Shown here: positions 1 to 55,515 of the stretch, in pieces
Layout of the letters: each line of letters opens with the position of its first letter
How positions within the stretch are numbered: the first letter of the stretch is position 1
Source of the DNA: Halorubrum sp. 48-1-W
Lineage (GTDB): Archaea; Halobacteriota; Halobacteria; Halobacteriales; Haloferacaceae
Assembly (NCBI RefSeq): GCF_003287355.1
Contig: NZ_QMIM01000005.1
Location: 1-55,515, forward strand
Length of the DNA stretch: 55,515 bases
Reading direction: 5' to 3'
The notes under the pieces: generated by a model
Databases searched by the model: none
The model's input: only the letters and a program-made list of their open reading frames with translations
What the model was told of the DNA's origin: nothing
Position numbers and translations under genes: made by a program

Positions 1-111
1 ATGGACCACTCTGGCTCAACAGGAGATCGACGAAACGTCGACACGGTGATCGACGACGTCGTCGATGGCGACCACCCTTTCCGTTACTCTGAAATATGTA
101 GATCACGTATT
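1..111. repeat. Direct repeat, copy 1 (111 bp)
   Basis: Matches 887-997 with a single difference (C87 versus A973). It may extend beyond the left edge of the window. It includes the TATA-like element GAAATATG around 91-98, which in copy 2 is the promoter of the gene at 1005. Together the two copies bracket the RHH/RelE pair. Confidence 0.95.
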
Positions 112-183
112 TCACGAGTTGGTCGCCGATCCCCGCGGCGACTGAGCGTCAGTTCTTTGAGTACCACCCGCGTACCACGACGT

Positions 184-456
184 ATGAGCACGGACGCGGG
201 CGACGATGGCGACGGAGACATGGTGAAGTTGAACGTCAAGGTGCCGAAGCGGCTTCTCGAAGAGATCGACGAACTGGCCGAGGAACTGGAGTACACCAAC
301 CGCTCGGAGTTCATCCGTGAGGTTCTGCGCGACACCACGGAGCCGATTCTGACGCCCGGTGCGCAGGAGGGCGTCTCGGAGGGTTACGCGGACGTTACAG
401 CGGGGCGGACGATGTCCACGGACGAGGCCCGCGAACGCCTCGGTATCGACGACTGA
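184..456 (+). CDS. Ribbon-helix-helix (CopG/RHH) antitoxin-type regulator
   Basis: A 90-residue protein with the RHH signature: a short basic strand (VKLNVKVPKRLL, about residues 14-25) followed by two helices ending in SEFIREVLRD. RHH proteins bind DNA as dimers and usually repress their own operon while their C-terminal tail neutralises the partner toxin. Here the C-terminal 40 residues are acidic and lack an obvious fold, as expected for a toxin-binding tail. I chose ATG 184; the longer reading frame from base 1 runs through the direct repeat and is low-complexity, and ATG 220 is a shorter alternative. The RelE-type gene follows after 10 bases, so the two form a toxin-antitoxin pair. The family call is seen in the sequence; the antitoxin role is inferred from pairing. 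Confidence 0.85.
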   Translation: MSTDAGDDGDGDMVKLNVKVPKRLLEEIDELAEELEYTNRSEFIREVLRDTTEPILTPGAQEGVSEGYADVTAGRTMSTDEARERLGIDD

Positions 457-466
457 GGGCTTAACG

Positions 467-868
467 GTGGCTCACGAGGTCGTCCTGACGGAGACGTTGG
501 TCGAAACACTGGAACAGTTCGAGACGGAGGATGCCGAGCGGATCGTCAACAAGCTGGAGGACGTCGGCGGCTTCCCGGACCATTTCCTTGACCGGTTGAA
601 GAACCATCCCGGCTACAAGCTTCGCGTCGGCGACTTCCGAGTGCTGATCGATTGGGACAAGGACAACGAGACGCTGTACGCCATCGACGCCTTCGAGCGG
701 AAGAAGGAGTACCGCGAACTCGGCAAATACCGGGAGGTATGGGGCTCGTGGCGAGATGACGAGTCGAGAGTAAAATCCACGAGCGGCGGCAGGAGAAGGC
801 GGAGATCGCAAGCCGGTACAGGGAAGCCGAGAGCAAACTGCCGGACGACCCACGGACTGGACCGGTAA
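467..868 (+). CDS. RelE/ParE-type mRNA interferase-like toxin, with abnormal C-terminus
   Basis: GTG start, 133 codons. Residues 1-97 fit the RelE/ParE fold: helices, then strands with HPGYKLRVGDFRVLIDW and YAIDAFERKKEYREL, typical of archaeal RelE-like toxins of about 90 residues. RelE toxins cleave mRNA on the ribosome. After WRDD (about residue 98) the frame becomes a Ser/Arg-rich tail unlike the family. The neighbouring frame over about 760-870 instead reads as a charged helix-like segment (ERRQEKAEIASRYREAE), which suggests a frameshift or a broken downstream coding segment. The RHH gene lies immediately upstream. The toxin core looks complete; whether the altered tail affects activity is unknown. 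Confidence 0.75.
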   Translation: MAHEVVLTETLVETLEQFETEDAERIVNKLEDVGGFPDHFLDRLKNHPGYKLRVGDFRVLIDWDKDNETLYAIDAFERKKEYRELGKYREVWGSWRDDESRVKSTSGGRRRRRSQAGTGKPRANCRTTHGLDR

Positions 869-886
869 CGCGTACGTCGAGAGGGT

Positions 887-997
887 ATGGACCACTCTGG
901 CTCAACAGGAGATCGACGAAACGTCGACACGGTGATCGACGACGTCGTCGATGGCGACCACCCTTTCCGTTAATCTGAAATATGTAGATCACGTATT
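887..997. repeat. Direct repeat, copy 2 (111 bp)
   Basis: Second copy of bases 1-111 with one mismatch. It supplies the TATA-like element at 977-984, 21-28 bases before ATG 1005, so this copy functions as the promoter of the DUF7437-type gene. The same promoter copy now also sits upstream of the RHH/RelE pair. Confidence 0.95.
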
Positions 998-1004
998 CCA
1001 TGTC

Positions 1005-1664
1005 ATGCCGGTGATCAAGGATCGGGCGACGACGGACGACGAATCTCTGGGGAACGGTGGGGCCGTCGAGGAGTATGACGACTTCCTGATCGCGGCGGAG
1101 TTGCTCAAGGATCCCCGACTCGCACGGATCTACGTCTACGTTTGCTATTTCGGACCGACGACCATCGATGTGGTCATCGACGCGTTGGAACTCAAGCGGG
1201 CGACCACCTACGAGGACGTCGAGGAGCTCGAGCGCCTCGGAGCGATCGACCGCGACGATTCAACGCGTCCACATGAGATCAGTGCGGCGGCCTTCGCTTA
1301 CGTCGATCCGGACGGGATCACCATCACGCCCACCGTGCTACACGCGATCGCACTTCGGGAGATCGACGACGACGTGGCGTACGTCTACACCCGGTACGGG
1401 GCGGGCACGGTCGCCGCGGCGGTTCGGTTCGTCGCCGAACATTACGCTGGTCGGCTCACGAAGCGGATGGTGGCCAGCGAACTCGATGTCAAGCCAGTCG
1501 AGGGAATTTCGCTCGTGAACGCGCTCGAGCGCGTAGTGGCGGTCGGAGCCGAACACGACCCCTACTTCGATCTCGTCGTGGGTGACGCCGCCGCCGACGT
1601 CGAGACGTCGGTCGACGCTACCTCGTTGACCCCTCGTTCGGGATCCACGGACGGCGATGAGTGA
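1005..1664 (+). CDS. DUF7437-type winged-helix regulator (antitoxin-like)
   Basis: A 219-residue haloarchaeal winged-helix protein. The core is LARIYVYVCYF, then TTIDVVIDALEL and TYEDVEELERLGAI (recognition helix and wing), followed by the family's C-terminal domain with YTRYGAGTVAAAVRFV and LTKRMVASELD. It is a clear paralogue of the protein encoded at 6388-6903. I chose ATG 1005, which is about 27 bases after a TATA-like element and fits a leaderless transcript; an in-frame ATG at 951 lies inside the repeated promoter. The stop overlaps the next gene, a PIN-domain protein, by 8 bases. DUF7437 with PIN is a recurrent haloarchaeal pairing, so a toxin-antitoxin role is inferred. The DUF number is from memory. 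Confidence 0.75.
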   Translation: MPVIKDRATTDDESLGNGGAVEEYDDFLIAAELLKDPRLARIYVYVCYFGPTTIDVVIDALELKRATTYEDVEELERLGAIDRDDSTRPHEISAAAFAYVDPDGITITPTVLHAIALREIDDDVAYVYTRYGAGTVAAAVRFVAEHYAGRLTKRMVASELDVKPVEGISLVNALERVVAVGAEHDPYFDLVVGDAAADVETSVDATSLTPRSGSTDGDE

Positions 1665-2184
1665 GGGGGCGGAACTGGATCGGAACGAGCGAACGCTTGT
1701 CGATACCAACCTGTTCGTCGCGATCGGAAGTCCGGAGAACGCGAAATTTCGACGGTTCCGGGAAACGGTCACGCGGAGTGGTGTCGTGTTGTCGGTTCCG
1801 GAGCGAGTACGCGATGAACTCTCGATCCACCCGACCGAACGGCGGCTCACGCTGGCACTCGACGAGGGGTGGGCAGAAGTCGTGTCGCCACCGTCGCTTA
1901 CTGCCGCGGAAGCGGTTAGTGCGGCCGATCGTGCGCGCCGAGTGATAGCGGAGCGAACTGGGCGGGACGAACACGACGTCGAGAAGGCGGACACGATCTT
2001 TGCGGGACTGGCGGTCCAGTACTTGACGCTCGGCGACGACCGAGTGACGGTCTTGACGGATGATGGTCCGGCAACCGAAGCGATCGAGGCCGCGGTGCGA
2101 TCGGTCGAAGCCCGCGGAACGGTTCGCGTGCTCACACTGGAGGACGTGATCGGAGCGGACGACGGCGATCTCACGCTCATTTAA
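1657..2184 (+). CDS. PIN-domain ribonuclease-like protein, toxin candidate
   Basis: 175 residues with the acidic residues of the PIN nuclease fold: TLVDTNLFVAIG near the N-terminus, VPERVRDEL (Glu about residue 57), VEKADTIFAGLA (Asp) and VTVLTDDGPA (Asp). PIN nucleases cut RNA using a metal-bound carboxylate cluster, and all four acidic positions appear intact. The start overlaps the upstream DUF7437-type regulator by 8 bases, so the two are translationally coupled. I read it as the toxin half of a pair; a non-toxin RNA-processing role cannot be excluded. Confidence 0.75.
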   Translation: MSEGAELDRNERTLVDTNLFVAIGSPENAKFRRFRETVTRSGVVLSVPERVRDELSIHPTERRLTLALDEGWAEVVSPPSLTAAEAVSAADRARRVIAERTGRDEHDVEKADTIFAGLAVQYLTLGDDRVTVLTDDGPATEAIEAAVRSVEARGTVRVLTLEDVIGADDGDLTLI

Positions 2185-2530
2185 GCACTCCTGGTCGTTT
2201 GTCGTGTCATCTTCCCACGCTCGCGCACGCGAGATGTACTCAACGACGACGCACGAGGACCCGCCACGACGGCCGTTCTCAGAACCGAAAACGGGCGTCT
2301 GACGCAGGTCAGACTCCTTTGTGACGTGTTCACACGATCCGTGGAAATCACACAAAGCATATATACCGAACGCTTGAAGGGATGGATGCAACCCCTACCC
2401 AAATGCGTCAGTGGACGAGTAATCACCGACCAAGTCCGGCTGTACGACGAGACATGGTAGGCGACGACGACCGGGCGCGTCTCGAAGGTCAGGAGAAAGC
2501 TACTGATGCGATGCAGAACGAAACACAACA
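2185..2530. other. 346-bp upstream region of the S-layer gene
   Basis: No gene is supportable here. The region holds the strong TATA-like element at 2357-2367, and from a start near 2385-2390 the S-layer mRNA would carry a leader of about 140 bases. That is unusual in this window, where most genes look leaderless. I see no clear riboswitch-like hairpin, but a structured or regulated leader is possible. Confidence 0.6.
2357..2367 (+). promoter_or_regulatory. TATA box of the S-layer gene
   Basis: GCATATATACC is the best archaeal TATA match in the 346-bp gap. It points to transcription starting near 2385-2390, well upstream of ATG 2531. Confidence 0.6.
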
Positions 2531-5320
2531 ATGACAAACGACAATAACACACGCAGGAAGGCTAACGCAGTCTTCTTTAGCCTGATCGTGGTACTCTCCA
2601 TGGTCACGATCGGGTTTGCCGGCTTTGCCGGTTCCGCTGCGGCGCAGGCGAATAGCCACGGAGATATTGACTACGAACCTACCGGTCCCTTCCAGGGTCA
2701 GGATGTATCGACGGTGGGTCTTGATGGGCCTTCCGACGGGGAGTACGAGATTCGGCGAGTGACCGATACCGACGAAGGCGACGTCACTAACAGCGAGTTC
2801 GTTGAATCCGTCTCGCCGGATGAAGACGGCGGAGAAATCGTCTATGACACCGGCGATCTCGACGCGGACGACTACTTCGTCTCTGGAGAGGGACTGAGCC
2901 GGTCGCCGACCTTGGATCAGACCTTCGAGGTTCGCGTTCAGAGCCTCTCCGCCGAGTTCGACGACTCTGAAGTAACCGACGAAGGTTCCGACTCCACGAC
3001 GGACCTCGACATCGAGTCGAACCGTGGTGACTACAGCCTCAACGTGAGTGCTGACGGTGACCTCGACGACGAGGAACTGTTCAAAATCTTCGCCCCGGAT
3101 GGTGACTACGACGACGCTACGGGTAGTCCTGTAACGATCGGTGCCGACGATAAGCCGACTGACGACGGTGAAGCACAGGGTGACTTCAACGTCGACGTGT
3201 ACGATGAGGACGAGGAGGACGCTGACGAGAAGATCGTCTTCAACAATATTGACGATCGCGAGCACGAGGTCAACTTCAGCGATATCGACACGGACGAGTA
3301 CGAATTCTCCTTCGAAGTCACGGACACCGAAGCCGAGGACACTGATTCCGTCACGGTGACCGAACTGGATACGACCGGTGACTTCAGTCAGGGTGTCTAC
3401 TCGCAGACTGCGGGTGACGTCGCAAACGTCACGCTCGAACTCGAGGACACCGACGACGCCTACGTCCAGATCGGTGACGAGGATTCCGGATTCGTCGACA
3501 TCGTCTACGTCGAGGACGACGACGGCGATGGCGAAGTCTCCTTCCAGATCAACACCCGCACGCTGGGTAATGACGATGTTGGCTTCGACCAAGTCTACGA
3601 CAGTGAAGAAGACATCGTCGAAAGTGCGATCCACGGTGGCTTCGATGAAGGAGACGATATTCGGGTCGAAGATGAAGACGGAGATGAGCTAGGTACTGAC
3701 ATCGATACCTACCTAGAGGAGCTGGACTTGATCGATGGCGGTGAGGACGGTACGGACCAACTCGTCCGTCCGCTCCAGGCCACCAGCTACGACCTCGCCG
3801 CGAACGGTAACGAAGTCTTCGTCGTGAACGACGACGACGAGTCCGAACTCGACGATGAGATCGACCTCGCCACGCTCGAGTTGACCGAACCCGGCGTGGA
3901 CGGCCTCCAGACGTGGACTGCCCCGTCGGACGCTGCTGACGAAGACGATAATCTCGAGGATGTCCTCGACGCAGTCAACGAATCGACCGAGATCGCTGAG
4001 GACGACCGACTCGTCATTCAGGCCGAAGCCAGCGGTATCTACGGTCACATGGTTGCGCTCGACGACAACGGCTTCGACGCGCTTAATGACGGATTCAGCG
4101 CGGGTACGCTTGACGTCCTTGCCAATGGTGATGACTGGGAAGGCGAAGGCGTGAACTTCGAGGTCGAAGCCGACGATGCGACCGGTAACCAGGACGCGAC
4201 GTCGCTCGACCTCTCTGATGCGGAAAATGACGACATCTTCGTCCTCGTCGACAACGAGGAGGGCCAGATGTACGTGATCGTCGACACTAGTTCCAGTGAT
4301 GCCTTCGACGGCAATCTGGATCCGGATGCCGACTTCTCTGCCGAACTCGAATACGAGGGTGACGGAGACGACCGCTTCGAGTTCGCTGACGACAGCTTCC
4401 TCGGCGGAGCAAGCGGCGACACCGGTGAGCCGGCCTTCCCGTACTTCCCGGCTGGTGACGACGTGACCCAGACTGAGAGTACTGACTTCAGTATCGTCGA
4501 GAGTGACGCGAGCTTCGACAACCTGAACGAGGATGACCAAGTCGAAGTCGCCATTGGTGACTCGGCTACCGTCAGCGGAGAGACGAACGTTGCGCCCGGT
4601 TCGGATGCTAGCGTTCGCGTCCGTTCTGATGATGGTGTGACGCCGTCCTTCGTCGAGACGAGCGACGTCGACATCGAATCCGACGGTTCCTTCGAGACAG
4701 ACTTCGATCTGAGCGAGCAATCTGAGGGCGACACGGGTACGGTTGATTTCCGTGTGGCCGGTAGCTCCGTCGCGGACTCGGACATGGTGCTTGTCGAGGA
4801 AGAGGAAGAGACCGCGAACTTCGAGGTCTCCGACCTCGACCCGCAGGACGTGACCGTCACGCAGGGTGACGCGATCGACGTCTCCGCGACCGTCGAGAAC
4901 ACTGGCGAAGCGACCGCCACTCAGACGGTCGAGTTCCAGGTCGACGGCGACGTCGTCGCCGACCAGGACGTCGAACTGGAAGGTGGCGAGGACACCACGG
5001 TCGAGTTCACCGACATCGACACCTCCGGTCTCGATGCTGGTGACTACGAGCACGGTGTCTTCACCGACGACGACAGCCAGACGGCTACGTTGACCGTCGA
5101 GGAAGACACGAGTACCGACGACGACGACGAGGCCGACGACGAGGCTGACGACTCCGAGGACGACTCCGAGGACGACTCCACGGACGACTCCGAGGACGAC
5201 TCCACGGACGACTCCGAGGATGACGACGAGACCGACGACAGCACGCCCGGCTTCGGCGCGCTCGTCGCGCTCGTCGCGCTCATCGCCGCTGCCCTGCTCG
5301 CGACCCGCCGTCGCGACTAA
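2531..5320 (+). CDS. csg: S-layer glycoprotein (major cell-surface protein)
   Basis: 929 residues forming the outer protein lattice that serves as the haloarchaeal cell wall. The N-terminus is a Sec signal peptide: basic TRRKAN, a hydrophobic stretch at about residues 13-34, then a cleavage site after SAAAQA. The mature protein is very acidic and beta-rich, with Ig-like segments near the C-terminus, and contains N-glycosylation sequons (for example NVS, NFS, NVT, NES). The C-terminus has an Asp/Ser-rich spacer built from repeated DDSEDDS/DDSTDDS units, then the tripartite PGF-CTERM signal: PGF, a hydrophobic helix and TRRRD. In known systems this is cleaved by ArtA and lipid-anchored. It probably forms a single-gene transcript with a long leader. 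The gene is flanked by toxin-antitoxin pairs, with glycan genes a few kb downstream. Confidence 0.93.
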   Translation: MTNDNNTRRKANAVFFSLIVVLSMVTIGFAGFAGSAAAQANSHGDIDYEPTGPFQGQDVSTVGLDGPSDGEYEIRRVTDTDEGDVTNSEFVESVSPDEDGGEIVYDTGDLDADDYFVSGEGLSRSPTLDQTFEVRVQSLSAEFDDSEVTDEGSDSTTDLDIESNRGDYSLNVSADGDLDDEELFKIFAPDGDYDDATGSPVTIGADDKPTDDGEAQGDFNVDVYDEDEEDADEKIVFNNIDDREHEVNFSDIDTDEYEFSFEVTDTEAEDTDSVTVTELDTTGDFSQGVYSQTAGDVANVTLELEDTDDAYVQIGDEDSGFVDIVYVEDDDGDGEVSFQINTRTLGNDDVGFDQVYDSEEDIVESAIHGGFDEGDDIRVEDEDGDELGTDIDTYLEELDLIDGGEDGTDQLVRPLQATSYDLAANGNEVFVVNDDDESELDDEIDLATLELTEPGVDGLQTWTAPSDAADEDDNLEDVLDAVNESTEIAEDDRLVIQAEASGIYGHMVALDDNGFDALNDGFSAGTLDVLANGDDWEGEGVNFEVEADDATGNQDATSLDLSDAENDDIFVLVDNEEGQMYVIVDTSSSDAFDGNLDPDADFSAELEYEGDGDDRFEFADDSFLGGASGDTGEPAFPYFPAGDDVTQTESTDFSIVESDASFDNLNEDDQVEVAIGDSATVSGETNVAPGSDASVRVRSDDGVTPSFVETSDVDIESDGSFETDFDLSEQSEGDTGTVDFRVAGSSVADSDMVLVEEEEETANFEVSDLDPQDVTVTQGDAIDVSATVENTGEATATQTVEFQVDGDVVADQDVELEGGEDTTVEFTDIDTSGLDAGDYEHGVFTDDDSQTATLTVEEDTSTDDDDEADDEADDSEDDSEDDSTDDSEDDSTDDSEDDDETDDSTPGFGALVALVALIAAALLATRRRD
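5149..5220 (+). repeat. Asp/Ser coding repeat in the S-layer tail
   Basis: Short near-identical units (GACTCCGAGGACGACTCC and variants with ACG) encode the flexible acidic spacer before the PGF-CTERM anchor. Such units can gain or lose copies by slippage in multiples of 18 bases. Confidence 0.8.
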
Positions 5321-5344
5321 GGCAGCTACTCCGTCAGGCTAACC

Positions 5345-5381
5345 ACCGGCTCCGCGCCGGTCATTCGCGGACTTTCTTTAT
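5345..5381 (+). terminator. Probable terminator of the S-layer gene
   Basis: A hairpin with arms ACCGGC and GCCGGT around a 5-base loop lies 24 bases after the stop codon. It is followed by a T-rich run at 5372-5381. Archaeal termination mainly needs the T-rich run, so the hairpin may be incidental. Confidence 0.4.
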
Positions 5382-5465
5382 CGGAACGCTACGCCGACCA
5401 GCGACGGCGCTCGGTCGGATCGGTGATTCCCTTCCTTCGTTTCGAGCGATAGGTTCAACCGTCTT

Positions 5466-5482
5466 CGTAAGGGATCCTTACG
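5466..5482. promoter_or_regulatory. Inverted repeat directly before the AbrB-type gene
   Basis: Perfect 7-base arms CGTAAGG and CCTTACG around GAT, ending one base before ATG 5484. The position over the transcription start fits an autoregulatory operator for the AbrB/VapB-type protein encoded next. Binding is inferred. Confidence 0.55.
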
Positions 5483-5483
5483 T

Positions 5484-5747
5484 ATGAGCGCGGACGACCC
5501 CGAAGTGACGACCGTGACGTCGAAAGGACAGATCACGATCCCGAGTCGGCTCCGGGACCGGTTCGACCTCGAACGGGGGACGAAACTGATGGTGGTCCCG
5601 ACTGACTACGGACTCGTGTTGAAGAAGATCGACCTGCCGTCGGTCGCGGAGTTCCAGGAACGCGTCGCCGAACGCGCCGACGATACCGAACTCTCGTTGG
5701 ACGACGTGACCGAACTGGTTCACGACGCGCGTGACGCCGACGAATGA
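5484..5747 (+). CDS. AbrB/SpoVT-type antitoxin (VapB-like)
   Basis: 87 residues. The swapped-hairpin AbrB DNA-binding domain is clear at residues 6-50: TTVTSKGQITIPSRLRDRF, then LERGTKLMVV. The C-terminal 35 residues are acidic and helical and probably bind the toxin. ATG 5484 is preceded by a perfect inverted repeat and overlaps nothing upstream. The gene overlaps the following PIN gene by 4 bases (ATGA), the usual VapBC coupling. The protein likely represses its own operon by binding the inverted repeat. Confidence 0.88.
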   Translation: MSADDPEVTTVTSKGQITIPSRLRDRFDLERGTKLMVVPTDYGLVLKKIDLPSVAEFQERVAERADDTELSLDDVTELVHDARDADE

Positions 5748-6169
5748 AGGCCGTCCTCGACACGAACGTGCTTATCTCGGCGATCATCGCCACCGGAACG
5801 CCCCACGACGTCGTCGTGGCCGGATACACCGGGACGTATCAGATCGTCGTATCCGTTCCGACGCTCGTCGAACTCCGCGAGACGCTCCACAAGTACCCGG
5901 AGCGCTTCGGGCTCACTGACGACGAGATCCAGACTGAAGTCGAAACGCTCCGGTACTTCGCAGAATTCGTTGCTCCGGACGAAGAGATCGACGCCGTCAA
6001 GCCGGATCCGGACGACGACAAGTTCCTTGAGGCGGCGGTAGCGGGTAACGTGGATTACCTCGTCTCCGGCGACCGGCACCTCCTCGATCTCGATTCGTTC
6101 CGTGGGATCGAGATCGTCACACCGAGAGAATTCTTCGAATTGTTGAACATCGATGAAGACTCAACGTAG
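5744..6169 (+). CDS. PIN-domain toxin (VapC-like, COG1569 type)
   Basis: 141 residues. The PIN active-site acids are present: VLDTNVLISAI (Asp6), PTLVELRETL (Glu about 42), DDDKFLEAAV and YLVSGDRHLL (Asp). The sequence resembles the 'putative toxin, PIN family' group that carries KYPERFGL and ends with a PREFFELL segment, as here. It is translationally coupled to the AbrB-type antitoxin by a 4-base overlap. VapC-type toxins cleave specific RNAs and stop translation when freed from the antitoxin. The pair looks intact. Confidence 0.88.
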   Translation: MKAVLDTNVLISAIIATGTPHDVVVAGYTGTYQIVVSVPTLVELRETLHKYPERFGLTDDEIQTEVETLRYFAEFVAPDEEIDAVKPDPDDDKFLEAAVAGNVDYLVSGDRHLLDLDSFRGIEIVTPREFFELLNIDEDST

Positions 6170-6358
6170 CTTAACAGCGCACCTGTTAGCTCCGTAGGAC
6201 CACGTTCTGTCTGGTTCGAGGGGATCGTCGAGAGAGCACCACTGATCACGATCTCATCGGTTTTGTCGGTGATGCTGGCCGATCCCTCCCGACGGACGAC
6301 CTCGATGGATCGAGAACACGCGGCGTCAGCATCTCGAACGGATCCCCCGCAACTCTTA

Positions 6359-6382
6359 TTGTGAATTACGTACAATTCGCAA
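6359..6382. promoter_or_regulatory. Inverted repeat upstream of the solitary DUF7437-type gene
   Basis: Arms TTGTGAATT and AATTCGCAA (8 of 9 paired) around a 6-base centre. The repeat lies between the TATA-like CTTATT (about 6354) and ATG 6388, so a bound repressor would block the transcription start. Likely an autoregulatory operator. Confidence 0.5.
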
Positions 6383-6387
6383 CTAGG

Positions 6388-6903
6388 ATGGCAACGAGAG
6401 AAGCGAACCGGGATGCCCCGCTCGATACCGGCGGCCAGGCGTTCGAACTCCTCGAGAACCCTCGCAAAGCGTGGATCTACACCTACGTCCACCATCACCC
6501 GGCGACGACGGTTCAGGAGATCGTCGAGACGCTCGAACTCCCGCAGCGAACGGTCTACGACTACGTCGAGGACCTCGAAGCGGCGGGATTCATCGAGCAG
6601 GCAAACGACGGACGACCGGCGGAGTACGTGGCTCACGAGATCGATCTGCGACTGATCGTCGATGATACCGAACGACGGATCACCCGGGAGTTGATCGAGG
6701 CGGTCGCTCGCCGACTACGGGACGACGACGTCGACACGTACATCGATCGCCACGGACTCGACGGGCTCGCCGTCGCGCTCGAGTACGCTCGCGAGTACGC
6801 GGACGGTTCGGTCACACACCGGATCATGGCTCGTGAACGGGACCTCTCGACCGTGGAAGCCGGGGTCATTCTGGACGCACTCCGTCCCGTCGTCGAGGAG
6901 TGA
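6388..6903 (+). CDS. Solitary DUF7437-type winged-helix regulator
   Basis: 171 residues from ATG 6388; a GTG at 6361 in the same frame lies inside an inverted repeat. It is a paralogue of the 1005-1664 product, sharing KAWIYTYVHHH / ATTVQEIVETLEL / TVYDYVEDLEAAGFI in the winged helix and YIDRHGLDGLAVALEYA / THRIMARERDLS in the C-terminal domain. Unlike that gene it has no PIN partner: only 143 non-coding bases follow before convergent genes. ATG 6388 is about 30 bases after a TATA-like element, consistent with a leaderless mRNA. It may be an orphan antitoxin, an anti-addiction factor, or a regulator of neighbours. Confidence 0.72.
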   Translation: MATREANRDAPLDTGGQAFELLENPRKAWIYTYVHHHPATTVQEIVETLELPQRTVYDYVEDLEAAGFIEQANDGRPAEYVAHEIDLRLIVDDTERRITRELIEAVARRLRDDDVDTYIDRHGLDGLAVALEYAREYADGSVTHRIMARERDLSTVEAGVILDALRPVVEE

Positions 6904-7046
6904 CCGGGATGGGAGACGACGAGGAGGTCGTTTTCACTGAAAATCCGTTCGAGAATTAGTTGTTCTCGAGATCGATCTACGCCTCGACCGACACGGCGTC
7001 AAGGGTCTCGTATCAGTCCGGCAACTACCGCGACGGTGAGAGTCCG

Positions 7047-7451
7047 TCAGGGCGCTGCCGTCCCGACGTTCCCGTTCGATCCCGTGAACGGGATGTCGAT
7101 CTCGAGGCCATCGTAGACCAGTTTCGGCTCTTTCGCTTGGCCCGACTCGCCGCCGTGGAACTCGACCACGCCGATGTCCTCGAGCTCGGAGAGGTTCCGA
7201 TGGACCTGTTTGTAGTCCCGATCGACTACTTCGGCCGTCTCTCGGATGCTCTCCGGTTCGTGTTCGGCGATCGCCTCCAGCAGCTCCAGGTTCTTCGGAC
7301 TGAGGAGCCGGCTGAGTTCGGCATACGATCCGAAGTTCAACACCGGCTGCGCGTCCTCGAGGTCTTCGCTTTCCTGAGCGGCCTTGATACGACTCCGCGT
7401 ACGCTGGTCGAGACGGTCGCGTTCGCCGATGGTGACTTTGAGCGTGGGCAT
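7047..7451 (-). CDS. HVO_A0114-type HTH protein, partner of TumE (antitoxin candidate)
   Basis: 134 residues. A winged helix sits in the middle: SYAELSRLLSPKNLELLEAI, then ESIRETAEVVDRD and YKQVHRNLSELEDIGVVEF. This pattern is typical of proteins named after HVO_A0114. It lies 22 bases downstream of the TumE-like gene on the same strand, the order toxin then antitoxin. In TumE/TumA pairs the HTH protein is the antitoxin and autorepressor, and that role is inferred here. The C-terminal Gly/Asn tail looks unstructured. Confidence 0.75.
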   Translation of the reverse strand: MPTLKVTIGERDRLDQRTRSRIKAAQESEDLEDAQPVLNFGSYAELSRLLSPKNLELLEAIAEHEPESIRETAEVVDRDYKQVHRNLSELEDIGVVEFHGGESGQAKEPKLVYDGLEIDIPFTGSNGNVGTAAP

Positions 7452-7473
7452 GGTGTCTCCCTCCGGAGGCGTC

Positions 7474-7779
7474 CTACTCCGACCAGTTCCACGAGACGGG
7501 AGTCATCTCTTCGACCTCCCGTTTGAATCGGTCATAAAGCGCCAACATTCCCGGAAATCGGATGAGTTCGACCTCATCCCGAGTGTGGCGCTCGTGGCCT
7601 TTCGTCCGTTCGTGGGCGTTATCGTAGCGGAGGACTGTGTCGCCGCCAACTTCCCCGAGGTGTAGGCCGTAGTCCCACCCGCTCGGGTACGTCTCGGCCT
7701 CCGTTCGTCGGATGGTCACGTCGACGACATAGCCGTCTTCGACGTTCTTCCAGTCTTCGATGGTGATGTAGGACGCCAT
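7474..7779 (-). CDS. TumE-family toxin (DUF6516)
   Basis: 101 residues. The family core is visible: a strand-rich N-terminus (VDVTIRRTEAETYPSGWDYGL), then LRYDNAHERTKGHERHTRDE with the conserved Tyr-Asp-Asn and two His residues, and a helix RFPGMLALYDRF. TumE-family proteins are small toxins paired with HTH antitoxins; the molecular target is not settled. The start is preceded on its strand by an AT-rich segment (7795-7815) that can hold the promoter. Together with the HTH gene 22 bases downstream it makes a complete pair. Confidence 0.72.
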   Translation of the reverse strand: MASYITIEDWKNVEDGYVVDVTIRRTEAETYPSGWDYGLHLGEVGGDTVLRYDNAHERTKGHERHTRDEVELIRFPGMLALYDRFKREVEEMTPVSWNWSE

Positions 7780-8039
7780 CCACCAACCTATGTTATCATC
7801 TCCATAGCAATAAAGTTACGCAGATTAACAGAGAAAGCCTCGTGCCTTTGGCGCGGGGCCGAATCCGACGGAACCCTTCACGACACGGCGTTCGATGTTC
7901 CGGCTGGATGTTCCACGCCGGAATCCACCCTTCCAAATGAATTCGTCTACATGGCAAAACGAGTCGTCACGGGCACCTACACTGCTCCCATTCGGAACCA
8001 GTCCCGGGTGTTTGACGACCTCGAGCCGACCGTCCCCCC

Positions 8040-8486
8040 CTACTCCACCGGAACCCGAAGGTCCGCCACCCGCCGGGCGCGGTAGAAGCGCACGTACCGC
8101 GTGACCAACCGCCAGCCGACGACCGCGAGGCCCGCCCCCGCGGCGTTGGTGAGGACGTCGTCGTAGGTCGCGTAGCGGGCCGACAGCGTCGACTGGAGCA
8201 GTTCCATTCCGGCCCCGTAGACAGCGACCGCACCGAAGACGAGTAAGAGGACCTGCCAGTCCGGCCGTGGGCTGTCGTGGAGGGTGTACGCGAGCACCCC
8301 AGCGAGCCCGGCGTACGCGAGCAGGTGGAGCCATGTGGAGTAGCCGAGCAGTCCGAAGGGTCCGGTACGGAACGTGCCGCTGCCCGGCGCGGGCACGACC
8401 GAGTACCACAGGATGACGAGCGCGACGAGCGCGACCGCGACCCAGCGGACGCCCCGCGGGATCAACGGCAGCCGGATCCGAGCCAT
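8040..8486 (-). CDS. VanZ-like membrane protein
   Basis: 148 residues with four hydrophobic segments, separated by RTGPFGLLGYSTWLHLLAYAG and MELLQSTLSARYATYDDVLTNAAGAGLAV. The latter is the VanZ motif (E-x-x-Q, then R-x-x-x-x-x-D-x-x-x-N). VanZ proteins are small membrane proteins of poorly defined function; in archaea they often sit near envelope genes. The start at MARIRLPLIPRG (8486) was chosen because upstream sequence in the frame is low-complexity. It is divergent from the AglB-like gene with 172 bases between, so the two may share a regulatory region. Confidence 0.75.
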   Translation of the reverse strand: MARIRLPLIPRGVRWVAVALVALVILWYSVVPAPGSGTFRTGPFGLLGYSTWLHLLAYAGLAGVLAYTLHDSPRPDWQVLLLVFGAVAVYGAGMELLQSTLSARYATYDDVLTNAAGAGLAVVGWRLVTRYVRFYRARRVADLRVPVE

Positions 8487-8658
8487 GTGCGCCCGGTGGC
8501 GGAGGGGCGGAGTAAAACACCCGGTCTTCGGGCGAGGGGCGGGCGAGGGACGGGCGAGGACGGACGAGCGGGCGCCCGTCGACGGGCTGGCGACGGTGGT
8601 GGAAACTGCCCCGTCGACAACGGAGGCTTTTACCCGGTCGCCCGCACACGGGCAGGTA

Positions 8659-11142
8659 ATGGCGGACCCGCACGCTGCGACGCGGGAGCTCCTCGCGGAG
8701 CGACCGGCGGTCGAGGCGGCGCTCGAATCGGTCCTCGCAGTGGACGGGTCGGGCCCGTGGGCGTTCGACGACGTCGACGTCGACTCCGGCACCTTCGGCG
8801 AGCTGGTCTCGCGGGGGATCGTCGAGCACGTGGACGACGACGCGGGCGACTACCGCGTCGCGGACCCCGCGGCCGTCCGGGCTGTACTCGACGGGGAGGC
8901 GTACGACGGATCCATCGGCGAGGACGCCGAAGGGTCCAGAGACGGGATCGGATCACGGATCCGGCTTGCCCTCACCGATCGAGCGAACTCGGTTCGTCCG
9001 ACCTTCGTGGCGCCCCTGCTCGCCTCGCTCGTCGTGTTGGTGGCGTTCCGGCTCGTCACCTATCGCTCCGTGTTCCGTGAGGGGATGGTGACGCTTCCCG
9101 GAAACGACCCCTATCACTACCGGCACCACGTCGATCGGCTGCTCGTTGCCGATCCGTCCCCGTTCGATCCCCGGGCGATCGCGGACGTGTTGGGTGGCCG
9201 GGCCACCGGCGATCCGCTCGTCTACACGCTCGGCTACTGGGTGACGCGACTCCTGGAGCCGGCAGCCGAGCAGTCCGGCGTCGCTATCGCGTTGTTACCG
9301 GTCGCGGCCGCGGTCGGCGTCGGCGTGCTCGTCGCCTGGATCGGGCTCGTCGTCGCGAACGACGAGCGCGTCGCCGTCCTGTCGGTGCTCGCCCTCGCGG
9401 CGACGCCCGCACACGCGCTCTATTCGGGGGTCGGCTTCTTCGACCACCACCCGTTCGATTACCTCTGGGTCACGGCGATGGCCGCGGCGTTGGTGTGGCT
9501 CGCCCGCGACGTCGAGCGGCGGACGGGCGATCCGGCGACTGAAAATCCGCTGCGGGGACACCTCTGGAACCCGTGGACGTGGCTCGTCGCTTCGGGGTTC
9601 GGCGTCGTCGTCGCAGCCTCGATGCTCACGTGGAACGGTGCTCCGCTCCTGTTGACGGGGGTGGCGACGTACGCCGTCTTCCGGTCCGGCTCGGACCTGC
9701 GGGCCGGTCAGTCGCCGGCGGGGGTTGCCCTTCCACTCGTCGGAGGGCTGGCGCTCGGGGGCGCGATCACCCACGTGATCCACTCGTCGTCCGGGTGGCT
9801 GGAGCCGGCGGTCGCGTACAGTCCCCTGTTGGTGGCCGGGGGTGCTCTCCTCGTCGCCGCGCTCGGTGAAGCCTGTCGTTTCCTCGGCGTCACTTCCCTT
9901 CGGGCGTATCTCGGGGGCGTTGGCCTCGGCGGGGCCGGGTTGTTCGTCGGCGCACGGGTGGTGACGCCGGACGTCCTCGGCCGGCTCGTGGACCGGTTCG
10001 CCACGATCGTCGGCGGTGCCCGAAGCGGGATCGCCGAGAGCCGATCGCTCCTGTCGGCCGACTACGGCGTGGTGTTCGGGAGCCTCGAGATGTTCGGCTG
10101 GTTCCTCGTGCTCGCGCTGCCGATCCTCGGCTGGATCAGTTGGCGGTGCGTACGGACACACGAGCCCCGGTGGCTCGTCCTCTCCGGGTTCGCGTGGCCG
10201 CTCCTCGGCGTGACGCTCTTCGAGATCAGGTTCGCCGGCGAGTTGTCGCCCTTCACCGCGGTGTTCGTCGCGGTCGGGACGCTGTGGCTCCTGTCGTGGA
10301 TCGACCTGGCTGCTCCCGTCTCTCCGATCGAGACGGCGTCCCGGTATCGGCTATCCCCGGATACCTTCCGACCGTCGTCGGAGACCGCCTACGTCGCAGG
10401 GATGTTGCTCTTCGTCGCGAGTCTCGGGATCCTGTTGGGCCCGACGGCGATGGACACGGTCGCCCAGACCGACGGGCAGGTCGAGGCGGTCGGCTGGATG
10501 GCCGAGGACGCGGCGACGAACGAGCCCGAGGAGTTCGTCGCGAGCCGGTGGGGCGAACAGCGGTTCTACAACTACCACGTCTTCGGGGAGAGCGACTCGT
10601 ATCGGACCGGTGTCCAGGACGACATCGAAGTCCTGTACGCCTCGTCGAGACCCGACGACGAGTACGATCGCTTCGATTCTGGCGTCGGCTACCTCGTGTT
10701 GGAGGAACTCGAGGACGTACCCGCCGAAGCCGGTCCCGAGGACGGATATACGCGGCTCGTCGAACGCTACGGAAGCGCGACGGCCGGCGCCGACGGCGTC
10801 GGACGCTACCGCCTGCGGTTCGTGTCCTCGGGCGGCGGCTACCTCGTCTTCACGCCGGTTCCCGGGGCGACGATCAACGGGACCGGGCCGGTCGACGAGC
10901 GGTTCAACGCGTCGACGGACGTGTCGGTCCCCGGCGCGTCGTTCACCTACAGCCGGCACGTCGACCCCACCGATAACGGGACGTACTCGGTCCGGGTCGC
11001 GCATCCGGGCACCTACGACGTCGGCGAGCGGGGTACCGTTACCGTCACCGAGGACGACATCCGGGGGGGGAACACGGTACGCGTCGGCGAAAACCGGTCC
11101 GACGTAGTCCCTGCTCCGGTCGTTTCGACGTACCGTCCCTGA
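8659..11142 (+). CDS. STT3/AglB-family membrane oligosaccharyltransferase, atypical
   Basis: 827 residues. Residues 1-80 form a soluble domain ending in a winged-helix-like stretch (FGELVSRGIVEHVDD). About 12-13 membrane spans follow from residue 117 to about 485, then an external C-terminal domain. Catalytic-loop features of STT3 are visible: GNDPYHYRHH (Asp150) in the first external loop and FFDHHPFDYLW (DHH at 262-264). The hallmark WWDYG is missing; the equivalent segment reads ASRWGEQRFYNYHVFGES, near residues 627-644. STT3 proteins transfer lipid-linked glycans to Asn in N-x-S/T sequons outside the cell. The neighbours supply a sugar-phosphate transferase and nucleotide-sugar enzymes. 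Likely an AglB paralogue with altered acceptor or donor use. The start is ATG 8659. Confidence 0.8.
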   Translation: MADPHAATRELLAERPAVEAALESVLAVDGSGPWAFDDVDVDSGTFGELVSRGIVEHVDDDAGDYRVADPAAVRAVLDGEAYDGSIGEDAEGSRDGIGSRIRLALTDRANSVRPTFVAPLLASLVVLVAFRLVTYRSVFREGMVTLPGNDPYHYRHHVDRLLVADPSPFDPRAIADVLGGRATGDPLVYTLGYWVTRLLEPAAEQSGVAIALLPVAAAVGVGVLVAWIGLVVANDERVAVLSVLALAATPAHALYSGVGFFDHHPFDYLWVTAMAAALVWLARDVERRTGDPATENPLRGHLWNPWTWLVASGFGVVVAASMLTWNGAPLLLTGVATYAVFRSGSDLRAGQSPAGVALPLVGGLALGGAITHVIHSSSGWLEPAVAYSPLLVAGGALLVAALGEACRFLGVTSLRAYLGGVGLGGAGLFVGARVVTPDVLGRLVDRFATIVGGARSGIAESRSLLSADYGVVFGSLEMFGWFLVLALPILGWISWRCVRTHEPRWLVLSGFAWPLLGVTLFEIRFAGELSPFTAVFVAVGTLWLLSWIDLAAPVSPIETASRYRLSPDTFRPSSETAYVAGMLLFVASLGILLGPTAMDTVAQTDGQVEAVGWMAEDAATNEPEEFVASRWGEQRFYNYHVFGESDSYRTGVQDDIEVLYASSRPDDEYDRFDSGVGYLVLEELEDVPAEAGPEDGYTRLVERYGSATAGADGVGRYRLRFVSSGGGYLVFTPVPGATINGTGPVDERFNASTDVSVPGASFTYSRHVDPTDNGTYSVRVAHPGTYDVGERGTVTVTEDDIRGGNTVRVGENRSDVVPAPVVSTYRP

Positions 11143-11170
11143 CGGCCACCTCTCGCCCGTCAGACGGGTG

Positions 11171-11180
11171 ATTTATATAC
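11171..11180 (+). promoter_or_regulatory. TATA box of the sugar-phosphate transferase gene
   Basis: ATTTATATAC is centred about 26 bases before ATG 11200/11203. It gives the gene its own leaderless promoter although the AglB-like gene ends only 57 bases upstream of 11200. Confidence 0.65.
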
Positions 11181-11199
11181 GCTGACCGACGTGTCTTCG

Positions 11200-12624
11200 A
11201 TGATGCTTACCGGGTGGCGCTATCGGGTCGCGAGCGTCGTCGGCGTCACGACGCTGGCGTCCCTCTCCGTGTACGTCGCGAACCTGCCCGTGTTCCAGAC
11301 CCTGCTGACGACGTACACGCCCGTCGTCAACCGACTCGATCCGGTCGTCTTGGACGACAGCGGTCTCGGATGGGCCGTCTTCATCTCCACGGTGATCGTC
11401 CTGGCGTCGTTCGTCCCGCTGTTCCGTCCGGAACCACGGCGCGTTCTCGATATCGTGTTCTCCGTCGAGAAACGCGTCGTCTTCGCCGTGTGCGCGATGG
11501 CGACGCTCGGTTACTTCGAGTGGTCACATCGGCTTCCGAGACAGACGGTGATCCTCATCACAGCGTTTCTTTCGATCACCCTCCCCGCACTGTTCGTGGC
11601 CATCTCGCGCGCTTCCTCGGTGGGGGGCGAGCGGTCGGTCGTCGTCGGCGACGATCCGGCAGGGATCGAACGCGTCGTCGAGGCGTACGACGGGCCGATG
11701 TTAGGATACGTCGCACCGCCGACCCCGTACCGGACCGGAGACCCCGACGAACGGGAACCGATCGGAGTCACCGACGGCGGACTCGCGACCTTCGAACACG
11801 GCTACGTGGGCGGGTTATCCAGGTTCGAAGACGTCGTCGAAGAACACAGCATCGATTCGGCGATCCTGGCGTTCGAGGAGGCCGACCGCGCGGAGTTCTT
11901 CGGCGCGTTACACACCTGTCACGAACACGGGATCGACGCCAAGACACACGTCGACCACGTCGACAGCCTCCTCGTCGATCCCACGAGCGGCGACGGACCG
12001 ATCGTCGACATCGACCTCGACCCGTGGGACCCGCAGGATCAGGTGATAAAACGGCTGTTCGACGTCGCGTTCGCCGGGACTGCCCTGCTCGTCCTCGCCC
12101 CCGTTATCCTCCTCATCTCGCTCGCGATCAAACTCGAAGGGAACGGGCCGATACTCTTCTCTCAGAACCGAACATACCGGTTTGGGGACGTTTTCACCGT
12201 CTACAAGTTCCGGACGCTGAAGCCGGAACCCGAAGGGGAGGTCGGAACCGCCTTCGACGACGACCGACGCACCCCGCTCGGTGACGTCCTCCGGGCGACC
12301 CATCTCGACGAGATCCCGCAACTGTGGTCGATCCTCGTCGGGGACATGAGCGTCGTCGGCCCTCGGCCCGCCCAGACCGACCTCGAGGACGACTTCGAGA
12401 ACGAAGCGGCGACCTGGAAGCGTCGGTGGTTCGTGAAACCCGGTCTCACGGGGCTCGCACAGGTCCATGACGCGACGAGCCAGGAACCGTCGCTGAAGAT
12501 CGACTACGACGTCGAGTACATCCGCAGACAATCGTTCACGTTCGACGTGAAGATCGTGTTACGCCAGCTCTGGCAGGTCGCCCGCGACGTGGCGTCACTC
12601 GGAGAAGACGACGAAAAAACGTAA
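11200..12624 (+). CDS. Polyprenyl-phosphate sugar phosphotransferase (bacterial-sugar-transferase family)
   Basis: 474 residues. The N-terminal half has four to five membrane spans (about residues 10-140) and then a Rossmann-like region with RSVVVGDDPAGIERV. The C-terminal catalytic domain, from about residue 285, has the family marks: KRLFDVAFAGTALLVLAPV, LFSQNRTYRFGDVFTVYKFRT, THLDEIPQLWSILVGDMSVVGPRP and KPGLTGLAQV. Such enzymes load the first sugar-1-phosphate on a polyprenyl phosphate carrier at the cytoplasmic face. It follows the STT3-like gene and precedes convergent nucleotide-sugar genes, so it probably starts the glycan that the STT3-like protein transfers. GTG 11191 is an alternative start; the TATA box favours 11200 or 11203. 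Confidence 0.87.
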   Translation: MMLTGWRYRVASVVGVTTLASLSVYVANLPVFQTLLTTYTPVVNRLDPVVLDDSGLGWAVFISTVIVLASFVPLFRPEPRRVLDIVFSVEKRVVFAVCAMATLGYFEWSHRLPRQTVILITAFLSITLPALFVAISRASSVGGERSVVVGDDPAGIERVVEAYDGPMLGYVAPPTPYRTGDPDEREPIGVTDGGLATFEHGYVGGLSRFEDVVEEHSIDSAILAFEEADRAEFFGALHTCHEHGIDAKTHVDHVDSLLVDPTSGDGPIVDIDLDPWDPQDQVIKRLFDVAFAGTALLVLAPVILLISLAIKLEGNGPILFSQNRTYRFGDVFTVYKFRTLKPEPEGEVGTAFDDDRRTPLGDVLRATHLDEIPQLWSILVGDMSVVGPRPAQTDLEDDFENEAATWKRRWFVKPGLTGLAQVHDATSQEPSLKIDYDVEYIRRQSFTFDVKIVLRQLWQVARDVASLGEDDEKT

Positions 12625-12704
12625 CCGTTCGAACCGGCTCGCCTCCCGGCGGTGGGACCTTTCACGTCTCGCGGTCCGTGGGTGGTTTCGCCGCAGTACG
12701 AGGG

Positions 12705-14030
12705 TCAGCGTGTCGGCGGCTTCTCGACCGCCGTGTCGACACGTTCTGCCGTCTCTCCGAGCGTCACCACGATCGCGGACGTGTCGTCCGGCATCGCGTT
12801 CTTCGCGTCGTACACGAACGAGGCGTGCTCGCCCAATCGGGCCAGATCGAACGCGTCGTGGTCCACGAGGAGGACGCCCGCGTCGGCCGCCTCGACCGTC
12901 TCGTCGCTCACCGATTCGGTAACCGGAACCCACAGCTCCTCCGGGTCGACGTGTGGGTCGACGAGCGTCACGTCGGCGTGTCGACGGAGCTCCTCGAACA
13001 CGTCTATCGCGGGCGAGTGTCGCGGATCGCCGACGTTCGGTTTGTACGCCGCGCCGAACGCGAGTATCGAGGCGTCCTCGAGGGGAACACCGCGAGCTTC
13101 GAGCGCGGTGGTCACCCCCTCGACGACCCGGCCGGGCATCCCTTCGTTCACCTCGTGGGCGTGCTCGATGAACGGGAGCTCCGTCCCGGCCTCGTTCGCA
13201 CGCCACGTCAGGAACTGTGGGTCGATCGGGATACAGTGACCGCCGACGCCGGGGCCGGGTTCGAACGCCTGGAACCCGAACGGTTTGGTCCCGGCCGCGT
13301 CGATCGCCTCCCACACGTCGGCATCGAGCCGTTCGGCGAGCGCGACGAGCTGGTTGACGAGCGCGATGTTCACCATCCGGTAGGTGTTCTCCAGGGTCTT
13401 CGAGAGCTCGGCCGTCTCCGTCGCGTCCACCGGGACCGTCTCGGTGATCGCCTCGAAGAGCGTCGTCGCCGCGTCCCGTGCGGTCGGATCGTCCGCACCG
13501 ACCACGAGCGGGATCTCCGCGATCTCGTGATCTCCCCCCGGATTGAGTCGCTCGGGGACCATCGCGAGGAGGGTCGACCCGGCGGGACGGTCGGCCGACA
13601 CGATCGGGGCGACCACGTCGCTCGTCGCCCCCGGGTAGACCGTACTGGAGACGACGACGAGCGTCTCGCGCTTTCCCGCCTGCTCGGCGACCGTCCTCGA
13701 AGCGGCCCTGACCGCGCCCATCGCCGGCTCGCCGTCGGCGACGCCCGTCGGAACCGCGATGACGTACGCGTCGCAGTCGGCGACGACGCTCGGAATCGCC
13801 TCCGGGGAGAACCCGGCGTCGAGTCCCGCCACGAGTTCGGCGTCGCTGACGTCGTCGACGTAGCTCGCCCCGTTCCGGAGGCGTCCGACCCGCTCCTCGT
13901 CGATGTCGAATCCGCGAACCTCGAAGCCCGCATCGACGAAGGCGAGGCTCAACGGAAGGCCGACGTATCCGAGGCCGATCACGCCGATCCTCGCGTCACG
14001 GTCCGCGAGGCGGTCCTCGACGCCGGTCAT
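12705..14030 (-). CDS. Nucleotide-sugar 6-dehydrogenase (UDP-ManNAc/UDP-glucose type)
   Basis: 441 residues. An N-terminal NAD-binding domain has RIGVIGLGYVGLPLSLAF (about residues 14-31). The catalytic cysteine is in GPGVGGHCIPIDP (about residue 262), and LENTYRMVNIALVNQL and GAAYKPNVGDPRHSPA complete the family pattern. The enzyme oxidises the C6 hydroxyl of a UDP-sugar to a uronate in two NAD-dependent steps. The GGHCIPIDP form is closest to WecC/AglM-type enzymes; the exact sugar is not decidable. It overlaps the upstream epimerase gene by 4 bases and is convergent to the sugar-phosphate transferase, so it fits a glycan-precursor operon. Confidence 0.88.
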   Translation of the reverse strand: MTGVEDRLADRDARIGVIGLGYVGLPLSLAFVDAGFEVRGFDIDEERVGRLRNGASYVDDVSDAELVAGLDAGFSPEAIPSVVADCDAYVIAVPTGVADGEPAMGAVRAASRTVAEQAGKRETLVVVSSTVYPGATSDVVAPIVSADRPAGSTLLAMVPERLNPGGDHEIAEIPLVVGADDPTARDAATTLFEAITETVPVDATETAELSKTLENTYRMVNIALVNQLVALAERLDADVWEAIDAAGTKPFGFQAFEPGPGVGGHCIPIDPQFLTWRANEAGTELPFIEHAHEVNEGMPGRVVEGVTTALEARGVPLEDASILAFGAAYKPNVGDPRHSPAIDVFEELRRHADVTLVDPHVDPEELWVPVTESVSDETVEAADAGVLLVDHDAFDLARLGEHASFVYDAKNAMPDDTSAIVVTLGETAERVDTAVEKPPTR

Positions 14031-15001
14031 CGCGCGGGCACCTCGTCGGTCCGCTCGTCGATCACGTCACGCAGGATCCGGTCGAGTTCGACCGTGGGTG
14101 TTCGCCCCAGTGCGTCGTGTAGTTTCGAGACGTCGGGTTCGCGTTCGTCGGGCTCCTCGAAGTCCTCGCTGTACGCCTCCGCGAAGGGGACGTGCGTGAT
14201 CCCGGAATCCGATCCCGTGAGTTCGATCACTCTGACTGCGAGGTCGTTGATCGAGGTCGGATCCGGCGTCCCGACGTTGAACACCTCGCCGTGAGCCTCG
14301 GGGGTCGTCAGTAGGTCGTGCGTGATCGAGACGGCCTCGGCGACGTGCGTGAAGCTTCGCGTTTGTGTCCCGTCCCCGTATACCGTGAGGTCGTTCCCGT
14401 CGAGCGCCTGCTCGACGAACGTGGGGATCACCATCCCGTATTGGCCCGTCTGTCGCGGACCGACGATGTTGAAGTAGCGCCCGACGACGACGGGGAGGTC
14501 CTCTTCGGCGTGATGTCCCAACGCGAGGAACTCGTCGGCGGCCTTTGCGGTCGCGTACCCCCACCGCGGGGCGGTGGTCGGCCCGTACACCCGGTCGTCG
14601 TCCTCCGCGAAGGGGACGGACTCGGACTTGCCGTACACCTCCGAGGACGAGGCGATGAACGTCGGGGTGGCGTCCGCCGTGGCCGCCTCGAGGACGTTCT
14701 CGGTCCCCTTGAGGTTCGTCCGTAGCGAGTCAAGCGGGTTCTCGACGATCGTCTTCACGCCGACCGCGGCCGCGAGGTGGTAGACGGAATCGGACTCGGC
14801 GACGAGGTCCGTGACGAGGGACCCGTCCCGAACGTCGCCGTGGACCGTCTCGACCCGATCGGTGTCGAGGTGGGCGAGGTTCGACGCGCTGCCGGTCGAG
14901 AAGTCGTCGAGGACGACGACCCGGTCGTCGGTCTCGGCGAGGAGGTGATCGACGAGATGCGAGCCGATGAATCCCGCCCCGCCGGTGATCAGAACTGACA
15001 T
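14027..15001 (-). CDS. NAD-dependent nucleotide-sugar epimerase (extended SDR)
   Basis: 324 residues. It starts with LITGGAGFIGSHLVDHLL (NAD-binding GxxGxxG), has HLAAAVGV, the Ser in IASSSEVYG, and the active-site YATAK (Y-x-x-x-K). RYFNIVGPRQ and GDGTQTRSFTHV are typical of UDP-glucose 4-epimerase and UDP-glucuronate decarboxylase relatives. It is the first gene of a two-gene operon with the 6-dehydrogenase (4-base overlap), so the pair probably makes a uronic acid or its epimer for surface glycans. The substrate cannot be fixed from sequence alone. Confidence 0.85.
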   Translation of the reverse strand: MSVLITGGAGFIGSHLVDHLLAETDDRVVVLDDFSTGSASNLAHLDTDRVETVHGDVRDGSLVTDLVAESDSVYHLAAAVGVKTIVENPLDSLRTNLKGTENVLEAATADATPTFIASSSEVYGKSESVPFAEDDDRVYGPTTAPRWGYATAKAADEFLALGHHAEEDLPVVVGRYFNIVGPRQTGQYGMVIPTFVEQALDGNDLTVYGDGTQTRSFTHVAEAVSITHDLLTTPEAHGEVFNVGTPDPTSINDLAVRVIELTGSDSGITHVPFAEAYSEDFEEPDEREPDVSKLHDALGRTPTVELDRILRDVIDERTDEVPAR

Positions 15002-15246
15002 CTACTGGAGTAGTATCCGGAGTAGCGGCATGTTAACTTTGTGTATTGGGTACCGCCCTAGCCAGCCGCACGGGTTCCGTCTCCGGGATCACGGATGAAC
15101 TCGCCGCCGACGTGGGTCGCCCGACAACGTTTTTCACCCGCTGGCGGAACCTACCCGTATACCTCGAAGCGATCGACATGGAACACACACGATACAACGA
15201 CGTGAGCCCGGAGGCGGGGGTTGCCCGCACTGCCGGGGTGGTATAG

Positions 15247-17325
15247 ATGGGAGAGCGACGGGTCGGCGTCGACGTCGGCGGCACGTTCACCGACGTGGCG
15301 CTGGCGGTCGACGGCAAACTCGTGACCGCGAAGGTCCCGAGCACCGACGACCAGAGCGAGGGGGTGATGGCCGGGATCGAGAAGGCCTGTTCGGCGGCCG
15401 GGATCGACCCCGAGAGCCTCGAGGCGTTCTCCCACGCGATGACCGTCTCGGTCAACGCGCTCTTAGAGGAGGACGGCGCGCGGACCGGCCTCGTCACGAC
15501 CGAGGGGTTCCGGGACGTCCTCGAGATCGGTCGCCAGGACCGGCCGTCGCTGTACGACCTCGACGCCGAGAAGCCCGCGCCGCTCGTGCCTAGGCGCCGC
15601 CGGTTCGAGGTCGACGAGCGGGCGACCGTCGACGGGATCGAACGCCCCGTCGACGTCGATGCGGTGCGCGCCGTCGCCGACGAGCTCCGCGAGGCCGACG
15701 TCGAGTCGGTCGCCGTCTCGTTGCTCCACGCGTACGCACACCCGGAGAACGAACGCCGGGTCGCGGAGACGTTGCGCACAGCGCTCGACGTGCCGGTGTC
15801 GGCCTCCCACGAGGTGCTCGCCGAGTTCCGCGAGTACGAGCGGACGTCGACGACGGTCGTCGACGCCTACGTCGGTCCGGCGATCGACCGCTACGTGGGC
15901 GGGCTCGCGGACCGCGCGCGCGACCGCGGCGTCCCCCAGCCGCGGATCATGCAGGCGAACGGGGGGATCACCGACGCCGACACCGTCAGGGAGAACGCCG
16001 TGACGACGGTGCTCTCGGGGCCGGCCGCGGGCGTCGTGGGTGCGAGCGCGATGGCGGCCGGTGACGGAGCGGAACCGACCCAGGACGCGGACGGCGAGGC
16101 GAGCAGAGGGGCCGGCGAGGCGAGCAAGGGGGCCGGCCTCGTCACCTTCGACATGGGCGGGACGTCGAGCGACGTGAGCCTCGTCCGCGACGGCACGGCC
16201 GAGCGGACGACGGAGGGGGAGATAAACGGTCGGCCGATCCGGACGCCGATGGTCGACGTCGAGACGGTCGGCGCGGGCGGCGGGTCGATCGCCTGGGTCG
16301 ACGCCGGCGGTGCGCTCCGCATCGGTCCGCGATCGGCCGGCGCCGACCCCGGTCCCGCCTGTTACGGGAAGGGAGGTACGGAGCCGACCGTGACGGACGC
16401 GAACCTCGTGCTGGGCTACGTCGGCGCGAGCACCAGCCTCGGCGGCGAGCTGTCGCTCGATCCGGACGCCGCCCACGACGCCCTCGCGGCGCTGGCTGTG
16501 GAGGCGGGCATGGACGGCCCGCTCGCGGCCGCCCGCGGCGTTCACCGCGTCGCGAACGCGAACATGACGCGGGCGATCCGTTCCGTGACCGTCGAGCGGG
16601 GGTACGACCCGCGGCGGTTCGGCCTCGTCGCGTTCGGCGGGGCGGGCCCGATGCACGCGATCGCGATCGCGGACGGCCTCGACGTCTCGCGCGTGGTGAT
16701 CCCGCGGGCGTCCGGCGTGCTCTCGGCGTACGGTCTGCTCGCGGCCGACGAGAAGCGCGACGCGGTCCGGACGTACCAGCGTCCGCTCTCGGCGGTCGAC
16801 CCCGCCGACGTCGACGCGGTGTACGCGTCGCTGGCCGAGGAGCTCCTCTCCGAGGTGAGCGACCGCGACGCGGCGTGCGTGCGGTACGCAGTCGACCTCC
16901 GATACGCCGGCCAGAGCTTCGAGCTCACCGTCGACGTCGAGCGCCCCTTCGACCCCACGGCGGCCGGCGAGGCGTTCGCGGCGGCTCACGAGTCTGCCTA
17001 CGGCTACCGCGTGAACGAGCCGGTCACGCTCGTGAACTGCCGCGCGACGGCCACCGTCGCCCGGGACGCGCCGTCGTTCACGTACGACGCCGACGGCGAC
17101 CCGCGGAAGGGGACCCGCGAGGCGGCCTTCGGCGACGGTGAGGGAGACGGCGACGACGGCGTCCACGAGACGGCCGTCTACGACCGCGGTCGGCTGTCGC
17201 CGGGCGAGACGATCGCGGGGCCGGCGGTCGTCGAGGGCGACGAGAGCACGGCCGTGGTCCCGCCGGGCTGGAACGTGCGGGTTCGTTCGGACGGCGCGCT
17301 GCTCGCGGAGGTGAGCGGGGAATGA
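15247..17325 (+). CDS. hyuA: N-methylhydantoinase A / 5-oxoprolinase subunit A
   Basis: 692 residues, the usual length. The ASKHA-type fold is evident: VGVDVGGTFTDVALAVDG at the N-terminus (phosphate-binding loop), AMTVSVNALLEEDGARTGLVTT, ATP-site segments LVTFDMGGTSSDVSLV and VGAGGGSIAWVDAGGALRIGP, and GGAGPMHA. The enzyme opens hydantoin or oxoproline rings using ATP together with subunit B, whose gene overlaps by 4 bases. A small Gly/Ala insertion with internal repeats (about residues 268-295) precedes the FDMGGT motif. The start abuts the stop of a 22-codon upstream ORF. The substrate could be a hydantoin, oxoproline or a related cyclic amide. Confidence 0.9.
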   Translation: MGERRVGVDVGGTFTDVALAVDGKLVTAKVPSTDDQSEGVMAGIEKACSAAGIDPESLEAFSHAMTVSVNALLEEDGARTGLVTTEGFRDVLEIGRQDRPSLYDLDAEKPAPLVPRRRRFEVDERATVDGIERPVDVDAVRAVADELREADVESVAVSLLHAYAHPENERRVAETLRTALDVPVSASHEVLAEFREYERTSTTVVDAYVGPAIDRYVGGLADRARDRGVPQPRIMQANGGITDADTVRENAVTTVLSGPAAGVVGASAMAAGDGAEPTQDADGEASRGAGEASKGAGLVTFDMGGTSSDVSLVRDGTAERTTEGEINGRPIRTPMVDVETVGAGGGSIAWVDAGGALRIGPRSAGADPGPACYGKGGTEPTVTDANLVLGYVGASTSLGGELSLDPDAAHDALAALAVEAGMDGPLAAARGVHRVANANMTRAIRSVTVERGYDPRRFGLVAFGGAGPMHAIAIADGLDVSRVVIPRASGVLSAYGLLAADEKRDAVRTYQRPLSAVDPADVDAVYASLAEELLSEVSDRDAACVRYAVDLRYAGQSFELTVDVERPFDPTAAGEAFAAAHESAYGYRVNEPVTLVNCRATATVARDAPSFTYDADGDPRKGTREAAFGDGEGDGDDGVHETAVYDRGRLSPGETIAGPAVVEGDESTAVVPPGWNVRVRSDGALLAEVSGE

Positions 17326-18947
17326 GCGACGAGTCGGGGACGACGGACGACGAACGCGGCGGGATGGACCCCGTAACGCTGGAGATCCTCCGGAACCAGC
17401 TCGAGAGCGTCGCTACCGAGATGGGCCACGTGCTGATCCGTGGGGCGTACTCGCCGAACATCAAGGAGCGGCAGGACTGCTCGACCGCGCTCTTCGACGC
17501 GTCGGGGCGGATGGTCGCGCAGGCCGAGCACATCCCGGTCCACCTCGGCGCGATGCCCGACGCGGTCGAGACGGTCCTCGAGAAGGACCCGAAGCCGGGC
17601 GACGTGTTCGTCGTCAACGACCCGTTCGCGGGCGGGACGCACCTGCCGGACGTCACGCTGGTGTCGACGATCGCGCCCGAGGGCGAGGTGCTCGGCTTCG
17701 CGGTGTCGCGCGCCCACCACGCCGACGTGGGGGGCAGCGCGCCGGGGAGCATGCCGCCGGGTGCCCGCGAGATCTACGAGGAGGGGCTCCGACTGCCCGC
17801 GGTCCGGCTCGTCGACGGCGGCGAGCCGAACGAGGCGGTCCACGAGCTGATCCGGGCGAACGTCCGGACGCCCGACGAGCGCGACGCCGACCTCCGGGCA
17901 CAGCGCGCCGCGAACGCGCGGGCCGAAGAGCGGGTCGGCGAGCTCCTCGACGAGCACGGGTCGACGTTGCTCGTAGCGTTCGACGCCGTCATCGACTACT
18001 CCCGCGAGCGCGTGGAGACGGCGCTCTCTGCCCTCCCGGACGGCACCTACCGGGCGCGGGACGTCCTCGAGGGCGACGGCGTGACCGACGGGGACGTGCC
18101 GATCGAGGCCGCCGTCACGATCGACGGGGCCTCGCTCGCCGTCGACTTCGCCGGCACCGCGGACCAGGTGGCGGGCAACCTGAACGCGCCGCTGTCGGTC
18201 GCGAAGAGCGCGGTCTACTTCGTCGTCCGCGCGATCACCGACCCGGAGATCCCGCCGAACCACGGCTGTTACGAGCCGGTGTCGGTGTCGGCACCCGAGG
18301 GGTCGCTCCTCGACCCGAACCCCCCGGCGGCGGTCGTCGGCGGCAACGTCGAGACGAGCCAGCGCGTCACCGACGTCACGCTCGTTGCGCTCGCCCCGGC
18401 GATCCCCGACGCCATCCCCGCCGGCGGGCAGGGGACGATGAACAACCTCATCATCGGCGACCGCTCGGGCGAGTTCACCTACTACGAGACGATCGGCGGC
18501 GGGTTCGGCGCTCGTCCCGGGAAGGACGGCATGGACGGCGTCCAGGTCGGGATGACGAACACGCTCAACACGCCCGCCGAGGCGATGGAACTCGAGTACC
18601 CCCTCCGGGTCGAGCGCTACGCGCTCCGCCCCTCGAGCGGCGGCGACGGCCGGTACCGCGGCGGGCTGGGGCTCGAACGCACCGTCACCGTCGAGACCGA
18701 CGCCACCGTCTCGCTTCTGACCGAACGCCGGCGGACGGCCCCCGCGGGGCTCGACGGCGGGGGGAACGGTGCCGTGGGAGAGAACCTCGTCGACGGGGAG
18801 CCGGTGCCCGCGAAGGTCTCCGTCGACGTTTCGGCCGGGTCGACCGTCTCGATCCGGACGCCCGGCGGCGGCGGCCACGGCGATCCCGAAGCGCGCGACC
18901 CGAAGGCCCGGGAGCGCGACCGGCGGGACGGGAAGGTCGAGGAGTAG
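17322..18947 (+). CDS. hyuB: N-methylhydantoinase B / 5-oxoprolinase subunit B
   Basis: 541 residues, complete for the family. Markers are DPVTLEILRNQLESVATEMG, YSPNIKERQDCSTALFD, VFVVNDPFAGGTHLPDV, SRAHHADVGG and the C-terminal SVSIRTPGGGGHGDP-like glycine cluster. It pairs with subunit A through a 4-base ATGA overlap to form the ATP-dependent ring-opening hydrolase. No aminohydrolase or racemase gene is next to it, so the pathway context is unknown. A 176-base gap and convergent epimerase follow. Confidence 0.9.
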   Translation: MSDESGTTDDERGGMDPVTLEILRNQLESVATEMGHVLIRGAYSPNIKERQDCSTALFDASGRMVAQAEHIPVHLGAMPDAVETVLEKDPKPGDVFVVNDPFAGGTHLPDVTLVSTIAPEGEVLGFAVSRAHHADVGGSAPGSMPPGAREIYEEGLRLPAVRLVDGGEPNEAVHELIRANVRTPDERDADLRAQRAANARAEERVGELLDEHGSTLLVAFDAVIDYSRERVETALSALPDGTYRARDVLEGDGVTDGDVPIEAAVTIDGASLAVDFAGTADQVAGNLNAPLSVAKSAVYFVVRAITDPEIPPNHGCYEPVSVSAPEGSLLDPNPPAAVVGGNVETSQRVTDVTLVALAPAIPDAIPAGGQGTMNNLIIGDRSGEFTYYETIGGGFGARPGKDGMDGVQVGMTNTLNTPAEAMELEYPLRVERYALRPSSGGDGRYRGGLGLERTVTVETDATVSLLTERRRTAPAGLDGGGNGAVGENLVDGEPVPAKVSVDVSAGSTVSIRTPGGGGHGDPEARDPKARERDRRDGKVEE

Positions 18948-19123
18948 CGGGCCGGGAGGGCGTCCCTGCGCCGTGGAGCCGTTCGGTCCCGATCGACCCC
19001 GGATTTCGAGTACGATCGCGATCGCGTGATCGGGGTCGTCTCCGTACCGGGGCTGTCAGCACGCCGCCGGGGATCCGTACCGACGATGGGGGGATCGGCG
19101 TCGAAAAGAGCTCGATGGGGCCG

Positions 19124-20056
19124 CTACGTTATCTCTCGCGCGCCCTCGATGTAGGGCGCACAGACGCGTTCGACGCCCTCCGCGAAGTCGATCTCGGGTT
19201 CCCAGCCGGTGGCGTCGTGGAACTCCGAGGCGTCGGCCATGGTGTCGTGGACGTAGCCGTCGAAGGGGCACTCGACGTATTCGGGGTCGACCTCGGTGCC
19301 GAGCGCGTCGTTGATCAGCTCGACCATCTCGTTGAAGGAGTACGCCTCCTCGGTGCCGACGTTGTAGACGCCCGTCAGCTCCTCGTCGACAGCGAGCTCG
19401 CAGGCGCGGGCGACGTCGTCGACGTGGGTGAAATCGCGGGTCTGGGAACCGTCGCCGAAGAGTTCGGGGGCCTCGCCGGAGGCGATGGCGTCGGCGAACT
19501 GCGCGACCGTGTTCGCGTACTCCCCTTTGTGTCCCTCGTTGCCGCCGAAGCCCTGGTAGACCGAGAAGAAGCGCAGGCCCGCCATGTTCATGTCGTGGTG
19601 GTTGGCGTAGTACTCCGCGTAGCGCTCGCGGGCGAGCTTGGAGGCCTCGTAGGCGGTGTGCGCCTCGACGTCCATGTCGACGGGGGAGGGCTCGGTGCGG
19701 CTACCGTAGATCGAGGAGGTAGAGGCGTAGACGACGGTGTCACACCCCTCCTTCCGGGCGCGTTCGACCGTGTTGACGAACCCCTCGACGTTGACGCGGC
19801 AGCCGCGCTGGGGGTCGGACTCGTGCATGTTGCGCGAGGAGAGCGCGGCGAGGTGGAAGACGACGTCGACGTCGACCGGGTAGTCGTCGTCGAGGACGGA
19901 GGCCTCGACGAACGCAACGTCGTCGACGAGGTTCTCTGGCGTGCCGAGGTAGGTGTCGTCGACGGCGATCACGTCGTTGTCGGCCGCGAGGCGGTTCGCG
20001 AGGTTCGAGCCGATGAAGCCCGCGCCGCCCGTCACGAGGACGCGCTTGTTTCGCAT
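19124..20056 (-). CDS. NAD-dependent epimerase/dehydratase (UDP-glucose 4-epimerase type)
   Basis: 310 residues from ATG 20056. The extended-SDR pattern is complete: RVLVTGGAGFIGSNLANRLA, VFHLAALSSRNMHE, YASTSSIYG, the active-site YEASK, and LRFFSVYQGFGGN with GDGSQTRDFTHVDD. It catalyses epimerisation or dehydration of a nucleotide sugar; the substrate is undetermined. It stands alone, convergent to hyuB and downstream of the ebo-like operon on the same strand with 169 bases between. It could belong to the glycan block, or provide a sugar for the ebo-like pathway. Confidence 0.85.
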   Translation of the reverse strand: MRNKRVLVTGGAGFIGSNLANRLAADNDVIAVDDTYLGTPENLVDDVAFVEASVLDDDYPVDVDVVFHLAALSSRNMHESDPQRGCRVNVEGFVNTVERARKEGCDTVVYASTSSIYGSRTEPSPVDMDVEAHTAYEASKLARERYAEYYANHHDMNMAGLRFFSVYQGFGGNEGHKGEYANTVAQFADAIASGEAPELFGDGSQTRDFTHVDDVARACELAVDEELTGVYNVGTEEAYSFNEMVELINDALGTEVDPEYVECPFDGYVHDTMADASEFHDATGWEPEIDFAEGVERVCAPYIEGAREIT

Positions 20057-20225
20057 GAGCGTGTGTCCTCGGAGCGGCCCGTTTAGCGCTTCGATCTTGT
20101 CTTTCGGCGATCGTCTCGCTCGATACCGGCCACTCCGGGTCAGCGACCGCAGGCGTCCCCAGCACCCGGTCTCACCGACGCGAGACGAGTGACGACACCG
20201 TCGGAAGGGCCGGACGGGGGGCGTG

Positions 20226-21074
20226 TCAGACGAATCGCGCCAACGCCTCGTACGCCTCCCGTGCCGCGTGGTCCGGCCGTTGTGGGTACGTGTACAGCTC
20301 CATGGTGACGAACCCGTCGTACTCGATATCGTCGAACGCATCGAACATCGGAGCGAACGAGAGATCCCCTTCGCCGGGGACGAGGTGGTAGTGTTTCCCG
20401 CGTATCCCGCCGGCGATGTCCTCGAGATGGACGCCGGTGATGACGCCCGCACACCGGTGAATCGCGTCGACGGGGTCGTCGCCGTACACCGCCACGTGGC
20501 CGAGGTCGAGGTTGACACCGAGTCCGTCCCGGCCCACGTCGTCGAGCAACGTCAGCGTCTCTTCGACGTTCTCGACGAGCAGTTCGGGTTCGAACTCGAT
20601 GCCGACCTCGATCCCCCGCGGTTCCGCGTAGTCGAGGATCTCGTGGAGAGAGTCGACGAAGTACTCGTACGCCTCCTCGGGACGCGTACCGGGGAGGGCG
20701 GTCCCCGAAGCGACGCAGACGGCCGGGGCGCCGACCAGGTCGGCGAGATCGATCGCCCGCTTCGTGTACTCGATCCGCCACCGGCGGTCGTCCCCGTCGG
20801 CCGTCGAGAGGCTCGGTTCGAAGAAGGCCGACGGCGGGGCGTCGTCGTAGAAGCCCGTCGCGGTGTTGGCGTTGACGTTCGACACCGCGAGACCGGTCCC
20901 TTCGAGAGCCTCGCGGACCGCGTTCCGGTCCGCAGTCCCGAACCTCGGGAAATAGGCGTGGGGGTCGTCACCGAGCAGTTCGACTCCGGCGTAGCCGTGG
21001 TCGGCGATGCGCCCGATCGCTTCGGGGAGGTCGTACTCCGTGTACGCGTTCGTGGAGAATGCGAGTCGTGTCAT
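20226..21074 (-). CDS. Sugar-phosphate isomerase/epimerase-like TIM barrel (EboE-like, copy 1)
   Basis: 282 residues of the xylose-isomerase-like TIM-barrel family. The metal-binding acids and histidines are visible in order: IEFEPELLVEN (Glu), NLDLGHVAVYG (Asp, His), GVHLEDIAGG (His, Glu) and GFVTMELYTYP (Glu). It is the last gene of a four-gene operon running from 23671 and follows the UbiA-type gene after 6 bases. A second barrel (22039-22881) lies on the other side of UbiA and shares the STNA start and ELY-YP end. In ebo clusters EboE is such a barrel. The substrate is unknown. Confidence 0.82.
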   Translation of the reverse strand: MTRLAFSTNAYTEYDLPEAIGRIADHGYAGVELLGDDPHAYFPRFGTADRNAVREALEGTGLAVSNVNANTATGFYDDAPPSAFFEPSLSTADGDDRRWRIEYTKRAIDLADLVGAPAVCVASGTALPGTRPEEAYEYFVDSLHEILDYAEPRGIEVGIEFEPELLVENVEETLTLLDDVGRDGLGVNLDLGHVAVYGDDPVDAIHRCAGVITGVHLEDIAGGIRGKHYHLVPGEGDLSFAPMFDAFDDIEYDGFVTMELYTYPQRPDHAAREAYEALARFV

Positions 21075-21080
21075 GGTGGA

Positions 21081-22034
21081 TCAGCTGACGTCGAACCGCT
21101 TCGAGAGGACCGTCGCGGGGACGAGAAACGACAGCGCCGTGAGCGCCCACCCGACGCCGGCGGCCGCCGCCGCACTCCCGACGAGAATCGATTCGCCCAC
21201 GACGCAGGTCCCGACCGCGGGAACGACGGCCTCGGGTACCGGGTCGGCGTACGCTCGACGGAGTGTCCGCCCGTTGCGGACGAGGAACACGCCGAGCGCG
21301 AGGAGGCCCACGACGATCGCGAGCGCCGACGGGCGGGCAGTGAAGAGCGTGCCGGCGACGACGACCGCAGCGAGCAGCGACGCCGCGCCTACGGTGAGAA
21401 TGCGTCGACGGGAGCCGCCCGTCCCCTCGTCGTCGGCCATCGCCGTGACGGCCGCGATGTAGCCGAAAACCGCCGCCGGGACGGCGACGAGTCCCACCGT
21501 CGTGTCGATCCCGGGGCCGTCCAGCGCGGCACGGATCTCCCCGCCTCCAACGCTGGCACCCAGGAGAACGTTGAGCCCGCGGGCCGTACCCATCGCGAGG
21601 AACCCGGCCGAAGTCCCCTTCAACAGGGCGTCGTAGCCCACGACGACGATCGACAGGAGGCCCGCAACCGCGACGGACACCGGGCCGACGGTCGCAGCGA
21701 GCACGACCCCGCCGCCGAGCGCCGTGAGTCCCACGCCGAGTGCGGCCCGTCGGGGAACGATCCCGGAGGGGATGGGGCGCTCGGGGCGCGTCTCCGCGTC
21801 GCCGGCGGCGTCGGCCCAGTCGTTCAGCGACGTCCCGCCGGCGTACAACAGCATCGACGCGACCGCGAGAACCGCAACGTCCCTGGGGCGGACGGCACGA
21901 CCGGCGATCCCGGCGGTGATCGCGAGCGCGGCCCCGGCGACGACGTCCGGCGGCGCGGTGAACAGGTTCGGCACGCGGACGAGCGCCGCGTACCCCGTGA
22001 ACCGGTCGCGGACCGTCGGGGACGTCGTCGCCAT
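21081..22034 (-). CDS. UbiA-family prenyltransferase (EboC-like)
   Basis: 317 residues with about nine membrane spans. The first aspartate motif is clear in GGTSLNDWADAAGDAETRP (N-D-x-x-D-x-x-x-D, about residue 70), the Mg-diphosphate site of UbiA enzymes; the second motif is weaker (around MADDEG). UbiA proteins join a prenyl chain to an acceptor in the membrane. Being flanked by TIM-barrel isomerases, a TatD-type hydrolase and a divergent inositol-phosphate synthase operon, it resembles EboC rather than quinone or geranylgeranylglyceryl enzymes. The start MATTSP at 22034 was chosen because upstream codons overlap the preceding gene. Confidence 0.85.
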   Translation of the reverse strand: MATTSPTVRDRFTGYAALVRVPNLFTAPPDVVAGAALAITAGIAGRAVRPRDVAVLAVASMLLYAGGTSLNDWADAAGDAETRPERPIPSGIVPRRAALGVGLTALGGGVVLAATVGPVSVAVAGLLSIVVVGYDALLKGTSAGFLAMGTARGLNVLLGASVGGGEIRAALDGPGIDTTVGLVAVPAAVFGYIAAVTAMADDEGTGGSRRRILTVGAASLLAAVVVAGTLFTARPSALAIVVGLLALGVFLVRNGRTLRRAYADPVPEAVVPAVGTCVVGESILVGSAAAAAGVGWALTALSFLVPATVLSKRFDVS

Positions 22035-22038
22035 CGCC

Positions 22039-22881
22039 TCACGCCCACCCGTGGTCGCGGAGGTAGTCCATCGCGTCCCGAGCGGTCTCCGCGGCGGTCT
22101 CTTGGTACGGGTACAGTTCGACGGTGACGTACCCGTCGTAGTCGGTGGCCGCGACCGCGGTGAGGAACGCGTCGATGTCCATCGCCCCGTCGCCGAGCGC
22201 GGTGTGCTCGTGTCGCCGGTCCGCCGGGATATCCTCCAGGTGGTAGTGCTGGGTGTACGGGGCGAGCCGCTCGACCTGTGCTGGGGGCTCTTCGCCGACA
22301 CAGAAGAGGTGGCCCGCGTCGAAGTTACAGCCGACGACGTCCGTGTCTACCCGGTCGGCGAACGAGAGGAACTGATCGGTCGTCTCGATCAGGAGATCCG
22401 GCTCCGGTTCGACGAGGAGGTCGACGCCCGTCTCCCGGGCGATCGGCGTCAGCTCCTCGATAGCGGCGACGAACCGGTCCATCGCCCACTCGCGGGACTT
22501 CCCGTCCGGGACGGGTCCGCCCGGCTCAACGGAGACGTACGGCTGGTCGAGCGCCGCGGCGACCCGGAGGGCGTCGGCGGTGTAGTCGATCCGTCGCTGT
22601 CGGTACTCGTCGTCGGGTTCGACGTACGACGGGTGGTGAAACCCCTCGATAGCTGTCAGCATGAACGCGTTACAGTTGCTGATCGCGACGTTCGCACCCG
22701 CGAGCGCCGCCCGCACGGCGTCGAGGTCCGCGTCGGTCGCCGTCGTCGGATAGAGGTGCGGCTCGTCCAACAGCAGTTCGACACCGTCGTATCCCGCGTC
22801 CCCGATCGTCTCGATGGCCTCGTCCAGCGCGTACTCTCGGAAGGCGTTCGTCGAGAAGCCGAGTCGTAGCTCAGAGCTCAT
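22039..22881 (-). CDS. Sugar-phosphate isomerase/epimerase-like TIM barrel (EboE-like, copy 2)
   Basis: 280 residues. The xylose-isomerase-like barrel has its metal ligands: LLVEPEPDLLIE, CNFDAGHLFCVGEE, QHYHLEDIPADRRHEH and GYVTVELYPYQ. It is a diverged paralogue of the 20226-21074 product, sharing STNAF and EYALDEAIE at the start and YDGY-V-ELY near the end. It overlaps the TatD-type gene by 11 bases and ends 4 bases before UbiA, so the operon is tightly coupled. The two barrels may act at different steps, or as a heteromer. Confidence 0.82.
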   Translation of the reverse strand: MSSELRLGFSTNAFREYALDEAIETIGDAGYDGVELLLDEPHLYPTTATDADLDAVRAALAGANVAISNCNAFMLTAIEGFHHPSYVEPDDEYRQRRIDYTADALRVAAALDQPYVSVEPGGPVPDGKSREWAMDRFVAAIEELTPIARETGVDLLVEPEPDLLIETTDQFLSFADRVDTDVVGCNFDAGHLFCVGEEPPAQVERLAPYTQHYHLEDIPADRRHEHTALGDGAMDIDAFLTAVAATDYDGYVTVELYPYQETAAETARDAMDYLRDHGWA

Positions 22882-23671
22882 ACTCGAAGTTCGGCGACCG
22901 GCTGAAGAACTCGTGCGGATTCTCGAGGACGACCTTCCGAACCTCGTCGCGGCTCCAGCCCCGGTCGAGCATCTCGTCGCGGGCCTTCGGGACCGCGAGC
23001 GGGTCCGAGGGGTCCCAGTCCGCGGCGCTGTTGAACAGCATCCGGTCGGTGCCGTACTCCTCCAAGAGGTCGATCGCCGCGTCGGCTTCGATCTTCCCCG
23101 GGTAGAGCGTGAACCCGATCCAGCAGTCGGTCTGCAGACTCGTCTCGATCGTCTCCGCGGTGTTGTGGTCGATGACGATGCGCTCTTGGGTAACGCCTTC
23201 CTCCTCGATGACGTCGACGATACGCTCGGTCCCCGACGGCTTGTTCTCGTGAGGTGTGTGGACGATGACGGGGAGTTCCCGCTCTTCGGCCATCCGGAGC
23301 TGGCGGCGGAACGCCCGGTCTTCCGCCTCGGTCTGCTGGTCGTAGCCGATCTCGCCGACGCCGACGACGTTCTCGCGGTCCAGATACGCCGGGAGACGCT
23401 CGAGTACCGTCTCAGCCATCGCTTCGTAGTTCGCCTCTTTCGGCTCGAGCCCGATCGTAACGTAGTGGTCCATCCCCGCCGACCGCTCGGCCCGCTCGGT
23501 CTCGAAGTCGATGATGTGCTCGAAGTAGTCGAAGAACGACCCGGCGTGTTGCTTGTCGGTCCCGCTCCAGAAGGCCGGTTCGATGCAGCACTCGATGCCC
23601 GCCCGCCGCGCTCGGTCGTAGTCGTCCGCCGAGCGCGACACCATGTGCATGTGTGGGTCGATTATCCGCAT
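22871..23671 (-). CDS. TatD-like metal-dependent hydrolase (EboB-like)
   Basis: 266 residues, amidohydrolase-type barrel. Metal ligands are present: IIDPHMHM (H-x-H at residues 6-8), VGVGEIGYD (Glu), VIVHTPHE (His), IVIDHNT (His) and LFNSAADWD (Asp). Classical TatD proteins are nucleases, but this divergent branch, with EYGTDRMLFNSAADW, is like the EboB hydrolases. It is the first gene of the operon; ATG 23671 lies about 27 bases after a TATA box, so the upstream in-frame TTG at 23683 is less likely. Context with UbiA, two isomerases and inositol-phosphate synthase suggests action on a small metabolite and not DNA. Confidence 0.8.
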   Translation of the reverse strand: MRIIDPHMHMVSRSADDYDRARRAGIECCIEPAFWSGTDKQHAGSFFDYFEHIIDFETERAERSAGMDHYVTIGLEPKEANYEAMAETVLERLPAYLDRENVVGVGEIGYDQQTEAEDRAFRRQLRMAEERELPVIVHTPHENKPSGTERIVDVIEEEGVTQERIVIDHNTAETIETSLQTDCWIGFTLYPGKIEADAAIDLLEEYGTDRMLFNSAADWDPSDPLAVPKARDEMLDRGWSRDEVRKVVLENPHEFFSRSPNFEYEL

Positions 23672-23693
23672 GAGACGGTTCAATCAGCCAACC

Positions 23694-23703
23694 GTATTAA
23701 TTA
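23694..23703 (-). promoter_or_regulatory. TATA box of the ebo-like operon
   Basis: On the minus strand this reads GGTAATTAATAC, centred about 27 bases before ATG 23671. That fits a leaderless transcript for the TatD-UbiA-isomerase operon. Confidence 0.6.
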
Positions 23704-23914
23704 CCGTCCGACTAAACGGCGGATCCCCCGTCTCATGCGGCGATATCGGATGTTAAGGAGTCATATAACTGGGACGGCGGCCGGCGGGATGCGCGTTAGC
23801 CGGATCATTCCTTAGCCGACGAACTCGGAAGTACCTCGAGATGACACACGGGATTCACGACGGCGCCGGGGGGATCCCCCTCCGGCGGTCGCCAGGGCCG
23901 ACACGGAGGCGACG

Positions 23915-25180
23915 ATGACGCTTGGCGTCTGGCTGATCGGGGCGCGCGGGAACGTCGCGACGACGGCGATGGTCGGCGCCAGAGCCATCGATCACGGCGT
24001 GACCGACACGACGGGCCTGGTGACCGCCCGGGAACCCTGTGCCCGTCTCGACTTGCCCGGCGTCGAGGAGTTCGTTTTCGGCGGACACGACGTTCGAACC
24101 GAGCCCCTCCGGGAACGGGCGGCCGCCCTCTCGACGGACGGCGTCCCGCCGGCGTCCGTGGTCGACGCCGTCGCCGAGGACCTCGACCACATCGACGATC
24201 GGATCAGGACCGGGACTGCGGTGAACTGTGGCCGCGCGCTCGAGTTGGCCGGCGACGACCTCCTGGAGGACGAGCACTCGCTCCGTGGCGTCGTCGAACG
24301 GATCCAGGCCGACCTGACCGACTTCGAGCGGAGCCACGACCTCGGTCGCGTCGTCGTGATCAACGTGGCCTCGAGCGAACCGATGCCCGCTACCCCCGAC
24401 CGGTACGACACGCGAGCGGCGTTCGAGGCGGCGCTCGACGACGACGACGACGAGATTCCCGCCAGTTCGCTGTACGCCTACGCGGCGCTGTCCGACGGCC
24501 GGCCGTTCGTCAACTTCACGCCCAACACGGGGAGCGCACTCGGCGGCCTCGAGGAGCTCGCCGAGGCCCGGGGCGTCCCGCACATGGGTCGAGACGGGAA
24601 AACCGGGGAGACGCTACTGAAGTCCGCGCTGGCCCCGATGTTCGCCGGTCGAAACCTCCACGTCATGTCCTGGGAGGGTCACAACATCCTCGGTAACGAC
24701 GACGGCTTAGTGCTCGAAGACGAGGAAAACCAGGCCGGCAAACTGGCGAGCAAGGGCGGCGTCCTGGACGGGCTACTCCCCGATCTCGAACACAACCGGG
24801 TGCGCATCGACTACACCCCGTCGCTCGGCGACTGGAAGACCGCGTGGGACCACGTCCACTTCCAGGGCTTCCTCGGCACCGAGATGAAACTCCAGTTGAC
24901 GTGGGAGGGGAGCGACTCGGCGCTGGCGGCACCGCTCGTCCTCGACCTGGCTCGACTCGCCGCCTACGCCGACGAACGGGGCGAGGGCGGGCTCCAACCA
25001 CACCTCGCTTCCTTTTTCAAGTCGCCGATGGGCGTCGACGAACACGACCTCTCCAAGCAGTTCGTCACGCTCGAGGCGTACGTCGAAGCACACGCGGGCG
25101 ACGGGCCGACGTCGGTCGGCGAGCGGGACCGGACCGCCGACACGGCGGGAGCCGGCACCAAGCCGGAGGCGGACGAGTGA
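23915..25180 (+). CDS. ino1: myo-Inositol-1-phosphate synthase
   Basis: 421 residues. An N-terminal Rossmann motif (LIGARGNVATTAMVGARA) and the family core are clear: NFTPNTGSALGGLEELAE, GRDGKTGETLLKSALAPMF, NLHVMSWEGHNILGNDDG and LSLGDWKTAWDHVHF-like KTAWDHVHFQGFLGTEMK with the catalytic lysines. It converts glucose-6-phosphate to inositol-1-phosphate with NAD. The gene is divergent from the ebo-like operon and overlaps the phosphodiesterase-type gene by 4 bases. In archaea inositol phosphate feeds archaetidylinositol or soluble cyclitols; here it takes the place of EboD, the sugar-phosphate cyclase of ebo clusters. Position-based function is inferred. Confidence 0.92.
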   Translation: MTLGVWLIGARGNVATTAMVGARAIDHGVTDTTGLVTAREPCARLDLPGVEEFVFGGHDVRTEPLRERAAALSTDGVPPASVVDAVAEDLDHIDDRIRTGTAVNCGRALELAGDDLLEDEHSLRGVVERIQADLTDFERSHDLGRVVVINVASSEPMPATPDRYDTRAAFEAALDDDDDEIPASSLYAYAALSDGRPFVNFTPNTGSALGGLEELAEARGVPHMGRDGKTGETLLKSALAPMFAGRNLHVMSWEGHNILGNDDGLVLEDEENQAGKLASKGGVLDGLLPDLEHNRVRIDYTPSLGDWKTAWDHVHFQGFLGTEMKLQLTWEGSDSALAAPLVLDLARLAAYADERGEGGLQPHLASFFKSPMGVDEHDLSKQFVTLEAYVEAHAGDGPTSVGERDRTADTAGAGTKPEADE

Positions 25181-26532
25181 CGACCGACGCCGACCGCGTG
25201 CTCGTCTTCGACGTCGTCGGTCTCCAGCCTCGCCACGTCACGGTCGACGCGATGCCCGCGCTGGCCGACCTGCTCGACGACGTCGTGGCGACCCGCCCCG
25301 CGTTCCCGGCGCTGACGGTGCCGGCCCAATCGACGCTCGCGAGCGGGACGGACCCGACGACCCACGGCGACGTGGCGAGCGGACGGTACGACCGCGCGAC
25401 CGACACGGTCGAGTTCTGGGGACGGGACCGTGCCGACCGGCAACGCCTCTGGGAGACGGCCCGCGAGGACGGGGCGACGACCGGGGCGCTGTTCTTCCAG
25501 CACCTGATCGGGACCGACGCCGACGTCGCCGTGACGCCCTCGCCCGTCGAGGACGCGGACAACGAGCTCATCGCGATGAACTGCTGGACGAACCCGGACG
25601 GCTTCTACGACGACCTCCGTGACGAGTTGGGTCACTTCCCGCTGCACAACTACTGGGGACCGGCGGCCAGCGTGGAGGCGACTCGCTGGATCCTCGAGGC
25701 CGCGGAGCGGGCCGTCGACCGCGTCGATCCGGACCTGCTTTGGGTGTACGTCCCCCACCTCGACTACACCGGCCTGGCGGAGGGTCCCGGCGACGCGTTC
25801 GAGGCGGAGCTCCCGGTAGTCGATGACCTGCTGGGCGAGTTCATCGAGGCCCGCCGGGCGGACGACCGGTGGGACGGGACGGCCGTGGCCGTCGTGAGCG
25901 AGTACGGGTTCAACGCCGTCGACACGCCGGTGTTTCCCAACCGCGCCCTGCGCGATGCGGGACTGCTCTCGGTGGCTGACGACGGCGAGGGTGGCGAGGA
26001 CGTCGACCTCGACGCCTCCGCGGCGTTCGCGGTGGTCGACCACCAGATCGCGCACGTCTACGTCGATCCGGAGGCTCGAACGGCCGCCCACGAGGTGCTC
26101 GCCGGGCTTCCCGCCGTCGACGCCCTGCTCACACCCGGTGACTGTGACCTCGCTGCCCACCCGAACGCGGGCGAGTTCGTCCTCGTTGCTGCCCAGGACG
26201 CCTGGTTCCAGTACTACTGGTGGGACGACCGCGACGACGCCCCGTTTTACGCCACCAGCGTCGACATTCACCGGAAGCCGGGATTCGACCCCTGTGAACT
26301 GTTCATCGGCGACGAGGGGATGGCCTCGCTCGATCCGACGGCGGTCGGCGGCTCCCACGGTCGCGTCGACCCGAAGACGTTCCCCCTGTTCGGCGTCGGA
26401 GGGCCCGCCGCGCCGACGCTTCCCGAGGGCCCGATCGACGCCCGTTCGGTTTCGCCCACCCTCGCGGACCTGCTCGGGGTCACGACCGACGCCCTTTCGC
26501 ACGCCGAGGACGCCTCGGTGCTTTCCCGGTGA
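25177..26532 (+). CDS. Nucleotide pyrophosphatase/alkaline-phosphatase-superfamily hydrolase (EboF-like)
   Basis: 451 residues from GTG 25177, which overlaps the inositol-phosphate-synthase stop by 4 bases. The type-I phosphodiesterase fold is shown by VLVFDVVGLQ (first metal Asp), the Thr nucleophile region FPALTVPAQSTLASG, and VPHLDYTGLAEGP, VDHQIAHVY and GGSHGRVDP. The usual S-D-H-G metal motif reads VSEYGFN, so the second metal site is altered. There is no signal peptide, so it is cytoplasmic. With inositol-phosphate synthase it is probably the second enzyme of a two-gene operon, removing or rearranging a phosphoester. In ebo clusters EboF has this fold. Confidence 0.82.
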   Translation: MTTDADRVLVFDVVGLQPRHVTVDAMPALADLLDDVVATRPAFPALTVPAQSTLASGTDPTTHGDVASGRYDRATDTVEFWGRDRADRQRLWETAREDGATTGALFFQHLIGTDADVAVTPSPVEDADNELIAMNCWTNPDGFYDDLRDELGHFPLHNYWGPAASVEATRWILEAAERAVDRVDPDLLWVYVPHLDYTGLAEGPGDAFEAELPVVDDLLGEFIEARRADDRWDGTAVAVVSEYGFNAVDTPVFPNRALRDAGLLSVADDGEGGEDVDLDASAAFAVVDHQIAHVYVDPEARTAAHEVLAGLPAVDALLTPGDCDLAAHPNAGEFVLVAAQDAWFQYYWWDDRDDAPFYATSVDIHRKPGFDPCELFIGDEGMASLDPTAVGGSHGRVDPKTFPLFGVGGPAAPTLPEGPIDARSVSPTLADLLGVTTDALSHAEDASVLSR

Positions 26533-26847
26533 ACGAGACGCGTGACCCCGAGACGATTCACGCACCCGTCGTGACGCCACGGGTCGCTCGCCTCGGTTCT
26601 GCGCGCCGTGGCACCTCGAGACGACCTCGTCGGTCGGCGATCGTCCCCGGCGACGTCCCCTGCGGTGACGACAGGTCTCCACCGTCCCGAAGGGCGCGAG
26701 CACGGCATCGGACGTGACCGTCCCGGCGTACCGGGCGAAGTCCTCGCGTTCGTCCGCTCACGCGAAAGCCGGCCCGCCGGGCGCGAACGATCCTCGTGGT
26801 GTACCCAATGCGTGAACCCCACGCGCGTGACCGGTCCCGACGGTCCG
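26533..26847. other. 315-bp region without a supportable gene
   Basis: Lies between the convergent ends of the phosphodiesterase-type gene and the FAD oxidoreductase. Short frames here are Arg-rich shadows. I see no hairpin or repeat that stands out. Confidence 0.6.
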
Positions 26848-27975
26848 CTACCCCGAGTCACCGCCGAATCGCGTCACGGAGACGCGGTCGGGGATCGGCT
26901 CCCCCTCGACGACGTGGTCGGCGACGAGCTTCCCGCTGTAGGGGCCCAACATGAGCCCGGTCGCGCCGTGGCCGGTCGCGAGGTACGCGCCCTCGACGTC
27001 GGGGGCGACACCGAGGACGGGGACCCCGTCGGCACAGACGGGGCGGAGCCCGACCCGGCGTTCGATCACGGTCGCGTCGGCGAGCCCGGGTGCGAGCCGG
27101 AGCGCCTCTCCGAGTACCTCGTGGAGCCCGCCGGCCGTGACCCGCGGATCGAAGCCGCTGCCGGCCTCGCGGGTCGCGCCCGCGACGAGGCGGCCGTCGG
27201 GCCACGGAACGACGTAGTGGTGCCGGAAGCCCTTCAGGACCGGCCACGAACCCGTCTCGGCGTCCGGCAGGTCGAGGTGGACTATCTGCCCGCGCTTCGG
27301 TTCGACGGGGATCTCGAGCCCGAGGTCGTCGCCGAACGCGGGCGACCACGCGCCGCCGGCGATCACGACCCGGTCCGCGTCGATCCGGCTGCCGTCGGCG
27401 ACTTCGATGCTCTCCACGCGGCCGTCCCGGGTCCGGACGCCGGTCACGTTCCCGTCCGCGACCTCGAGGCCGTGGCTCCGTCCCGCCTCGCGGAGCGCGC
27501 CCGCGAAGACCTGGCCGTTCACGCGTGCGGCGTCCAGGACGTGGAACGCGCGCTGTGGCTCCGCGAGCGCGGGGACGCGGTCGGTCGCCGCAGCCGGGTC
27601 GATCGCCTCGATGTTCGGGAGTTGCTCGCAGCGCGCCTCGATCCGGGCGGTCGCCTCCTCGTACGGGGCGAGCTCGTCGTCGTCGACCGCGGCGGCGATC
27701 AGGCCCACCCGGCCGTAGCTCGTGTCGTCGACGCCGTCGGCCTCGAGCCGGTCGACGAGCTCGGGGTAGTAGTCGACGGCGTCGGTCGCGAACGCGAACC
27801 AGTCGTCGTCCGCGGTGCGGCTGCTCGTCCCCGGCGAGATGACTCCCGCGCCGGCGGTCGTCGCCCGACCCGCGTCCCGGCGGTCCACGAGCAGCGTTTC
27901 GACGCCCGCACGGGCGAGGTGATACCCGACCGAGGAGCCGACGATGCCCCCGCCGACCACGACCGCGTCGTACAT
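26848..27975 (-). CDS. FAD-dependent oxidoreductase (D-amino-acid/glycine-oxidase family)
   Basis: 375 residues. The FAD-binding start YDAVVVGGGIVGSSVGYHLARAG (GxGxxG at residues 8-13) and the C-terminal RPVCADGVPVLGVAPDVEGAYLATGHGATGLMLGP are typical of DAO-family flavoenzymes. They oxidise amines such as glycine, sarcosine or D-amino acids. No partner gene is close, so the substrate is unknown. It is transcribed towards the ebo-like block and divergent from an AbrB/PIN pair, with 152 bases between. Confidence 0.85.
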   Translation of the reverse strand: MYDAVVVGGGIVGSSVGYHLARAGVETLLVDRRDAGRATTAGAGVISPGTSSRTADDDWFAFATDAVDYYPELVDRLEADGVDDTSYGRVGLIAAAVDDDELAPYEEATARIEARCEQLPNIEAIDPAAATDRVPALAEPQRAFHVLDAARVNGQVFAGALREAGRSHGLEVADGNVTGVRTRDGRVESIEVADGSRIDADRVVIAGGAWSPAFGDDLGLEIPVEPKRGQIVHLDLPDAETGSWPVLKGFRHHYVVPWPDGRLVAGATREAGSGFDPRVTAGGLHEVLGEALRLAPGLADATVIERRVGLRPVCADGVPVLGVAPDVEGAYLATGHGATGLMLGPYSGKLVADHVVEGEPIPDRVSVTRFGGDSG

Positions 27976-28094
27976 GTTGACGGAGTGGCGCGGGGCTTAC
28001 AAGGCGTTTCGGGTCGCGGAATTCGGACCGATACCGGTGCCCGTCACGTCTCCCTTCGGGTGGCCGTCGACGACGCTCTCCGTGATCGCGGGAG

Positions 28095-28106
28095 TTTTAG
28101 TAATAC
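28095..28106 (+). promoter_or_regulatory. TATA-like element of the second AbrB/PIN pair
   Basis: TTTTAGTAATAC is centred about 27 bases before ATG 28128, giving a leaderless start just before the operator-like inverted repeat. Confidence 0.55.
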
Positions 28107-28118
28107 ACAAATCTATAG

Positions 28119-28144
28119 GTACTACTAATGACATCGAGTAGTAC
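28119..28144. promoter_or_regulatory. Perfect inverted repeat over the start codon of the AbrB-type gene
   Basis: Arms GTACTACT (28119-28126) and AGTAGTAC (28137-28144) are perfectly paired around a 10-base centre containing the ATG. One helical turn between arm centres fits a dimeric AbrB-type repressor. Autoregulation is inferred. Confidence 0.65.
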
Positions 28145-28427
28145 AAACGAACCACAGATCGTACACGTCTCTCAGAAGGGACAGGCCACGATCCCGAAAG
28201 GATTACGCGAGAAGTTCGGGATCGAGACGCCGGGTGAGGTGTTCGTCTACGAGGAGGGTGGACGCATCGTCATCGAGCCGGTGCCGTCGCCCGAGGAGCT
28301 ACACGGGATCCACGCCGGGACACACGAACCCGGCGAGGTGCTGGAGCGCGTCCGTGAGGCGAGAGACGAGGAGAAACGCCGGGAAGACGAACGGGCCGAT
28401 CGGCTCAGTCCGTCCGAGGACGCATGA
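28128..28427 (+). CDS. AbrB/SpoVT-type antitoxin (VapB-like)
   Basis: 99 residues. The AbrB hairpin is at residues 10-52: VHVSQKGQATIPKGLREKFGI, then PGEVFVYEEGGRIVIEPVP. The acidic/basic helical tail (VREARDEEKRREDER) is probably the toxin-binding part. A perfect inverted repeat spans the start codon. It is coupled to the PIN gene by a 4-base ATGA overlap. It is not closely similar to the 5484-5747 antitoxin outside the core, so the two pairs are separate modules. Confidence 0.88.
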   Translation: MTSSSTNEPQIVHVSQKGQATIPKGLREKFGIETPGEVFVYEEGGRIVIEPVPSPEELHGIHAGTHEPGEVLERVREARDEEKRREDERADRLSPSEDA

Positions 28428-28861
28428 GCGGTGGATACGTCTTCGACACCGAGGCGATCGTCGCCTTCCTCTACAGCGAACTCGCCCACGAAACCGTCGC
28501 AGCGCTTCTCGACGAGGTCTTCGCCGGGGAATCGGCTGGCGTCCTCTCCCGAACGAACGCCGCCGAAGTGTTCTACCTCGTCGCGCGGTTCGAAGGCGTC
28601 GATGGCGCTCCGACGAACGCCTCACTACGGGATGCCGACCGGGACCTCCGGGCGCTCGAACGACGGGGGGTGGGCATCGAATCGGCCGACTGGCGACTGG
28701 CGGCCGAAGTGAAAGCCGACGGGGGCGTCTCCCTCGCCGACGCGTACGCCGTCGCGCTCGCACACGAACGCGACGCGACGCTCGTCGCGGGGGCCGACGA
28801 CGACTTCGAGGAACTCCCTGTCGAGATCGATCTGTTCCGGTTCCGAGACGAGGGGGTGTGA
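28424..28861 (+). CDS. PIN-domain toxin (VapC-like)
   Basis: 145 residues. PIN acidic residues are complete: YVFDTEAIVAFLY (Asp8), RTNAAEVFYLVAR (Glu), VSLADAYAVALA (Asp) and LVAGADDDFEEL (Asp). Expected to be a metal-dependent RNase held inactive by the AbrB-type protein encoded upstream, with which it overlaps by 4 bases. A short GC-rich hairpin follows the stop. Confidence 0.87.
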   Translation: MSGGYVFDTEAIVAFLYSELAHETVAALLDEVFAGESAGVLSRTNAAEVFYLVARFEGVDGAPTNASLRDADRDLRALERRGVGIESADWRLAAEVKADGGVSLADAYAVALAHERDATLVAGADDDFEELPVEIDLFRFRDEGV

Positions 28862-28866
28862 TCCTT

Positions 28867-28884
28867 CCCGCCGTGAACGGCGGG
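28867..28884. terminator. Hairpin between convergent genes
   Basis: Arms CCCGCCGT and ACGGCGGG around GA, followed by GTTTAA. It lies 6 bases after the PIN stop and before the convergent 28932 gene. It could end either transcript. A similar hairpin is also common at the right ends of haloarchaeal IS200/IS605-type elements, so an IS remnant is the alternative. Confidence 0.4.
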
Positions 28885-28931
28885 GTTTAAGCGACCCCGC
28901 TCAGCTCCGAGACGAGCGTGTCGGCGCTCCA

Positions 28932-29600
28932 TCACGGGATCCGATCCACGGCTCCGTCCAGTTCGTCGGTAGTCGCCCACTCCACGACACGCTCATCCAC
29001 CGCGTTCTCGAGGGCGGCCAGGTGGGATACAGCCATCCCGTTCTCGTACTTCGCCCGCTGTTTTTCCGGATCGTCGTACACACGCTTGAGGATCCACAGC
29101 ACGTCTCGAACCACCGTCTGCTGTCGATACAGGTAGCCGAGCTCCCAGACGTGGCCGCCGTCGAAGTCCTCGATCACGCCGACGACCCACGTCGCCTGTG
29201 CCGACAACACCTCGAAGGCCGGCGCCCACAGATCGAGGTCGTCGGCGTCGAACCCGAACTCCTCTACCCTGAACCCGACGGCGTCTCGCCGGTCATCCAA
29301 CCGAGCACACACGTGCCGGCGACGCTCCCCGGACGCACCCGACCCGCTACCGACCACGAGGTACCGACGGCTCGCACGACGGACATCGACGAACCGGGCC
29401 CCGTGGAGCCCGTCCTTGAGTCGCTGGTGTTGCTCGGGTGTGAGCGACAACGTCGCTTCGTCGTGGAGCTCATCGGCCGCGATGTCACCGATAAGACCGG
29501 CTTCCGCGTGTTCTGTAGTTCGACAGGTAGTATCGTCGGAAACACCTCTTTCACTGTCACCACGATCGTCGTGGTCATCATCAGTGTCACCGCCTACCAT
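28932..29600 (-). CDS. Haloarchaeal conserved protein, nucleoside-deoxyribosyltransferase-like fold suspected
   Basis: 222 residues; I do not recognise it firmly. After an acidic, Asp/Cys/Thr-rich N-terminus (about 1-45) comes a Rossmann-like region: RYLVVGSGSG (strand and Gly loop near residue 80), LDLWAPAFEVLSAQATWVVGVIEDFDGGHVWELGYLY. The hydrophobic strand followed by D-G-G-x-x-x-E-L-G-Y resembles the G-x-x-x-E-x-G motif of nucleoside 2-deoxyribosyltransferases and TIR-like NADases. It may be a DUF7509-type protein, but that is from memory. It is divergent from a winged-helix gene at 29716 with 115 bases between, and beside a PIN toxin pair, so a defence or regulatory role is possible but unproven. 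Confidence 0.55.
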   Translation of the reverse strand: MVGGDTDDDHDDRGDSERGVSDDTTCRTTEHAEAGLIGDIAADELHDEATLSLTPEQHQRLKDGLHGARFVDVRRASRRYLVVGSGSGASGERRRHVCARLDDRRDAVGFRVEEFGFDADDLDLWAPAFEVLSAQATWVVGVIEDFDGGHVWELGYLYRQQTVVRDVLWILKRVYDDPEKQRAKYENGMAVSHLAALENAVDERVVEWATTDELDGAVDRIP

Positions 29601-29715
29601 TTCATATCATGATCTAGTTTGCCGTTAGATAGTGGTACTGGTTGTGAAACTACTTGATCAATCGATTGTACTCAGCAACCAAGTGTTTATGCGCCGTCCG
29701 TCCTTAGTAGCGCGT

Positions 29716-30144
29716 ATGAACCCCCAACTCGCAAAGACGAACACTGCGGACGCCGGGAGGGAGCCTGACGGGTTCGAGACGTGGACGGCGCTCCAGAGGG
29801 CTACCGATCGAACCCGTGCGAACCTGATCGCGGACGTCGTCGGCCACCCACAGGGTGCTCCGAGCGTCCGAGAACTCGACTACATGAACCCCGCGCTCGG
29901 TGAGGACGCGATCCGTCGGCATCTGGGCGTGTTACAGGACGTCGGCGTCGTCGCGGAGCTGGTCGTCGAGCCGGGCGACCGCGTGCGTGGCTACCCGTAC
30001 AAGTTCTATCAGCTCACCGAGCAGGCGCGAGAGCTGTTCGATCGAAACGACCTGTTCCCGGCGGACGCCTGGCGACGGCAGTACGCTCGCGTCGAGAAGA
30101 CCGGCGAGATCGCCGAACTCGAAGAGATGCCCCGGCCCGAGTAG
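29716..30144 (+). CDS. Winged-helix DNA-binding protein (ArsR-like)
   Basis: 142 residues. The DNA-binding part is at about residues 29-95: RANLIADVVGHPQGAPSVREL, then EDAIRRHLGVLQDVGVVAEL and a wing with RGYPYKFYQLTEQARELF. Such proteins regulate nearby genes in response to ligands or stress; no ligand site is visible. ATG 29716 is 27 bases after a TATA-like TGTTTATG (29683-29690), so it is leaderless. It is divergent from the 28932 gene and may control the shared 115-base region. Confidence 0.75.
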   Translation: MNPQLAKTNTADAGREPDGFETWTALQRATDRTRANLIADVVGHPQGAPSVRELDYMNPALGEDAIRRHLGVLQDVGVVAELVVEPGDRVRGYPYKFYQLTEQARELFDRNDLFPADAWRRQYARVEKTGEIAELEEMPRPE

Positions 30145-30183
30145 CCCGCGCCGCTGACCCCGATCGGCAGACTCAGACCCGTC

Positions 30184-30381
30184 TCACAACACGTCGCCGA
30201 TCCGGACCGGTTCGCCGTCGAGTTCCGGCTCCTCGGCGACGATCTGACGGACCTCGTGGTCGGTCACGTCGCGGTATGCCTTCCCCGTGGCCTCCTCTAT
30301 CAGCGTCTTCTCGAGTTCGAACTCGGTTCCCTCGTAGACGACGTCGACGCCGTCCTCGTTGAACGTCAGATCCGTGCTCAT
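30184..30381 (-). CDS. Small haloarchaeal protein (DUF5800-like)
   Basis: 65 residues, acidic: TFNEDGVDVVYEGTEFELEK, then EEATGKAYRDVTDHEVRQIV and a closing EPVRIGDVL. The pattern is that of small conserved haloarchaeal proteins that I recall as DUF5800. No known function and no catalytic residues visible. It stands between a convergent winged-helix gene and another small gene on its own strand. Confidence 0.65.
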   Translation of the reverse strand: MSTDLTFNEDGVDVVYEGTEFELEKTLIEEATGKAYRDVTDHEVRQIVAEEPELDGEPVRIGDVL

Positions 30382-30452
30382 GGCCGATGTAGCCCGTCGA
30401 CGGATAAAAGGAGCGTGACCCGTCCTCGCTGTCGGCTCGCTCACGGGTCCCG

Positions 30453-30629
30453 TTACTCGTCGTCGCCCTTCATCGTGCCGAGGCGGTCGACCAGCTCGTC
30501 GGTGTCCGCGTCACCCTCCACGGAGACGTCCCCGTCGTGGTCGTGTTCGTGGACGTTCACCGCCCCGTCCTCGTCGGTGTCGACGTCCTGGCTCCCCTGT
30601 TCGCTCTCGTCGTACGATCCGAATCCCAT
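30453..30629 (-). CDS. Small acidic haloarchaeal protein (DUF5786-like)
   Basis: 58 residues if it starts at MGFGSYDESEQ (ATG 30629), the family's usual N-terminus; ATG 30680 would add 17 residues. The middle has a DEDGAVNVHEHDHDGDV stretch rich in His and Asp, and the end is ELVDRLGTMKG. This matches the small DUF5786 proteins found widely in haloarchaea. The His/Asp cluster could bind metal, which is speculation. Function unknown. Confidence 0.65.
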   Translation of the reverse strand: MGFGSYDESEQGSQDVDTDEDGAVNVHEHDHDGDVSVEGDADTDELVDRLGTMKGDDE

Positions 30630-30806
30630 GTCGTCGGGTTCGAGACCGGAGTTGAAAAGGTCGGTGACCGCGGGCCCCATTGGGGACGGTCCGCACGCGT
30701 CGGGCTCGGCTCCGTGAAGCCCCGGCTCGGGAGGAATTCGAAGGCCGTCCGACGGGCGTCGGACGCCCCCCTATCGTTTATGTCTCCCGAGGGACTTCCC
30801 ACGGGT

Positions 30807-32060
30807 GTGTCACTGAGGGGCGACGGTCCGATAGACGAGCTCTCGGTCCCGTCGGGGACCACCGTCGAGGAGCACGACGTGGTCGTCGACGGTGACGTGC
30901 TCGTGGGCGGGCAGTCGACCGTCGAGTTCGGGATCCGGGGCCGTAACGTCGCGATCGGCGAGCGCGTCGAAATCGGCGACGACATCGAGGCCGACGGTGA
31001 CTGCCGGCTCGACACCTGGTGCTCCGTCGACGGCAACGTCCTCGTCGGCGAGGACGCCTACCTCGGCGAGCGCGTGGCCGTGGCCGGTCGGCTCATGGTC
31101 TCGGGCGACCTCGACATCGGCGACGACGTGGACATCGAGGAGGGATTCGAGGCCAACGGCTGGATCGTCATCCGGAACCCCGTTCCCACGCTCGTCTTCT
31201 ACTTCATCGTGCTCTCACAGCTGTTGCGGGCCGGCGAGACGGACGCGGCCGACGAGCTGGCCGAGGCGCTCGCCGACGGCGACGACGTGCGCGACCCGCT
31301 CTTCGTCCCCCGTGCTGCGGAGATCTCCGACGACGCGTGGCGCGTCTCGACGCCCGCGGCGGTCGGCGACGACTGCCGGCTCCACGGCAACCTGCGGGCC
31401 GAGTCGATCGCGATCGGCGAGCGCAACGAGGTGTTCGGCTCGCTCCGCGCCCGCGACGACGTCACGGTCGGTGCCGACACCGTCATCCACGGCGACGTGA
31501 CCACTCGCGGCGGGACCGTCACGATCGAGGCGGGCGCGCACGTCCGCGGCGACGTCTCCGCCGGCGACCTCGTGATCCACGACGGCGCGGAGATCGACGG
31601 CTCGCTCCGCGCCCGCGGCGAGATGAAGCTGGTCCAGTCCGTCCGGAACGACGACGACGGGACGGGAGCCGGAAACGGACCGGAAGCCGGAAACGGACCG
31701 GGAGAACCAACGGACGAAGCGACGGACTCCGACGAGGACGCCGATCTCGACGTGGGCGAGGACGTGGGGACGGACCCCGACGCCGACAGGGACGCGAGCG
31801 AGGAGACCGACACCGACTCGAACGCCGACACGGACCCTGGCGGGGACGGGGACGTCGACACCGACTCCGACGTGGACACCGATACGAGCGGGGATACCGA
31901 CACCGACTCCGACGTGGACACCGCCGACGCCCGCCCCCGAACGACCTCGGGACCGCTACACGCGACGCTCGAGGAGGCGGAAACGACCGAACGTGACGGC
32001 TCCGCCGGGACGACCGCGTCGGGCGGGACGGACGACGACGAGGGGACGGACCGCGAGTGA
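30807..32060 (+). CDS. Bactofilin-like polymer-forming protein with membrane segment and acidic repeat tail
   Basis: 417 residues from GTG 30807, about 28 bases after a TATA-like TTTATG; ATG 30780 is the alternative. Two right-handed beta-helix blocks are seen from regular hydrophobic repeats: about 25-120 (VVVDGDVLVGG, NVAIGERVEIGDD) and about 190-270 (ESIAIGERNEVFGSL, VTIEAGAHVRGDV). They are separated by a hydrophobic helix, VPTLVFYFIVLSQLL, near residues 121-141. The last 130 residues are low-complexity Asp/Thr/Ser repeats (DTDSDVD). Bactofilins form filaments at membranes; haloarchaeal homologues called halofilins affect cell shape in Haloferax. A shape or envelope-scaffold role is inferred. 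Confidence 0.75.
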   Translation: MSLRGDGPIDELSVPSGTTVEEHDVVVDGDVLVGGQSTVEFGIRGRNVAIGERVEIGDDIEADGDCRLDTWCSVDGNVLVGEDAYLGERVAVAGRLMVSGDLDIGDDVDIEEGFEANGWIVIRNPVPTLVFYFIVLSQLLRAGETDAADELAEALADGDDVRDPLFVPRAAEISDDAWRVSTPAAVGDDCRLHGNLRAESIAIGERNEVFGSLRARDDVTVGADTVIHGDVTTRGGTVTIEAGAHVRGDVSAGDLVIHDGAEIDGSLRARGEMKLVQSVRNDDDGTGAGNGPEAGNGPGEPTDEATDSDEDADLDVGEDVGTDPDADRDASEETDTDSNADTDPGGDGDVDTDSDVDTDTSGDTDTDSDVDTADARPRTTSGPLHATLEEAETTERDGSAGTTASGGTDDDEGTDRE

Positions 32061-32063
32061 CCG

Positions 32064-32558
32064 TTACCCGTCGTCGGAACGGATCGTCAGCACGGGGACG
32101 TCCGCCATCCGCACGATCTTCTCCGTGACGCTGCCCAGGAGGTATCGTTCGACGCCCGTACGACCGTGTGTCCCCATCACGATGGCGTCGACGTCGTGTT
32201 CGTCGGCGTATTTCAGGATCGTCGAGTGCGGAGTCCCCACCTCGATGGCGGTCACCGTCTCGGCGTCGCCGAGCGCCGCGACCGTCTCCTCGACGACCGC
32301 CTCCGCTCGCTCCGTGACCGCGTCGTCGACGTCCGACGTCCCCATTCCCTCGTAACCGGCTTCGGCGCTCTGGCCGCTCATTCCCGATTGCTCATCGGAG
32401 AGGAACGATCCGCTCGCCCCCAGCCCGGCATGGCGTGCGTCGACGACGTGTAGCACGTGAACGGTCGCGTCGAACGACGAGGCGAGGGCCCGAGCGTGTT
32501 CGGCCGCCGCTTTCGACCCGGTGCTCCCGTCCGTCGGGTACAGAAGGTTCCGGTACAT
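32064..32558 (-). CDS. Universal stress protein (UspA family)
   Basis: 164 residues. A typical UspA alpha/beta domain: YRNLLYPTDGSTGSKAAAEHA at the start and the ATP-binding signature VMGTHGRTGVERYLLGSVTEKIV (G-x2-G-x9-G-S) near the end. Between them lies a Ser/Gly/Glu insertion of about 35 residues. Usp proteins bind ATP and respond to stress; the target is unknown. Its stop is only 3 bases from the convergent bactofilin-like gene. Confidence 0.9.
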   Translation of the reverse strand: MYRNLLYPTDGSTGSKAAAEHARALASSFDATVHVLHVVDARHAGLGASGSFLSDEQSGMSGQSAEAGYEGMGTSDVDDAVTERAEAVVEETVAALGDAETVTAIEVGTPHSTILKYADEHDVDAIVMGTHGRTGVERYLLGSVTEKIVRMADVPVLTIRSDDG

Positions 32559-32646
32559 ATTCCCGTTAGTACGTCCATTTGACATGTGAAAAACATACCG
32601 GCAGCGATACAGGGTTCTGACGCTCTCCTCGGCGGCGGCCCCGCGT

Positions 32647-33414
32647 TCAGGTGCTCTCCCCGACGGCGGGCGCGAACACGTCGCGGTGGAGCGACTCACA
32701 GACGGTGTCCGCGAGCGTTCGGAGGTTCTCCGTGTCCTCGCGGTTGTACGACACCAGCGTCTCGAGGGCCCCGTCGTCGCCGCGTTCGTACTCGTGCCAG
32801 AGTCTGACCGCGTCGCGACCGGAGAGGTCCGGGCGGTCGCGGTCGATGCCGAGCTGCCGTTCGATCGGCTTCAGCCCGCCGGAGAGCCCGATCCGCTTCG
32901 CCGGATACACGAGGTCCAGGTGCGGGGTGTCGACCTCGATCCCGAAGGACGTCTCGAGGAACGGCACGTCGAAGCGCGCGCCGTTGAACGTCGCCAGGAG
33001 GTCGGCCTCCCGGAACCGCTCGCGGAGCCGGTCGGCGGTGAGGTCGTCGCCGGCCACGAGCGTCGTCGTCTCGCCGGCCTGGTGGAAACTGACGGTCGTG
33101 ACCCGGTCGCGGTGCTCGTCGAGGCCGGTGGTCTCGATGTCGAAGAAACAGGTCCCCTCCCGGAAGTCCTCGTAGAGCCGCCAGCGCTCGCCGCTCGGGA
33201 ACCGCCGGTCGAAGTACGTCGCGTCGCCGTCGTCGAGGCGGGCCCGCGCCTCCGCGATGAACGCCTCGATCCGGTCGGCGGTGGTCGAGCCGACGCCGGC
33301 CACGTCGACGGCGGGGTCGAACTCGTCCCAGGTGTGGACGCCCCGCTCCCAGAGCCGGCGCTCCGTCGTCTCGCCGACCCCCTCGACCGGGATGAAGCTG
33401 TTCTCGATGCGCAT
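32647..33414 (-). CDS. RNase H-like exonuclease family protein with helix-hairpin-helix start
   Basis: 255 residues from ATG 33414. The N-terminus has a HhH-type segment: IPVEGVGETTERRLWERGV, then VAGVGSTTADRIEAFI. The exonuclease fold follows: CFFDIETTGL (DxE at about residues 90-92), LLATFNGARFDVPFLE, PHLDLVYPAKR and SYNREDTENL (third metal Asp). The pattern is that of the ribonuclease H-like YprB-type 3'-5' exonucleases. Metal ligands are intact, so nuclease activity is likely. Substrate unknown. Confidence 0.8.
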   Translation of the reverse strand: MRIENSFIPVEGVGETTERRLWERGVHTWDEFDPAVDVAGVGSTTADRIEAFIAEARARLDDGDATYFDRRFPSGERWRLYEDFREGTCFFDIETTGLDEHRDRVTTVSFHQAGETTTLVAGDDLTADRLRERFREADLLATFNGARFDVPFLETSFGIEVDTPHLDLVYPAKRIGLSGGLKPIERQLGIDRDRPDLSGRDAVRLWHEYERGDDGALETLVSYNREDTENLRTLADTVCESLHRDVFAPAVGEST

Positions 33415-33497
33415 GTCCGCTACCGGGGGACCGGCGGGCAAAAACCCCGCGGGAGGCGGGCGAACCGATCCCGGGAGGCGGGGGCTCGGGCTCGGCG

Positions 33498-34679
33498 TCA
33501 CTCCCCGAGGTCGAACGCGCCCTCGCCGTGTTCCTCGACCGCCGCGAGCAGCTCGTCGCGCTGGCGGCGCAGTTCGAGCGGGAGGTCGGCGTAGGCGTGG
33601 TCGAACATCGCGGCGGGGTCCGCCTCGACCGCCTCCGCGGCGTCTATCGCCTCCGCGACCAGGTCGTCGGCGCGGTCGTGCGCCGCCGCGACGCCCTCGT
33701 CGTCGATCCGGCCCGTCTCCCGGAGGAACGCCTCCATGCGGTCGATCGGATCGATGGCTCGCCAGGGGTCGACCGCGTCGTCGTCGCGGTAGGCGGTGGG
33801 GTCGTCGGCGGTGGTGTGTGCGCCGTACCGGTACTCGACGAACTCGACGAGCGTCGGCCGGGTCGGCGCGTCCCGGACGATCCCCGCTCCGTCCGCGTCC
33901 TCGCTTCCCGTTCCCCCGGCGTTCCGGGCGCGCTCGGCCGCCGCCCGGGTGACGGCGTAGCTCGCCAGCGGGTCCATCCCGTCGACGCGGACGCCCTCGA
34001 AGCCGTAGGCGGCCGCCTTCCCGGCGAACGTCGCGCTCGCGGTCTGGCGCTCGCGCGGGACCGAGATCGCCCAGCCGTTGTTGTGACAACAGAACAGCGT
34101 GGGCGTGTCGAAGACGCCGGCGAAGTTCAGCGCCTCGTGGAAGTCGCCCTCGCTCGTCGCGCCGTCGCCGAAGTGACACGCCACCACGCGGTCCTCCTCG
34201 CGGTAGTCGAACGCCCACGACGCCCCGACCGCGTGCGGCAGGTGCGCGGCGATCCCGATGTTCAGCGGGAAGACGTTCCCCTCGGCGATCGCCGCCGTCC
34301 CCGCCTCGTGGCCCATCCAGTACGGGAGGTACTCGGCGAGCAGGTCGCGGGCGACGACCGCACCGTGCTCGCGGTACTGGTAGCTGATCAGGTCGCGATC
34401 GCGGAGCGCGTGCGTCGACCCGACCGCCGACCCCTCCTGGCCGGCACACGGCGCGTACGTCCCCATCCGGCCCTGCCGCTGGAGGCTGACCGCGCGCTCG
34501 TCGAACCGACGGGTGGTGACCATGTCGCGGTAGATCGTCCGGAACGTCTCGTCCGACAGGTCAGGAACGGTCGCGTCCGGGAGCGGGATCCCGTCCGGCC
34601 CGAGGACGCGGTAGACGTCCTCGTCGGCGAGGGGGTCGGCGGCGGAGTCGTCCGTCTCGTCCGTACCGTCTTCGTCCAT
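33498..34679 (-). CDS. 2-Oxoacid dehydrogenase E1 component, alpha subunit
   Basis: 393 residues of the pyruvate/branched-chain E1-alpha family. The thiamine-diphosphate motif is clear: CHFGDGATSEGDFHEALN ending in HNNGWAIS (GDG-x-NN, about residues 166-200). Also YAPCAGQEGSAVGS and EYRYGAHTTADDPTAYR, the phosphorylation-loop region. E1-alpha works with E1-beta, E2 and E3, but none is adjacent here; the upstream neighbour encodes a small membrane protein. It may be an orphan paralogue serving a complex encoded elsewhere. The N-terminal 20 residues are acidic and poorly conserved. Confidence 0.88.
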   Translation of the reverse strand: MDEDGTDETDDSAADPLADEDVYRVLGPDGIPLPDATVPDLSDETFRTIYRDMVTTRRFDERAVSLQRQGRMGTYAPCAGQEGSAVGSTHALRDRDLISYQYREHGAVVARDLLAEYLPYWMGHEAGTAAIAEGNVFPLNIGIAAHLPHAVGASWAFDYREEDRVVACHFGDGATSEGDFHEALNFAGVFDTPTLFCCHNNGWAISVPRERQTASATFAGKAAAYGFEGVRVDGMDPLASYAVTRAAAERARNAGGTGSEDADGAGIVRDAPTRPTLVEFVEYRYGAHTTADDPTAYRDDDAVDPWRAIDPIDRMEAFLRETGRIDDEGVAAAHDRADDLVAEAIDAAEAVEADPAAMFDHAYADLPLELRRQRDELLAAVEEHGEGAFDLGE

Positions 34680-34701
34680 GCGCGTCGAGTGTGTGCCGTA
34701 C

Positions 34702-35184
34702 TCACAAGGAGTTGGCGGTCGCGGCGGCGTCCCGACGCGTCTCCTCCCGTCGGCGGACGTACGCGAACGGCAGCCCGACGAGGGTCCCCGCGAGCGCCGT
34801 TGCCCCGAGCACGAACCCGACCAGAAGCGGGACGGGGCCGGCCGTGAGCATCTCGACGCCCCAGACGGCCACGAACCGCCCGCTCCACACCGCCCCGGTT
34901 GCGAGCGCGGTGAGCAGTCCGAACACAGCCCCCCGGGGATACGTGTAGGACGCCGGCCGTTCGACGAGCATCCACCAGAACCCCGCGCCCGCGACGAGCG
35001 CCGGGCTCGCGAGGAGAGGTATCGAGAGCACGGCCGGGAGGCCGATCACCTCGGCGAAGAGTCCGAGTACGTCGGCGAGGAGGACCGCCGTCACCGTGGC
35101 ACAGCAGAACGCGTAGCCGCCCGCGAGGAGCGACCACCGTTGCGGGGACGAAAGCCCGGATCCGGACGGGAGAGAGGCGTTCAT
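34702..35184 (-). CDS. Haloarchaeal membrane protein, four spans
   Basis: 160 residues with four hydrophobic stretches: WSLLAGGYAFCCATVTAVLL, IPLLASPALVAGAGFWWML, GAVFGLLTALATGAVW and PLLVGFVLGATALAGTLVGL. A charged C-terminus RRREETRRD follows. I do not recognise the family. ATG 35184 is 27 bases after a TATA-like CCTATACG (35207 region), so it is leaderless; ATG 35205 would place the start inside the promoter. It lies 22 bases upstream of E1-alpha on the same strand, so the two may be co-transcribed. Confidence 0.7.
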   Translation of the reverse strand: MNASLPSGSGLSSPQRWSLLAGGYAFCCATVTAVLLADVLGLFAEVIGLPAVLSIPLLASPALVAGAGFWWMLVERPASYTYPRGAVFGLLTALATGAVWSGRFVAVWGVEMLTAGPVPLLVGFVLGATALAGTLVGLPFAYVRRREETRRDAAATANSL

Positions 35185-35251
35185 GCTCGACGGTCGCGGA
35201 TCCATCGTATAGGCGTTTTCGTGAGTGAAACCCCGATTTGAGTCTCCGTCC

Positions 35252-36292
35252 CTAGGGCGTGATCACGGCGCGGCCGTCGATCTCGCCGTGTTCGAGCTTC
35301 TCGGCGACCGTGTTGACCTCGCCGAGGCCGTACCGGCTGGTGTGGAGGTCGACGTCCCCCTGCTCGACGAGCGCGACCAGCTCCTGGAGCTCCGCGTAGC
35401 GGCCGACGATGTTGCCGACGAACGAGAACTCGCCGTTCACGAGCGCCTGGGCCGGCTCGTGGACGTGGCCGCCGTAGCCGATGATGTGGTGGTCGCCGCC
35501 GGCGGCGGTGATGTCGGGGGCGTACGCCGTGGTCACGTCTTCGCCGACGAAGTCGAGCACCTGCGCGGCGCCCTTCCCGTCCGTGATCCCGTCGAGCTCC
35601 TCGCGGACGTCCGCCTCGCCCGGGTTGATCACGTGGTCGGCGCCGTACCCCTCCGCGAGGTCGAGCGCGGACTCCTTCAGGTCGACCGCGGTGATCCGGG
35701 CCGCGCTCATCGCGTCGAGACACTGCAGCCCGATGTGGCCCAACCCGCCCACGCCGATGACGACCGCGTGGTCGCCGGGGTTCAAGCGGGCGACCGCCTT
35801 CTTGACTGCGTGATAGGCCGTGATCCCCGCGTCGGCGTGCGGCGCGATGTCGATCGGCTCGACGCCCCGCGGGAGCGGGATCACCGAGCGCTCGCTGGTG
35901 TGGAGGTACTCCGCGAAGCCGCCGTCGGTCGTCAGCCCGTTGAACGCGTCGTTCTCGCAGTACATCGTCTCGCCGAGCCGGCAGGGGCGACAGGTACCGC
36001 AGGTCTGGACCGGATGACAGATCACCGGATCGCCCTCGGAGACGAGTCCGACGTCCTCGCCCGTCTCGACGACCGTCCCGGCGTTCTCGTGGCCGAGCGT
36101 CATCGGGAGCTCCTGGGGGACGTACTCCTCCCACATCCCCTCGATGATGTGGTTGTCGGTCTGACACCATCCCGCCCCCTCGACCTCGACGATCACGTCG
36201 TCCGCGCCCGTCGCCTCCGGGCGGTCCACCTCGTCGATCGTGAGCCCCTCGGTCATGTCGTCGGTGTACTCGTGGAGTCTGGCTGCGCGCAT
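35252..36292 (-). CDS. Zinc-dependent alcohol dehydrogenase (MDR family)
   Basis: 346 residues from ATG 36292. Catalytic zinc ligands are present in GWCQTDNHIIEG (Cys) and LGHENAGTV (His-Glu), and the structural zinc cysteines in VQTCGTCRPCRLGETMYC. The NAD(P)-binding GVGGLGHIGLQ is near residue 180. It oxidises alcohols or reduces aldehydes; the substrate is not decidable. The start has a TATA-like TTTATG at 36321-36326 on the minus strand. It is monocistronic by position. Confidence 0.9.
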   Translation of the reverse strand: MRAARLHEYTDDMTEGLTIDEVDRPEATGADDVIVEVEGAGWCQTDNHIIEGMWEEYVPQELPMTLGHENAGTVVETGEDVGLVSEGDPVICHPVQTCGTCRPCRLGETMYCENDAFNGLTTDGGFAEYLHTSERSVIPLPRGVEPIDIAPHADAGITAYHAVKKAVARLNPGDHAVVIGVGGLGHIGLQCLDAMSAARITAVDLKESALDLAEGYGADHVINPGEADVREELDGITDGKGAAQVLDFVGEDVTTAYAPDITAAGGDHHIIGYGGHVHEPAQALVNGEFSFVGNIVGRYAELQELVALVEQGDVDLHTSRYGLGEVNTVAEKLEHGEIDGRAVITP

Positions 36293-36397
36293 GCGATATG
36301 ATATCACATCTAATCACATAAACGTTCGTTAAAAACACGTCGGGGCAGCCCCCGGTGATCGAACCGGATCGGACGGGACGACGGCGGTGCGGACGGG

Positions 36398-37090
36398 TCA
36401 ACGACCGAACCCGTATCCGCGCTGCCGGCCCTCCCGGCCGGCCCGACCGCCCCCGTCCGCTCGGTCGGACGCGGCCGCGTTCCCGTCGGCGTGGTCGCTG
36501 GCGGTCGCGTACGCCTCCTGGACCCGGCGGAACGCCGCCTCGTCGCCGCCACGGTCGGGATGGGTCTCCTTCACCCGTCGGCGGTAGGCCCGCTTCACCT
36601 CGTCGGCGTCGGCGTCGGCGGCGATCCCGAGCTCGTCGAAGGCGTCCTCGGCCGAGTCGCGTCGGCCCGACCGCCCCGGATCGGGGCCCCAGTCGGGTTC
36701 GGTCACGTCGAACGGGAGCCGCCGACCGAGCCCGCGGCCGGGCATCTCGTGTTCGCACAACACGGCGTGGACGTCCTCGCCCTCGAGCCGGAAGTAGTCG
36801 TGTGCGTCGAAGGTCACGGCGACGCCGCGCGCCGGGAGGTAGAAGGGGACGACGACGCCGCCGACGGCGTACTCTTCGAGGAAGCGCTCGCCGATCGCCG
36901 TGAGGTACCCGCGGATCTCCCCGCGGCGGCGCGCGTCGCTGTTCGAGGTCCCGTCGGTCGAGGAAACCTCCTCGGGGAACAGCCGCTGGCCGAGGTAGAA
37001 GACGACGGCGACGCCGACGGAGGCGGCGACGCCGAGTGCGACCCCCACGAGCACCCACTGCGGGACGACGCCGGGAGCGGCCACGGTCAC
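36398..37090 (-). CDS. Membrane-anchored J-domain protein
   Basis: 230 residues, GTG start. One membrane span lies at about residues 11-34 (WVLVGVALGVAASVGVAVVFYL). A middle domain of about 100 residues follows with no family I recognise (LPARGVAVTFDAHDYFRLEGEDVHAVLCEHEM). Then comes a J domain at about 155-200 with the HPD motif in RRRVKETHPDRGGDEAAF. The tail is Gly/Arg-rich. J domains stimulate the ATPase of Hsp70 (DnaK), so this protein could recruit DnaK to the membrane. The Zn and Gly/Phe regions of true DnaJ are absent. Confidence 0.82.
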   Translation of the reverse strand: MTVAAPGVVPQWVLVGVALGVAASVGVAVVFYLGQRLFPEEVSSTDGTSNSDARRRGEIRGYLTAIGERFLEEYAVGGVVVPFYLPARGVAVTFDAHDYFRLEGEDVHAVLCEHEMPGRGLGRRLPFDVTEPDWGPDPGRSGRRDSAEDAFDELGIAADADADEVKRAYRRRVKETHPDRGGDEAAFRRVQEAYATASDHADGNAAASDRADGGGRAGREGRQRGYGFGR

Positions 37091-37165
37091 GGGCGACCTA
37101 ACGGCCGCGTGTACATCAACCCCTCGCCGGCGGGTGGCCCTCGGATCGGGGCCCGCCGACAGCCC

Positions 37166-37423
37166 CTAGATCAGGTCCTTCGCCTCGAGCGCCTCGAGGA
37201 TGTCGTCGACGAGCTCCTCGGCGGTGTCGTACGGGAAGTCCTGGTCGCTGCCGAGCTTGGCGGCGAGCTCCATCGCGGTGAAGCTCACGTCGCCGGCCTC
37301 GAACTTCGTCGCCGGGCCGTCCGGCAGCGCCGGGACGAGGTCCATCTGGTTCTGGACGGGGAAGTCCGCGCCGCCGAACGCGTCCATGAACTGTTCGCGG
37401 AGTTCCGCCTTGACGTCCGTCAT
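37166..37423 (-). CDS. MTH865-like protein
   Basis: 85 residues, all-helical: VKAELREQFMDAFGGADFPVQ, then LVPALPDGPATKFEAGDVSFTAMELA and DFPYDTAEELVDDILEAL. This matches the small archaeal MTH865 family, which has an EF-hand-like helical fold and no known function. It lies 75 bases from the J-domain gene on the same strand, with a separate promoter possible. Confidence 0.8.
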   Translation of the reverse strand: MTDVKAELREQFMDAFGGADFPVQNQMDLVPALPDGPATKFEAGDVSFTAMELAAKLGSDQDFPYDTAEELVDDILEALEAKDLI

Positions 37424-37537
37424 GCCCCCATCTCTCCGGAGGGACCGCAAAAGCGTTGTGGAACAACAATGAATCTGTTTACCGTTCTCGGAACGACACC
37501 CGACGGTATTTTGCCCGTGGCCGTGTCGGTTCCGTAC

Positions 37538-38626
37538 ATGCCCACTGCGCCCGACGACCCGTTCGACGGCGACGACGCGCTCGAGGAGGACCTGCTGTAC
37601 GAACTGACCGAGGCCCGCGGGGTTCCGGGGTACGAGGACCGCGTTCGGGAGATCGTTCGCCGCGAACTGGCCGACGCCGTCGATCGCGTCCGCACCGACG
37701 CGATGGGGAACGTGGTCGGGACGATCGAGGGCGACGCGGACCCGGACTACTCGGTCGCGGTGGCGGCCCACATGGACGAGATCGGCTTCATGGTCCGCCA
37801 CGTCGACGACGACGGCTTCGTCCAGGTCGACGCGCTCGGCGGGTTCGACCCGCGCGTGCTCCGGGCCCAGCGCGTGACCGTCCACGGCGAGGAGGACCTC
37901 ACCGGCGTCATCGGCTCCGTCCCGCCGCACACGCTCACCGACGAGCAGAAGGAGGCCGACGACGATGTCTCGGACGTCTTCATCGACCTCGGCCGCGACG
38001 CCGACGCGGTCACCGAGCTGGTGAGCGTCGGCGACCTCGTCACGCTCGACCAGACGACGACGCGGATGGGCGACTGCGTGACCGGGAAGGCGCTCGACGA
38101 CCGCGTCTGCGTCTTTACGATGCTCGAGGCTGCACGGCGGATCGACGACCCGGACGTGACGGTCCACTTCGCTGCGACGGTCCAGGAGGAGGTCGGGCTC
38201 CGCGGCGCGCACGCGCTCGGCGTCGATATCGACCCGGACCTCGCGATCGCGCTCGACGTCACCGTCGCCAACGACGTCCCGCAGATCGGCGAGGCGGCGG
38301 ACGCGGTGACGCGGCTCGGCGACGGCGCGGCGATCAAGCTCAAGGACTCCTCCGTGATCACGAGCCCGAAGGTTCACCGGCGGCTGACGGCGGTCGCCGA
38401 GTCGAACGACATCGACCACCAACACGAGGTGTTGCCGGCGGGCGGCACCGACACCGCCGGCTTCCAGACGCCCGGCGGCGCGAAGCCGGTCGGCGCGATC
38501 TCGATCCCCACGCGGTACCTCCACACCGTGACAGAGACGGCGGACCTCGGCGACGTCGCGGCGACGACAGACCTCCTGACGGCGTTCCTCGAGTCGGAGA
38601 CGGGCGAGCACGACTACACGCTGTAG
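37538..38626 (+). CDS. M42-family metallopeptidase / endoglucanase-like aminopeptidase
   Basis: 362 residues from ATG 37538, which is about 28 bases after a TATA-like GGTATTTT. Metal ligands of the M42 family are in order: VAAHMDEIGFMV (His, Asp), GKALDDRVCV (Asp), TVQEEVGLRGA (Glu-Glu), ALDVTVANDVP (Asp) and PTRYLHTVTE (His). M42 enzymes are large tetrahedral aminopeptidases that trim peptides in the cytoplasm. The stop codon forms the first bases of a 23-bp tandem repeat. Confidence 0.9.
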   Translation: MPTAPDDPFDGDDALEEDLLYELTEARGVPGYEDRVREIVRRELADAVDRVRTDAMGNVVGTIEGDADPDYSVAVAAHMDEIGFMVRHVDDDGFVQVDALGGFDPRVLRAQRVTVHGEEDLTGVIGSVPPHTLTDEQKEADDDVSDVFIDLGRDADAVTELVSVGDLVTLDQTTTRMGDCVTGKALDDRVCVFTMLEAARRIDDPDVTVHFAATVQEEVGLRGAHALGVDIDPDLAIALDVTVANDVPQIGEAADAVTRLGDGAAIKLKDSSVITSPKVHRRLTAVAESNDIDHQHEVLPAGGTDTAGFQTPGGAKPVGAISIPTRYLHTVTETADLGDVAATTDLLTAFLESETGEHDYTL

Positions 38627-38710
38627 GGACGCATCCGGGCCCGCCGTAGGGACGCATCCGGGCCCGCCGTAGGGACGCATCCGGGCTCGCTGTAGGGACG
38701 GACCCGGGCC
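38624..38710. repeat. 23-bp tandem repeat, 3.8 copies
   Basis: Units start TAGGGACGCATCCGGGC at 38624, 38647 and 38670, with a diverged partial copy from 38693. The first unit contains the stop codon of the M42 peptidase gene. No spacer-repeat alternation is present, so this is not CRISPR. Confidence 0.9.
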
Positions 38711-38759
38711 GGAGTTCGCCGGCAGCACGGCCCTCGCGTCCGCGGTCCACGCCGACGGT

Positions 38760-39445
38760 GTTCAGATAAGGATTGAAAGGTGAGGCGGTGCGTTTTCAAA
38801 GTGATTCATGCCCGAAAACGCCCGCCTCAGCGGCTGTTTAGACGAGATCAACTTAGAGTTTGTGGAGCGAGAAGCAACACCGAAGTTGTTGATGAAGCTC
38901 AGTATTCAGCTCCACCTTGCTGGATTATCGCTTTCGAATACTGTTTCGTTTCTTGAGGTATTTGGTGTTGATCGGGTTCGATCCACTGTTCACAACTGGG
39001 TTCACAAGGCCGATCTACAGCCGGAATCTGGTCGGAGCCCGAATCACGTTGCGGTTGATGAAACGGTGATTCAGCTTGACGATGAACAATATTGGCTGTA
39101 CGCTGCCGTCGATCCCGACTCAAACGATTTACTCCACACAAAGCTTGAGCCAACAAGAACGAACGTGATCGCAGATCAGTTTTTCGCGGAACTCCGCGAA
39201 AAACACGACGTGGATGACGCGATCTTTCTCGTTGATGGTGCGGTTCCACTTCACCGAGCATGTGAAAAACATGGCCTCGATTTCAGATACGAACGACATG
39301 GAAATCGGAATAGCGTCGAACGTGTCTTCCGTGAGGTAAAACGTAGAACTGTCTGTTTCTCAAACTGTTTTAGCAACGCCGAAGCAGAAACTGCTGACGA
39401 GTGGTTGAGATCGTTCGCCTTCGCATGGAATCAGCTTATCTGAAC
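38760..39445 (+). mobile_element. IS6-type insertion sequence (686 bp)
   Basis: Bounded by terminal inverted repeats GTTCAGATAAG (38760-38770) and CTTATCTGAAC (39435-39445), perfectly paired over 11 bases. One more base on each side also pairs. It holds a single transposase gene and is noticeably more AT-rich than its surroundings. Flanks CCGACGGT and ACTACCTC do not form a target duplication. The transposase stop overlaps the right terminal repeat, as in compact IS6-like elements. Confidence 0.88.
38808..39443 (+). CDS. IS6-family DDE transposase
   Basis: 211 residues. The DDE core is visible: NHVAVDETVIQ (first Asp, about residue 84), DAIFLVDGAVPL (second Asp) and NSVERVFREVKRRT (Glu). The N-terminal helix-turn-helix region is LAGLSLSNTVSFLEVFGV. 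Its length is in the usual 210-240 range, and no frameshift or stop interrupts it, so it should be active. It ends inside the right terminal repeat. Codon use is less GC-biased than in the neighbours, as for a mobile gene. Confidence 0.9.
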   Translation: MPENARLSGCLDEINLEFVEREATPKLLMKLSIQLHLAGLSLSNTVSFLEVFGVDRVRSTVHNWVHKADLQPESGRSPNHVAVDETVIQLDDEQYWLYAAVDPDSNDLLHTKLEPTRTNVIADQFFAELREKHDVDDAIFLVDGAVPLHRACEKHGLDFRYERHGNRNSVERVFREVKRRTVCFSNCFSNAEAETADEWLRSFAFAWNQLI

Positions 39446-39470
39446 ACTACCTCCACGCCAGACCAAACCC

Positions 39471-39479
39471 GTTTTAAGC
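39471..39479 (+). promoter_or_regulatory. TATA-like element of the L44e operon
   Basis: GTTTTAAGC lies about 40 bases before ATG 39514 and only 26 bases after the right end of the insertion sequence. The core promoter thus seems to have been spared by the insertion. Confidence 0.45.
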
Positions 39480-39513
39480 GTCGGCGTCGAATCGCCTCCC
39501 AAGGTAGATATCC

Positions 39514-39795
39514 ATGGAAATGCCACGCCGCTTCAATACGTACTGCCCTCACTGTGACTCCCACCAGGAGCACGAGGTCGAGAAGGTCCGGTCGGGCCGG
39601 GCGACCGGCATGAAACGCGACGCGCGACAGCGACGCCGCGCGCTCGCGACGATCGGCAACGCCGGCGGGTACTCGAAGGTGCCCGGTGGCGACAAGCCCA
39701 CCAAGAAGACGCACCTGAAGTACCGCTGCAGCGACTGCGGGAAGGCCCACATGCGCGAGGGATGGCGCGCGGGCCGGCTCACGTTCCAGGAGTGA
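39514..39795 (+). CDS. rpl44e: 50S ribosomal protein L44e
   Basis: 93 residues. The N-terminus [14 protein letters not shown] and the zinc-binding cysteines (YCPHC and [16 protein letters not shown]) identify L44e, a protein near the exit site of the large subunit. [21 protein letters not shown] is the basic rRNA-binding part. It is the first gene of the conserved archaeal operon with S27e, aIF2-alpha, Nop10 and a PAC2-family protein. Confidence 0.97.
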
Positions 39796-39797
39796 CC

Positions 39798-39971
39798 ATG
39801 GCGGGAAGCTTCCTCCGCGTGGCCTGTGCGGACTGTGAGAACGAACAAGTCGTCTTCGGCAAGGCGTCCTCGGTCGTGTCGTGTGCCGTCTGTGGCACCA
39901 CGCTCGCGACGCCGACCGGCGGGGAGGCCGACCTGTACGGCGACGTCGTGGAAACCGTTGAGGCGCGGTAA
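39798..39971 (+). CDS. rps27e: 30S ribosomal protein S27e
   Basis: 57 residues with a four-cysteine zinc ribbon: [10 protein letters not shown] and [17 protein letters not shown]. That is the normal archaeal S27e size and sequence. ATG 39798 lies 2 bases after the L44e stop, so the two are translated together. Confidence 0.96.
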
Positions 39972-39988
39972 CCGCCTCGCCACCTGAT

Positions 39989-40789
39989 ATGAAGTACAGC
40001 GGCTGGCCCGAACCCGGCGAGCTCGTCGTCGGCGAGATCGACGAGATAGCCGACTTCGGCGTCTTCGTCGATCTCGACCAGTACGAGGGAAAACGCGGCC
40101 TGTGTCACATAAGCGAGGTCGCCTCCGGCTGGATCAAGAACGTCCGCGACCACGTCCGCGAGGGACAGACGGTTGTCGCGAAGGTCCTGGAGGTCGATCG
40201 GTCCTCCAACCAGATCGATCTCTCGATCAAGGACGTCAACGAACACCAGCGCAAGGAGACGATACAGGACTGGAAGAACGAGCGGAAAGCCGACAACTGG
40301 ATGCTCATCGCGCTCGGCGAGGACGTCGACGACGACCGTTACACCGCGGTCGCCAACGCGCTCCTCCGCGAGTACGACTCGCTGTACGACGCCTTCGAGG
40401 CGTCGGCGATCCGCGGGCTCGAGGCGCTCGAGGGCGTCGAGGTGGACGACGACGCGGCGGCGGCGATCGTCGACACAGCCCGGGAGAACGTCTCGGTCCC
40501 GTACGTCGACGTCACGGGCTACGTCGACCTCGAGTCGACCGCCGCCGACGGCGTCGACGACGTGAAAGCCGCCCTGGAGGCCGCTGAGGGGAACGGCCAG
40601 ATCCCGGACGGCGTCGAGCTCGAGGTGGGCTACGTCGGCTCGCCGGAGTACCGGATCAAGGTGCGCGCGCCCGACTACAAGACGGCCGAAGCTCAGCTCG
40701 AGGCCGCCGCGGAACGCGCCCGCGAGGCGATCGAGTCCGCCGGCGGCGTCGGCTCGTTCCACCGCGAACGACACGAGGACGACGAGTAA
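39989..40789 (+). CDS. eif2a: Translation initiation factor aIF2, alpha subunit
   Basis: 266 residues. An N-terminal S1/OB domain ([20 protein letters not shown], then [18 protein letters not shown]), a helical middle domain ([17 protein letters not shown]) and a C-terminal alpha/beta domain ([22 protein letters not shown]) match aIF2-alpha. With the beta and gamma subunits it brings initiator tRNA to the small ribosomal subunit. It sits in the L44e operon, 17 bases after S27e. Confidence 0.96.
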
Positions 40790-40821
40790 CCGACGTCGCC
40801 TCCCCTTCGTTTCTACCACCC

Positions 40822-41001
40822 GTGCGCTCCGACATTCACGTCTGTTCCGACCCGGAGAACGTCCACGACCGCCCGGTGTACACGCTCGGCGACCGCTGTC
40901 CGGTCTGTGACGCGCCGGCAGAGAACAGCGCGCCGGCCCCGTTCGATCCCACCGACCGGTACGGGGAGTACCGTCGGCGGGCGCGGCCGGACCGCCCCTG
41001 A
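40822..41001 (+). CDS. nop10: Nop10, H/ACA RNP protein
   Basis: 59 residues from GTG 40822. It reads RSDIHVCSDPENVHDRPVYT, then the zinc-ribbon cysteines CPVCDAP and the signature AENSAPAPFDPTDRYGEYRR. Nop10 binds Cbf5 and H/ACA guide RNA in pseudouridylation complexes. It is the fourth gene of the translation operon, as in other archaea. Its stop codon lies at the start of a 32-bp tandem repeat. Confidence 0.95.
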   Translation: MRSDIHVCSDPENVHDRPVYTLGDRCPVCDAPAENSAPAPFDPTDRYGEYRRRARPDRP

Positions 41002-41092
41002 GACGGATCGCCCCTGATCCGGTCCGTCCCTGAGACGGATCGCCCCTGATCCGGTCCGTCCCTGAGACGGATCGCCCCGATCCGGACCGTCC
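40997..41092. repeat. 32-bp tandem repeat, 3 copies
   Basis: Units start CCTGAGACGGATCGCCCCTG at 40997, 41029 and 41061; the third lacks two bases and has drifted. The first copy includes the Nop10 stop codon. The array fills most of the Nop10-PAC2 gap. Confidence 0.9.
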
Positions 41093-41154
41093 CCGGACGA
41101 CCCGTGCCAGCCGAATAGCCACCCTCTTGTGACCGCCGCTCGCACGGACACGAC

Positions 41155-41910
41155 ATGGACGACATCGAGATCGACGAGGTGGCGACGCCGGAGCTCGACG
41201 AGCCGGTGCTGATCGAGGGGCTCCCGGGCGTCGGCCACGTGGGGAAGCTCGCAGCCGAACACCTCCTCGAGGAGTTCGACGGCGAGCTCGTCCGGCGGGT
41301 GTACGCCACGGAGTTCCCGCCGCAGGTGAGCGTCGACGGCGAGGACGGAGTCGCGGAGCTCACCTGCGCGGAGTTTCACGCGGTCGAGACCGACGGGGCC
41401 GACCTGCTCGTGTTGACCGGCGACCACCAGGCGGGGTCGAACGCGGGCCACTACACGCTCACGTCGACGTTCCTCGACGTCGCCGAGTCGTTCGGCGCGG
41501 AGCGCGCGTTCGCGCTCGGGGGCGTGCCCACGGGCGAACTCGTCGAGGAGTACACGGTGCTCGGCGCGGTCTCCGAGGCCGCCATCGCGGACGGCCTCCG
41601 TGAAGCGGGCGTCGAGTTCCGGCCGGACGAGCCCGCCGGCGGGATCGTCGGCGTCTCGGGGCTCGTGCTCGGGCTCGGCGGCAGACGCGGGCTCGAGGCT
41701 GCCTGCCTGATGGGCGAGACGAGCGGCTACCTCGTCGACCCGAAGAGCGCGCGCGCGGTCCTGGAGGTGCTCGAGGAGCTGCTCGGCTTCGAGCTCGGCT
41801 ACGACTCCCTCGAGGACCGCGCCGAGGAGATGGAGGAGGTCGTCGGGAAGATCCGCGAGATGCGGGACGGCCCGGCCGTCCCCGACGACGACCTGCGGTA
41901 CATCGGCTAG
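41155..41910 (+). CDS. PAC2/COG2047-family protein (proteasome assembly chaperone-like)
   Basis: 251 residues. The pattern VLIEGLPGVGHVGKLAAEHL, then VYATEFPPQV, LVLTGDHQAGSNAGHY, ALGGVPTGEL and GVSGLVLGLGGRRGLEAACLMGET is the archaeal PAC2-like family, usually encoded after Nop10. Eukaryotic relatives help assemble the proteasome; the archaeal role is unproven. The last 30 residues are helical and acidic. Confidence 0.9.
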   Translation: MDDIEIDEVATPELDEPVLIEGLPGVGHVGKLAAEHLLEEFDGELVRRVYATEFPPQVSVDGEDGVAELTCAEFHAVETDGADLLVLTGDHQAGSNAGHYTLTSTFLDVAESFGAERAFALGGVPTGELVEEYTVLGAVSEAAIADGLREAGVEFRPDEPAGGIVGVSGLVLGLGGRRGLEAACLMGETSGYLVDPKSARAVLEVLEELLGFELGYDSLEDRAEEMEEVVGKIREMRDGPAVPDDDLRYIG

Positions 41911-42044
41911 GCCGTCGATCCCCTCCTCGCGTTCTCTCGGTCCGGCGTTCCAGCCCCGGTTTTTCCACCCGATCCGTGTCCCCGTCACGGACGGGCTCCG
42001 CCGTTCCGGCAGAGCTAAACACGGTCCGAAACCATCGATCGTGT

Positions 42045-43211
42045 ATGACTGGGGTACGCGTCGCCGGCGTCGGACTCACGCGGTTCGGGAGCCACCCCGA
42101 GCGAACGGGTCGGGACCTGTTCGCGGAGGCTGCCGACCGCGCGTTCGCGGACGCCGGCGTCGACCGGGACGCCGTCGAGGAGCTGAACTACGGGAACTTC
42201 ATGGGCGCGCTCGCGGAGCATCAGGGCCACCAGGCCCCGCTGATGGCGGAAGCTGCGGGCGTCCGCTGTCCGGCCACCCGCTACGAGTCGGCGTGTGCGT
42301 CCGCGGGCGTGGCAGTCCGGGAGGCGGTCCGCACGGTGTCGGCGGGCGACGCGGACGTCGTCGTCGCCGGCGGGATGGAGCGGATGACGAACCTCGACAC
42401 CGCGGGGGCGACGGAGGGGTTGGCGATCGCCGCGGACGACCTCTTCGAGGTGCGGGCGGGGGTCACGTTCCCCGGCGCGTACGCGCTGATGGCGACCGCC
42501 TACTTCGAGGCCCACGGCGGGGAGAGAGAGGACCTCGCGCACGTCGCCTCGAAGAACCACGAGAACGCCCTCCCGAACGAGTACGCCCAGTTCCGAAAGG
42601 AGGTCTCGATCGAGGAGGCGCTCTCCGCTCCGCCGATCGCGGAGCCGCTTCACCTCTACGACGCCTGCCCGATCACCGACGGCGCGAGCGCGCTCGTGCT
42701 CGTCTCCGAGGAGTACGCGGCCGAGGCGGACCTCGACGCCCCCGTCGCCGTGACGGGAACGGGTCAGGGGACGGACCGGCTGGCGCTCGCGGACCGGGCG
42801 GAGCTCGCGGCGACGCCCGCAGCCGACGCCGCGGCGACCGCCGCCTACGACGACGCGGGGATCGGCCCGGCGGACGTCGACCTCGCGGAGGTCCACGACT
42901 GTTTCACGATCGCGGAGGTGCTCGCGATCGAGTCGCTCGGGTTCGCCGAGCCGGGCGAGGGGATCACGGCCGCCCGCGACGGGCTCACGACCGCCGACGG
43001 TGACCGCCCGGTCAACCTCTCCGGGGGACTGAAGGCGAAGGGGCACCCGGTCGGCGCGACCGGCGGCTCACAGATCGCGGAGCTGACGCGGCTGTTGCGG
43101 GGCGACCACCCGAACAGCGAGCACGTCCCCGACGCCGAGGTCGGCGTCGCCCACAACGCGGGCGGGACGGTCGCGAGCGCCGTCGTCCACGTCCTGGAGG
43201 TGGCGGAATGA
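42045..43211 (+). CDS. Thiolase-family acyl-CoA acetyltransferase
   Basis: 388 residues from ATG 42045. The nucleophilic cysteine is in RYESACASAGVAVREAV (about residue 86), and the catalytic His and second-Cys region appear as LSGGLKAKGHPVGATGGSQ and VGVAHNAGGTVASAVV. There Asn-Ala-Gly-Gly replaces the classical Cys-Gly-Gly, as in SCPx-type archaeal thiolases. It overlaps the DUF35 gene by 4 bases. Archaeal thiolases of this type act with DUF35 proteins, in mevalonate synthesis or beta-oxidation. Confidence 0.9.
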   Translation: MTGVRVAGVGLTRFGSHPERTGRDLFAEAADRAFADAGVDRDAVEELNYGNFMGALAEHQGHQAPLMAEAAGVRCPATRYESACASAGVAVREAVRTVSAGDADVVVAGGMERMTNLDTAGATEGLAIAADDLFEVRAGVTFPGAYALMATAYFEAHGGEREDLAHVASKNHENALPNEYAQFRKEVSIEEALSAPPIAEPLHLYDACPITDGASALVLVSEEYAAEADLDAPVAVTGTGQGTDRLALADRAELAATPAADAAATAAYDDAGIGPADVDLAEVHDCFTIAEVLAIESLGFAEPGEGITAARDGLTTADGDRPVNLSGGLKAKGHPVGATGGSQIAELTRLLRGDHPNSEHVPDAEVGVAHNAGGTVASAVVHVLEVAE

Positions 43212-43654
43212 GCGACGAGGCGACGGCCGACGGCGCCGCGCCGACCGCGAACGCCGGCTACGACGAGTGGATCGACGCGCTCGCGGACGGGACGGGCTAC
43301 GCGCTCGTCTGCCCGGAGGGCCACGGCTCGCTCCCGCCGCGTCGCGTGTGCCCGGAGTGCGGGTCGTCCTCGCTCGCGGAGGAGCCGCTCCCGGATCGGG
43401 GGGAGATCGAGACGTTCACCGTCGTCCACGTCCCCTCGCCGCGGTTCGCCGACGACGCGCCGTACACCACGGCGGTCGCCCGGTTCGGCCCGGTCCGGCT
43501 GACGGGGATCGTCCGCGGCGTCGACGGCGTCGACGACGGCGACGAGGGCGCGGGCGGTGACGCGGTCGCTGTCGGAACCACGGTCGAGGTCGGCGTCGGG
43601 GAACGCGAGACCGACGGCGGGCGGATCGTCACCTTCCGACCGGTCGGGACGTAG
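43208..43654 (+). CDS. DUF35 zinc-ribbon/OB-fold protein, thiolase partner
   Basis: 148 residues. A rubredoxin-like zinc ribbon at about residues 36-56 (Cys-PEGH, RRVCPECGSSSL) is followed by an OB fold (IETFTVVHVPSPRFADDAPY, VRLTGIVRG). The first ribbon motif reads CPEGH where the family normally has Cys-x-x-Cys, so His may replace a cysteine. In archaea this family scaffolds thiolase and HMG-CoA synthase and lets them share CoA intermediates. The 4-base overlap with the thiolase gene supports a complex. Confidence 0.85.
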   Translation: MSDEATADGAAPTANAGYDEWIDALADGTGYALVCPEGHGSLPPRRVCPECGSSSLAEEPLPDRGEIETFTVVHVPSPRFADDAPYTTAVARFGPVRLTGIVRGVDGVDDGDEGAGGDAVAVGTTVEVGVGERETDGGRIVTFRPVGT

Positions 43655-43710
43655 ACGTCGGCGCGTCGAAAAAGCGTCGGCGTTCGAAGGTTGATCCGCC
43701 GGCTCGGATC

Positions 43711-43746
43711 GTTTTCGGGCGTTTTCGGGCGTTTTCGGGCGTTTTC
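43711..43746 (+). terminator. 10-bp tandem repeat with T-runs, probable terminator
   Basis: Three exact copies of GTTTTCGGGC plus a partial fourth lie between the DUF35 stop and the convergent VOC gene stop. Each unit brings a TTTT run on the plus strand. Because archaeal RNA polymerase stops at T-runs, the array probably ends the thiolase operon transcript. Confidence 0.55.
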
Positions 43747-44512
43747 AGTCCTCGGTGACCAGTTCGACCTCGTGGCCGTCCTGGTCCTTCGTGAACGCGT
43801 AGCGGTGGTCACACGACTCGGGGTCGCGGTAGTCGGGCGCCTCGCGTTCCATCAGCCGCTCCCACGCGTCGTCGAGGTCGTCGACCTCGATCGCGAGGTG
43901 GCCCCACGCGTCGCCCAGCTCGTAGGAGCGACCGTCGTAGTTGTAGGTGAGCTCGAGCTTCATCGCCTCCTCCGGGGCGTCCTCGGGCGCGACGAAGTAG
44001 TTCGCGAACGTGTCGGCCTCCCATCGGTCGCGGGCCTCGCCGTACTCGAACTTGCGCGTCCAGTAGCCGAGCGCCTCGTCGGCGTCCTCGACGCGGATCA
44101 TCGTGTGGTCGAGGCTCCACTTCGCGCCGTAGTCGCGCTTGACGATCTCGATCTCGTGGCCGTCCGGGTCCTTCACGAACGCGTAGCGGTTCCCGCAGGA
44201 CTCGGGGTCGCGGTAGTCCTCGACGCCGTCCTCCATCAGCTCGTCGTACGACTCCTGGAGCGCGTCCTCGGGCACGCGCACCGCGATGTGGCCCCACGCG
44301 TCGCCCAGCTCGTAGGCGCGGCCGTCGTGGTTGTAGGTGAGCTCGAGGAGCGCGCCGGACTCGTGGACGTCCTCGGGGCCGAGGAACACGTTCGTGAACG
44401 TGTCCGCCTCCCAGCGACCCTTCTCCTCGTAGTTCAGGTGCGTCTCGTACCAGTCGAGGCTCTCGTCTAAGTCCTCGACGCGGATCATCACGTGGTCGAA
44501 CGTGGACTCCAT
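43745..44512 (-). CDS. Tandem VOC (glyoxalase-fold) protein
   Basis: 255 residues from ATG 44512, made of two copies of the VOC domain. Copy 1 (about 1-125) has FDHVMIRVEDLDESLDWYET and AFVKDPDGHEIEIVKR; copy 2 (about 130-255) has LDHTMIRVEDADEALGYWTR and AFTKDQDGHEVELVTE. Both have ELGDAWGHLAI/HIAV and LELTYN. The metal ligands of glyoxalase I (His and Glu in each half) appear retained. Likely a lactoylglutathione lyase-like or other metal-dependent lyase/dioxygenase; the substrate is unknown, since haloarchaea lack glutathione. Confidence 0.85.
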   Translation of the reverse strand: MESTFDHVMIRVEDLDESLDWYETHLNYEEKGRWEADTFTNVFLGPEDVHESGALLELTYNHDGRAYELGDAWGHIAVRVPEDALQESYDELMEDGVEDYRDPESCGNRYAFVKDPDGHEIEIVKRDYGAKWSLDHTMIRVEDADEALGYWTRKFEYGEARDRWEADTFANYFVAPEDAPEEAMKLELTYNYDGRSYELGDAWGHLAIEVDDLDDAWERLMEREAPDYRDPESCDHRYAFTKDQDGHEVELVTED

Positions 44513-44681
44513 ACCCGGCGGTTCGGCCGCTCGGTCCAAAAGCGTACTGAACCGGGAACTCGCGGGACTCGCTCGCCGGAGTCGATCGAGGATCGCCCTC
44601 CCGGTCCGGGAGCGGTAACGAAAACCGCCGTTTGTGCCTTCGGTTCGTATTTGACGTCCTCCCGCGTGATCCGAACACGGG

Positions 44682-44924
44682 ATGAGCCACGACACGGGAC
44701 CCACACGCGTTCGGACGGTCGTCCGCTCCGGTTCCGCCGGCGTCTCGGCGGTCGTGGAGCAGTTCGCGTTCTGGACGGCGATCGCGTTCCCCGCCGTCTA
44801 CGTCGGGCTCGCGGTCTTCCGTGACCGGATCCCCGCGTTCGGCGCGGTGGTGTTCGCGCTCCTCGTCGCCAACGCCGTCGTACTGCTCGCGGGACACACC
44901 CACGAGCCCGGCCGGAGTCGGTAG
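44682..44924 (+). CDS. Small haloarchaeal membrane protein
   Basis: 80 residues. Two hydrophobic segments: FAFWTAIAFPAVYVGLAVF (about residues 28-46) and AFGAVVFALLVANAVVLLAG (about 52-71). I do not recognise a family. It lies 31 bases before the EamA-type gene and may be co-transcribed with it. Confidence 0.6.
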   Translation: MSHDTGPTRVRTVVRSGSAGVSAVVEQFAFWTAIAFPAVYVGLAVFRDRIPAFGAVVFALLVANAVVLLAGHTHEPGRSR

Positions 44925-44955
44925 CGACTTGCCGATCGGCTTCCACGGGGGGCGT

Positions 44956-45387
44956 ATGGACGCCACCTATCTCCCCTACGCGCTCCTCGCGATGGGGGCG
45001 TACACGTTCGTCTCGCCGCTCATGCGGGTCGCGACCACCGGCCCCGACGCGATCCCCAGCGACGTCGCCGTCATCGTCTCGAACGTCCTGTTGGTTTCGA
45101 TGGCGGTCGGCGTGGTGTGGTACACCGGCCAGGGCTTCACCTCCCACCTCGGCTCACCCAAACTCCTCCACGTGCTCGGAGCCGGGCTCTTCCTGGGCGT
45201 CGGCATCCTCGCGCTGTATCGTGCGCTCTCGCTCGGCCCCGTCAGCGTCGTGACGCCGATCTTCGCCATGTTCCTCGTGTTCTCCTCGCTGATCGGGGTC
45301 GTCCTCCTCGGCGAGTCGTTCTCCGCGCGCAAGGCGCTCGGGATCGCCTTCGCGGTCGTTTCCGTCTACCTCGTCTCCGGGACCTGA
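44956..45387 (+). CDS. EamA/DMT-type small membrane transporter
   Basis: 143 residues from ATG 44956 with four to five spans. The end VVTPIFAMFLVFSSLIGVVLLGESFSARKALGIAFAVVSVYL is typical of EamA domains. Single-EamA proteins probably act as dimers and export small solutes. Substrate unknown. Confidence 0.8.
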   Translation: MDATYLPYALLAMGAYTFVSPLMRVATTGPDAIPSDVAVIVSNVLLVSMAVGVVWYTGQGFTSHLGSPKLLHVLGAGLFLGVGILALYRALSLGPVSVVTPIFAMFLVFSSLIGVVLLGESFSARKALGIAFAVVSVYLVSGT

Positions 45388-45473
45388 TCCGCTGGAATCG
45401 ACGGCGACGATCCGGAAACGCCCGCCGCGTGAGGAAACGCCTATAGCGACCGCAGGAAAAGGGGCCGTACTCA

Positions 45474-46919
45474 GTGTCCTCCCTCCCGAACCCGTTCCGG
45501 CTCGTCATCCTCTACATCGGCTTCGCGCTCGCGCGTCTCGGGCTGATCGATCGCCACCGCGTGGTCCGGACCACCGACCTGGCGTGGCCGCGGATCGTCA
45601 CGGGGATCGCCCGGATGTCGAAGAACGCGGTCGACGTGGCGATGGTCGGCGCCGCTTTGGGCACCAGCGCGGTCGCCGGCGTCGGCTTCGCCGGCCCCTT
45701 CTGGGGGATCGCGTTCGCCATCGGCGGCGGCGTCGCCGGCGGGACGATCGCGCTGGTCTCCCAGCGCTACGGGGCCGAGGCGTTCCGGGAGCTCGGGGAC
45801 GCGATCCGCGCCAGCACCCTGCTCGTGGTGGTGATAAGCGTTCCCGTCACGCTCGTCTTCTGGACGTATCCGACCGAACTCATCTCGCTCATCAGCAGTA
45901 ACGAGACGGCGATCGCGTACGGCTCTGACTACCTGCGGATCGTCGGGATCGGCGTGCCGTTCGCGGGCTTGAACCTGGTCGGGGGGCGGGCGCTCGTGGG
46001 CTGTGACGACTCGTACACCGCGATGCAGCTCCGTGCCGGCGGGGCGATCGTGAACGTCGTGTTGAACGCGGGGTTCATCTTCGGGCTCGGCTGGGGCGTC
46101 GAGGGTGCCGCGCTCGGGACCGTCCTCTCGAACGTCGTCGTCACCGCGGCGTTCGCTGTCGGGATCGCGCGGGGACGGCTCCCGCTCCTCGGCGCGTTCC
46201 CCGTCGCGATCGACCCGTTCGGGTCGTACCTCAACCCGGACATGCTCCGCGACCTCGTCGAGATCGGCCTCCCCGTCGGGGCTCGGAACCTCGTGTGGAC
46301 CTCGGCGGAGTTCCCCATGCTCTTCGTGCTCGACATCTTCGGCGAGAACACGGTGGCGGCGTTCGTGATCGCCCGCCGGATCTGGGGGATCATGAACACG
46401 CCCGGGTGGGGCTTCGGGCTCGCCTCCTCCAGCCTCGTCGGGCAGGAACTCGGCGGCGACGACCCCGCCGAGGCGGAGGCGTACGCCCGCGACATCATCC
46501 GCTTCTCCGTTGGGGCGTACCTCGTGAGCGCGGCGCTCATCGCGACGTTCGCTGGCGACATCGTCCTGCTCTTCGCCGACAGCGCGGACAGCCCGGAGGT
46601 GCCCATCGCGGTCAACCTGGTGTACGCCGCGTGTCTCGCGGTGGTCTTCCAGGGGATCTCCGGCGGGGCGGCGGGGCCGCTCGACGCCGCCGGCGACACG
46701 AAGGTGCCGTTCGCCAGCCAGTTCGTCGGGATGTTCCTGGTGTCGCTCCCGCTGGCGTACGTCGGCGCGACCACCCAACTCGGCCTGTGGGGGCTCTACC
46801 TGGCGTTCCTCGCCGAGACGACGATCCCCGCGACGATCAACTACTGGCGGTTCCGCTCGGGCAAGTGGAAGGCCATAAGCCTGGCGTACCGCCCCGACGC
46901 CACCGCCGTGGACGACTGA
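45474..46919 (+). CDS. MATE-family multidrug efflux protein
   Basis: 481 residues from GTG 45474 with about 12 membrane spans. The two halves show MATE features: VDVAMVGAALGTSAVAGVGFA with the conserved Asp in the first span, then GVPFAGLNLVGGRALVGCDD, and VRPAGARNLVWTSAEF-like and MNTPGWGFGLASSSLVGQELGG in the second half. MATE proteins export cationic compounds using Na+ or H+. A TATA-like CTATAG at 45441 lies about 30 bases upstream. It follows the EamA-type gene by 86 bases with its own promoter. Confidence 0.87.
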   Translation: MSSLPNPFRLVILYIGFALARLGLIDRHRVVRTTDLAWPRIVTGIARMSKNAVDVAMVGAALGTSAVAGVGFAGPFWGIAFAIGGGVAGGTIALVSQRYGAEAFRELGDAIRASTLLVVVISVPVTLVFWTYPTELISLISSNETAIAYGSDYLRIVGIGVPFAGLNLVGGRALVGCDDSYTAMQLRAGGAIVNVVLNAGFIFGLGWGVEGAALGTVLSNVVVTAAFAVGIARGRLPLLGAFPVAIDPFGSYLNPDMLRDLVEIGLPVGARNLVWTSAEFPMLFVLDIFGENTVAAFVIARRIWGIMNTPGWGFGLASSSLVGQELGGDDPAEAEAYARDIIRFSVGAYLVSAALIATFAGDIVLLFADSADSPEVPIAVNLVYAACLAVVFQGISGGAAGPLDAAGDTKVPFASQFVGMFLVSLPLAYVGATTQLGLWGLYLAFLAETTIPATINYWRFRSGKWKAISLAYRPDATAVDD

Positions 46920-46980
46920 CCCGACCGCTGTGGACGACTGACCCCGATCGATCCGGCACGTCGCGGTCGGCGAACCGCCC

Positions 46981-48180
46981 TCACCACGCCCCGCGGAGCA
47001 CGCCCTCGATCCGCTCCGGTGAGGCGTCGATCCCGGGGGGCGCACGCTCCATCGGCGGGTCCTCGGCGATGAACTCGGCGATGGCGGGGAGGTCCTCCTC
47101 GCGGACGGCCCCGACGTCGCGGAGGCGGTTCGGAACGGGAAGCGCGTCGCGGACGTCCGCCACCGCGTCGACGACCGCCTCGGCGACCGCGTCGTCGTCG
47201 CGGCCCTCGGCGTCGATCCCGAACCCGACGGCGAGCGCCCGGCGTCCGGCGTCGACCTCCTCGAAGAGGTACGCGAGGACGTGCGGGACGACGACCGCGT
47301 GGATCGCGCCCTGCTGGACGTCGTACCGGCGGGCGAAGCCGTGACCGAACGCGTGGACGACGCTGATCTTCCGGTCGATCTGGACCAGTAGCGTCCCCGC
47401 GACCGCCCGGTCCATCGCGGCGGCCTCGTCGCCGGCGCGGTCGCCCGCGACGACCGGGAGCGACCGGGAGAGGAGCCGGGTCCCGTGGACGGCGGTCGCG
47501 TCGCTGACGGGGGAGGCGTCGCGGGCGTACACCGTCTCGATCCCCTTATCGAAGCCGTTCATCGCCGACCCGGCGAGGACGGACCGCGGCGTCGTCTCGA
47601 ACAGGTTCGGGTCGAGCAGGTCGGCGACCGGCATCGCGGAACCGCTCACGGTGAGCGGGTGGCCCGTCGGCGACGCCTCGGCGGGGAGCACCTCGAGCGA
47701 CCCGCCCGCGGAGAGGTCTGCCCCCGCGAACGTGGTCGGGACCACGACCACGGGAAACGCCGGCTCAGCGGTCGGGGGGGCGATCGCCCCCTCCCGCGCC
47801 TCCGCCTCGAGGGCTGTGAGGTCGCGATCGTCGGTTGCGAGGACGGACGCCTGTCTCGCCGTGTCGAGGCTGCTCCCGCCGCCGACGGCGACGAGGGCGT
47901 CGGCGTCCGCCGTCGACGCCGTCTCGAGCAGGTCGAAGGCGTCCTCGGCCCGCTTCTCGGGGGTCGTCCCGTCGAAGGTCCCCGCGTGCCGGTCGCCGAG
48001 CCCCGCCCGGATCGGGTCCATCAGGGCGTCGTTCGCGCCGACGTTCGCCCCGCAGACGACGAGCGCGCCGTCGATCCCCCGATCGGCGAGGTACCCCCCG
48101 AGGTCGGCGACCCGCCCGCGCCCGTACAACACGTCACAGCCGTGGTGCTGAGAGTCGAAGCGGTCCGCGATCGGCAACAT
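46981..48180 (-). CDS. Iron-containing alcohol dehydrogenase
   Basis: 399 residues. The NAD site is VAVGGGSSLDTARQASVLA (about residues 93-111). Iron ligands fit a His-rich segment: VVHAFGHGFARRYDVQQGAIHAVVVPHVL, where the family has two spaced His; the Asp and first His are less certain. The family oxidises alcohols or reduces aldehydes with an iron or zinc ion. The gene is convergent to MATE and divergent from the tubulin-like operon, with 226 bases between. Confidence 0.8.
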   Translation of the reverse strand: MLPIADRFDSQHHGCDVLYGRGRVADLGGYLADRGIDGALVVCGANVGANDALMDPIRAGLGDRHAGTFDGTTPEKRAEDAFDLLETASTADADALVAVGGGSSLDTARQASVLATDDRDLTALEAEAREGAIAPPTAEPAFPVVVVPTTFAGADLSAGGSLEVLPAEASPTGHPLTVSGSAMPVADLLDPNLFETTPRSVLAGSAMNGFDKGIETVYARDASPVSDATAVHGTRLLSRSLPVVAGDRAGDEAAAMDRAVAGTLLVQIDRKISVVHAFGHGFARRYDVQQGAIHAVVVPHVLAYLFEEVDAGRRALAVGFGIDAEGRDDDAVAEAVVDAVADVRDALPVPNRLRDVGAVREEDLPAIAEFIAEDPPMERAPPGIDASPERIEGVLRGAW

Positions 48181-48242
48181 GCCCACCCGTACCACGCGGG
48201 ACCGTTTGTAACTGGGGGACGCGAACGAGTCGGATACATGAT

Positions 48243-48275
48243 AGGATACTGCGCAGGATACTGCGCAGGATACTG
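48243..48275. repeat. 12-bp tandem repeat, 2.8 copies
   Basis: Units AGGATACTGCGC at 48243 and 48255 and a partial third from 48267. Each junction contains the palindrome CTGCGCAG. It lies in the 226-base gap between the divergent iron-type dehydrogenase and tubulin-like genes and could be a regulatory-protein binding array. Confidence 0.85.
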
Positions 48276-48370
48276 TGGGAAACGAACGAGCCAAACCTAT
48301 CACATAGAAAAAACGTGACCGTGGGCGTTCGTTTCCGAATCGTGTCAATATGGTATCCGGCCATCGAATA

Positions 48371-48380
48371 ATTTATAGAT
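48371..48380 (+). promoter_or_regulatory. TATA box of the tubulin-like operon
   Basis: ATTTATAGAT is centred about 31 bases before ATG 48407, giving a short or absent leader. No internal promoter is obvious in the following three genes. Confidence 0.6.
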
Positions 48381-48406
48381 AGTTGTAATGATCGTTGGAT
48401 GTCAGC

Positions 48407-51400
48407 ATGAATCTCCCAAGCAGGATATTTGCGATCGGGGGTGCTGGGAAGGCCATTACGTACGAGCTTCTGAAGGCCGATTGGGTCCAGGAGGCAGTCT
48501 TGCGACCCCGCCCGAACCCCGAGACGTTGACCGTGACCGTGATCGACACGGCGGAGGAGGAGGAGAACCGCGACCTCGAACGGATCAAGGAGATCGAACA
48601 ACAGATCCAGGAGACGAAAGACCGGCTCCGTTCGGAACACACCGGCCGACCGGGGGAGATCACGATCGAGTATCTCCCGCTCACCCGGAACATCCAGCTC
48701 CACGACCAGAACGACCTCATCGGCGAGGAGGCGGTACCGCGGATCGCCTCGGGGGTCGGCATGGAGGAGGAGAACTGGTGGCTCCAACCGGAGTTCATCA
48801 ACGAGAACCTCGATTTCGCCACCGGCGTCGTCCGGAAGCGCGGGCTGGGCAAGGGGCTCTACTACAAGGCGTACGCCGAGGACGACGACGTCCGGACGGC
48901 CATCGACCTCCCCGGCAGGGGGAAGGTCGCGGTCATCGCCGGCCTGGGCGGCGGCTCCGGCTCGGGAATCTTCATCGACCTCGTCAGACACCTCAAGCGC
49001 ACACAGCGGACCGCGGAGATCACGCTGTTCGGCGTGTTACCGAACGACGACGAGGGGGACGCGGAGAACGCGAACGCGCACGCCGCGCTCTCCGAACTCG
49101 AGTACCTCAGCCTCCAGGACGAGGACCTGTTCAAAGACCGGATCCTCATCCCGATCGACCCGACCGGGTTCGGCGGGAAGAAGGCGAACATCCTCCAGAG
49201 CTCCGACGCGCTCTTGGAGTTCGACCGGGCGGCGATCTACCTCATCGCGACGTACTACAACATGATGGACATGGAGGACCCGTTCGCGGACACGCCCTCC
49301 TACGCCCCGTTCATCATCGGGATCCCGCAGGTCCTCCGGTACAACGTCGACGCGATCCAGGACGCGAAAACCGTCACGAAGGACATCCTGAACGCCAAAC
49401 AGGACGCCCTCGAGTCGGAGGCGGACATCTACGCCGGCATCGACCGGTTCCTCTCGCGCGAGTGGAGCCCGGACGGGATGAACGGCGAGCTCCACGACTC
49501 CGACCGGACGGACCTCGAGACGCGGCTCAACAACGTGCGGTCGTTGCTCGAGCTCGACCTCTTCACCGAACTCGACTACGAGTCGGTCTCGATCTACCGA
49601 GAGATCGTCTCCGAAGCGGAGCTGGAGACGGACGACATCGTCGAGCTCATCGAGGTGATCGGCGGCTCGATCCGTGCCGGGACCGCCGAGGTGAACACCG
49701 ACGGCGAACAGTTCGTCGACAGCATCGACAAACAGCTCGGCGACGTGATCCGCGAGGAACTGAACCGGCTCGCCCACCGGAAGGACCTGCTCGTGCGGCT
49801 TCGCGCCGTCGACGACAACCGCGTCGAGAGCACGATCAGCTACCTCCTCGCCCTGGAGGACGAGGGGATAAACGCCGGCGTCCGGCTCAACCAGCTCGAG
49901 GCCAAACTCGAGGAGGCCACGGAGCGCAGAGACCGGCTTCAGGCCGACCTCGAGGACGCGGACGAGGAGCTCGAAGAACGCCGGCGCTCCCAACAGGACG
50001 AGGTCGACCGCCGCGTCGACGAGTGGGAGCGGTCGGTCCAGCCGATCTACGAGGAGTACGAGGACTGCCGGTCGATCGACGCCGAGCGGCTGGGCGACGA
50101 ACTCGAGATGGCGCTCGAGACGTACGCCCGCGAGGTGAAGAACGCGGAGACCGAAGACCAGCTCGAGGCGGTGAGCGACGGGGGAGTCCGGAGCACGCTC
50201 AACGAACTCTCCGAGGAGTTCGACCGCGTCGGGATCAACGTCTCCGACACCGAACGAGAGATAAACGCCTCGATAGCCGATCTGGCGGACGCGAAAGAGG
50301 CGTTCCTCCAGATGAACCAGGAGGAGGGAACCCTCGAGTCCATCCTCCCGTGGGACACCTCCGGCGAGGAGGAGCGCAAGCAGGCGCAGAAGAACTACCG
50401 GATGAAGCGCAACCAGCTCGACGACAACGAGGTGTTCACGATCTCCCGTGCCGGGGACTCGTTGTCGATCGAACTCGAGTTCACCGTCGACAGCCTCCTG
50501 CGGACGATAGAGGAGGAGCTCGATGCGCGCCGCCGCGACATCGTCACGGAGACCCGCGCCGAGCTCGAGACCGACAGCCCGCGGGCGCTCGAGGAGATCG
50601 AACGCCTGCTCGACTCCGGCACGAGCTTCTCCGAACTCGCCCGCGAGTTCGAGGAGCTGATCAAAGACGAGGTCATCGAGACCGACGACATCGAGCGCCG
50701 CCGCGACGAGCTCGAATCCGAACTCGAGGACGCGGAGCACAAAGCCGATCTGTACGACGGGACGGTCAGCCTCTTCGAGGAGCTCAACGGCCCGCGTGAC
50801 GCGTTCATGAACTCACAGAGCCGATACCGCGATCTCCGAGAGAACTACAACGAGAGCCGGGAGACGTCCGTCTCGACAGAGGACGAGGAGTACCACTACG
50901 TCAAGACGGTCAAACCCCACGACATCCTCCAGCTCCGCGACGACGCCGACATCGCCGAGAGCAAGCTGTTCGACGACGAGACCGAGAAACAGCGGCTCCG
51001 CGGCTCCTTAGAGGAGCTCGCGAAGAACGCGCACAACCCCAAATACACCGGGATCCGGAAACGCCGGATCAGCGGCGACCGCTCCCGGTACAACGAGATG
51101 AACGTCGTCGTCGGGGTGATGAGCCGGGCGATAAACCAGATCGGCGACGTGGCCGACCTCAAACCCGTCTTCCAGGGCGCCTACAACCTAGGTGCCGGAA
51201 GCGAGAACTTCGCGTCGTTCCCGGTCGAGGCCGGCGGGAGCTGGGACATCGGACTCGGGATCTTCATCGACGGGATCTTCCTGGACAACCTCCGCGCGGA
51301 GGTCGAAGCCGACGGCTACCAGACCGGCTACCGGGCCAAGGAGGCGTCCGACGACACCGACATCCTGGTTCACCACACGTACGGCCTCGACGAGGGGTAC

Positions 51401-51595
51401 TACGTCCGTCGGGACGAGGTGTTGAACCTCGAGAACCCCAACGACACCCAGTTCTTCCTCCGCGACGAGGGCGAGATCAAAGACGACCTCCTGGTGGAAC
51501 ACATCGAGCACGTCTCGTTCACCGGTGGGGAGGAACACGCGGACGGCACGGAGCAGGCGGACGCGCCCTCCGAGACCCTCGACGGGGGGGAGTGA
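48407..51595 (+). CDS. Tubulin-like GTPase-fold protein (Tubulin_2/FtsZ-like family) with long coiled-coil insertion
   Basis: 1062 residues from ATG 48407. The N-terminus IFAIGGAGKAITYELL and the tubulin signature loop GLGGGSGSG (residues 179-187) show an FtsZ/tubulin nucleotide-binding domain. LFGVLPNDDEGDAENANAHAAL and IIGIPQVLRYN fit the core. From about residue 430 to 800 it is mostly charged coiled coil (QLEAKLEEATERRDRLQADL), then a C-terminal globular region with MNVVVGVMSRAINQIGDVADL. It resembles the PF13809-type proteins of bacteria and archaea rather than FtsZ or CetZ. It is followed after 7 bases by a membrane GTPase gene, so it is probably a cytoplasmic polymer or ATP/GTPase coupled to a membrane partner. 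Confidence 0.85.
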   Translation: MNLPSRIFAIGGAGKAITYELLKADWVQEAVLRPRPNPETLTVTVIDTAEEEENRDLERIKEIEQQIQETKDRLRSEHTGRPGEITIEYLPLTRNIQLHDQNDLIGEEAVPRIASGVGMEEENWWLQPEFINENLDFATGVVRKRGLGKGLYYKAYAEDDDVRTAIDLPGRGKVAVIAGLGGGSGSGIFIDLVRHLKRTQRTAEITLFGVLPNDDEGDAENANAHAALSELEYLSLQDEDLFKDRILIPIDPTGFGGKKANILQSSDALLEFDRAAIYLIATYYNMMDMEDPFADTPSYAPFIIGIPQVLRYNVDAIQDAKTVTKDILNAKQDALESEADIYAGIDRFLSREWSPDGMNGELHDSDRTDLETRLNNVRSLLELDLFTELDYESVSIYREIVSEAELETDDIVELIEVIGGSIRAGTAEVNTDGEQFVDSIDKQLGDVIREELNRLAHRKDLLVRLRAVDDNRVESTISYLLALEDEGINAGVRLNQLEAKLEEATERRDRLQADLEDADEELEERRRSQQDEVDRRVDEWERSVQPIYEEYEDCRSIDAERLGDELEMALETYAREVKNAETEDQLEAVSDGGVRSTLNELSEEFDRVGINVSDTEREINASIADLADAKEAFLQMNQEEGTLESILPWDTSGEEERKQAQKNYRMKRNQLDDNEVFTISRAGDSLSIELEFTVDSLLRTIEEELDARRRDIVTETRAELETDSPRALEEIERLLDSGTSFSELAREFEELIKDEVIETDDIERRRDELESELEDAEHKADLYDGTVSLFEELNGPRDAFMNSQSRYRDLRENYNESRETSVSTEDEEYHYVKTVKPHDILQLRDDADIAESKLFDDETEKQRLRGSLEELAKNAHNPKYTGIRKRRISGDRSRYNEMNVVVGVMSRAINQIGDVADLKPVFQGAYNLGAGSENFASFPVEAGGSWDIGLGIFIDGIFLDNLRAEVEADGYQTGYRAKEASDDTDILVHHTYGLDEGYYVRRDEVLNLENPNDTQFFLRDEGEIKDDLLVEHIEHVSFTGGEEHADGTEQADAPSETLDGGE

Positions 51596-51602
51596 TCGAT
51601 AG

Positions 51603-53045
51603 ATGACGACGATCGGTGAGTTCCTCGAGGAAAACGGCGAGAAGGTCTTTCTCGTCGTCTACTTCGCCGTGATGGTGATCGTCGCCGGACCGCTCTTCCT
51701 CTCGCTCGGGGAGGCGTGGCAGGCGTCGGACATCGTCAGGCCGGCGATCCTCGCGTTGAACCCGCTTTTGGGCGTTACCCTCGAACAGTTCTCCGCGCTA
51801 ATGTTCGGGCTCTATCTCGGGTTGTTGGTCCTCGTGACCCTCGATCCGAAGAAACGGGTCCAGGGGATCCTGCTGTGGCTGGGAACCGTCTCCGCGCTCG
51901 TCGGCCTGCTGTCGATCGGCCTGTTCATCCCGAACATCGACTTCGCGGCGAACGTCGTGTGGGTCCTCGCCGGGTTCGTCGGCGGCGGACTCGTCGGCGG
52001 CGGTCCCAAGCTCCTGGAGGTCCGGACGGCGTCGGCCCTCGAGTTCAGGCGCTCCGCGACGCTCCTGTTCTACCTGATCAGCGCGATCGTCGTCGGCGGG
52101 CTGATCGAGTTCCACCTCAACCTGCCGCAGGTCCTCCAGGTCACTGCCGACACGGTTCGGGTCGTGCCGCCGGCGCCGGACGTGAGCGTCGAGTGGTCCG
52201 GGATCGGCGTGAACACGCTCATGGCGGCGGTGTTCGTGGTCACGCTGCGCCGGTTCGTGACGTACGACGCCTCCGAGAACTTCTTCGTGTTGGGCCCGCA
52301 GGGGTCGGGGAAGTCGCTCTTCCTCGTCGGCAAGTACCTGGCCGCCCTCGACGAGGCCGTGGGCCGTGAGGCCGACACGCCGTTGAACCCGAGCAGCGAC
52401 CTCATGGAGCTGGTCGGCTCGCTCGACGCGGCGTCGAAGGACACCGGCTGGAAGCTCGACGCGACCGGTCAGACCGACGTCGAGGACCTGAACTTCAACT
52501 ACGTCGACGGCCGGGTGTTCCCGAAGAACATCGAGCTGTCGAGCCTCGACTACGCGGGCGAGTACCTCGAACGGCTCCCGAACGCGCTGATGAGCCCGGA
52601 CGACGAGATCGACAACTCGACGCTCCGGCTCCTCGCCCAGCGGGTCCGAGATGCCAACACGCTGATCCTGATCATCGACGTCGAGCGGTACCACAACAAC
52701 GAGCCGCTGGAGATAGAGCCGTACTTCGACATCCTGGACGTCGCCTCGAACAAGGACGTACTGCTCGTCGCGACGAAGTGTGACATCCTCGCCGAGGAGT
52801 TCCGCGACAAGCAGGCGCTCGAGGCCCACCAGTACTTCGACGAGTTCCGGGAGTTCGTGAGCGAGACGCTGATCGAGAACAACCAGACGGTTCGGACGCT
52901 CGTACAGGACACCTCCGGGTCGGACATCCACCCGGTGTACTACCAGACGACGACCGACGAGAACGGGGAACGCGTCCCGATGCGCGACCGCAACGGGAAC
53001 GTGATGACCGTCGGGTTCGACGAACTCCTCGAAAAGATGGGGTGA
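51603..53045 (+). CDS. Membrane-anchored GTPase with six predicted spans
   Basis: 480 residues. The first 215 residues hold about six hydrophobic spans. A P-loop GTPase domain follows with G1 VLGPQGSGKSLF (residues 231-238), G3-like LDYAG (316-319) and G4 VATKCDIL (391-394). TKCD is the guanine-specificity motif, so GTP rather than ATP is likely. LILIIDVERYH precedes G4, as in Ras-like and SRP-receptor-beta-like GTPases. It lies between the tubulin-like gene and a single-span repeat protein, with 7- and 6-base gaps. This suggests one complex at the membrane. Regulators of the GTPase are not visible. Confidence 0.82.
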   Translation: MTTIGEFLEENGEKVFLVVYFAVMVIVAGPLFLSLGEAWQASDIVRPAILALNPLLGVTLEQFSALMFGLYLGLLVLVTLDPKKRVQGILLWLGTVSALVGLLSIGLFIPNIDFAANVVWVLAGFVGGGLVGGGPKLLEVRTASALEFRRSATLLFYLISAIVVGGLIEFHLNLPQVLQVTADTVRVVPPAPDVSVEWSGIGVNTLMAAVFVVTLRRFVTYDASENFFVLGPQGSGKSLFLVGKYLAALDEAVGREADTPLNPSSDLMELVGSLDAASKDTGWKLDATGQTDVEDLNFNYVDGRVFPKNIELSSLDYAGEYLERLPNALMSPDDEIDNSTLRLLAQRVRDANTLILIIDVERYHNNEPLEIEPYFDILDVASNKDVLLVATKCDILAEEFRDKQALEAHQYFDEFREFVSETLIENNQTVRTLVQDTSGSDIHPVYYQTTTDENGERVPMRDRNGNVMTVGFDELLEKMG

Positions 53046-53051
53046 ACACGG

Positions 53052-54767
53052 ATGCCATCACTACGCGTATACGACACGAGAGGAAACGAACACTCGCCGA
53101 CGGGCGGCGGTAGCCGATCGAACGAACGGGTGAAGAAGGACCTGGGTCCCGCCGGCGTGAGACTCGCGATCGAGGCGGGGCGTGAGCGCAAGTTCACGAT
53201 GTTCTTCCGGGCGCGGGAGACCCGGAACGCCCGCGCCGAACAGTTCTACGCGGTGTACTCGACGCGGAACGGCTCGATGCGGGAGTTCATGGACGCGCTT
53301 CGCGACCGGATCGAAGACGAGTGGGGGTACACGATAGACGACTCCGCCGACGACATGAGCGTCTTCCGGGCGCTCGACGCCGGTCAAACGTCGCTCCCGG
53401 GAAGCGACCAGGACCGCGCGATACTCGAGGAGCTGATCGGGTCGCGGCAGGGCGGGACCGTCGGCGTGCGCGACGCCGAGAGCGCGCTCGGGCTCGTCAA
53501 CGAGTTCATGGGCACGTACAACCGCGCCGCCGTCGCCGACTCGCCGGAGTCGAACGCCCTGTCGGAGTTCGACCTGGTCGTCGCCCCGAACGGGTCGAGC
53601 GGTATCGTTCCGGTCGGCGACACCGAAGACCGGTGGGAGTCGACGAAGGAGTCGATCCGGAGCCGGCTCATCGACGCGGAGATCGCCTCGATCAACGAGT
53701 CGGTCCAGACGCTCTCGCGGGAGCACGGCCTCTCGAGTTCCGAGATCCGGAGGCGGGTCAGCCAGCGTGTCCCGGCGTTGAGCGCGCCGGACACCGGCGG
53801 GTCGACGGCCGACCGACTCGCGAGTTCGGGCTCCTCGAGCCGGTTCGACATGGCGGAGATCGGCAAGTACGTCGCCATCGGCGCGCTCGTACTGCTCGTG
53901 TTGATCGCGGGCTTCTTCGGCGCCTCCGCGTTCGGGGTGATCGGCGGCAGTGGCGGCGACGACGGCGGCGCCGCGGCCGCGTCGATCAACGGGACCGTGG
54001 TCGACGCCGACGGCGAGCCGATCGGTTCGGGGGTGGAGGTGACCATCGAACGGGTCGCTGACGACAACGCGACCGAGAGCGACGGCGGGATGAACACGAC
54101 GACAGACGGCGGGAGCTTCGCCTTCGAGAACGTCTCGACCGGAACCTACGAGATCTCCGCCGAGTCGACGGACGCCTTCGAGTACGGTGCCCAGGAGATC
54201 GAGGTCGACGAGAACGGAACCGACGGGGTCGAGGTCGCCCCGGCCAGCGCGACCGTGAACGGAGCGGTCGTCGACGCGGAGACCGGCGAGCCGCTCTCGA
54301 CCGACGGCGACGGGGAGGTCGACGCCTCGATCGAACTCGTCGACGGGAACGGCGAGTCCGTGGCGACAGCGACGGGCGGCAGTTACGAGTTCTCCGTCGA
54401 CGACCTCGACGGGAGCTACACGGTGACCGCCGAGGCCGACGGCTACGAGTCGGCCGATCACACCGTCGACTCGTTCGGCGATCAGGCCGACATCGAACTC
54501 GAGTCAACGGGAGTGACGCTCTCGGGGGAAGTCACCTCGAACGGAACCGTCGTCTCGGATGCAACGGTCGAGGTGACGGTCGTAGCTGGCGACGTGCGGA
54601 CGGTGACAACCGGCTCGTTCGGAAACTACGAAATAACTGGACTCCCCCCGGGTAGCGACTATCGTGTCGAAGTGAATGCCGAAGGATACGAGACGAAAGC
54701 AGAGACCATCGACCTCAGTGGGGAGACCCAAGAGAAAGACTTCGATCTAGATCCGTCCGAGTCGTAG
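53052..54767 (+). CDS. Single-span membrane protein with carboxypeptidase-regulatory-like repeats
   Basis: 571 residues. Residues 1-250 are a soluble domain of unknown type (FTMFFRARETRNARAEQFY, MREFMDALRDRIEDEWGY). One membrane span is at about 272-298, and then an external part with three to four beta-sandwich repeats of the carboxypeptidase-regulatory/Ig type (NGTVVDADGEPI, VNGAVVDAETGEPL, LSGEVTSNGTVVSD). It has N-x-S/T sites and many Asp/Glu/Gly residues. It may link the cytoplasmic tubulin-like/GTPase layer to the cell surface. The segment 54212-54502 is repeated exactly at the window end. Confidence 0.78.
   Translation: MPSLRVYDTRGNEHSPTGGGSRSNERVKKDLGPAGVRLAIEAGRERKFTMFFRARETRNARAEQFYAVYSTRNGSMREFMDALRDRIEDEWGYTIDDSADDMSVFRALDAGQTSLPGSDQDRAILEELIGSRQGGTVGVRDAESALGLVNEFMGTYNRAAVADSPESNALSEFDLVVAPNGSSGIVPVGDTEDRWESTKESIRSRLIDAEIASINESVQTLSREHGLSSSEIRRRVSQRVPALSAPDTGGSTADRLASSGSSSRFDMAEIGKYVAIGALVLLVLIAGFFGASAFGVIGGSGGDDGGAAAASINGTVVDADGEPIGSGVEVTIERVADDNATESDGGMNTTTDGGSFAFENVSTGTYEISAESTDAFEYGAQEIEVDENGTDGVEVAPASATVNGAVVDAETGEPLSTDGDGEVDASIELVDGNGESVATATGGSYEFSVDDLDGSYTVTAEADGYESADHTVDSFGDQADIELESTGVTLSGEVTSNGTVVSDATVEVTVVAGDVRTVTTGSFGNYEITGLPPGSDYRVEVNAEGYETKAETIDLSGETQEKDFDLDPSES
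54212..54502. repeat. Direct repeat, copy 1 (291 bp or more)
   Basis: Identical over all 291 readable bases to 55225-55515; the second copy is cut by the window edge. It lies inside the repeat-rich part of the 53052 gene, and both copies have the same codon phase. Confidence 0.97.
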
Positions 54768-54769
54768 TT

Positions 54770-55515
54770 ATGCGCCCCGACCGGACGCTCTCTGGAACCG
54801 ATCTGAGGATAACCGTCGGTGAACGAGCCGGGACGGAAACACACTGGGAGACGTTCGACGGGCGAACCGCCGACGGCGACGCGGTCGCCGTCAGATCACT
54901 TTGTGGGACGGCCCCAGAGGACGAGTACGACAGGTTCGACTCGCTCGCGACGCAATGGGGAAACATCTCGGGTCGCGAAACCGCCCGAACGCTTCTCGAC
55001 TGGGGAACCGACCCCGAGCCGTGGGTCGCCGTTGAGTACGTTCCCGGCGAACTCGAGACGCTCGCGACCGGCGGGAGCGTCGAGGCCGCGCTCGATTGCG
55101 ACCTCGCGACGCGTGCCGATCTTCTCGCGGACGTCTGTGAGGCGATCCGGAGCTACGGTCGCTACGGATCGACCCCGTATCACCTCCGGATCGGTCCGGA
55201 ATCAGTAGTCTTTCGTGAGGATCCGAACGGAACCGACGGGGTCGAGGTCGCCCCGGCCAGCGCGACCGTGAACGGAGCGGTCGTCGACGCGGAGACCGGC
55301 GAGCCGCTCTCGACCGACGGCGACGGGGAGGTCGACGCCTCGATCGAACTCGTCGACGGGAACGGCGAGTCCGTGGCGACAGCGACGGGCGGCAGTTACG
55401 AGTTCTCCGTCGACGACCTCGACGGGAGCTACACGGTGACCGCCGAGGCCGACGGCTACGAGTCGGCCGATCACACCGTCGACTCGTTCGGCGATCAGGC
55501 CGACATCGAACTCGA
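54770..55515 (+). CDS. Protein-kinase-like ORF joined in frame to a copy of the preceding gene (partial)
   Basis: ATG 54770, 2 bases after the previous stop, open to the window end (248 codons). Residues 1-151 resemble the small lobe and catalytic loop of a Ser/Thr kinase: DAVAVRSL (Lys position is Arg), PWVAVEYVPGELE (hinge) and YHLRIGPESVVF, where HRDLKPEN is expected. Key catalytic residues are therefore altered, so a pseudokinase is possible. From residue 152 the sequence is an exact in-frame copy of the 54212-54502 repeat and the kinase DFG part is missing. Either a real fusion or an assembly join; the contig may end here. Confidence 0.6.
   Translation, partial: MRPDRTLSGTDLRITVGERAGTETHWETFDGRTADGDAVAVRSLCGTAPEDEYDRFDSLATQWGNISGRETARTLLDWGTDPEPWVAVEYVPGELETLATGGSVEAALDCDLATRADLLADVCEAIRSYGRYGSTPYHLRIGPESVVFREDPNGTDGVEVAPASATVNGAVVDAETGEPLSTDGDGEVDASIELVDGNGESVATATGGSYEFSVDDLDGSYTVTAEADGYESADHTVDSFGDQADIEL
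55225..55515. repeat. Direct repeat, copy 2 (truncated by the window edge)
   Basis: Exact copy of 54212-54502, offset 1013 bases. The join to unique kinase-like sequence is at the word GAACGG. Its position at the very end of the window hints at an assembly break in a repeat. Confidence 0.97.

Follow-up and report, generated by a model that had tools for sequence, protein, structure and literature searches.

The ebo operon in the sense of Yurchenko 2016 (PMC5133447) comprises the genes EboA to EboF and is found in Bacteroidota, Cyanobacteria and eustigmatophyte plastids. In scytonemin biosynthesis, ebo genes export a precursor that is then oxidized outside the cytoplasm, and EboA and EboE are required for this export in Nostoc. 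According to PMC9235831, a flavobacterial homolog of EboC, Ubi-297, preferentially farnesylates aromatic acceptors in vitro. Our literature search, which covered few subscription journals, found neither an archaeal ebo cluster nor one of the type in which a myo-inositol-1-phosphate synthase (MIPS) is encoded, no link of ebo to inositol or archaea, and no prenylated inositol lipids (the single match was unrelated). It also found no description of an ebo product in any organism, and no biochemistry or lipidomics of any MIPS-type cluster.

We analyzed a window of 55,515 nucleotides from the haloarchaeon Halorubrum sp. 48-1-W (contig NZ_QMIM01000005.1), in which six genes at positions 20226 to 26532 are arranged as two divergent operons. 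The minus-strand operon is opened by TatD, an EboB-related metal-dependent hydrolase of 266 aa (22871–23671, PF01026), followed by the TIM barrel TIM2 (22039–22881, 280 aa), the intramembrane prenyltransferase UbiA (21081–22034, 317 aa) and, as the fourth and last gene, the TIM2 paralog TIM1 (20226–21074, 282 aa); both barrels match PF01261 (AP_endonuc_2). The plus-strand operon consists of MIPS, which is of the Archaeoglobus type (23915–25180, 421 aa), and PDE, an EboF-family type I phosphodiesterase-fold protein with a GTG start (25177–26532, 451 aa, PF01663). Gene spacing is operonic, with gaps of 4 to 6 bp, an 11-bp overlap of TatD and TIM2 and a 4-bp overlap of MIPS and PDE, and putative promoters of both operons are expected inside the 243-bp divergent intergenic region (23672–23914). 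All six reading frames were intact and matched their families in Pfam, as the original prediction for this stretch had it. The locus is best read as a MIPS-type ebo cluster in a haloarchaeal form that lacks EboA, with MIPS in the place of EboD.

Searches of 292 sampled Halobacteria genomes showed that the six-gene set recurs in 37 of them, across 16 genera and mostly in the same order, so that the grouping is not a matter of chance. MIPS was present in all 37 genomes that carry UbiA, but in only 2 of the 255 that do not (Fisher p ~7e-45, a value that ignores kinship), and UbiA was as conserved in presence as MIPS. The divergent arrangement was kept in most haloarchaeal loci, and the two operons were present as a pair even where they were separated, as in genomes G249 and G255. 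Given the co-occurrence of MIPS and UbiA, together with synteny or paired presence, the six genes are best read as one module. A failure of the divergent operons to co-occur in other genomes had been named beforehand as evidence against the original prediction; they co-occur across the 37 genomes. EboA and EboD had been predicted to be absent, and in all 37 cluster-bearing genomes they were: the EboA model NF035938 found nothing above its cut-off (best E 0.07), and the search for EboD returned only partial matches (E 1e-5 or worse). No transporter belongs to the conserved haloarchaeal gene set. Some of the haloarchaeal loci are plasmid-borne and adjoin sugar-catabolism genes.

MIPS contains both of its Pfam domains (PF07994 and PF01658) and aligns to 1u1i (phmmer E 7e-90). 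Residues D227, K229, K276, K280, K308 and K369 are invariant, and all of these but K229 we take to be the catalytic positions of the A. fulgidus enzyme. In the MIPS tree, the haloarchaeal proteins formed one clade with those of a Deltaproteobacterial MAG and of actinobacterial ebo loci (97/97), apart from other archaeal enzymes. Our comparison covered 80 ebo loci, out of hundreds in GTDB. MIPS was found in 15 of the 19 actinobacterial loci and EboD in none, and the same replacement was seen in the Deltaproteobacterial MAG and on a Gemmatimonadota plasmid. MIPS in place of EboD is thus the standard arrangement of Actinobacteria, which retain EboA and EboE. The claim that MIPS replaces EboD was correct for this locus, but the archaeal uniqueness that it implied was not; the actinobacterial loci and the common MIPS clade rule out an archaeal invention.

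MIPS might instead feed ordinary inositol-headgroup polar lipids (archaetidylinositol), with the other genes being bystanders or tailoring that lipid. A myo-inositol headgroup is present in some haloarchaeal polar lipids, and the MIPS gene HVO_B0213 of Haloferax volcanii, whose product our PF01658 control search also matched, has been considered in that context (PMC8305020); moreover, MIPS is widespread among the other members of the phylum to which Halobacteria belong. Within Halobacteria, however, MIPS occurs almost only alongside UbiA, TatD, TIM-barrel and PDE genes and stays paired with PDE, its clade is that of the bacterial ebo enzymes, and a CDP-alcohol phosphatidyltransferase is missing from the conserved set. 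We consider this explanation unlikely. That MIPS is a lipid gene of haloarchaea in general is ruled out, as it is missing from 253 of the 292 genomes.

The UbiA protein of the MIPS-type ebo cluster scored best with the NCBIfam model of EboC (NF035940, 164 bits), followed by SCO3242 (157 bits) and the DGGGP synthase type (65 bits). The EboC score lies below the 250-bit cut-off of that model, as would be expected for a divergent branch. At E 1e-20, a control search with the EboC model also matched methanogens, a level at which EboC is indistinguishable from DGGGP synthase. In the UbiA tree, EboC, SCO3242 proteins and this UbiA grouped in a single clade and DGGGP synthase lay outside (100/100), although the tree leaves the deep order of haloarchaeal, actinobacterial and EboD-type UbiA unsettled. 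The first Asp motif, NDxxDxxxD, is intact and common to UbiA and DGGGP synthase, whereas the second motif differs from its counterpart in DGGGP synthase, an O-prenylating enzyme that lacks the family residues M148, R152 and E203 (the fourth is T197) and has KDVEDxxGDREE instead. The AlphaFold model (pLDDT 93.8) retains the common UbiA fold, with DGGGP synthase 6m31 (VIA Z 23.1, rmsd 4.7, 266 aligned) and ApUbiA as the nearest solved folds; for 4od5 VIA Z was 22.7 (rmsd 2.8, 253 aligned). The tree, the motif differences and a separate DGGGP-synthase-like gene elsewhere in the 48-1-W genome rule out that UbiA is the DGGGP synthase. The predicted EboC membership is thus borne out, and UbiA does not group with archaeal lipid or quinone enzymes, the latter having been compared by NCBIfam scores only; such a grouping, too, had been named beforehand as evidence against the prediction.

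In view of Ubi-297 and of the divergent second motif, UbiA could prenylate an aromatic or other non-cyclitol acceptor, with inositol as a separate headgroup or solute and a mixed secondary metabolite as the product. This appears quite improbable, since the conserved haloarchaeal set contains no aromatic-biosynthesis gene and in most ebo loci UbiA is accompanied by an enzyme that forms a cyclitol, either EboD or MIPS.

Regarding the remaining genes of the module, TIM1 is a xylose-isomerase-like TIM barrel of the D-tagatose/ketose 3-epimerase fold, and its AlphaFold model (pLDDT 92) superposed on the D-tagatose 3-epimerase-like 3wqo with a VIA Z of 32.2 (rmsd 1.7, 255 aligned). The active site is intact, residues E160/E162, D190, H193, H228, H230 and E259 are invariant, and orthologs are present in most haloarchaeal loci (61–72% identity). 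TIM1 and TIM2 are paralogs (~40% identity). They had been predicted to be of the EboE family, of which only the common superfamily stands: the EboE model NF035939 gave 22–33 bits against a cut-off of 250 bits, the EboE clade contains neither protein, and TIM2 forms a clade of its own, ruling out that either is EboE. Their best NCBIfam matches are IolO-like, yet a cluster for breakdown or interconversion of sugar or inositol, in which such IolO/IolE-related barrels process inositol and UbiA is incidental, is very unlikely even with the ketose-3-epimerase fold and the plasmid-borne loci in mind, because the cluster has no conserved inositol dehydrogenase, IolD-like hydrolase or transporter, MIPS acts in the biosynthetic direction and UbiA is conserved to the same degree.

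TatD and PDE proved to be the relatives of EboB and EboF that had been anticipated. TatD is 45–47% identical to bacterial EboB, with intact putative metal ligands and invariant H7, H9, E107, H138, H169 and D218. In its tree the haloarchaeal proteins are set apart on a branch that has no EboA partners, a grouping that is tentative because of long branches. PDE is 35–42% identical to bacterial EboF and carries the EboF signature SEYG / DHQ-AH / IH-KPG-DP-ELF / GSHG. Taken together, the UbiA tree and residues, the NCBIfam scores, the EboF signature and the similarity to EboB indicate that the cluster almost certainly belongs to the ebo superfamily.

Compared with the described ebo operon, the archaeal set has relatives of EboB, EboC and EboF clustered together, but no EboA, EboD or EboE, and MIPS instead of EboD. 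The actinobacterial MIPS-type cluster consists of an inositol-3-phosphate synthase, a SCO3242-family prenyltransferase, a sugar phosphate isomerase, EboA, TatD, EboE and a phosphodiesterase. With it the archaeal set shares MIPS of the same clade, an EboC-family UbiA, a TIM-barrel isomerase, TatD, an EboF-family PDE and the lack of EboD; it differs in lacking EboA and EboE, in having two paralogous TIM barrels and divergent operons, and in a TatD of another branch. The archaeal set belongs to the MIPS type, having an ebo-clade MIPS clustered with an EboC-family UbiA, an EboB-type TatD and a TIM-barrel isomerase. The Deltaproteobacterial MAG locus (JACREV010000085, L087), in the order MIPS-TIM-TatD-UbiA, was sister to the haloarchaea in both the TatD tree (SH-aLRT 84) and the MIPS tree (91/77). 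Neither EboA nor EboE was found in it, and its TatD and TIM proteins are 53% and 45% identical to haloarchaeal TatD and TIM1. Unlike the haloarchaeal loci, it has one TIM barrel, no PDE and a single coding strand; upstream of it lies a gene for a GSDH-like protein.

We also examined the neighborhood of the cluster. A gene for an exported sugar dehydrogenase (PF07995) lay within 10 kb in 17 of the 37 genomes, against 0.86 expected (~20-fold), and in 10 of the 16 genera, against 0.82 expected. A multicopper oxidase was within 10 kb in 7 of the 37 genomes, as read from coordinates, and several neighboring oxidoreductases have a Tat signal or cupredoxin domains. Neither GSDH nor multicopper oxidase had a match in the window; the 48-1-W genome encodes them on contigs C65 and C30. 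The enrichment favors an export-linked role of the cluster, but could instead stem from common residence on sugar-metabolism plasmid regions. Adjacency to exported sugar-dehydrogenase genes resembles the scytonemin system of Nostoc, whereas the EboA and EboE required there are both missing here. An export-linked role is a tentative proposal that we hold to be somewhat less probable than not.

How might the MIPS-type ebo cluster work? MIPS, whose fold and active site are evident, would turn glucose-6-phosphate into inositol-1-phosphate, by analogy with A. fulgidus MIPS. TIM1 and TIM2 may then isomerize or epimerize a cyclitol or sugar precursor, and UbiA may link an inositol hydroxyl to a prenyl chain, which in haloarchaea would most likely be geranylgeranyl, much as a polyol phosphate is O-prenylated by DGGGP synthase. 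Because the second motif is unlike that of DGGGP synthase, both the acceptor and the donor are guesses. PDE and TatD would trim phosphate or ester groups, yielding a membrane-anchored prenyl-cyclitol that, judging from Nostoc and the neighboring genes, may help a metabolite cross the membrane to exported oxidoreductases. The originally predicted function, a prenylated cyclitol or export, is plausible. A prenylated inositol-derived product has about an even chance of being correct, and we judge the reading as a whole, a dedicated biosynthetic module whose prenyl-inositol aids metabolite export, to be similarly balanced.

If MIPS can replace EboD, the common currency of ebo would be a cyclitol. 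Haloarchaea and Actinobacteria might then make membrane molecules of a new class, in which inositol or epi-inositol is ether-linked to a prenyl (geranylgeranyl) chain and which carry or anchor metabolites on their way to extracytoplasmic oxidases, with ebo as a general cyclitol-lipid system in which EboD and MIPS are interchangeable; this is a speculative and rather unlikely extension. The locus adds archaea to the bacteria and plastids in which ebo occurs, and cautions against reading haloarchaeal MIPS simply as a membrane-lipid headgroup gene. The MIPS-type cluster narrows the guess at the ebo product, as the cyclitol here, inositol, is predictable and can be labeled, and haloarchaea are genetically tractable.

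Six open reading frames, all intact, occupy positions 20226-26532 of the window, and Pfam places them in the same families that the original prediction had assigned. TatD (22871-23671), TIM2 (22039-22881), UbiA (21081-22034) and TIM1 (20226-21074), of which TIM1 and TIM2 are xylose-isomerase-like TIM barrels, lie on the minus strand, and the myo-inositol-1-phosphate synthase MIPS (23915-25180) and the phosphodiesterase-fold protein PDE (25177-26532) lie on the plus strand. Because the gaps are 4-6 bp and genes overlap at two junctions, we regard the cluster as two divergent operons sharing a 243-bp intergenic region. A PIN-domain-like ORF, read by eye, lies close to the cluster (28424-28861, plus strand); a 65% identical gene is found near the cluster of locus L057.

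We asked whether UbiA belongs with the ebo proteins or with DGGGP synthase, the archaeal membrane-lipid UbiA. NCBIfam ranked EboC (164 bits) above SCO3242 (157) and the DGGGP type (65). In a careful tree the haloarchaeal UbiA proteins formed a single clade (95/99) and, as predicted, sided with the actinobacterial and EboD-type ebo proteins, apart from DGGGP synthase (100/100). The ebo-family proteins carry M148, R152 and E203, and almost without exception T197; DGGGP synthase differs at these marker residues, and its KDVEDxxGDREE motif occupies the position of the short T-x5-E stretch of the ebo family. The AlphaFold model of UbiA (pLDDT 93.8) aligned with DGGGP synthase 6m31 (Z 23.1, rmsd 4.7, 266 aligned) and with ApUbiA 4od5 (Z 22.7, rmsd 2.8, 253 aligned).

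Ebo membership likewise held for TatD (45-47% identity to EboB, metal site invariant) and PDE (35-42% identity to EboF, with motifs such as SEYG in common), and failed for the TIM barrels, which NCBIfam scores and a tree ruled out as EboE. TIM1 and TIM2 are paralogues, about 40% identical, with a ketose-3-epimerase fold (Z 32.2, rmsd 1.7, 255 aligned). MIPS matched the A. fulgidus enzyme at E 7e-90, with the active-site lysines conserved.

When 292 Halobacteria genomes were searched with UbiA, the matches were bimodal. A close relative (42-57% identity, E 1e-27 or better) was present in 37 genomes of 16 genera; in the other matching genomes the hit was no better than weak (E about 1e-4 to 1e-14), in line with a UbiA of the DGGGP-synthase type. 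The genome of the window itself has both kinds. MIPS (PF01658) was found in 39 genomes, comprising all 37 UbiA-positive ones, so that the two operons do co-occur, and two more, the first (L079) having a distant MIPS type in the tree and the second (L080) an ebo-type MIPS that stands alone. The co-occurrence is strong; its Fisher p (about 7e-45) is uncorrected for kinship, but the distribution over the 16 genera is patchy. EboA and EboD were absent from all 37 genomes, in agreement with the proposal that EboA is missing and MIPS replaces EboD. In the neighbourhoods fetched, the order TatD-TIM2-UbiA-TIM1 was almost constant and MIPS-PDE was mostly divergent from it; the operons are separated in two genomes (G249 and G255) and located at contig ends in a third (G208). 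G208 also carries the TatD-TIM2-UbiA-TIM1 operon twice, in copies that have diverged (L045 and L035, on contigs C1 and C26). Carriers include Halobaculum salinum, Natronococcus sp. CG52, Halocatena salina and Haladaptatus pallidirubidus, all on large plasmids; in the last, no MIPS is annotated beside the remaining cluster genes.

The replacement of EboD by MIPS also occurs outside archaea. Streptomyces plasmids have the annotated order inositol-3-phosphate synthase, SCO3242 prenyltransferase, sugar phosphate isomerase, EboA, TatD, EboE and phosphodiesterase. In a set of 80 GTDB-genome loci carrying an ebo-like TatD, the cyclase was EboD in 44, MIPS in 16 and neither in 20, some of these last being truncated by contig ends; 15 of the 19 actinobacterial loci had MIPS and none had EboD. 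The sixteenth MIPS locus, from a Deltaproteobacterial MAG, reads MIPS-TIM-TatD-UbiA and lacks EboA. An unannotated MIPS-type cluster on Gemmatirosa kalamazoonensis plasmid 2 (L167, 76446-87624) contains EboE (minus strand), TatD, PDE, UbiA, MIPS and SPI, with no EboA detected. The ebo MIPS proteins of haloarchaea, the MAG and actinobacteria formed one clade in the MIPS tree (97/97), and other archaeal and bacterial MIPS, including that of Gemmatirosa, fell outside it. Within this limited sampling, the swap therefore looks shared rather than recruited independently by archaea. A TatD tree (quick method, long branches) separated the EboA-bearing clusters from a group made up of haloarchaea, the MAG and four further EboA-less sequences (100 SH-aLRT). 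Since the bacterial EboB proteins are closer than the TatD relatives from the rest of the archaeal phylum, which are about 27-36% identical, bacterial ancestry by transfer is likely.

Several other arrangements were seen. Two Streptomyces ebo clusters (L124 and L148) have no detectable MIPS or EboD adjoining UbiA, and in L124 an exported lectin/pectate-lyase-like ORF, read by eye, stands ahead of UbiA. HisF-like genes read from sequence lie upstream of EboB-type TatD genes (L160:3893-6776 and L088:8131-10825), and may represent a third partner type for the TatD-UbiA pair; L160 also has a HisH-like gene, and an ebo-type UbiA after TatD. On Hymenobacter (L168) and Roseomonas (L169) plasmids, another bacterial MIPS group without ebo genes adjoins Gfo/Idh/MocA oxidoreductases and YcaO-like proteins.

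Near the haloarchaeal cluster two kinds of gene recur: those for multicopper oxidases and those for GSDH-domain proteins, several of which also have Tat signal or cupredoxin domains. Exported GSDH beta-propeller proteins with cupredoxin domains, or multicopper oxidases, lie beside it at L031, L036-L038, L040, L045, L046, L051, L058 and L062-L066. Judged by coordinates, 17 of 37 genomes (expected 0.86) have a PF07995 match no more than about 10 kb from UbiA; counted by genus, the figure is 10 of 16, against an expected 0.82 (P about 4e-11). Such P values are optimistic, because the 10-kb limit was picked after the loci were inspected and because sugar-rich plasmids hold clusters of GSDH genes. 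In 7 genomes there is a multicopper oxidase within 10 kb, and a ScyD/ScyE-family gene stands ahead of MIPS in one Streptomyces plasmid.

Annotation pipelines already give names to the individual parts. The word inositol does not occur in Yurchenko 2016 or Klicki 2018, the available portions of which describe no archaeal ebo cluster; later ebo literature is mostly on scytonemin, and our open-access search found no paper on a prenylated inositol lipid. As far as the open-access literature searched goes, then, neither the archaeal cluster nor an explicit MIPS type seems to have been described.

The analysis shows gene content, co-inheritance, family membership and intact active-site residues; the mechanism we propose is inferred. 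Among other explanations, an archaetidylinositol route is unlikely, a UbiA with an aromatic acceptor is slightly less plausible again, and a catabolism cluster is improbable. In the proposed prenylated-cyclitol pathway, MIPS would make inositol-1-phosphate, TIM1 and TIM2 would adjust the cyclitol, and UbiA would add a prenyl chain, by analogy with DGGGP synthase, which does so on a polyol phosphate. TatD and PDE may then hydrolyse groups, and the product would be located in the membrane, aiding export.

Follow-up and report, generated by a model that had tools for sequence, protein, structure and literature searches.

A haloarchaeal FtsZl1-type locus links a protein with a predicted complete tubulin fold to a membrane GTPase and single-span proteins

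Introduction

Four genes at the end of a contig of Halorubrum sp. 48-1-W raise the question whether a large tubulin-like protein is tied to the membrane by the products of its neighbours and what such an assembly might do. A sequence-only reading of this contig (C37, whose entire 55515 bp form the window analysed here) had proposed a cytoskeletal module that signals from the cell surface to a tubulin-like polymer, and knew of no experimental description of the gene set in haloarchaea. We likewise found no experimental study of FtsZl1 since 2010 in the literature searched, but the gene set had been described computationally in that year, when Makarova and Koonin predicted the FtsZl1 system from Halorhabdus utahensis Huta_2050-2056 and named a membrane-associated GTPase and protein kinases as the partners of FtsZl1 (PMC2875224). 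The 48-1-W locus is a haloarchaeal locus of this type and therefore not new, since the prediction already started from a haloarchaeon. In the 2010 paper, T6-H7 and the C-terminal domain of FtsZl1 could not be placed and filament formation was left open (PMC2875224). Within the tubulin superfamily, FtsZl1 is one of the most divergent branches. What is new here is the complete tubulin fold predicted for the 48-1-W protein, a live/dead GTPase pair in divergent relatives, the misassembly of the fourth gene and the lack of kinase catalytic residues in its product, a third protein that is constant inside and variable outside the cell, and the survival of the second and third genes where the first is missing.

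Results

Layout of the locus

The four-gene operon is real. Its ORFs, here called Z, G, C and K, are consecutive on the same strand, just as described from the sequence, with gaps of 7, 6 and 2 bases. They encode 1062, 480 and 571 amino acids, plus an ORF from position 54770 onward, and the first three are intact genes:

48407-51595, plus strand: gene Z, FtsZl1-type tubulin-superfamily protein of 1062 amino acids, assigned by PF13809, PDB profile matches and the AF2 model.
51603-53045, plus strand: gene G, 480 amino acids, about five membrane spans and, after them, a P-loop GTPase domain, assigned by hydrophobicity and motifs.
53052-54767, plus strand: gene C, 571 amino acids, with a cytoplasmic domain (residues 1 to about 268), one span (about 270-293) and an exterior with CarboxypepD_reg repeats.
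54770-55224, plus strand: gene K, genuine part, 152 codons for the N-terminal portion of a kinase-like receptor and predicted pseudokinase, assigned by identity to a paralogue and a relative and by missing catalytic residues.
55225-55515, no strand assigned: contig-end duplication of 291 bases, 100% identical to 54212-54502 within gene C and fused to K.

The tubulin fold and inserted arm of Z

Z matches Tubulin_2 (PF13809) with 39.5 bits at a cut-off of 27, and a PDB profile search returned CetZ, TubZ and FtsZ. A search of NCBIfam gave no useful family. A tubulin fold in this product had been set beforehand as a test of the sequence-only reading, and structure prediction shows one: the AF2 model (mean pLDDT 84.7) aligns with 318 of the 330 residues of CetZ1, its nearest solved structure, over the model range 2..980 (Z-score 23.6, rmsd 3.8 A), and with tubulins over the range 4..1020. 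The model thus predicts a complete two-domain tubulin fold, including the C-terminal domain that was missed in 2010. Its parts are the following:

48407-49342, plus strand: N-terminal GTPase half of the tubulin fold, with an H7-like helix (residues 267-284) and a strand (302-312), from AF2 secondary structure, structural alignment and the T6-H7 register in hhalign.
48941-48967, plus strand: T4 GTP-binding signature loop GLGGGSGSG (residues 179-187), from conservation and hhalign with CetZ.
49343-50896, plus strand: inserted helical arm (about residues 313-830, borders approximate), from AF2 helices and heptad contrast.
51074-51421, plus strand: C-terminal tubulin-fold core (about residues 890-1005), from the invariant residues G956, D960, N961, G997 and R1002 and structural alignment.

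In a global profile alignment by hhalign, Z and CetZ align with an E-value of 5e-10, and T6-H7 and the T4/T5 region are in register; within the T4 loop, G181-G183, G185 and G187 are invariant in 24 homologues. The isolated C-terminal domain gave no significant hhalign match to CetZ (probability 0.3%), so that the claim for the C-terminal fold is based on structure alone.

The arm comprises about 500 residues and is inserted before the C-terminal domain in the AF2 model. It had been announced as a giant coiled coil. A helical arm with a heptad signal is indeed predicted, but it consists rather of two helices rich in heptads (490-555 and within 741-817, heptad contrast above shuffles) that flank a helical tip. 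In divergent homologues it is also the least conserved part of the protein, at 19% compared to 33% and 27% on either side of it.

A canonical T7 catalytic motif (NxDxxD) could not be clearly assigned in Z; the candidate T7 segment is EDPFAD at residues 293-298, which is not conserved in divergent homologues. Such a degenerate catalytic loop would suit a protein that does not polymerise and instead acts as a GTP-dependent monomeric or dimeric adaptor, its arms bridging G to partners, an option raised by the 2010 authors themselves (PMC2875224). As characterised members build their protofilaments from the complete two-domain fold, we consider this adaptor role rather unlikely.

The membrane GTPase G

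The polytopic GTPase with G1 and G4 motifs that had been read from the sequence stands, with about five hydrophobic spans and an additional DxxG motif:

52293-52316, plus strand: G1/P-loop GPQGSGKS, by motif reading.
52548-52562, plus strand: G3-like DYAGE (DxxG followed by Glu), by motif reading.
52770-52784, plus strand: G4 ATKCD, by motif reading.

These motifs are intact in all type-A copies of G. DYAGE or DYPGE occurs in nearly all P-loop-bearing copies, with D, Q or N in place of the Glu in a few. At 14 distinct divergent loci, the G copy adjacent to Z has lost its P-loop, and a P-loop-bearing paralogue lies nearby in 12 of these 14; in the tree of G, the P-loop-less copies cluster separately.

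Searched as a profile against the PDB, G yielded no more than marginal matches to GTPases. Among the GTPases in Pfam, members of the G family are closest to DO-GTPase1 and DO-GTPase2, with matches below the cut-off to DO-GTPase2 in 11 of 30 homologues (best E 0.0014) and to DO-GTPase1 in two of 30 (best E 0.00044). For the G protein of 48-1-W itself no DO-GTPase match is listed in Pfam, and PF19993 gave nothing above the cut-off in the 48-1-W genome, only short fragments. The G profile weakly matches a DO-GTPase2 protein from a Gemmataceae genome (E 7e-5). The locus could accordingly be read as a conflict or defence system related to the GTPase-centric systems of DO-GTPases, tubulins and HSP70 described by Kaur et al. 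2020 (PMC7159879), in which the exterior or C would sense an invader and Z would be the multimerising effector. The N-terminal spans of G, the Glu after DxxG and the paired GTPases of the divergent loci resemble that description, and the patchy distribution of Z (see below) would fit as well. Against this, the DO-GTPase matches stay below the Pfam cut-off, PADLOC returned no match for any of the four proteins, its matches among neighbouring genes are mostly generic kinase models that we rejected as evidence, and no copies were seen in phages or viral contigs. We therefore regard a defence function as doubtful.

The C protein and its variable exterior

C was correctly anticipated as a single-span protein with external carboxypeptidase-regulatory-like repeats: it spans the membrane once and contains three CarboxypepD_reg stretches. 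Across homologues the cytoplasmic domain is constant, and the exterior varies by lineage and diversifies rapidly. A PDB profile search with C gave nothing significant. The best structural matches of residues 1-100 of the model are the longin domains of Mon1-Ccz1, DENND1, Sec22b, Ykt6 and Vamp7, all of them weak (Z-score up to 5.1; Foldseek E of 0.04 or above). With a best Z-score of 5.1, the model may hint weakly at a GTPase regulator. C showed no GAP1 match in Pfam at E-values up to 1, in a library from which the GAP1 model may be absent.

Makarova and Koonin proposed membrane remodelling from genome context (PMC2875224); in such a remodelling or vesicle machine Z and G would deform the membrane directly, with C and K as cargo or anchor and not as sensors. 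Every partner of Z is a membrane protein, which is in favour of this proposal, but the variable exteriors of C and K resemble recognition modules more, and the proposal was already questioned by a reviewer in 2010 (PMC2875224). We judge remodelling as the main function to be possible, though improbable.

The K gene and the end of the contig

The fourth gene was expected to be a kinase-like ORF. It lies on the same strand and is kinase-like up to about position 55224; its end is chimeric and catalytic residues are missing. The K ORF is an assembly artefact, a contig-end chimera that is real for about 152 codons, as judged from three observations: its last 291 bases are an exact copy of 54212-54502, the 48-1-W genome contains no third near-identical copy of them, and the remainder of the kinase domain was found elsewhere in the genome only in the form of paralogues. 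A true fusion of kinase and ectodomain was rejected: the kinase C-lobe and the membrane span that relatives have are missing at the join, and the added bases form an exact copy that runs to the end of the contig.

The genuine part is 58% identical to a paralogue in the same genome (contig C49) and 82% identical to a 728-amino-acid relative in Halorubrum cibi (L083). VAVR replaces VAIK and HLRIGPES replaces HRDxKxxN, so that the beta-3 Lys, the HRD Asp and the metal-binding Asn are all missing; the DFG region falls past the contig end. By its sequence, K looks catalytically dead, i.e. a pseudokinase. Complete K proteins in relatives are single-span receptors with a degenerate kinase and an exterior of CarboxypepD_reg repeats or of periplasmic-binding type.

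Conservation and linkage

Co-location of homologues in other genomes, the second point on which the sequence-only reading could have failed, was observed: all 26 named type-A loci of haloarchaea have the tandem Z-G-C, as do all 27 anonymous type-A loci (a set that overlaps with the named loci) and a Methanohalobium plasmid. Z is patchily distributed (46 of 391 genomes). G is found in 43 of the 46 Z-positive genomes compared to eight of the 345 Z-negative ones, an association that is thus not due to chance. Family distances correlate with r = 0.95 for Z-G and 0.91 for Z-C (best permutation <0.5), although such distances also correlate because each family is inherited vertically. Some genomes contain G-C pairs without Z (L131-L134), hence Z cannot be the sole output. 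The presence of the kinase gene varies: Pkinase matches occur among the locus neighbours, but only 11 of the 27 type-A loci have a K-family gene nearby. One relative locus (L057) has the order K-Z-G-C, with a Z that is 45% identical to that of 48-1-W.

No relatives of Z were found in viral contigs and phages, and a Tubulin_2 search found the family absent from Haloferax volcanii. That Z is an ordinary paralogue of CetZ or FtsZ for cell shape or division, adjoining membrane genes by chance, would agree with CetZ1 as its closest solved structure. The tight linkage of Z to G and C disfavours this idea, and most haloarchaea lack the Z family and yet retain FtsZ/CetZ; we consider it very improbable.

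Discussion

The locus agrees with FtsZl1 in several features. Z has an N-terminal FtsZ-like domain with PF13809 above the cut-off and a loop of the GGGTG(S/T)G type (GLGGGSGSG), followed by a coiled coil and a conserved C-terminal domain; G lies directly downstream and is a diverged P-loop GTPase (GxxxxGKS, DxxG, TKxD) that is membrane-associated, as in archaea; and the association with Ser/Thr kinases is reflected by K downstream of C. According to the 2010 paper, the majority of FtsZl1 operons include a vWA-domain protein; none was recognised at the 48-1-W locus, nor does vWA appear in the 25 most frequent Pfam families of genes neighbouring the loci. C was not singled out in the text consulted (PMC2875224).

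With the systems of Kaur et al. 2020 (PMC7159879), the locus shares a tubulin-fold protein with a coiled coil, a membrane-spanning GTPase with a Glu after DxxG (which may be the conserved Walker B Glu of that study), sometimes paired GTPases, exterior beta-sandwich proteins and, in some cases, kinases. It differs in that G remains below the Pfam DO-GTPase cut-offs and that neither GAP1 nor zinc ribbons were recognised in the 48-1-W locus; haloarchaea are not discussed in that study. Z shares its fold and the GTP-binding T4/T5 loops with the CetZ and FtsZ proteins of haloarchaea but differs from them by the helical insertion of about 500 residues, the conserved membrane partners, the patchy distribution and the lack of a clear T7 motif.

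Co-location and the tubulin fold make a membrane-tethered tubulin-family module well supported, whereas the proposed signalling to a polymer stays an inference. From sequence and model, the parts are a tubulin-superfamily protein with an arm, a polytopic GTPase and single-span proteins. We give a probability of roughly 0.5 to a receptor-gated membrane GTPase that controls a membrane-proximal tubulin-family scaffold, for which we infer polymerisation, direction of signalling and biological role. C, together with K where present, would detect something outside the cell or in its envelope, and their cytoplasmic parts would control the nucleotide state of G. Once loaded with GTP, G may recruit or nucleate Z on the inner membrane face. 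There Z would assemble into a polymer or lattice, with arms that keep partners at a distance. Remodelling of envelope or membrane, or a stress response, could be the result. In the divergent loci, the P-loop-less G beside Z is probably a docking subunit and the second, P-loop-bearing G would be the switch.

It may be speculated further that the chain is built from parts familiar from eukaryotes, in which a longin/DENN-like receptor C regulates G and G assembles the arm-bearing Z, with the pair of active and pseudo-GTPase in divergent loci following a logic analogous to heterodimeric GTPase platforms; we consider this version distinctly unlikely.

The predicted complete fold with its inserted arm makes the filament question directly testable, and the constant Z-G-C core, together with the live/dead GTPase pair of the divergent loci and the changing exteriors, offers concrete partners to test in haloarchaea. 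The absence of the family from Haloferax volcanii may explain why it has not been met in the standard model.

Two minor features of the contig remain to be mentioned. A tRNA-Arg call inside gene G (52472-52558, minus strand) is without Rfam support and was taken as spurious. About 30 nt 5' of the Z start codon, a TATA-like element can be read directly from the sequence:

48372-48377, plus strand: TTTATA.

Its spacing is that of archaeal promoters, which makes it a candidate promoter of a nearly leaderless operon.

Operon layout and known relatives

The window, which is one entire contig (C37) of a 69-contig genome, ends in four consecutive genes on the same strand. They are spaced by 7, 6 and 2 bases, which confirms the gaps of 2-7 bases noted in the sequence-only reading.

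48407-51595, forward strand: Z, tubulin-superfamily gene of the FtsZl1 type, ORF of 1062 aa
51603-53045, forward strand: G, polytopic membrane GTPase gene, ORF of 480 aa
53052-54767, forward strand: C, gene for a single-span protein with exterior repeats, ORF of 571 aa
from 54770, forward strand: K, kinase-like ORF running to the contig end

A TTTATA element is located ~30 nt 5' of the Z start and the preceding gene lies on the opposite strand, which makes a single Z-G-C-K transcription unit plausible. A tRNA-Arg called by ARAGORN inside G (52472-52558, reverse strand) was without Rfam support and was rejected.

The operon is real and conserved, and it belongs to the FtsZl1 systems rather than representing a new kind. 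Makarova and Koonin named this family in 2010, starting from Halorhabdus utahensis Huta_2050-2056, a locus where an FtsZ-like protein of 1051 aa is accompanied by three kinases and other genes; they described membrane-associated GTPases as partners of FtsZl1 in archaea (PMC2875224). The locus in the window is a homologue of this founding example. Hence, the gene set was not undescribed, since a computational prediction has existed since 2010 (PMC2875224), but an experimental study was not found in the open-access library searched, where most subscription papers are absent. The logic of the operon is also clearly similar to that of the mostly bacterial DO-GTPase systems, which combine tubulins with exterior beta-sandwich proteins (Kaur et al. 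2020, PMC7159879), although G itself falls below the Pfam cut-off for DO-GTPase membership. The present analysis draws its value from the structural resolution of Z, the live/dead GTPase pair in relatives and the definition of a Z-G-C core.

Distribution and linkage

With Z counted as present at E < 1e-20 (weaker matches are ordinary FtsZ/CetZ), 46 of the 391 genomes sampled from the class were positive. G occurred in 51 of the 391, 43 of them with Z, and in only 8 of the 345 genomes lacking Z. The Z-G-C tandem was found in all type-A loci (27/27) and throughout the overlapping named-genome set (26/26), which consists of Halorubrum and its neighbours; in one locus (L057) the order is K-Z-G-C. 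Evolutionary distances were correlated (r = 0.95 for Z-G, 0.91 for Z-C and 0.90 for G-C; permutations at most 0.5), as is also expected from vertical descent alone. The complete Z-G-C set on plasmid pMETEV01 of the halophilic methanogen Methanohalobium evestigatum suggests transfer between halophiles. Four haloarchaeal genomes (L131-L134) contain a G-C pair without Z. In the tree, three of the four G copies fall within the type-A group, and in these lineages Z has probably been lost. The pairs suggest that loss of the tubulin partner is possible.

Among type-A neighbours (L037-L064), PQQ beta-propeller proteins are frequent, and an MIT-domain profile matches three (best E 6.6e-6). HSP70, GrpE and DnaJ matches near divergent loci (L065-L076) may reflect either a standard chaperone operon or the link to HSP70 that Kaur et al. 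reported.

Predicted fold of Z

Z matches Pfam Tubulin_2 above cut-off, and a 39-homologue profile finds CetZ, TubZ, FtsZ and tubulin in the PDB via the T4/T5 region. An AlphaFold2 model built from the 39-row alignment (mean pLDDT 84.7) yielded the tubulin fold, whose absence would have counted against the sequence-only reading: 318 of 330 residues of Haloferax CetZ1 aligned to it (VIA-align; Z score 23.6, rmsd 3.8 Å, model range 2..980), and tubulins aligned over ~350-365 residues, up to residue 1020. A helical arm makes up the middle of the protein, so the aligned residues would derive from the N-terminal and C-terminal parts jointly; we infer that the tubulin fold is complete and that the arm, whose borders are approximate, is inserted into it. 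Two independent facts agree with this model, namely the conservation among divergent homologues (33% and 27% in the outer parts versus 19% in the middle) and the placement of T6 and H7 (residues ~244-290) on CetZ in a global profile alignment. In the 2010 paper, T6-H7 was not located and no relation was found for the C-terminal domain (PMC2875224). Heptad signal above shuffles was limited to helices 490-555 and 741-817 and, more weakly, 314-352, so an arm bearing a helical tip is a more fitting description than the proposed giant coiled coil.

Halorubrum aquaticum and H. rubrum carry second, shortened Z-like ORFs (~560 aa; L104, L105), 44% identical to the N-terminal part, besides a full locus in the same genomes.

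Membrane GTPase and its live and dead copies

As predicted, G encodes a polytopic GTPase with G1 and G4 motifs: ~five spans precede a domain with GPQGSGKS, DYAGE and TKCD. The Pfam GTPase families nearest to its relatives are DO-GTPase2/1, below cut-off. In 14 distinct divergent loci the Z-adjacent G copy has lost the P-loop, and in 12 of the 14 a P-loop-bearing paralogue is nearby (L069-L075, L107-L119, L141 and L142 show the P-loop-less copy next to Z, usually with the other nearby). In the G tree the dead copies lie together on one side, and their sub-groups resemble those of the live copies, a pattern suggesting that an old duplication gave rise to the pairing of a pseudo-GTPase with a GTPase.

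Putative receptors C and K

The N-terminal domain of C is kept in all type-A loci and is followed by one span at ~residue 270. The exterior is lineage-dependent; the CarboxypepD_reg repeats, correctly recognised in the window, occur in 10 of 24 relatives, others having something else or little. No positive charges follow the span, which points to an N-in, C-out topology. The modelled cytoplasmic part (pLDDT 82.7) gave no strong PDB match; for residues 1-100 the best structural matches were mostly longin-type domains of GTPase regulators (Z score 5.1 or less), a possible likeness that serves as a lead only. At residues ~26-35 (window ~53127-53155), KKDLGPAG replaces KDLFYDG of close relatives with one residue more, which may be due to a sequencing error or to a frameshift that was compensated.

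Relatives of K are receptors whose kinase domain has degenerated and whose exteriors consist of CarboxypepD_reg repeats or periplasmic-binding-type domains. The window's K has VAVR in place of VAIK and HLRIGPES in place of the HRD segment; a few distant relatives retain HLDLKPDN.

Linkage, the predicted fold of Z, the GTPase motifs of G, the topology class of C and the degeneration of K are all shown or strongly supported. As rival readings, the operon could be a remodelling machine, a conflict system or an ordinary cytoskeleton, or Z could be a non-polymerising adaptor. We give roughly even odds to a receptor-gated scaffold, in which C and K would act as receptors, G as the switch after them and Z, last in order, as the assembled scaffold.

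The contig end

The kinase-like ORF is present, but its final 291 bases, at 55225-55515, exactly duplicate 54212-54502 within C and are joined in frame at the contig end. The genome holds no third near-identical copy. The good match between K and a complete Halorubrum cibi relative (728 aa) stops at residue 156; a search of the window's genome for the remainder of that relative's kinase domain turned up nothing but paralogues. The most likely explanation is therefore a chimeric join at the contig end, an assembly artefact that would mislead automatic annotation.
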